Positions 1 through 17,635 of a stretch of 17,635 nucleotides of DNA are shown here, piece after piece. Each line of letters starts with the position of its first letter. Position 1 is the stretch's first letter. The stretch comes from JACRDV01 sp024860865 [NCBI: Methanobacteriota archaeon]. GTDB taxonomy: Archaea; JACRDV01. The notes below the pieces were generated by a model. It was given only the letters and a program-made list of their open reading frames with translations. It was not told where the DNA came from and did not search any database. The position numbers and the translations under genes are program-made. The DNA lies in NCBI GenBank assembly GCA_024860865.1, contig JACRDV010000123.1, positions 1-17,635 on the forward strand, in the 5' to 3' direction.

Positions 1-115
1 AACTGTTTTCTTTTTTTGTTCTGGAAAATGTGAGTGCAACTTGCTGAAGCTTAGGCGTGTTCCTCGAAAGGTAAAGTGGACTTCTTTTTATAAGGCAAAA
101 CTGGCGAAAAAATGA
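1..115 (+). CDS. rpl24e: Ribosomal protein L24e, C-terminal part (5' end outside window)
   Basis: The frame beginning at base 2 encodes about 37 residues ending at TGA 113-115. It contains FFCSGKCECN followed by a basic tail with RRVPRKVKWT, the C-terminal half of the L24e zinc-ribbon protein of the large ribosomal subunit: the second cysteine pair, then the conserved Arg/Lys-Trp-Thr segment. The stop overlaps the ndk start (ATGA, 112-115), so the two genes are translationally coupled. L24e-Ndk-aIF5B is a well-known archaeal order. The N-terminal half with the first cysteine pair lies upstream of the window. Confidence 0.85.
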   Translation, partial: TVFFFCSGKCECNLLKLRRVPRKVKWTSFYKAKLAKK

Positions 116-522
116 ACGAGCGCACTTTTGTAATGATTAAGCCCGACGGCGTGGCTAAAGATTGTATCGGCGAGATAATTAAACGCTTTGAGCAAAATGG
201 GTTTAAAATTTTGGCCATGCGAATGGAAAAACTAACGCGAGAAAAGGCTGAGGAGTTGTATTCTCCTCATAAAGGCAAGCAGTTTTTTAATGAATTAGTT
301 GGTTTTGCAACTTCCGGTCCAGTTGTTTTGATGATTATTGGAGGGGACAATGCTGTAATTAGAACCAGGGAGATAATCGGGGCAACAGATCCGAAAAAAG
401 CTACTAAAGGGACAATACGCGGTGATTTTGGCACAAGCATAACACATAATGTAATTCATGCTGCCGATTCAAAAGAAAATGCTCGAAGAGAAGGTAAACT
501 CTTTTTCAATGAATACTTTTAA
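112..522 (+). CDS. ndk: Nucleoside diphosphate kinase
   Basis: This 136-residue protein is the usual length for Ndk, which transfers the gamma phosphate of ATP to NDPs through a phosphohistidine. The N-terminus has the ERTFVMIKPDGV signature. Residues around 89-105 carry IGATDPKKATKGTIRGDFG, and the catalytic histidine is H116 in NVIHAADS; the family more often has NxIHGSDS, so Gly-Ser is replaced by Ala-Ala here, a tolerable variation. The ATG overlaps the L24e stop. Placement upstream of aIF5B is standard in archaea and fits GTP supply for translation factors. Confidence 0.96.
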   Translation: MNERTFVMIKPDGVAKDCIGEIIKRFEQNGFKILAMRMEKLTREKAEELYSPHKGKQFFNELVGFATSGPVVLMIIGGDNAVIRTREIIGATDPKKATKGTIRGDFGTSITHNVIHAADSKENARREGKLFFNEYF

Positions 523-652
523 TAATGAACTCTTAATAGATAAGCTTAGGAAAAGCTAATCTACGATTCACGTTCTAAAGATAGCAAATTTGGCGTTCTT
601 TCAAAAGGTTGAAGAAGAAGTTCATGTTTTAAAAAAATTTAGAGGAGTTAAC

Positions 653-2461
653 ATGATTCGTCAACTTATAGTGGCAGTGCTCGGTCATGTCGATCACGGA
701 ACGCGTTAAAGCTATAGCTTAACGCCCGGTAAGACAAGTTTACTCGACAAGATCAGAGGCACAGCGGTTGCTGAAAGAGAGGCGGGTGCAATAACCCAGC
801 ATATAGGAGCAACAGAAATTCCAATTGAAGTTATCAAAAAAATTTGTGGTCCATTTATCGAACAGCTTAAAGCAAAGATAACAATACCAGGTCTACTCTT
901 CATAGATACTCCGGGTCATCGAGCTTTTACAAATTTAAGAAGGAGAGGTGGTGCGTTAGCGGATTTAGCGATTTTAGTCGTTGATGTCACTGCTGGCTTT
1001 CAGCCTCAAACGATTGAAGCGATTAGCATTCTTAAGAGATACAAAACGCCGTTCATTATCGCTGCTAATAAAATTGATTTGATTTACAAATGGCGTATCT
1101 TTGAAACGACTTCTTTTCTTGAAAGCTTTAAAAAACAAGAATTAGAAGTGCAAGGGTATCTTGAAAAGAAAATCTATGAGATGGTTGGAAAACTTTACGA
1201 GCAAGGTTTTAATTCAGAGCGCTTTGACCGAGTAAAGGATTTCACTAAACAGTTAGCAATTGTGCCGGTTAGTGCCAAAACGGGAGAGGGTATACCTGAA
1301 CTTTTAATGATGCTCACCGGCTTAGCTCAACAATTCCTTGAGCAACAGCTCAAGATTGAGGTTACTGGGCCTGGAAAAGCCACAGTGCTTGAAGTCAAAG
1401 AAGAAGTTGGCCTAGGAAAAACCATCGATACAATTCTCTATGATGGTACTATTAGAAAGGGAGAAACAATTGTAATTGGTGGACTAAAAGAACCTATCGA
1501 AACAAAAGTCCGGTCAATTCTAAAACCTCAACCATTAGACGAAATTCGAGATCCGCGATTTAAATTTAAATCAGTTAATGAAGTTCAAGCTGCAGCAGGT
1601 ATTAAAATTTCAGCTCCGAATTTAGATAATGCAATTGCAGGAGCTCCATTAAGGATTGTTAGAGAAGAAAGTGAGATTGAAAAATTAAAGGAAGAAGTTC
1701 AAAAGGAAATAGAAGAAGTAAGAATTGAAACGGACATAACCGGAATTATTTTAAAGGCTGATGCTATTGGTTCGCTTGAGGCGTTAGTCAATGAACTCAA
1801 GGGATTAAATATCCCAATTAGAATTGCAGATGTTGGGGATGTTTCAAAGCGAGATATAGTTGAAGCTCATACTGTTAAAGAGACTGACCCTATTAAGGGA
1901 ATAGTTCTTGCATTCAATGTTAAAATTTTGCCTGATGCAAAGGTTGAGGCAGAGAGATTAGGCGTTCTAGTTTTAGCTGGAGATATAATTTATAAGTTAA
2001 TTGAGGATTATCAAAAGTGGGCTGAAGAGACTAGAAAAGAAATGATCAGAAAACAACTCGAGGCTATTGTAAGACCTGCGAAAATTAAGCTATTGCCTGG
2101 CTTTGTTTTTCACGTGAGCAAACCTGCCATAGTAGGGGTTGAAGTTTTAGCCGGTGCGATAAAACCCGAGTATAAACTAATCAAAAAAGATGGCTATTTA
2201 GTGGGCGAATTAAAGAGTATTCAGGATAAGGGGCAATCGCTGAAAGAGGCATCGATTGGGCAGAAAATAGCTATTTCAATAGAAGGACCAACCGTTGGGC
2301 GACAAATCAAAGAAGGGGATGTTCTTTATACCGATATTCCGCCTCGACAAATTGATTTGATTGAGGAAAAACTGAAAGATGTTTTAACGGCTGAAGAAAT
2401 TCAAACTTTGCAGGAAATTAAACAAATTAAAGAGAAATTAGCAGCTGAGGCAAAGAAATAG
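653..2461 (+). CDS. infB: Translation initiation factor aIF5B (IF2 family), reading frame interrupted by a 30-nt intron-like insert
   Basis: aIF5B is the GTPase promoting ribosomal subunit joining. ATG 653 follows a Shine-Dalgarno-like GAGG at 642-645 and starts MIRQLIVAVLGHVDHG. After GGA 698-700 a 30-nt segment (701-730) contains in-frame TAA 707-709. From AAG 731 the same frame continues as KTSLLDKIRG, then DTPGH (G3) and NKID (G4), beta-barrel domains, and a C-terminal domain ending at TAG 2459-2461. Without the insert the product is 592 residues, a normal archaeal aIF5B length, with intact P-loop GHVDHGKTS. Read straight through, translation stops after 18 residues. No other disruption is visible over 1.7 kb, so this is not a decaying gene. 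Removal of the insert as a bulge-helix-bulge intron is inferred; the start and family assignment are firm. The UPF0282 gene follows 4 nt after the stop. Confidence 0.93.
701..730 (+). other. Candidate 30-nt bulge-helix-bulge intron in the infB P-loop
   Basis: The insert separates codons GGA (698-700) and AAG (731-733). Inner helix: 703-709 pairs with 719-725 (7 bp), continued by 711-712/717-718 past a bulged A710, closed by a short A/T loop. Three unpaired bases 700-702 (AAC) follow on the 5' side. A central helix 697-699/726-728 (CGG/CCG) is extended by an A696-G729 mismatch, giving a 4-position helix. Three unpaired bases 730-732 (TAA) lie on the 3' side, then outer pairs C695-G733 and T694-A734. 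This is the 3-4-3 bulge-helix-bulge geometry cut by archaeal splicing endonuclease. Cutting symmetrically within both bulges, after either the first or the second base, removes 701-730 or 702-731 and gives the same product GGA-AAG-ACA (Gly-Lys-Thr). Confidence 0.82.
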
Positions 2462-2465
2462 TTAA

Positions 2466-3380
2466 ATGGGTCTTAGATTGAGAATCGTACCAGTTGCTTT
2501 TGACTCGTTTGGCACAAGAAGTATGTCCACTTTTGTCGAGACTAAAGATTGCAAAATAATGATTGATCCAGGAGTTTCTTTAGCACCACTACGTTATAAG
2601 CTCGAACCTCATCCAATAGAATTTCAAAGAATGGATGAGCATTGGAATGAAATTAAAAAATTTGCAAATAAAGCAGATGTTCTAATTGTAACTCACTACC
2701 ACTACGATCATCATGATCCAAACGAGCCAGAAGTATACAAAGACAAAATCACTTTTTTAAAGCACCCTACAGAAAAAATTAATCTCAGCCAAAAAGGAAG
2801 AGCAGCTTATTTTCTTGAACAAATAAAAGGATTGCCAAAAAAATTGGAATATTCTGATGGGAAAGAATTTTCCTTTGGTAATACAAAAATAAAGTTTTCT
2901 CAGCCAGTTTATCATGGGACTAACCCGCGTTTGGGATTTGTTGTTGAAGTCTTGGTAGATGATGGGAATTACAAGTTTATTCATACTTCTGATATCGAAG
3001 GTCCCAGCATTAAAGATCAAGCTGATTTCATTTTACAGAACAAACCTAACCTTGTCATACTTGATGGCCCTTTAGGTTACATGCTTGGTTATCGCTATAG
3101 CTATACAAGTTTGAATATTTCCGTAGAGAACATGGTAAAAATTATTCAAAGCTGTCCGCTAGAAGCATTGGTGGTGGACCATCACTTTCTTAGAGATTTA
3201 AAATGGAAAGAAAGAATTGCTAAAGTTTTTGAAGCGGCAAATAAAAAGAAGGTCAAGGTTCTGACAGCCGCCGAATTTGCAAATAAACCAATAGAGATGC
3301 TAGAGGCCCATAGGAAAGAGTTATATCAAGAATATCCAGAGATGGAAATGCCGAAAACAAGAAAGATTGTTGAGGAATGA
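2466..3380 (+). CDS. UPF0282-type metallo-beta-lactamase-fold hydrolase
   Basis: The 304-residue product has the metal-binding motif HYHYDHH at residues 77-83 (HxHxDH) of metallo-beta-lactamase-fold hydrolases, with further candidate metal ligands in the strand ending HTSDIEGP (about 177-185) and in VVDHHFLRD (about 237). N-terminal VPVAFDSFGTRSMSTFVET and the overall architecture match the archaeal UPF0282 family. The substrate is unknown; relatives of this fold act on RNA, thioesters or phosphoesters. It starts 4 nt after the aIF5B stop on the same strand, so it is probably cotranscribed with infB. No transmembrane segment or signal peptide is visible. Family recognition is from memory of the motif pattern. 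Confidence 0.85.
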   Translation: MGLRLRIVPVAFDSFGTRSMSTFVETKDCKIMIDPGVSLAPLRYKLEPHPIEFQRMDEHWNEIKKFANKADVLIVTHYHYDHHDPNEPEVYKDKITFLKHPTEKINLSQKGRAAYFLEQIKGLPKKLEYSDGKEFSFGNTKIKFSQPVYHGTNPRLGFVVEVLVDDGNYKFIHTSDIEGPSIKDQADFILQNKPNLVILDGPLGYMLGYRYSYTSLNISVENMVKIIQSCPLEALVVDHHFLRDLKWKERIAKVFEAANKKKVKVLTAAEFANKPIEMLEAHRKELYQEYPEMEMPKTRKIVEE

Positions 3381-3446
3381 ACTAAAGTTAGGGAAATTTT
3401 AAAATAATCGGTACAATATGGTGATAGATACCTAAGAGGAAAAATA

Positions 3447-3854
3447 ATGCCAGCATTTAAAGTGGTGATTTCAGATCCAACTACTGGAAAAGCATATCAA
3501 ACAGAGCTTAGCGGACCTAGTGCGACTAGGCTAGTTGGAGCGAAAGTCGGAGAGACGATTGATGGGAAAGCATTAGGGCTTGCTGGTTACAAACTCCAAG
3601 TCACTGGCGGAACCGATAAAGATGGTTTTCCAATAAGACCAGACATCCATGGATCCGGCAGACCCAGTGTTGTTTTATCTAAACCACCGACCTTCTACCC
3701 AAGTAAGAAAGGCATGCGCAAGCGAAAGACCGTTCGAGGAAATATAATATCAGAGGAAATCGTACAAGTAAACATTAAGGTCCTTGAAAAAGGGGAAAAG
3801 GCATTAGAAGAATTATTTGGGAAAAAGGAAGAGCAGAAGAGCAAAGGAAAATAA
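3447..3854 (+). CDS. rps6e: Ribosomal protein S6e
   Basis: This 135-residue small-subunit protein begins MPAFKVVISDPTTGKAYQ and has the S6e hallmarks GPSATRLVGAKVGETIDG, LQVTGGTDKDGFPIRPD and the basic SKKGMRKRKTVRGN segment. It is the short archaeal form, ending in a lysine/glutamate-rich tail. An AGAGG element at about 3434-3438 lies a suitable distance before ATG 3447. In many archaea S6e directly precedes aIF2 gamma; here a minus-strand MFS gene separates the two and converges on S6e with only 26 nt between stops. Confidence 0.96.
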   Translation: MPAFKVVISDPTTGKAYQTELSGPSATRLVGAKVGETIDGKALGLAGYKLQVTGGTDKDGFPIRPDIHGSGRPSVVLSKPPTFYPSKKGMRKRKTVRGNIISEEIVQVNIKVLEKGEKALEELFGKKEEQKSKGK

Positions 3855-3880
3855 TCTCATTAAACCGTTTTTTCGCATGT

Positions 3881-5068
3881 TCAAGATCCCTTGTTTTTCA
3901 GCAAAATAATAAGAAGAATAGTTGATAGAAAAGCAAGAGTGGCTCCATAAAGAAATGTGGCTGTTGCGCCAAAAGATTGCCATAAAACTCCGGCAACTAT
4001 GCTTGCCGGTAAGGCTGCCATTCCAACAGCAGCATGAAATGTTCCAAGCGCTGTCGCTCTTAACTCTGCTATAGTTAAATCTGAAACAAGTGCACGTTGA
4101 ACTGTTTCTGTGATTGCATTAAATATACCATATAAAGCAAACATTACAATTACTAAAATAGATGAGGTTGCGACTGCAAATCCGAGGCACATTATTCCGA
4201 AAGTTGTATAGCCAAGAGCAATAACAGGCTTTCTACCAATTTTATCAGATAAAATACCTGCTGGAATTGAAAAGAGCGCGTAAACTGTGTTAAATAGCAA
4301 GTACAATAGTGGGATCAGTTCTGGAGTAATGCCTACATCCTGTGCACGCAAAATGATGAAAGCATAGCTAAAATTACCCAATGCAAATAACGCTGCAAGA
4401 ATAACAAAAATTTTGAATTCTTTGCTCAGTGATTTAAAACTAAACTTTATAGGCTGTGGATTATTCTTTCGTATAGGTCTTTCTCTTTCTTTCACAAAGG
4501 CAAGAATAAGAAAAACAGCTATTACTCCCGGAATAGTGGCCAACAAAAATATGTTCCTATAGCCAAAGAGCGGAAACAATAAAAAGGCAATCGAAGGCCC
4601 TATCATCGCACCAAGCGTATCCATAGATCTATGAAAACCAAATGCTTTTCCGCGCACTTTTTCATCAGTTGAGTCAGCAATCATAGCATCTCTTGGTGAA
4701 GTTCTAATCCCTTTACCAACTCTATCAGCAAACCTAACTGCTAAAACATGAAACCAAGAAGTAGCTAATGCAAGAAATGGCTTTACAAAAGTTGAAACTC
4801 CATAACCAGAAAAAATAATAGGTTTTCTTTTTCCAATTTTATCTGAAAACCAACCAGAAAATACTTTCAAGATACTTGCTGTGCTCTCTGCAATCCCTTC
4901 TATTAACCCGACAATTGATTTCTCTGCAGCTAAAACATTCACTAAAAATAAAGGCAAGAGAGGGAAAATCATTTCACTGCTTGTGTCCGTTAGAAGACTT
5001 GCTATCCCTAAGACTATTACATTCCGTGTGATTCCACTTAACAAACCTATTTTAGCTGGTTTTTCCAT
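3881..5068 (-). CDS. Major facilitator superfamily transporter, substrate unknown
   Basis: The 395-residue integral membrane protein has a 12-helix MFS pattern. The loop 2-3 signature GWFSDKIGKRKP is at residues 72-83 and its second-half counterpart GILSDKIGRKP about 275. A helix 4 segment with RFADRVGKGIRTSPRDAM resembles a broad prokaryotic MFS subgroup of drug/metabolite exporters. The C-terminus ends in hydrophobic helices and a short KNKGS tail. A TATA-like element on the minus strand (5086-5097) sits about 23 nt before the ATG, suggesting a leaderless transcript independent of the flanking translation genes. Direction and function are foreign to the conserved S6e/aIF2-gamma neighbourhood, so it is probably a later insertion. 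Substrate cannot be told from the sequence. Confidence 0.92.
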   Translation of the reverse strand: MEKPAKIGLLSGITRNVIVLGIASLLTDTSSEMIFPLLPLFLVNVLAAEKSIVGLIEGIAESTASILKVFSGWFSDKIGKRKPIIFSGYGVSTFVKPFLALATSWFHVLAVRFADRVGKGIRTSPRDAMIADSTDEKVRGKAFGFHRSMDTLGAMIGPSIAFLLFPLFGYRNIFLLATIPGVIAVFLILAFVKERERPIRKNNPQPIKFSFKSLSKEFKIFVILAALFALGNFSYAFIILRAQDVGITPELIPLLYLLFNTVYALFSIPAGILSDKIGRKPVIALGYTTFGIMCLGFAVATSSILVIVMFALYGIFNAITETVQRALVSDLTIAELRATALGTFHAAVGMAALPASIVAGVLWQSFGATATFLYGATLAFLSTILLIILLKNKGS

Positions 5069-5085
5069 GTTTTTTTCGCCTGGAA

Positions 5086-5097
5086 GTTTTTATAAGG
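5086..5097 (-). promoter_or_regulatory. TATA-like box for the MFS gene
   Basis: Read on the minus strand this is CCTTATAAAAAC, centred about 23 nt upstream of the MFS ATG (5068). The spacing matches an archaeal TATA box driving a leaderless or nearly leaderless mRNA. Confidence 0.5.
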
Positions 5098-5196
5098 TTT
5101 AACAAATAACTACAAATATTAGGCTATCTCGAAATGAGATTTTCACGGATAAAATAAGCTCCATTTCTACTAAAAGAGCTTTATATACCATTTTCT

Positions 5197-5203
5197 GGAG
5201 GAG
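5197..5203 (+). promoter_or_regulatory. Strong Shine-Dalgarno before aIF2 gamma
   Basis: GGAGGAG lies 7 nt before ATG 5211 and fixes that start. A TATA-like TTTATATAC occurs at 5180-5188, but a transcript from it would begin too close to the ATG to include the ribosome binding site. An upstream promoter, for example the A/T-rich GGATAAAATA at 5148-5157, is therefore more likely to be the one used for an SD-led message. Confidence 0.6.
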
Positions 5204-5210
5204 CATAAAA

Positions 5211-6434
5211 ATGAAACAAGCAGAAGTCAACGTCGGAACCGCGGGCCACATAGACCATGGAAAGACGACGCTTGTAAAGAGCCTAACTGGCGTATGGACG
5301 GACAAACATTCTGAAGAAATTAAGCGCGGCATTACGATTAAGCTAGGTTACGCTGACATGGAAGTCAAAAAGTGCCCAAAGCATGAGCCTCCTGAAGCAT
5401 ATTCTACCGAAAAAAATTGTCCTATATGCAGGTCAAAAACTGAAAGCATTAGAACAATTTCCTTTGTTGATGCTCCCGGTCATGAAATGCTGATGGCAAC
5501 AATGTTGTCTGGTGCTGCAATAATGGATGGAGCAATTTTGGTCATTGCTACAAATGAGGAATGCCCTCAACCCCAAACTAAGGAGCATTTGATGGCCCTA
5601 GAGATAATTGGAATAAAAAAGGTAATTATCGCTCAAACGAAAATTGACTTAGTTTCTGGAGAAAATTTGTCAAGAAATTACGAACAAATTAAAAAGTTTA
5701 TCAAAGGAACATGCGCTGAAAATGCTCCGATTATCCCAGTTTGCGCGCATACTAAAGCGAATATTGATGTTTTAATCAATGCAATCCAAGATTTTATTCC
5801 AACACCTAAACGCGATTTAGAAAAGCCTCCGAAAATGTACATTGCAAGGTCATTTGATGTAAATTTGCCTGGTGCACATCCTGAAAAATTATGCGGAGGA
5901 GTAGTTGGGGGTTCATTGATTCAAGGAAAATTCAAAGTTGGAGAAGAAATTGAGATAAGACCAGGTCAAAAGATTGAGCACGGCGGTAAAACTTTCTGGC
6001 AACCGATAACCACAACTATCGTTTCATTGCATGCTGGTGGCAAACAAGTCGAAGAAGTTGGTCCTGGAGGGCTCATTGGAATTGGGACAAAGCTTGATCC
6101 TTCTATGACAAAGGCTGATGCATTGGTAGGAGGTGTAGTTGGGAAGCCCGGTCAATTGCCGCCAACTAGGGAAAGCTTGACCCTTGAAACGCATTTATTA
6201 GAAAGGGTTGTTGGATTGCTTGAAGAAACGATGGTTGAGCCAATTAAAGCTGGTGAGCAATTGATGCTAAATGTTGGCACAGCCACAACTGTTGGAGACG
6301 TTACCAATGCTAAAAAAGATGAAATTATAATTAAACTGAAAATACCTGTTTGCGCTGAGAGCAAGGATCGAGTTGCAATTAGCAGGCGGATAAAAGCTCG
6401 TTGGCGGCTGATCGGCTACGGCATAATAAAATAA
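5211..6434 (+). CDS. eif2g: Translation initiation factor aIF2, gamma subunit
   Basis: The 407-residue GTPase is the core of the aIF2 heterotrimer that delivers initiator Met-tRNA to the small subunit. G1 is GHIDHGKTT (12-20), switch I carries [16 protein letters not shown]3 is DAPGH, and the G4 region is QTKIDLV. Two beta-barrel domains follow, ending [10 protein letters not shown]. The zinc knuckle inserted after switch I reads C55-x2-H58 ... C70-x2-C73: the second ligand is histidine rather than the usual cysteine, still compatible with zinc binding. Length is typical. The ATG is supported by a strong GGAGGAG. The gene normally lies next to S6e, but here it is separated by the divergent MFS gene. 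Confidence 0.97.
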
Positions 6435-6658
6435 ACTTGATTTTTTAGAAATATTTAGGACAGCAAATAAGAAAAATTTAGGCAATTTGTAAAGCAGATT
6501 TGATACGAATTTTGAAAAATTTAAATCCAATTTTTGAACGTTTGGCTATCACTATCGATTTGCCTTAAAAAAGTAAAGAAAGAAATAAAATCTCCGCGTA
6601 TTGAATACAAAATTAAAATCATTAAATAATAATACACGAACTGAAATATGTGACCTCT

Positions 6659-7264
6659 ATGATAGAAAGAATTTTAGATTTTTTATCGACTGATCAGGGG
6701 CGAATATCTGCTATTATATTTTTTATATCTTTTATAATTCCAGCAATAGCAATACTGTCTTTAATTAGTAGCAGTTTAAAATCGTTTTTTACAGGAGTTA
6801 ATCCTAAAGTAGAGATGCAGCTAAAATTACTTGAAGATACAGATAGAGAATTATCTCAGCGAATAACAGGTTTAAAATCAACTATGCTAGAACAAATCCA
6901 AAAACTTGAAGTTGCAGTGCAAGAGACCTCTAAGCGCTTAGATGGCGAATTATCTAGACAAGTCGGCGAATTATCTAGACAAGTCTCGGAGGTAAATAAA
7001 AAGCTTTCAGACGAAGTCAAAAAATTAGAGGATGTTGATAAGTCAATATCACATTCAAATAGAGAAATTAGAGATTTGTTGCTCAGCATATTCACTTATC
7101 CATGTCCTAAGTGCACATATCCGATTCAAATATCGACACCTCGTATAATGGTAAAGGATATTCATGAAGATGATGGCCGACCTATTAGAAAGTTAAAGAC
7201 TAGAAAAGAATCAAAAGTTATTTGCGAACAGTGTAAGGGAACGTGGCATATAGTATATCCATAA
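6659..7264 (+). CDS. Membrane-anchored coiled-coil protein with C-terminal zinc ribbon, function unknown
   Basis: I do not recognise this family. From ATG 6659 the protein has about 201 residues; an in-frame GTG at 6650 would add three. A hydrophobic segment (about residues 15-42) suggests one or two membrane passes. A long charged coiled coil follows (about 50-135), with an exact duplication of the heptad GELSRQV. The C-terminus has two cysteine pairs, CPKC and CEQC, about 40 residues apart, which probably form a zinc ribbon ending GTWHIVYP. The architecture suggests an oligomeric membrane-tethered protein whose zinc domain faces the cytoplasm. No Shine-Dalgarno is evident. It occupies the interval after aIF2 gamma where many archaea carry a NOB1 gene, but it has no PIN-domain motif and is not NOB1. 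Confidence 0.75.
   Translation: MIERILDFLSTDQGRISAIIFFISFIIPAIAILSLISSSLKSFFTGVNPKVEMQLKLLEDTDRELSQRITGLKSTMLEQIQKLEVAVQETSKRLDGELSRQVGELSRQVSEVNKKLSDEVKKLEDVDKSISHSNREIRDLLLSIFTYPCPKCTYPIQISTPRIMVKDIHEDDGRPIRKLKTRKESKVICEQCKGTWHIVYP
6944..6985 (+). repeat. Perfect 21-nt tandem duplication inside the coiled coil
   Basis: The 21-base unit at 6944-6964 is repeated without change at 6965-6985 and encodes GELSRQV twice. Seven residues equal one coiled-coil heptad, so the duplication lengthens the coil without changing its phase. The lack of any silent difference suggests it is recent. Confidence 0.95.
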
Positions 7265-7289
7265 AATTTTAGTTCAAAATTCTACATAG

Positions 7290-7296
7290 TTTTTTT
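7290..7296 (+). terminator. T-run, possible archaeal terminator
   Basis: A run of seven T residues lies 26 nt after the stop of the coiled-coil gene. Archaeal RNA polymerase can terminate at oligo-T without a hairpin; none is evident here. Confidence 0.35.
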
Positions 7297-7420
7297 AATC
7301 TATATTTTAATGGCAAACTAGTTTCAAGTGTTAGCAATGATTTATAAGAAAAACTTAGAACAAGAATTCGGTTATTTGTACTGCCGATAGTGTACTAAAA
7401 AAATGCGGTAACTATGTTTG

Positions 7421-7430
7421 CCTATAATTT
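7421..7430 (+). promoter_or_regulatory. TATA-like box upstream of ppa
   Basis: CCTATAATTT lies about 60 nt before ATG 7484. It would give a leader of about 30 nt that includes the GGGGT ribosome binding site at 7473-7477. A second TATA-like TTTATAAG at 7341-7348 is farther upstream. Confidence 0.35.
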
Positions 7431-7483
7431 ACTTACAGGCTGGATCGCATTTGGCATTAGAAGGCTGTGTGAAGGGGTAGATA

Positions 7484-8026
7484 ATGGTCAATCTTTGGAA
7501 GGATATACCAACCGGACCAAAAGGCGAGGTTCCAAACGTAATTTATGCTGTGATAGAGATTCCTAAAGGCAGTAGAAATAAATATGAGTATAACATAGAG
7601 GACGGGTACTTTGTCCTTGACCGGGTGCTTCAATCGCCATTCCATTATGTCGCTGATTACGGAATAATTCCTCAAACTTGGTGGCCAGATGGAGATGCGC
7701 TAGATATTCTAGTGATGACAGAGCAACCAACTTTTCCAGGTTGTATAAGCGAGGTCAGACCAATTGGGCTCATAAATCTAATAGATGAGAATAAACGAGA
7801 TGATAAGATATTGTCAGCTCTGAGATATGACCCCAGATTTGATGAGGTTAAAGATATTAAAGATGTCCCACAGCATTTGTTAAAAGAAATTGCTCATTTC
7901 TTTAGCCAATATAAAGTTTTAGAGGGCAAAAAAGTGGAAGTCTTAGGTTGGGATAGCGCGGCTGCTGCTAAAAAAACAATATTAGATGGAATCAAATTTT
8001 TTAAAGAAAAATTTGGATTAGAGTAA
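7484..8026 (+). CDS. ppa: Soluble inorganic pyrophosphatase (family I)
   Basis: The 180-residue cytoplasmic enzyme hydrolyses pyrophosphate to phosphate and pulls polymer and nucleotide synthesis forward. Typical segments are VIEIPKGSRNKYEY (23-36), RVLQSPFHYVADYGIIPQTW (48-67) and the metal-binding signature D69-GDALD74, where the common DxDPxD proline is Ala. Later acidic and Lys-rich parts (DPRFDEVKD; FFSQYKVLEGKKVEV) complete the family I fold. A GGGGT element precedes ATG 7484. The gene ends 22 nt before the membrane-bound pyrophosphatase, so two unrelated pyrophosphatases are probably cotranscribed. Confidence 0.97.
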   Translation: MVNLWKDIPTGPKGEVPNVIYAVIEIPKGSRNKYEYNIEDGYFVLDRVLQSPFHYVADYGIIPQTWWPDGDALDILVMTEQPTFPGCISEVRPIGLINLIDENKRDDKILSALRYDPRFDEVKDIKDVPQHLLKEIAHFFSQYKVLEGKKVEVLGWDSAAAAKKTILDGIKFFKEKFGLE

Positions 8027-8048
8027 AGCAATTTCTTGAGGATGACTT

Positions 8049-10022
8049 ATGTATTCAACTATTATTGCACCAATCTCGTCAGCAATAGCCTTGGCGGTGG
8101 TAGGTCTACTAGCATACCTTATCTTAAAAGAAGAAAATGCAAACCCAAAAATGGTTGAGATAGCTAACGCAGTAAAAGAGGGAGCGATGGCCTATTTGAT
8201 AAGACAATACAAGACGCTAGTGGTGATAATGTTGATTATTGCAGCTGTACTAACAGCAACAGTAGGCTATTCAGTAGCTTTGGCATTTACATTCGGAGCA
8301 ACCCTATCAGGCATAACAGGCTACATAGGAATGAAAATAGCAGTAGAATCAAACTCGAGAACAGCCTATGCAGCATCCACAAAAGGACTGGGCAAGGCAT
8401 TAACAATAGCATTTAGAGGAGGGGCTGTGATGGGCTTAGGAGTAGTGGGAGTAGGGTTAGCGGGAATAGTCATAGCATCCTACTTTTATGGATTAAACCC
8501 AGAAACAGTAACGGATATATTAGGATTCAGCTTTGGGGCAAGCACAATAGCACTATTCATGAGAGTAGGAGGGGGAATATACACAAAAGCAGCAGATGTT
8601 GGAGCAGATTTAGTAGGAAAAGTAGAGGCAGGAATACCTGAAGATGATCCACGCAACGCAGCAGTAATAGCGGATAATGTAGGCGATAATGTAGGTGATT
8701 GTGCTGGTGTAGGAGCAGACTTATTCGAATCATATGTAGGAAGCATAATCGCAACGATGGTCCTTGGCATTGTAAAATTTGGAAAGCCTGGAGCAATCTT
8801 GCCCATGGCAGTGGCTGGAGTAGGCATTTTAGCTTCGATAATGGGAGTGTTCATGATAAGGTCAAGTTCGAAAGACCCTGGCAAAACAATGAACTTAGCT
8901 ACAGCAATAGTTTTTGTAGTTATTCTAGTAGCAATGTATCCATTAGCAGTAGGTATGCTACCAGATGGATTTTCAATTTATCTTGCATTGCTATCAGGAC
9001 TCTTAACGGGTGTAGTAATAGGTGTAACAACAAGTTACTTCACAACAGGAAGCTATAAGCCAACACTAGCAGTAGCAGAAGCAGCGAAGAGCGGAGCAGG
9101 CATAAACATAATTATGGGATTCAGTATGGGATTGTTAAGCACAGTGATTCCCGTCATTGCAATCGGCATAGCAGTGCTAGTATCATACTTTACAGCAGGA
9201 ATCTACGGAGTAGCGATATCGGCGGTAGGAATGCTCTCAGTAACAGGAATGATTTTAGCAGCAGACTCTTATGGACCAATAAGCGACAATGCAGGAGGCA
9301 TAGCAGAAATGAGCGGAGCGGGTGAAGAAATTCGAAAAATCACAGACACCTTAGATGCATTAGGAAACACAACAAAGGCAATCTCGAAAGGATTTGCAAT
9401 AGGATCAGCAGCATTAACAGCACTAGCATTATTCGCAACATATACTGAGGTGGCAAAAGTTCAAATGTTGGACTTGCTTAATCCAAAGGTCATTGCAGGG
9501 GTATTCATAGGAGCAGCAATAGTAGCATTCTTTATAGCAATCACGCTAAGAGCAGTAGGAAAAAATGCATTCCTAATAGTCGAAGAAGTGAGGAGACAAT
9601 TTAGGGAGATACCTGGAATAATGGAGTTCAAAGCAAAACCAGACTATGCGAAATGCGTAGACATTACAACAACAGGGGCGCTGAGATCACTAATACTCCC
9701 AGGAGTAGTGGCAATAATCACGCCACCGCTCGTAGGCTTGGTAATGGGCAAAGAAGCAGCAGGTGGCTTATTAGTAGGGGCAATCACAGTAGGACTAATA
9801 TTTGGATTACTGATGGCTAATGCTGGTGCCACCTGGGATAATGCTAAGAAACTAATCGAGCAAAAAGGACTATATGGTGGAAAGAGAAGCACAGCACACC
9901 AAGCAGCAGTCGTAGGAGATACAACAGGAGATCCATTTAAAGATACATCAGGGCCATCGCTAAATATACTTATCAAGCTGATGTCTATTGTCGCTGTAGT
10001 TTTTGCTCCTCTGTTTATTTAG
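8049..10022 (+). CDS. hppA: Membrane-bound proton-translocating pyrophosphatase, K+-independent type
   Basis: The 657-residue protein has many transmembrane helices and couples pyrophosphate hydrolysis to ion export. The catalytic core is visible: [21 protein letters not shown] from residue 183 (then [12 protein letters not shown]), [18 protein letters not shown], and near the C-terminus [11 protein letters not shown] and [15 protein letters not shown]. The potassium-determining motif is GNTTKA (439-444): Lys443 marks the K+-independent class, and Ser446 replaces the usual Thr three residues on. By family knowledge such enzymes pump H+. A GAGG element lies before ATG 8049. Codon choice is noticeably richer in A-ending Ala, Val, Gly and Thr codons than in the neighbours, which may reflect high expression or transfer. 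Confidence 0.97.
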
Positions 10023-10028
10023 AAAAGC

Positions 10029-10042
10029 AGGAGGAGGAGGAG
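10029..10042 (+). promoter_or_regulatory. Extended Shine-Dalgarno deciding a TTG start
   Basis: An AGG-repeat run, (AGG)4AG, lies immediately after the hppA stop and 3 nt before TTG 10046. It is the reason for calling the non-ATG start of rpo7 there, since MYKSVVLKDVIRVPP is the family's true N-terminus. Confidence 0.8.
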
Positions 10043-10045
10043 TTT

Positions 10046-10660
10046 TTGTATAAATCAGTTGTATTGAAGGATGTAATTCGAGTTCCGCCTGATAAATTTT
10101 CGAAAGATTTACAAAAAGTAGTTAGAGAAATTTTGTGCGAGAAATATGAAGGAATTCTCGATAAAGATCTTGGAATGTTTTTAGCAATAACTGATGTAAA
10201 AGAAGTTGGAGTTGGAAAATTAATTCCTGGAGATGGAGCCGCCTACCACGAAGCTACATTTGAAGCTTTGATGTTTAAGCCAGAGATGCAGGAAGTGCTT
10301 GATGGTGAGGTAATAGAAATAGTTGAGTTTGGGGCTTTTGTGCGTTTAGGTCCACTTGATGGATTGATACATGTTTCACAAATTACTGATGATTTCATAT
10401 CTTATGATGCGAACCGCGGTGCTTTAATCGGCAAAGAAACGAAAAGAGTGTTACAAAATGGAGATCGAGTAAGAGCTCGCGTTGTGGCCATTAGTTTGGA
10501 TGAGGAAAAAATACGCGAGAGCAAAATTGGCTTAACTATGCGCCAAGCCGGTTTAGGAGCTATTAAATGGCTGGAAGAAGAGTATGGAAAAGTAACTGAA
10601 GAGAAAGAAGAAGTCAAGAAACCAAGGCGCGAAAAGAGGGAGAAAGCAGAAAAAGAGTGA
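10046..10660 (+). CDS. rpo7: DNA-directed RNA polymerase subunit Rpo7 (E')
   Basis: The 204-residue protein is the archaeal homologue of eukaryotic Rpb7, which forms with Rpo4 the stalk of RNA polymerase that binds emerging RNA and helps open complex formation. The N-terminal RNP-like domain (MYKSVVLKDVIRVPPDKF to about residue 80) is followed by an S1 RNA-binding domain (about 82-165, including GEVIEIVEFGAFVRLGPLDGLIHVSQI). The C-terminal tail is rich in Lys and Glu. The start is TTG 10046, supported by an unusually strong Shine-Dalgarno and the family's N-terminus. Spt4 follows after 4 nt. Confidence 0.96.
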   Translation: MYKSVVLKDVIRVPPDKFSKDLQKVVREILCEKYEGILDKDLGMFLAITDVKEVGVGKLIPGDGAAYHEATFEALMFKPEMQEVLDGEVIEIVEFGAFVRLGPLDGLIHVSQITDDFISYDANRGALIGKETKRVLQNGDRVRARVVAISLDEEKIRESKIGLTMRQAGLGAIKWLEEEYGKVTEEKEEVKKPRREKREKAEKE

Positions 10661-10664
10661 GAAA

Positions 10665-10856
10665 ATGGCGCAAAAAGAAAAAGCATGTAGAAACTGCAGG
10701 CGAATCATAAAAGGCGATGTTTGCCCGATCTGTAAGTCTACAACATTGACCGACGATTGGAGTGGCTATCTGATAATAGTTGACCCAAATACATCTGAGA
10801 TTGCAAAAACAATGAGAATCAATGTTCCTGGCAAGTATGCTCTTCGTGTTAGGTAA
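10665..10856 (+). CDS. spt4: Transcription elongation factor Spt4 (formerly RpoE'')
   Basis: The 63-residue zinc protein has ligands C8-x2-C11 and C20-x2-C23, then WSGYLIIVDPNTSEIAKTM and VPGKYALRVR, all typical of archaeal Spt4. It dimerises with Spt5 and clamps RNA polymerase for processive elongation. The start ATG lies 4 nt after the rpo7 stop; this pairing is nearly universal in archaea. Confidence 0.97.
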   Translation: MAQKEKACRNCRRIIKGDVCPICKSTTLTDDWSGYLIIVDPNTSEIAKTMRINVPGKYALRVR

Positions 10857-10895
10857 ATATTTATGTTACAATTTATGCTCTGAGGGCACCTAATT

Positions 10896-11438
10896 TTGAT
10901 AGAGAAAAATTTAAAGCTACCAGACCATCTTAGGCCTGAACTTAAAAAACCATTTGGTTTGCTTTTAACCGGTTCTCAAACCAAAATCATAAATGAACTT
11001 CAATCTTTAATTCAAAAGATCAATCCTCCTAAAATTATTGCAGTTGGTGACGTTACTGCTCTTACCCTTTATTTTGCAAAAATGCAACCGAATCTTTCGA
11101 TTATAGATGAAAAAGTTGAAAGATTTGAGTTGGAAGAGCCAGTAAAGAAAATGCTTGAAGAAATTCCAGCAAAAAAAATTGAAATAGAGAATCCTGCAGG
11201 GCAGGTGACAGTAGCTTTATGGAAAGCAATTGAGAGCGCATTAAAAGAGAATGAGCCAATTAAAGTTTTAGTTAAAGGTGAAGAAGATTTAGCAACTATC
11301 CCAGCAGTTATTCTTGCTTCAGAACGTTCGATTATAATCTACGGTCAACCAGAGAAAGGAGTAGTTGTTATAGAAGCAAATGCTGATAAAAAGAAAGCTG
11401 CAGAGGCAATATTAAATCAAATGCTGCCGGTTGAGTGA
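10896..11438 (+). CDS. GTP-dependent dephospho-CoA kinase (DUF359)
   Basis: The 180-residue protein matches the archaeal DUF359 family, for which GTP-dependent dephospho-CoA kinase activity, the last step of CoA synthesis, is established in a Thermococcus homologue. Visible family features are LPDHLRPELKKPFGLLLTG at the N-terminus, KIIAVGDVTALTLYF (about 49-63), the short motif NPAGQVT, VKGEEDLATIPAVILA and GQPEKGVVVIEA. There is no classical P-loop, as expected for this family. The start is TTG 10896, preceded by GAGGGC at about 10882. Its location between spt4 and rps24e is a conserved archaeal arrangement. Confidence 0.92.
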   Translation: MIEKNLKLPDHLRPELKKPFGLLLTGSQTKIINELQSLIQKINPPKIIAVGDVTALTLYFAKMQPNLSIIDEKVERFELEEPVKKMLEEIPAKKIEIENPAGQVTVALWKAIESALKENEPIKVLVKGEEDLATIPAVILASERSIIIYGQPEKGVVVIEANADKKKAAEAILNQMLPVE

Positions 11439-11443
11439 AAAAG

Positions 11444-11453
11444 TTTATAAAAT
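11444..11453 (+). promoter_or_regulatory. TATA-like box upstream of rps24e
   Basis: TTTATAAAAT starts 5 nt after the dephospho-CoA kinase stop and lies about 40 nt before ATG 11490. It could give S24e/S27ae a promoter of their own within the cluster. Confidence 0.5.
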
Positions 11454-11489
11454 GTGTTTGAAGTAGTAATTCCCTAATTCGTGATCAAT

Positions 11490-11846
11490 ATGGAAGTTCA
11501 AATAATAAACCGCAAAGAAAATCCGCTGTTACAAAGAAGTGAAATCGAATTTAAAGCAACCTACCCAGGAAAGCCAACTCTAACTAGAAAGGATTTACAA
11601 GAAAAATTAGCAGGTATTTTGAATGTTGACAAAGAGCTTGTGGTAATTGCAAAGTTGAAGCCAGCATATGGCAAACAAGAAGCAACGGGTTATGCGAAAG
11701 TCTACCAAGAAAAAGAGCGATTGGCTAAAGTTGAGCCAAAATATATTTTATCTCGCGGGCAACCAAAAGAAAAGAAAGCTGAAGAAAAACCTGCAGAAAA
11801 AGAAAAACCTGCTGAAGCTAAGAAGTCTGAGGAGAAAAAGAAATGA
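11490..11846 (+). CDS. rps24e: Ribosomal protein S24e
   Basis: From ATG 11490 the protein has 118 residues: [21 protein letters not shown], then [42 protein letters not shown] and [10 protein letters not shown], all typical of S24e in the small subunit. The remaining tail is a low-complexity Lys/Glu/Ala extension. An in-frame GTG at 11481 would add three residues; the ATG fits the family N-terminus better. The stop overlaps the S27ae start (ATGA), so the two are coupled. Confidence 0.95.
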
Positions 11847-12007
11847 AGAAGTCAGTGTTTTACGAGATAAAAGGCGAGAAAATTGAGAGGAAAAATCCTT
11901 CTTGTCCTCGCTGCGGGTCAGGAGTTTTCTTAGCTAATCATAAAGACAGATACAGCTGCGGTCGATGTGGCTACACTCTTTTCAAACAGGCTGAAAAGAA
12001 AAAGTAA
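11843..12007 (+). CDS. rps27ae: Ribosomal protein S27ae
   Basis: The 54-residue small-subunit zinc protein is encoded at 11843-12007. Zinc ligands are C21-x2-C24 and C39-x2-C42 in [20 protein letters not shown] and [10 protein letters not shown], the hallmark of archaeal S27ae. Its ATG overlaps the S24e stop codon. Downstream T-rich sequence probably ends the transcript. Confidence 0.96.
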
Positions 12008-12015
12008 TGTGGAAA

Positions 12016-12030
12016 TTTTTGTTTTATTTT
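12016..12030 (+). terminator. T-rich terminator after rps27ae
   Basis: Two clustered T tracts (TTTTTGTTTTATTTT) begin 9 nt after the S27ae stop. This is the kind of oligo-T signal at which archaeal RNA polymerase terminates, and it lies just before a gene candidate on the opposite strand. Confidence 0.5.
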
Positions 12031-12049
12031 ATCAACTTACAGGCTAATT

Positions 12050-12211
12050 TTACTTGTAGACCATTGTTTCCTTATCGTATTTCTCTGGTTTTCCTTTGCT
12101 CTTTATAATTTCATAATCGCCAATTATTTTTATAGATTTGACTTTAGAATCAACTTTAATTTCTAGTGTAAGCCCCCGCTTACAACAAGGACATACTATT
12201 TCATGCTTCAA
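12050..12211 (-). CDS. Small protein of 53 residues with CPCC motif, function unknown
   Basis: On the minus strand, TTG 12211 opens a frame of 53 codons ending TAA 12052-12050. The product begins MKHEIVCPCCKRGLTLEIKV, continues KSIKIIGDYEIIKSKGKPEK and ends TMVYK. The alternating hydrophobic/charged pattern and absence of low complexity look like a genuine small beta-rich protein. The Cys7-x2-Cys10 knuckle could bind metal, perhaps as a half zinc site in a dimer. An in-frame TAA lies two codons upstream of the TTG, so the frame cannot be longer. An A/T-rich TATA-like stretch lies about 25-30 nt upstream. It fills the gap between rps27ae and kae1 and is antisense to both. I do not recognise the family. 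Confidence 0.5.
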   Translation of the reverse strand: MKHEIVCPCCKRGLTLEIKVDSKVKSIKIIGDYEIIKSKGKPEKYDKETMVYK

Positions 12212-12247
12212 CTTTTATCCCAATTTAATTTAAATTGTATGACATAG

Positions 12248-12257
12248 AAATAAATAT
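12248..12257 (+). promoter_or_regulatory. TATA-like box for kae1
   Basis: AAATAAATAT is centred about 32 nt before GTG 12285. A transcript would begin near 12280, supporting a leaderless or nearly leaderless start at TTG 12282 or GTG 12285 rather than at TTG 12267. Confidence 0.4.
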
Positions 12258-12284
12258 AGAAGACGGTTGTCTGACACTAAATTG

Positions 12285-13274
12285 GTGAATAGATTGACAA
12301 TTTGTTTAGGAGTGGAGGGAACTGCTCATACAATAGGGGTTGGTATAGTTTCTGGTTCTAAAATTTTGGCTAATGTTAGTCGAACTTATGTTCCAACTAA
12401 GGGTGGAATCCATCCGAGAGAGGCTGCTAGGTTTCATGCGGATAAATTGAAAATTGTTCTGGAAGAAGCTTTGCAAAAATCAAATATTAATTTAAAACAG
12501 ATCGATGTAATTGCCTTTTCAATTGGTCCGGGATTGGGCCCTTGCCTTCGAACTGTTGCGACTGCTGCTAGAGCCCTTGCTATGAGATTAGAAGTTCCAA
12601 TTCTCGGTGTGAATCATTGTGTCGGCCATGTAGAAATTGGCAGGCTAACAACGGGTGCTCAAGATCCTCTTACGCTTTATGTCTCAGGGGGCAATACTCA
12701 GGTAATTGCTTTCGAGAGCGGACGCTATAGGATTTTTGGAGAAACTTTAGATATTGCAGTTGGAAATTGCCTTGATAGATTTGCAAGAGAAGTGGGTTTG
12801 CCCCATCCTGGCGGTCCACAAATTGAAAAACTTGCTGCGCAAGCAAACGAATACATTTCACTTCCGTATTCCGTAAAAGGTATGGACCTTGCTTTTTCAG
12901 GTCTTTTAACAGCCGCCTCAAAAGAATATTACAAAACAAAAAAACTTCCTGAAATTTGCTATAGCTTGCAAGAGACTGCATTTGCAATGCTAACTGAGGT
13001 TACTGAGAGAGCTCTTGCCCATACAGGTAAATCTGAAGTTTTATTAACTGGTGGAGTTGCTGCTAATAAAAGATTACAAGGAATGTTGAGATTAATGAGC
13101 GAAGAGCACAATGCTAATTTTCTTGTTGTGCCATTTGAATATGCAATGGATAATGGAACAATGATCAGTTGGCTTGGTTTATTGATGCTTCAACACGGGG
13201 TTAGGCACACAATTGAGGAGACAGCTGTAAGACAAAGGTTCAGAACTGATGAAGTCGATGTAGTATGGAGATAG
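12285..13274 (+). CDS. kae1: Kae1 (TsaD/OSGEP family), KEOPS tRNA threonylcarbamoyltransferase
   Basis: Kae1 is the catalytic KEOPS subunit that transfers threonylcarbamoyl to A37 of ANN-decoding tRNAs. From GTG 12285 it has 329 residues. ASKHA-fold signatures are CLGVEGTAHTIGVGI at the N-terminus, FSIGPGLGPCLRT, metal ligands H111 and H115 in NHCVGHVE, LYVSGGNTQV, LTGGVAANKRL and the C-terminal metal Asp in YAMDNGTM. Start alternatives are TTG 12267, TTG 12282 and TTG 12294; GTG 12285 fits both the family start and the TATA spacing. The protein ends RTDEVDVVWR. The stop region overlaps the start of a decayed bud32 copy; the working bud32 is about 1 kb away. Confidence 0.95.
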   Translation: MNRLTICLGVEGTAHTIGVGIVSGSKILANVSRTYVPTKGGIHPREAARFHADKLKIVLEEALQKSNINLKQIDVIAFSIGPGLGPCLRTVATAARALAMRLEVPILGVNHCVGHVEIGRLTTGAQDPLTLYVSGGNTQVIAFESGRYRIFGETLDIAVGNCLDRFAREVGLPHPGGPQIEKLAAQANEYISLPYSVKGMDLAFSGLLTAASKEYYKTKKLPEICYSLQETAFAMLTEVTERALAHTGKSEVLLTGGVAANKRLQGMLRLMSEEHNANFLVVPFEYAMDNGTMISWLGLLMLQHGVRHTIEETAVRQRFRTDEVDVVWR

Positions 13275-13330
13275 TAATGGAGTTAATTAAAAAAGGCACA
13301 GAAGCTAACAAAAAGAATCGAATTCAAAAG
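13242..13330 (+). repeat. Left copy of the kae1/bud32 junction repeat
   Basis: This segment (kae1 last codons plus bud32 first codons) matches 14280-14395 in direct orientation. The left copy carries 9 nt more in the kae1 tail and lacks 36 nt inside the bud32 head. Shared stretches such as ATGGAGATAGTAATGGAGTT and AAGAATCGAATTCAAAAG are identical; other parts differ by scattered substitutions, so the duplication is not new. Confidence 0.9.
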
Positions 13331-13354
13331 CTTAAAATTCTGAAACGCATCTAA
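13265..13354 (+). pseudogene. Decayed bud32 5' end duplicate
   Basis: The frame MEIVMELIKKGTEAN matches the start of intact Bud32 (MEIVMELIRKGAEAN) and rejoins at KNRIQK after a net loss of 12 codons. It then diverges and stops at TAA 13352-13354, leaving 29 codons. It has none of the kinase catalytic motifs. As in the intact arrangement, its ATG lies within the end of kae1. It marks where bud32 began before the DUF4258/YgiT segment came to separate the genes. Confidence 0.85.
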
Positions 13355-13395
13355 GCAGTTAATTGAAAAATAAAATCATCATCCATTTGCACTAA

Positions 13396-13405
13396 ATTAT
13401 AAAAG
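13396..13405 (+). promoter_or_regulatory. TATA-like box for the DUF4258/zinc-finger pair
   Basis: ATTATAAAAG is centred about 20 nt before ATG 13421, giving the inserted pair its own promoter and probably a leaderless message. Confidence 0.45.
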
Positions 13406-13420
13406 AGTAAAGGTAATAAA

Positions 13421-13729
13421 ATGGACATCGATCAAATTAAAAAGGCAATAAAAGAAGGAAGAATAAATATCACCGAACATGCTGATGAAGAACTCGCTAA
13501 TGACAACATCTCAAACGAATTGCTTTATCAGTCTGTTTTAAATGGCGAGATAATTGAAGATTATCCAAACGATTTTCCATTTCCAAGTTGCCTTATACTC
13601 GGAAAAGATGAAAAAGGCAGGCCTATTCATAGTGTATGGGCTTTTGCAGAAAAGTATAATATAGCGATACTTATTACAGCATATATTCCAGCTATTAATA
13701 AATGGGTAGATTATAAGCGGAGGAAATGA
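13421..13729 (+). CDS. DUF4258 protein, probable toxin of a toxin-antitoxin pair
   Basis: The 102-residue soluble protein begins MDIDQIKKAIKEGRINITEHA, continues with a helix rich in Asp/Glu, then INGEI-type beta segments (VLNGEIIEDYPNDFPFPSCL), GRPIHSVWAFAEKYNIAILITAYIP and NKWVDYKRRK. The HAxEE-like start, the ...GEIIEDYP motif, the HSVWA segment and a terminal W-x3-K/R-rich end match DUF4258, a small family related in layout to RelE/BrnT-like RNases and commonly paired with a YgiT-type zinc finger. One base separates it from the next gene. The toxin role is inferred from family pairing; the catalytic activity is not demonstrated by the sequence. Confidence 0.8.
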   Translation: MDIDQIKKAIKEGRINITEHADEELANDNISNELLYQSVLNGEIIEDYPNDFPFPSCLILGKDEKGRPIHSVWAFAEKYNIAILITAYIPAINKWVDYKRRK

Positions 13730-13730
13730 A

Positions 13731-13985
13731 ATGGAAGAAATTGTTCCTATTTGTCCAATCTGTGGCGGGAATGTGATGATTAAAGAAGTTGAAAAAATTG
13801 TAAAAGGCGGAAGCAATGTTGCTATTCTTAAAGTTAAAGCAGGCGTATGCTCAAAGTGCGGAGAAAGAATTTATTCGAAAGATATTCATGAGAAAATCCA
13901 GAAGGTAAGAGAGGAACTAGAACTCGGTAGGACAGAAGGATTTGAAGTTGTGGGACGTACCTACAGGTATAAGGTTACAGCCTAA
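13731..13985 (+). CDS. YgiT-type zinc finger protein, probable antitoxin
   Basis: The 84-residue protein has two cysteine pairs, CPICGG (about residues 9-14) and CSKCGE (about 40-45), separated by a KEVEKIVKGGSNVAILKVKA segment. This is the MqsA/YgiT N-terminal zinc domain without the DNA-binding helix-turn-helix of full-length MqsA. The remaining C-terminal part is a short helix. A GGAGG-like element (GCGGAGGAAATGAA) at the end of the DUF4258 gene serves as its ribosome binding site. Such truncated zinc-finger partners of DUF4258 genes are widespread in archaea and cyanobacteria. Antitoxin function is inferred from that pairing. Confidence 0.8.
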   Translation: MEEIVPICPICGGNVMIKEVEKIVKGGSNVAILKVKAGVCSKCGERIYSKDIHEKIQKVREELELGRTEGFEVVGRTYRYKVTA

Positions 13986-14279
13986 AGAAAAACGGTTTTC
14001 AATTAGCCCAATAAAGGGCACTACAGAGATGTGATGTTGAGGAAGGCTGTTTGTGAGCTTAAGAAGTTAGTTTTCAAATGCCATAATTTTATTTCAATGT
14101 AACTCTGAGATAATTTCTACAAAATAATATTTTTCGATTGAAATTACATAAGCTATTAAGAGATCTTACAAACCTACAGAAAATTCTAATTAAAAAATAA
14201 AACAAAAAAATAGAAACACGATTATTGGTTTAGTATCCGCAAAATTGCTAAAAGATGGAGTAAAAGGTGAATAACAATT
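13986..14279 (+). other. Non-coding right part of the insertion
   Basis: There is no convincing gene between the zinc-finger stop and the right junction repeat. A 23-codon frame starting ATG near 14035 (MLRKAVCELKKLVFKC...) and a short open frame ending GLVSAKLLKDGVKGE before the repeat may be worn fragments of other genes, but neither is identifiable. Terminal inverted repeats were not seen. Confidence 0.4.
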
Positions 14280-14395
14280 AGAACCGATGTAATATGGAGA
14301 TAGTAATGGAGTTAATTAGAAAAGGCGCAGAGGCTAACATTTTACTTGAAAAAAGAAATGGAGAAAAAATAGTTCTAAAGAATCGAATTCAAAAG
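14280..14395 (+). repeat. Right copy of the kae1/bud32 junction repeat
   Basis: This direct copy of 13242-13330 begins with a fragment of the kae1 C-terminus that still reads RTDVIWR followed by TAG, although no kae1 lies upstream of it, and continues into intact bud32. The presence of an orphan kae1 tail shows that the duplicated unit spanned the operon junction. Confidence 0.9.
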
Positions 14396-14944
14396 AAATA
14401 TCGAGTACCACAGCTTGACTTTGTGATTCGAGACACTAGAACTAAAGGAGAAACAAAATTAATTACAGATGCTAGGAGAGCTGGGGTTCCAACTCCAATT
14501 ATTTTTGAAATAGACCGCAAAAATACAACAATAGTTATGCAGTATATAGAAGGTGAAAGATTAAGGGAACTCCTAGAAAAACTGCCTGACAACCAGCGTG
14601 CTGAAATTTGTGAAAAAGTTGGGCAGCAAATTGGCAAGCTTCATAATTCAAAAATAATTCACGGCGATTTAACTACTTCAAACATGATCTATTCAAGGGA
14701 TTGTATTTATTTTATTGATTTTGGGCTTGGATATTATTCCTTAGATATTGAGGACCAGGGAGTTGATTTGCTATTATTAAAACGTGCCTTTTTAAGCACT
14801 CATTATAAATTTGCTGATCAAGCTTTTGAAGCGGTGCTAAGAGGGTATAGAAAAGTTTTAGGTAGAAGAGCTGAGGCTGTAATTAATAGAACAAAAGAAA
14901 TTGAAGCAAGAGCAAGATATGTTGTTGAGAGAGTTACTAGATGA
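14294..14944 (+). CDS. bud32: Bud32 (PRPK), KEOPS kinase/ATPase
   Basis: The 216-residue small atypical kinase is the KEOPS subunit that contacts and stimulates Kae1. It starts MEIVMELIRKGAEANILLEK (the nucleotide-binding strand, with no classical glycine loop). Catalytic motifs are H123-G-D125-LTTSN130 and D142-FG in FIDFGLGYYS, and the C-terminus ends in a basic helix. ATG 14294 is within the orphan kae1 tail; ATG 14306 is an alternative four codons later. Length fits stand-alone archaeal Bud32. In many archaea kae1 and bud32 are adjacent or fused; here they are separated by about 1 kb. The stop overlaps the next ATG (ATGA, 14941-14944). Confidence 0.96.
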   Translation: MEIVMELIRKGAEANILLEKRNGEKIVLKNRIQKKYRVPQLDFVIRDTRTKGETKLITDARRAGVPTPIIFEIDRKNTTIVMQYIEGERLRELLEKLPDNQRAEICEKVGQQIGKLHNSKIIHGDLTTSNMIYSRDCIYFIDFGLGYYSLDIEDQGVDLLLLKRAFLSTHYKFADQAFEAVLRGYRKVLGRRAEAVINRTKEIEARARYVVERVTR

Positions 14945-15498
14945 TTTTATTTGCAACTTCTAACTTGCATAAATTTAAAGAAGCAAAAGAAATTTTCAAA
15001 AGATATGATCTAAAAATAAAGCAAGTTGGTATAAAGTATCCAGAGCTTCAATCTGATAAACTAGAAGATGTTGCAAAATATGGAGTTGAGTATTCTGTCC
15101 AGCTTACTAGCGCACCAACTATTGTTGAGGATTCAGGCTTATTTATTGAGGCCTTGAGAGGTTTTCCCGGGCCATATTCTGCCTTTGTATACAGAACAAC
15201 CGGAAAAGAAGGAGTGCTGCGGTTGATGGAAAATTTGAAAAATAGAAAGGCCGAATTTCAATCAGTTATAGGATATTGTGAGCCAAATAAGAAACCAATA
15301 ATTTTCAAAGGTAAAGTAAAAGGAAAAATATCATATGAAATCCGAGGAAAATTTGGATTTGCTTTTGATAGTATTTTTATTCCAAATGGAATGACTAAAA
15401 CTTTTGGTGAAATCTCTCTTGGAGAAAAAAATAAATTCTCTCACCGCGGCAAAGCATTCCGGAAATTGTGCCAATGGTTAAAACAAAAATTACGTTAA
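14941..15498 (+). CDS. XTP/dITP pyrophosphatase (HAM1/RdgB family)
   Basis: The 185-residue house-cleaning enzyme hydrolyses ITP, dITP and XTP to monophosphates, keeping deaminated purines out of nucleic acids. Signatures are FATSNLHKFKEAKEI (substrate-binding Ser-Asn and Lys at 7-11), TIVEDSGLFIEAL with the metal-binding Glu-Asp, GFPGPYSAFVYRT, the GFAFDSIFIP strand and terminal EKNKFSHRGKAF with the conserved Ser-His-Arg. Its ATG overlaps the bud32 stop, so it is translationally coupled; Bud32-HAM1 adjacency is seen in other archaea. Confidence 0.96.
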   Translation: MILFATSNLHKFKEAKEIFKRYDLKIKQVGIKYPELQSDKLEDVAKYGVEYSVQLTSAPTIVEDSGLFIEALRGFPGPYSAFVYRTTGKEGVLRLMENLKNRKAEFQSVIGYCEPNKKPIIFKGKVKGKISYEIRGKFGFAFDSIFIPNGMTKTFGEISLGEKNKFSHRGKAFRKLCQWLKQKLR

Positions 15499-15548
15499 AC
15501 TAGTATTTCTTCATCAATTCTACTCTATCTTTTAGAATAAAGACAAAC

Positions 15549-16283
15549 TTATTTTAACTTTAAGTAACGCCACTCTTGTAAAACTCTGCTCCAATCACTA
15601 AATTTAGCACTGTAAAAAATATCAGTTATGATATACGTCGCAAAAAGAGTCCAGAGCGCTGTTATGGCCCAAATGGAAGCACCAAATTGTATCGCAATGA
15701 TTGCAACTGTAAAAGGCATAATTTTCGTGACAATAGGTCCTGAGGCGTGCATAACCACTCTAGCCAATGGTGAAGCGCGAAGATAAGTGGCATAATCTAA
15801 TTTAAGACTGGGTTCTATTTTCAATCCTTTTCCTTGTTTTCTGAAAAAAATGTAAAGTCCATGAGGAAAATAATATAGAAACTGTATTCCAACCAATCTT
15901 CCCACCACAAAGTGAGTTAAAGGGTGGAGAGTTGTTGATAAGGTGAATGCACCAACTAAAAGCGAAATGCCGCCAATAATTTCTTTTGGATAGCTTAAGC
16001 CGATATAGATTAACCATAGACCAAATATTGTTCCTAAAATTTCAATTAGATGCCCAACCCAGATATTAACAGCAAACCATCTTTTCCTATGTACTTCTTG
16101 ATCGATTTTTCCAATTTGATCTGCAAATTTTTCGATTAAATTTAGATCTTTTTTAACTTCAGAAACAACTTTCCAAAATCCAAGCTCTTTGAGCGAATAA
16201 TTTCCTTTAGATACTTCTTGCTTTATTCTCTCAAATTCAGCTTGTATTTTTGATGCTTCGTTGCTTGGAGTTGGTTCTGACAT
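15549..16283 (-). CDS. Site-2-protease-like integral membrane protein with degenerate active site
   Basis: The 244-residue protein begins with a charged, probably helical cytoplasmic domain (1-68), then about five hydrophobic segments (about 72-98, 100-118, 125-147, 180-200, 203-225). At H120-PLTH124-FVVGRLVGI it aligns by eye with the HExxH-containing HELGHxxxARLLGI helix of M50 (site-2) proteases: both histidines and the R-L-x-G-I follow-up are kept, but the catalytic Glu is Pro. A later MHASGPIVTKIMPF resembles the M50 (S/A)GP segment. It may be a non-proteolytic membrane relative, or an unrelated membrane protein that mimics the motif. It is divergent from cobS, with a shared 121-nt intergenic region carrying a palindrome. 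Function unknown. Confidence 0.75.
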   Translation of the reverse strand: MSEPTPSNEASKIQAEFERIKQEVSKGNYSLKELGFWKVVSEVKKDLNLIEKFADQIGKIDQEVHRKRWFAVNIWVGHLIEILGTIFGLWLIYIGLSYPKEIIGGISLLVGAFTLSTTLHPLTHFVVGRLVGIQFLYYFPHGLYIFFRKQGKGLKIEPSLKLDYATYLRASPLARVVMHASGPIVTKIMPFTVAIIAIQFGASIWAITALWTLFATYIITDIFYSAKFSDWSRVLQEWRYLKLK

Positions 16284-16333
16284 CAGTTATCCCAACTTTG
16301 TATTCAGGACAAAAAATATCTAAATAGATTCCT

Positions 16334-16347
16334 AAAATGATCATTTT
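16334..16347. promoter_or_regulatory. 14-bp perfect palindrome between divergent genes
   Basis: AAAATGATCATTTT is a perfect inverted repeat in the 121-nt interval shared by the membrane protein (start 16283) and cobS (start 16405). It lies upstream of both and just beside TATA-like sequences, as expected of an operator for a dimeric regulator. No regulator gene is in the window. Confidence 0.4.
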
Positions 16348-16354
16348 GCCATAG

Positions 16355-16364
16355 CGAATATATC
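16355..16364 (+). promoter_or_regulatory. TATA-like element upstream of cobS
   Basis: An A/T-rich AATATATCTA is located about 45 nt before ATG 16405; it would give a leader of about 20 nt. The assignment rests only on composition and position. Confidence 0.35.
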
Positions 16365-16404
16365 TAGGAAACGTAATCATTTAGCAAGTAATGTTGGTGC
16401 TTAA

Positions 16405-17148
16405 ATGGGTTTTATTAGAGAGTTTGGAAGCTTAATAAGCTTTTTAACAACGATTCCAATTCCAAATAACAGGAAGCTTGAAGAAGCGGCTAAACTCATT
16501 TGGCTATTTCCAGTCATAGGAGCTTTTATTGGAGGAATTGCAGGAATCCTCGGTTGGATTTTATTTCAATTTTTTCCAACACTTGTTGCATCCATAATTA
16601 TTTTAGCATCTTTGATTCTAGTTTCAGGATTTAATCATTTGGATGGATTATCTGACTTTGGAGATGGAATAGCAACAGTAGGAGATGCGAATAAAAAAAT
16701 TCAAGCTATGCATGATATCCATGTTGGAGTTGGTGGAATAATTTTTGTAGTGTTTGTTTTACTTTCGATTTTGATTTGTTTATCAGAGTTAAGTGTTAAA
16801 ACAATTTTGCCAGCACTGATAATTTCTGAAGTTTCTGCAAAACTTGGTATGGTTACTGGCGCAACTTTTGGGAAGCCTGCGCATAAAGGAATTGGAGCGT
16901 TTTTCGTAGAAAATGCAACTAAACTTAAATTTGGAGTTGCAGTTTTTATTTCGTTTTTGATTGGATATCTTGCTTTTAAAATAGTTGGAATTATAGCAGT
17001 AACAATTGGAATTGTTGTTGGATTTTTTATTCTTTTAGTTGCCCATAAACAATTTAATGGCGTAACGGGAGATGTTTTTGGAGCAACAAATGAATTTGCA
17101 AGACTTTTAACATTAATAGTTCTAGTTGGGATTTTAAAATGGCTGTAA
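16405..17148 (+). CDS. cobS: Adenosylcobinamide-GDP ribazoletransferase (cobalamin synthase)
   Basis: The 247-residue polytopic membrane enzyme joins adenosylcobinamide-GDP with alpha-ribazole (or its phosphate) in the last steps of B12 assembly. The N-terminus LISFLTTIPIP and the metal-binding FNHLDGLSDFGDG (D80, D84, D87) are diagnostic, followed by MHDIHVGVGG and a C-terminal GVTGDVFGATNE motif. Several hydrophobic helices fill the rest. Its last codons overlap the ATG of a cobY fragment, as expected for a cobS-cobY operon in archaea. Confidence 0.96.
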   Translation: MGFIREFGSLISFLTTIPIPNNRKLEEAAKLIWLFPVIGAFIGGIAGILGWILFQFFPTLVASIIILASLILVSGFNHLDGLSDFGDGIATVGDANKKIQAMHDIHVGVGGIIFVVFVLLSILICLSELSVKTILPALIISEVSAKLGMVTGATFGKPAHKGIGAFFVENATKLKFGVAVFISFLIGYLAFKIVGIIAVTIGIVVGFFILLVAHKQFNGVTGDVFGATNEFARLLTLIVLVGILKWL

Positions 17149-17300
17149 CTGCTTTGATAATGGCAGGCGGAAAAGGCGAGCGATTAAACTTTAAAACAAA
17201 ATTGGTATATTTTTCATTCTTTTTCTTCTTTAAATCATCTGAACTGCTCTTTCCAAAAGCAATTAGAAACGGTATCTGCTCTCTCTTCGTATTGAAATAG
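17139..17300 (+). pseudogene. cobY: Truncated cobY 5' end (adenosylcobinamide-phosphate guanylyltransferase)
   Basis: ATG 17139 overlaps the cobS end. The first 16 codons read MAVTALIMAGGKGERL, the nucleotide-binding start of the archaeal CobY guanylyltransferase that makes adenosylcobinamide-GDP for CobS. From about 17187 the frame becomes low-complexity (a run of Phe codons) and stops at TAG 17298-17300 after 53 codons. The conserved Glu-Lys-Pro-Leu and later motifs are absent, so this copy cannot make the enzyme. The break coincides with the beginning of unrelated sequence before the UPF0175 gene. A complete cobY may exist beyond the window or elsewhere. An alternative is that the 16-codon start belongs to another NTP-transferase, but the CobS overlap favours CobY. 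Confidence 0.75.
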
Positions 17301-17324
17301 TGCTTCAGCTCAATTGCAAAGTTA

Positions 17325-17334
17325 CTTTTATATC
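17325..17334 (+). promoter_or_regulatory. TATA-like box for the UPF0175 gene
   Basis: CTTTTATATC is centred about 37 nt before ATG 17367. It would give a leader of roughly 10-15 nt containing GGTGG, a possible ribosome binding site at about 17359-17363. Confidence 0.45.
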
Positions 17335-17366
17335 TTCTTGAAGCGGAGATAAACTTAGGTGGCAAC

Positions 17367-17633
17367 ATGGCAACTGTCCAAATCAAAGTTTCTAAAAAGC
17401 TATTGGATCAGCTGGCTATAAAAGACGAGGCACTAATAGAGAAATTGATAGAAATAGGCGCAAAACAGGTTAAAATAGAAGAGGCATTAGCAATTTTTAA
17501 AACAGGGAAAATATCCCTCTGGAAGGCAGCGAGAATGGCAGGTGTTCCTTTGAGAGAGATGATTATCCATGCTTCCGTTCATGGTCTCAAACCAAAAGTT
17601 AACGAGGAAATGTTGGAAGATGAAACCAGATGA
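17367..17633 (+). CDS. UPF0175 family protein, probable antitoxin
   Basis: The 88-residue protein has the UPF0175 pattern: an N-terminal beta strand (TVQIKVSKKLLDQL), helices with ALAIFKTGKISLWKAARMAGVPLREMI, and a short tail ending EEMLEDETR. The central KISLWKAARMAGVP looks like a helix-turn-helix. UPF0175 genes typically precede a PIN-like DUF3368 or related toxin gene in archaea and cyanobacteria; the next frame begins inside this one's stop (ATG 17620). Antitoxin function is by family association. Confidence 0.88.
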   Translation: MATVQIKVSKKLLDQLAIKDEALIEKLIEIGAKQVKIEEALAIFKTGKISLWKAARMAGVPLREMIIHASVHGLKPKVNEEMLEDETR

Positions 17634-17635
17634 AG
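17620..17635 (+). CDS. Start of the gene downstream of UPF0175, possibly its toxin (cut by window end)
   Basis: ATG 17620 overlaps the UPF0175 stop by 14 nt and reads MKPDE before the window ends. Only five codons are visible, so the identity cannot be established. The overlap suggests a coupled partner; a DUF3368/PIN-like toxin would be expected from UPF0175 context. Confidence 0.4.

What the first reader, a model, noticed from the sequence alone, without database searches (positions are those of the whole stretch)
653..745. Tiny (30-nt) bulge-helix-bulge intron inside the P-loop of the aIF5B gene
Seen: infB is complete and well conserved except for 30 nt (701-730) with an in-frame TAA placed between GHVDHG and KTS. 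The insert and its flanks form inner helix 703-709/719-725, a 3-nt bulge 700-702, a central helix 697-699/726-728 plus an A696-G729 mismatch, a 3-nt bulge 730-732, and outer pairs 694-695/733-734. This is the 3-4-3 geometry of archaeal splicing substrates. Symmetrical cleavage in the bulges gives exactly GGA-AAG-ACA. Established: archaeal splicing endonuclease excises BHB introns from pre-tRNA and from some mRNAs, with cbf5 in Crenarchaeota as the known case. Inference: this is an mRNA intron in an essential initiation factor gene, of unusually small size, which I do not know to have been described.
Basis: partly seen in the sequence, partly recalled or inferred. Interest (0 to 1): 0.92.

Follow-up and report, generated by a model that had tools for sequence, protein, structure and literature searches.

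The report
Tiny archaeal mRNA intron in infB
The gene for an essential protein-making factor in this archaeon is interrupted by a 30-letter insert that looks like an intron cut out by the tRNA-splicing machinery, and similar tiny introns turn up in the same gene and in the gene of the splicing ligase itself in other archaea, which suggests that split protein genes in archaea are more common than thought.

Summary
Confirmed and extended. infB (653-2461), found once in its genome, is open except for a 30-nt insert with a TAA inside the P-loop. Cutting after the second nucleotide of both bulges removes 702-731 and gives GHVDHG-KTSLLD; 1 of 5,000 shuffled introns fits as well.

Comparison is the strong evidence. 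infB of eight other genomes carries 29-33 nt inserts at two other positions; all fit this geometry and restore the protein. The window genome's own rtcB, the splicing ligase, has a 31-nt insert. rtcB of 19 further genomes has one or two; 12 of the 25 rtcB inserts sit at one identical nucleotide, and a sister genome lacks it. Intron bases covary with exon codons: 44 of 48 pairs, shuffle maximum 39.

Most likely a bulge-helix-bulge pre-mRNA intron cut by EndA and joined by RtcB; both genes are present. No RNA was examined. As confirmed mRNA cases in print I found only cbf5 and one 5'UTR.

The parts
653..701 (+). infB exon 1 (MIRQLIVAVLGHVDHG plus first base of the Lys codon)
   Evidence: spliced N-terminus aligns to the aIF-2 profile from position 2; ends at the predicted 5' cut
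702..731 (+). 30-nt BHB intron (symmetric 3-4-3 cut)
732..2461 (+). infB exon 2 (rest of aIF5B)
   Evidence: matches TIGR00491/PRK04004
707..709 (+). in-frame TAA stop inside the intron
694..695 (+). outer helix, 5' strand (pairs with 733-734)
   Evidence: only 2 bp
696..699 (+). central helix, 5' (exon) strand, A696-G729 mismatch then CGG
700..702 (+). 5' bulge AAC, cut after 701
703..709 (+). inner helix, 5' strand
719..725 (+). inner helix, 3' strand
726..729 (+). central helix, 3' (intron) strand
730..732 (+). 3' bulge TAA, cut after 731
733..734 (+). outer helix, 3' strand

Best explanation
A bulge-helix-bulge pre-mRNA intron in aIF5B. The transcript folds the 30 nt and a few exon bases into a 3-4-3 BHB. 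The archaeal splicing endonuclease EndA cuts after the second nucleotide of each bulge (after 701 and after 731). RtcB (or another RNA ligase) joins the exons to GGA-AAG-ACA, restoring the P-loop GHVDHGKTS, and the 30-nt piece is released. Shown here: the insert, the geometry, restoration of the protein, one infB in the held assembly, presence of endA and rtcB genes, and the same arrangement in other genomes with covarying pairs. Inferred: cleavage, ligation and use of the spliced mRNA.
For: One infB in the genome (one match at E<=1e-60). A strict 3-4-3 fit restores the protein. Other infB inserts: G115 30 nt, G394/G395/G396 33 nt (same switch I position as G115, different sequence), G397/G407/G421/G426 29 nt (GK^T); all fit and restore the protein. 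Own rtcB has a 31-nt insert whose removal gives HWGYGFPIGG; 31 is not a multiple of 3 and the insert holds a stop. In all, 34 inserts in 28 genomes fit, 25 without and 9 with one mismatch in the central helix. Twelve distinct central helices from 26 of them: 44 of 48 cells paired against 26.3 +/- 3.3 in shuffles, maximum 39 of 5,000. Presence/absence between sisters: G505 without, G059 with, node 100/97. EndA, 182 aa, matches PDB chains 5x89 and 1a79 best (1a79 is recalled as the M. jannaschii enzyme); RtcB is present.
Against: No RNA data. The window's own BHB is among the weaker ones: one A-G mismatch and a 2-bp outer helix, which the minimum-energy folds do not show. Eight of the 34 inserts have no outer pair at all. 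Only one EndA gene was found in this genome, of single-subunit size; only (alpha-beta)2 and epsilon2 enzymes are said to remove relaxed BHBs efficiently (PMC6379350, passages), and the alpha'2 type is limited to canonical ones (PMC12397907, passages). The assembly is fragmented and 92% complete, so a second infB or a beta subunit could be missing. No near relative of the window's lineage was among the genomes returned, so the window's own intron has no sister to compare with.
Confidence: 0.93

Rival explanations
1. Programmed translational bypassing: the ribosome stalls at Gly GGA (698-700), hops 30 nt over the hairpin and lands on Gly GGT (728-730), as in phage T4 gene 60 or yeast mitochondrial byps (both recalled).
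For: In the window the bases flanking the insert do offer Gly codons on both sides, and there is a hairpin with a stop just downstream.
Against: Other inserts do not show this pattern: in G115 the codon before the landing point would be a stop, and the 12 site A inserts of rtcB split a Tyr codon (T^AY) and are 29-32 nt long. Bypassing does not predict 3-nt bulges at both edges nor covariation of intron bases with exon bases.
Confidence: 0.03
2. Pseudogene or assembly error: the gene is broken and the 30 nt mean nothing.
For: Fragmented assembly; the insert holds a stop.
Against: It is the only infB found and the rest of the frame is open and well conserved. The insert is a precise 30 nt with BHB geometry, and equivalents recur in other genomes.
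Confidence: 0.02
3. The insert is translated (stop read through) as a 10-residue loop in aIF5B.
For: The length is a multiple of three.
Against: It would break the G1 loop between GHVDHG and KTS. Of 37 other archaeal infB loci whose P-loop I read are uninterrupted and two carry intein-like open insertions. The rtcB insert of the same genome is 31 nt and shifts the frame.
Confidence: 0.01

Closest known systems
cbf5 pre-mRNA intron of Crenarchaeota (Watanabe 2002, not seen; Yokobori 2009, PMC2738675, passages read)
   Same: Short BHB intron in a conserved protein gene, cut between second and third bulge nucleotide; some are 33-39 bp
   Different: Different genes (infB, rtcB) and other lineages. 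The cbf5 BHBs are described as mostly unconventional and linked to hetero-oligomeric EndA, whereas 21 of 25 rtcB introns here have a 4-bp central helix without mismatch, and the window genome and most f40 genomes show one EndA gene
HVO_1309 5'UTR BHB intron of Haloferax (PMC7714728, passages read)
   Same: mRNA substrate of EndA
   Different: Lies in a 5'UTR, not in a coding region
Archaeal tRNA introns
   Same: Same BHB architecture and presumably the same enzymes; this genome has many predicted ones
   Different: Here the intron sits in an mRNA; no tRNA body
Putative 12-bp introns of rudivirus SIRV1 (Peng 2004, not seen; cited in PMC2738675, passage)
   Same: G580 rtcB holds a 12-nt insert with 3-4-3 geometry
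   Different: Virus genes; splicing not shown there either
Inteins of archaeal IF2 and RtcB
   Same: Intein-like insertions sit at or within a few codons of the same conserved sites (read for infB; inferred from open-frame lengths)
   Different: Protein-spliced, hundreds of residues, open reading frame

Membership tests
Archaeal BHB pre-mRNA introns | Two 3-nt bulges separated by a 4-bp central helix at the exon-intron borders | tested here: met
   3-4-3 register found, but with one A-G mismatch in the central helix
Archaeal BHB pre-mRNA introns | Symmetric cut after the second bulge nucleotide restores the host protein | tested here: met
   701/732 joins GHVDHG to KTSLLD
Archaeal BHB pre-mRNA introns | Flanking (outer) helix | tested here: inconclusive
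   2 bp only, not formed in the minimum-energy folds
Archaeal BHB pre-mRNA introns | Host encodes splicing endonuclease and ligase | tested here: met
   EndA; RtcB (itself split by an insert)
Archaeal BHB pre-mRNA introns | Comparative support: intron-free relatives, conserved structure with changed sequence | tested here: met
   G115 against G394-396 at one position; rtcB sites; covariation. For the window's own infB intron no close relative was held, so this rests on the other introns
Archaeal BHB pre-mRNA introns | Splicing shown in RNA | not testable with these tools
   no RNA data
cbf5-type link to hetero-oligomeric EndA | Two EndA subunit genes | tested here: not met
   32 genomes: one PF01974 gene in G000 and in 12 of 15 f40 genomes; G059 has two fragments on two contigs; G507 and G517 (and G559 outside f40) none; two genes in G115, G394-G397 and G421; one in G407 and G426. 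The f145 genomes were not tested. Divergent or unassembled subunits cannot be excluded
Programmed bypass element | Matching take-off and landing codons | tested here: not met
   Gly/Gly in the window, but not in G115 or at rtcB site A
Known RNA family (including group I/II introns) | Match to an Rfam model at its gathering score | tested here: not met
   No match in the window

The most novel reading that the evidence does not exclude
Archaea outside the Crenarchaeota carry a class of ~30-nt BHB micro-introns that have repeatedly entered the most conserved motifs of a few RNA and translation genes (aIF5B G1 and switch I; RtcB HxGYGFP and GxGYDxNCG), sites also used by inteins. Because rtcB itself carries them, synthesis of the splicing ligase depends on its own activity, a possible feedback or locking circuit. 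Part of the host groups are probably Asgard.
Probability: 0.5. Interest if true: 0.9.

Novelty: new member of a known kind. Interest (0 to 1): 0.83.

Why it matters
According to the passages I read, coding-region BHB introns were confirmed only for cbf5. Introns in aIF5B and in the splicing ligase, in a relative of Woesearchaeota and in probable Asgard archaea, would mean that archaeal gene calls miss or split essential genes, that protein-gene introns of the tRNA type arose many times, and that an intron in rtcB ties the ligase to its own substrate. Presence and absence between sister genomes makes gain and loss directly testable.

Tried and rejected
Structure-plus-coding scan of the window genome: 200,728 bases (20 contig stretches plus the window), then 209,071 with L071 and L090. 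Four candidates were inspected: rps27ae in the window, a subtilase (L108) and FeoB (L095) are intact genes, and L109 886-919 is a boundary between two ORFs. No third intron was found, but the coding filter also removed the rtcB insert of L090, which scores 30 and would have led the list, so the negative result is weak. The same holds for 320,576 bases of G513 with wrong bulge sizes as controls: right and wrong sizes gave similar counts (174 against 142-175 candidates; score>=24: 5 against 2-7), and its two rtcB introns are not among the 14 rows printed.

A plasmid search was uninformative. One search used wrong coordinates and hit the neighbouring tryptophanyl-tRNA synthetase; redone. One search printed one translation in a wrong frame. 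The row labelled 'rtcB A' for G559 is really at another site (HW junction). In one search the step meant to add the f145 introns added none, and G521, G546 and both G580 introns came later, so the shuffle test covers 26 of 34 introns: 25 have p<=0.0018, G559 has 0.0094. It scores central mismatches and contiguous inner pairs in a fixed register. In one search many 'site B' rows, and the site A rows of G505, G506 and G511, are chance fits of 22-117 nt in intact stretches and were dropped. G507 gave no fit. L156 (G423) was fetched and not analysed.

Genome lists were reached by following hits, so frequencies are biased. Searches printed only their best rows, so stops in later rows were not seen.

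Full report
Observation. infB starts at 653 and ends at 2461. It is open apart from 30 nt between GHVDHG and KTSLLD that contain an in-frame TAA at 707-709. In the held genome (1.54 Mb, 160 contigs, 92% complete) one infB was found. The literature rule is a cut between the second and third bulge nucleotide (PMC2738675, passages). Under that rule the intron is 702-731 and the product is GGA-AAG-ACA. One of 5,000 shuffled introns fits as well; folding z is -2.19. The window's BHB is not perfect: one A-G mismatch in the central helix and two outer pairs that the lowest-energy folds do not form.

Machinery. The genome encodes EndA (C51; 182 aa; best PDB matches 5x89 and 1a79, the latter recalled as the M. 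jannaschii enzyme). Its neighbour is a tryptophanyl-tRNA synthetase gene, an arrangement also described for Haloferax (PMC7714728, passages). It encodes RtcB (C15). ARAGORN with introns allowed reports intron-bearing tRNAs in 14 of 22 tRNA loci; L047 and L051 share the same two tRNAs and the calls in L053, L062 and L063 look doubtful. In two loci (L045, L051) my BHB finder gives the same length, also with one central mismatch.

infB elsewhere. In one search (394 genomes, 380 with a match, best rows printed) the printed rows show stops inside infB only in G000 and G115. Others carry intein-like open insertions at HGK^T; I read four of them (L016, L023, L068, L069). In one search (129 genomes: G115 and relatives; 120 with a match, all rows printed) eight have stops: G115, G394, G395, G396, G397, G407, G421, G426. 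G115 (30 nt) and G394-G396 (33 nt) are interrupted at the same switch I position (GGI^TQHIGA) with different intron sequences and central helices without mismatch (GGCA/TGCT, GGCA/TGCC). G397, G407, G421 and G426 have 29 nt after GK in the P-loop, two nucleotides from the window's junction, with one mismatch and no outer helix. Strict 3-4-3 excision restores the protein in all nine genomes. In the infB tree G115 and G394-396 form a clade (100/98), the f139 genomes are its sister (98/89), and the window lies elsewhere. The infB introns thus occur in three lineages at three positions.

rtcB. The window genome's own rtcB is split at HWG-Y-GFPIGG by 31 nt: central helix GGGG/CTCC without mismatch, inner helix 10 bp, no outer helix. 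In one search (158 genomes, 153 with a match, best rows printed) the other case that I recognised was G059, split at the identical base (T^AY of the Tyr codon), 32 nt; G072 has a TAG elsewhere, its motif is intact. In one search (127 genomes: G059 and relatives; 118 with a match) I chose 17 genomes that looked interrupted or served as controls. Fourteen fit: G504, G506, G511, G513, G514, G515, G517, G520, G521, G546, G559, G561, G577 and G580. G505 and G516 have no insert at sites A and B; G507 lacks the motif region and gives no fit. G513, G514, G515, G577 and G580 have two introns each. In one search (129 genomes: G115 and relatives; 121 with a match) G403, G411, G415 and G431 have 30 nt at LPD^AHQG; the rtcB of G115 itself is open. 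By site: A (T^AY) 12 genomes, B (Tyr codon of GIGYD, T^AT) 5, LPD^AHQG 4, H^W 2, and one each near site B in G577 and G580. In total 25 rtcB introns in 20 genomes. With infB that is 34 introns in 28 genomes; 33 are 29-33 nt and one (G580) is 12 nt. Eight of the 34 have no outer pair: rtcB site A of G000, G546, G561 and G577, and the four f139 infB introns.

Structure is conserved while sequence is not. Over 12 distinct central helices (from 26 of the introns), 44 of 48 cells pair against 26.3 +/- 3.3 when intron strands are dealt out anew (maximum 39 of 5,000). This shuffle ignores relatedness. In the rtcB tree G505 (no intron) is sister to G059 (intron) with 100/97, which suggests a local loss, and G000 does not group with the f40 genomes although the intron sits at the same nucleotide; its nearest row, G072, has none. 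So there was either repeated insertion at one base or an old intron lost many times.

Hosts. G059 groups with named Woesearchaeota in the infB tree (99/86). G115, G394-397 and relatives lie in a clade (99/97) with G010, whose single contig of 1,418,269 bases matches the 1.418 Mbp of Odinarchaeum, an Asgard archaeon (PMC9246712, one passage). The f145 genomes were returned as relatives of G115 and group with it in the rtcB tree (97/93). That these are Asgard is therefore an inference. The window genome's relatives as returned share only its domain, and its phylum is not named here.

Known work. Passages in PMC2738675 and PMC7714728 state that only cbf5 was confirmed, and add a 5'UTR in Haloferax; introns in further protein genes had been predicted earlier. 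Searches for BHB introns in protein genes, with rtcB, Asgard, DPANN, MAGs and infB listed no report of introns in archaeal infB or rtcB, judged from listings and from passages of PMC13149111, PMC12397907, PMC6379350, PMC3655853, PMC12558985 and PMC7531240. Some of these searches held more papers than were listed, and the library lacks most subscription papers. The small size is not unique, as cbf5 has 33-39 bp introns.

Mechanism. EndA cuts, a ligase joins; these steps are inferred. An earlier idea ties pre-mRNA introns to hetero-oligomeric EndA (PMC2738675, passages). Here G000 and most f40 genomes show one EndA gene while G115, G394-397 and G421 show two. If the single enzymes are homomeric, BHBs in mRNA do not need the hetero-oligomeric kind. 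An rtcB intron would make the ligase depend on itself; this is speculation.

Noticed in passing
G000 contig C15, locus L090 89-119: The window genome's rtcB (RNA ligase) is itself split by a 31-nt BHB insert at HWG-Y-GFPIGG.
   Followed up: yes
L127 (G580, minus strand; reverse-complement coordinates 367-378): A 12-nt insert in rtcB with 3-4-3 geometry, 5-bp outer helix and practically no inner helix; the same size as the putative SIRV1 introns.
   Followed up: partly
L118 (G513), L122 (G514), L123 (G515), L126 (G577), L127 (G580): rtcB genes with two micro-introns each.
   Followed up: partly
L151-L154 (G431, G411, G415, G403): 30-nt insert at LPD^AHQG of rtcB in one probably Asgard genus.
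   Followed up: partly
L016, L023, L068, L069 and rows: Intein-like insertions in aIF5B at HGK^T, and long open frames in rtcB that start again near profile positions 28 and 43-49, at or near the intron sites.
   Followed up: no
L071 (G000 C51): endA lies next to a tryptophanyl-tRNA synthetase gene, as described for Haloferax.
   Followed up: no
L044-L065: Intron-rich tRNA set; several tRNAs are missed by ARAGORN unless introns are allowed.
   Followed up: partly
L079 (G447 C90): infB matched in two pieces around query 268-275; not analysed.
   Followed up: no
L113 (G072): rtcB with one in-frame TAG away from the intron sites.
   Followed up: no
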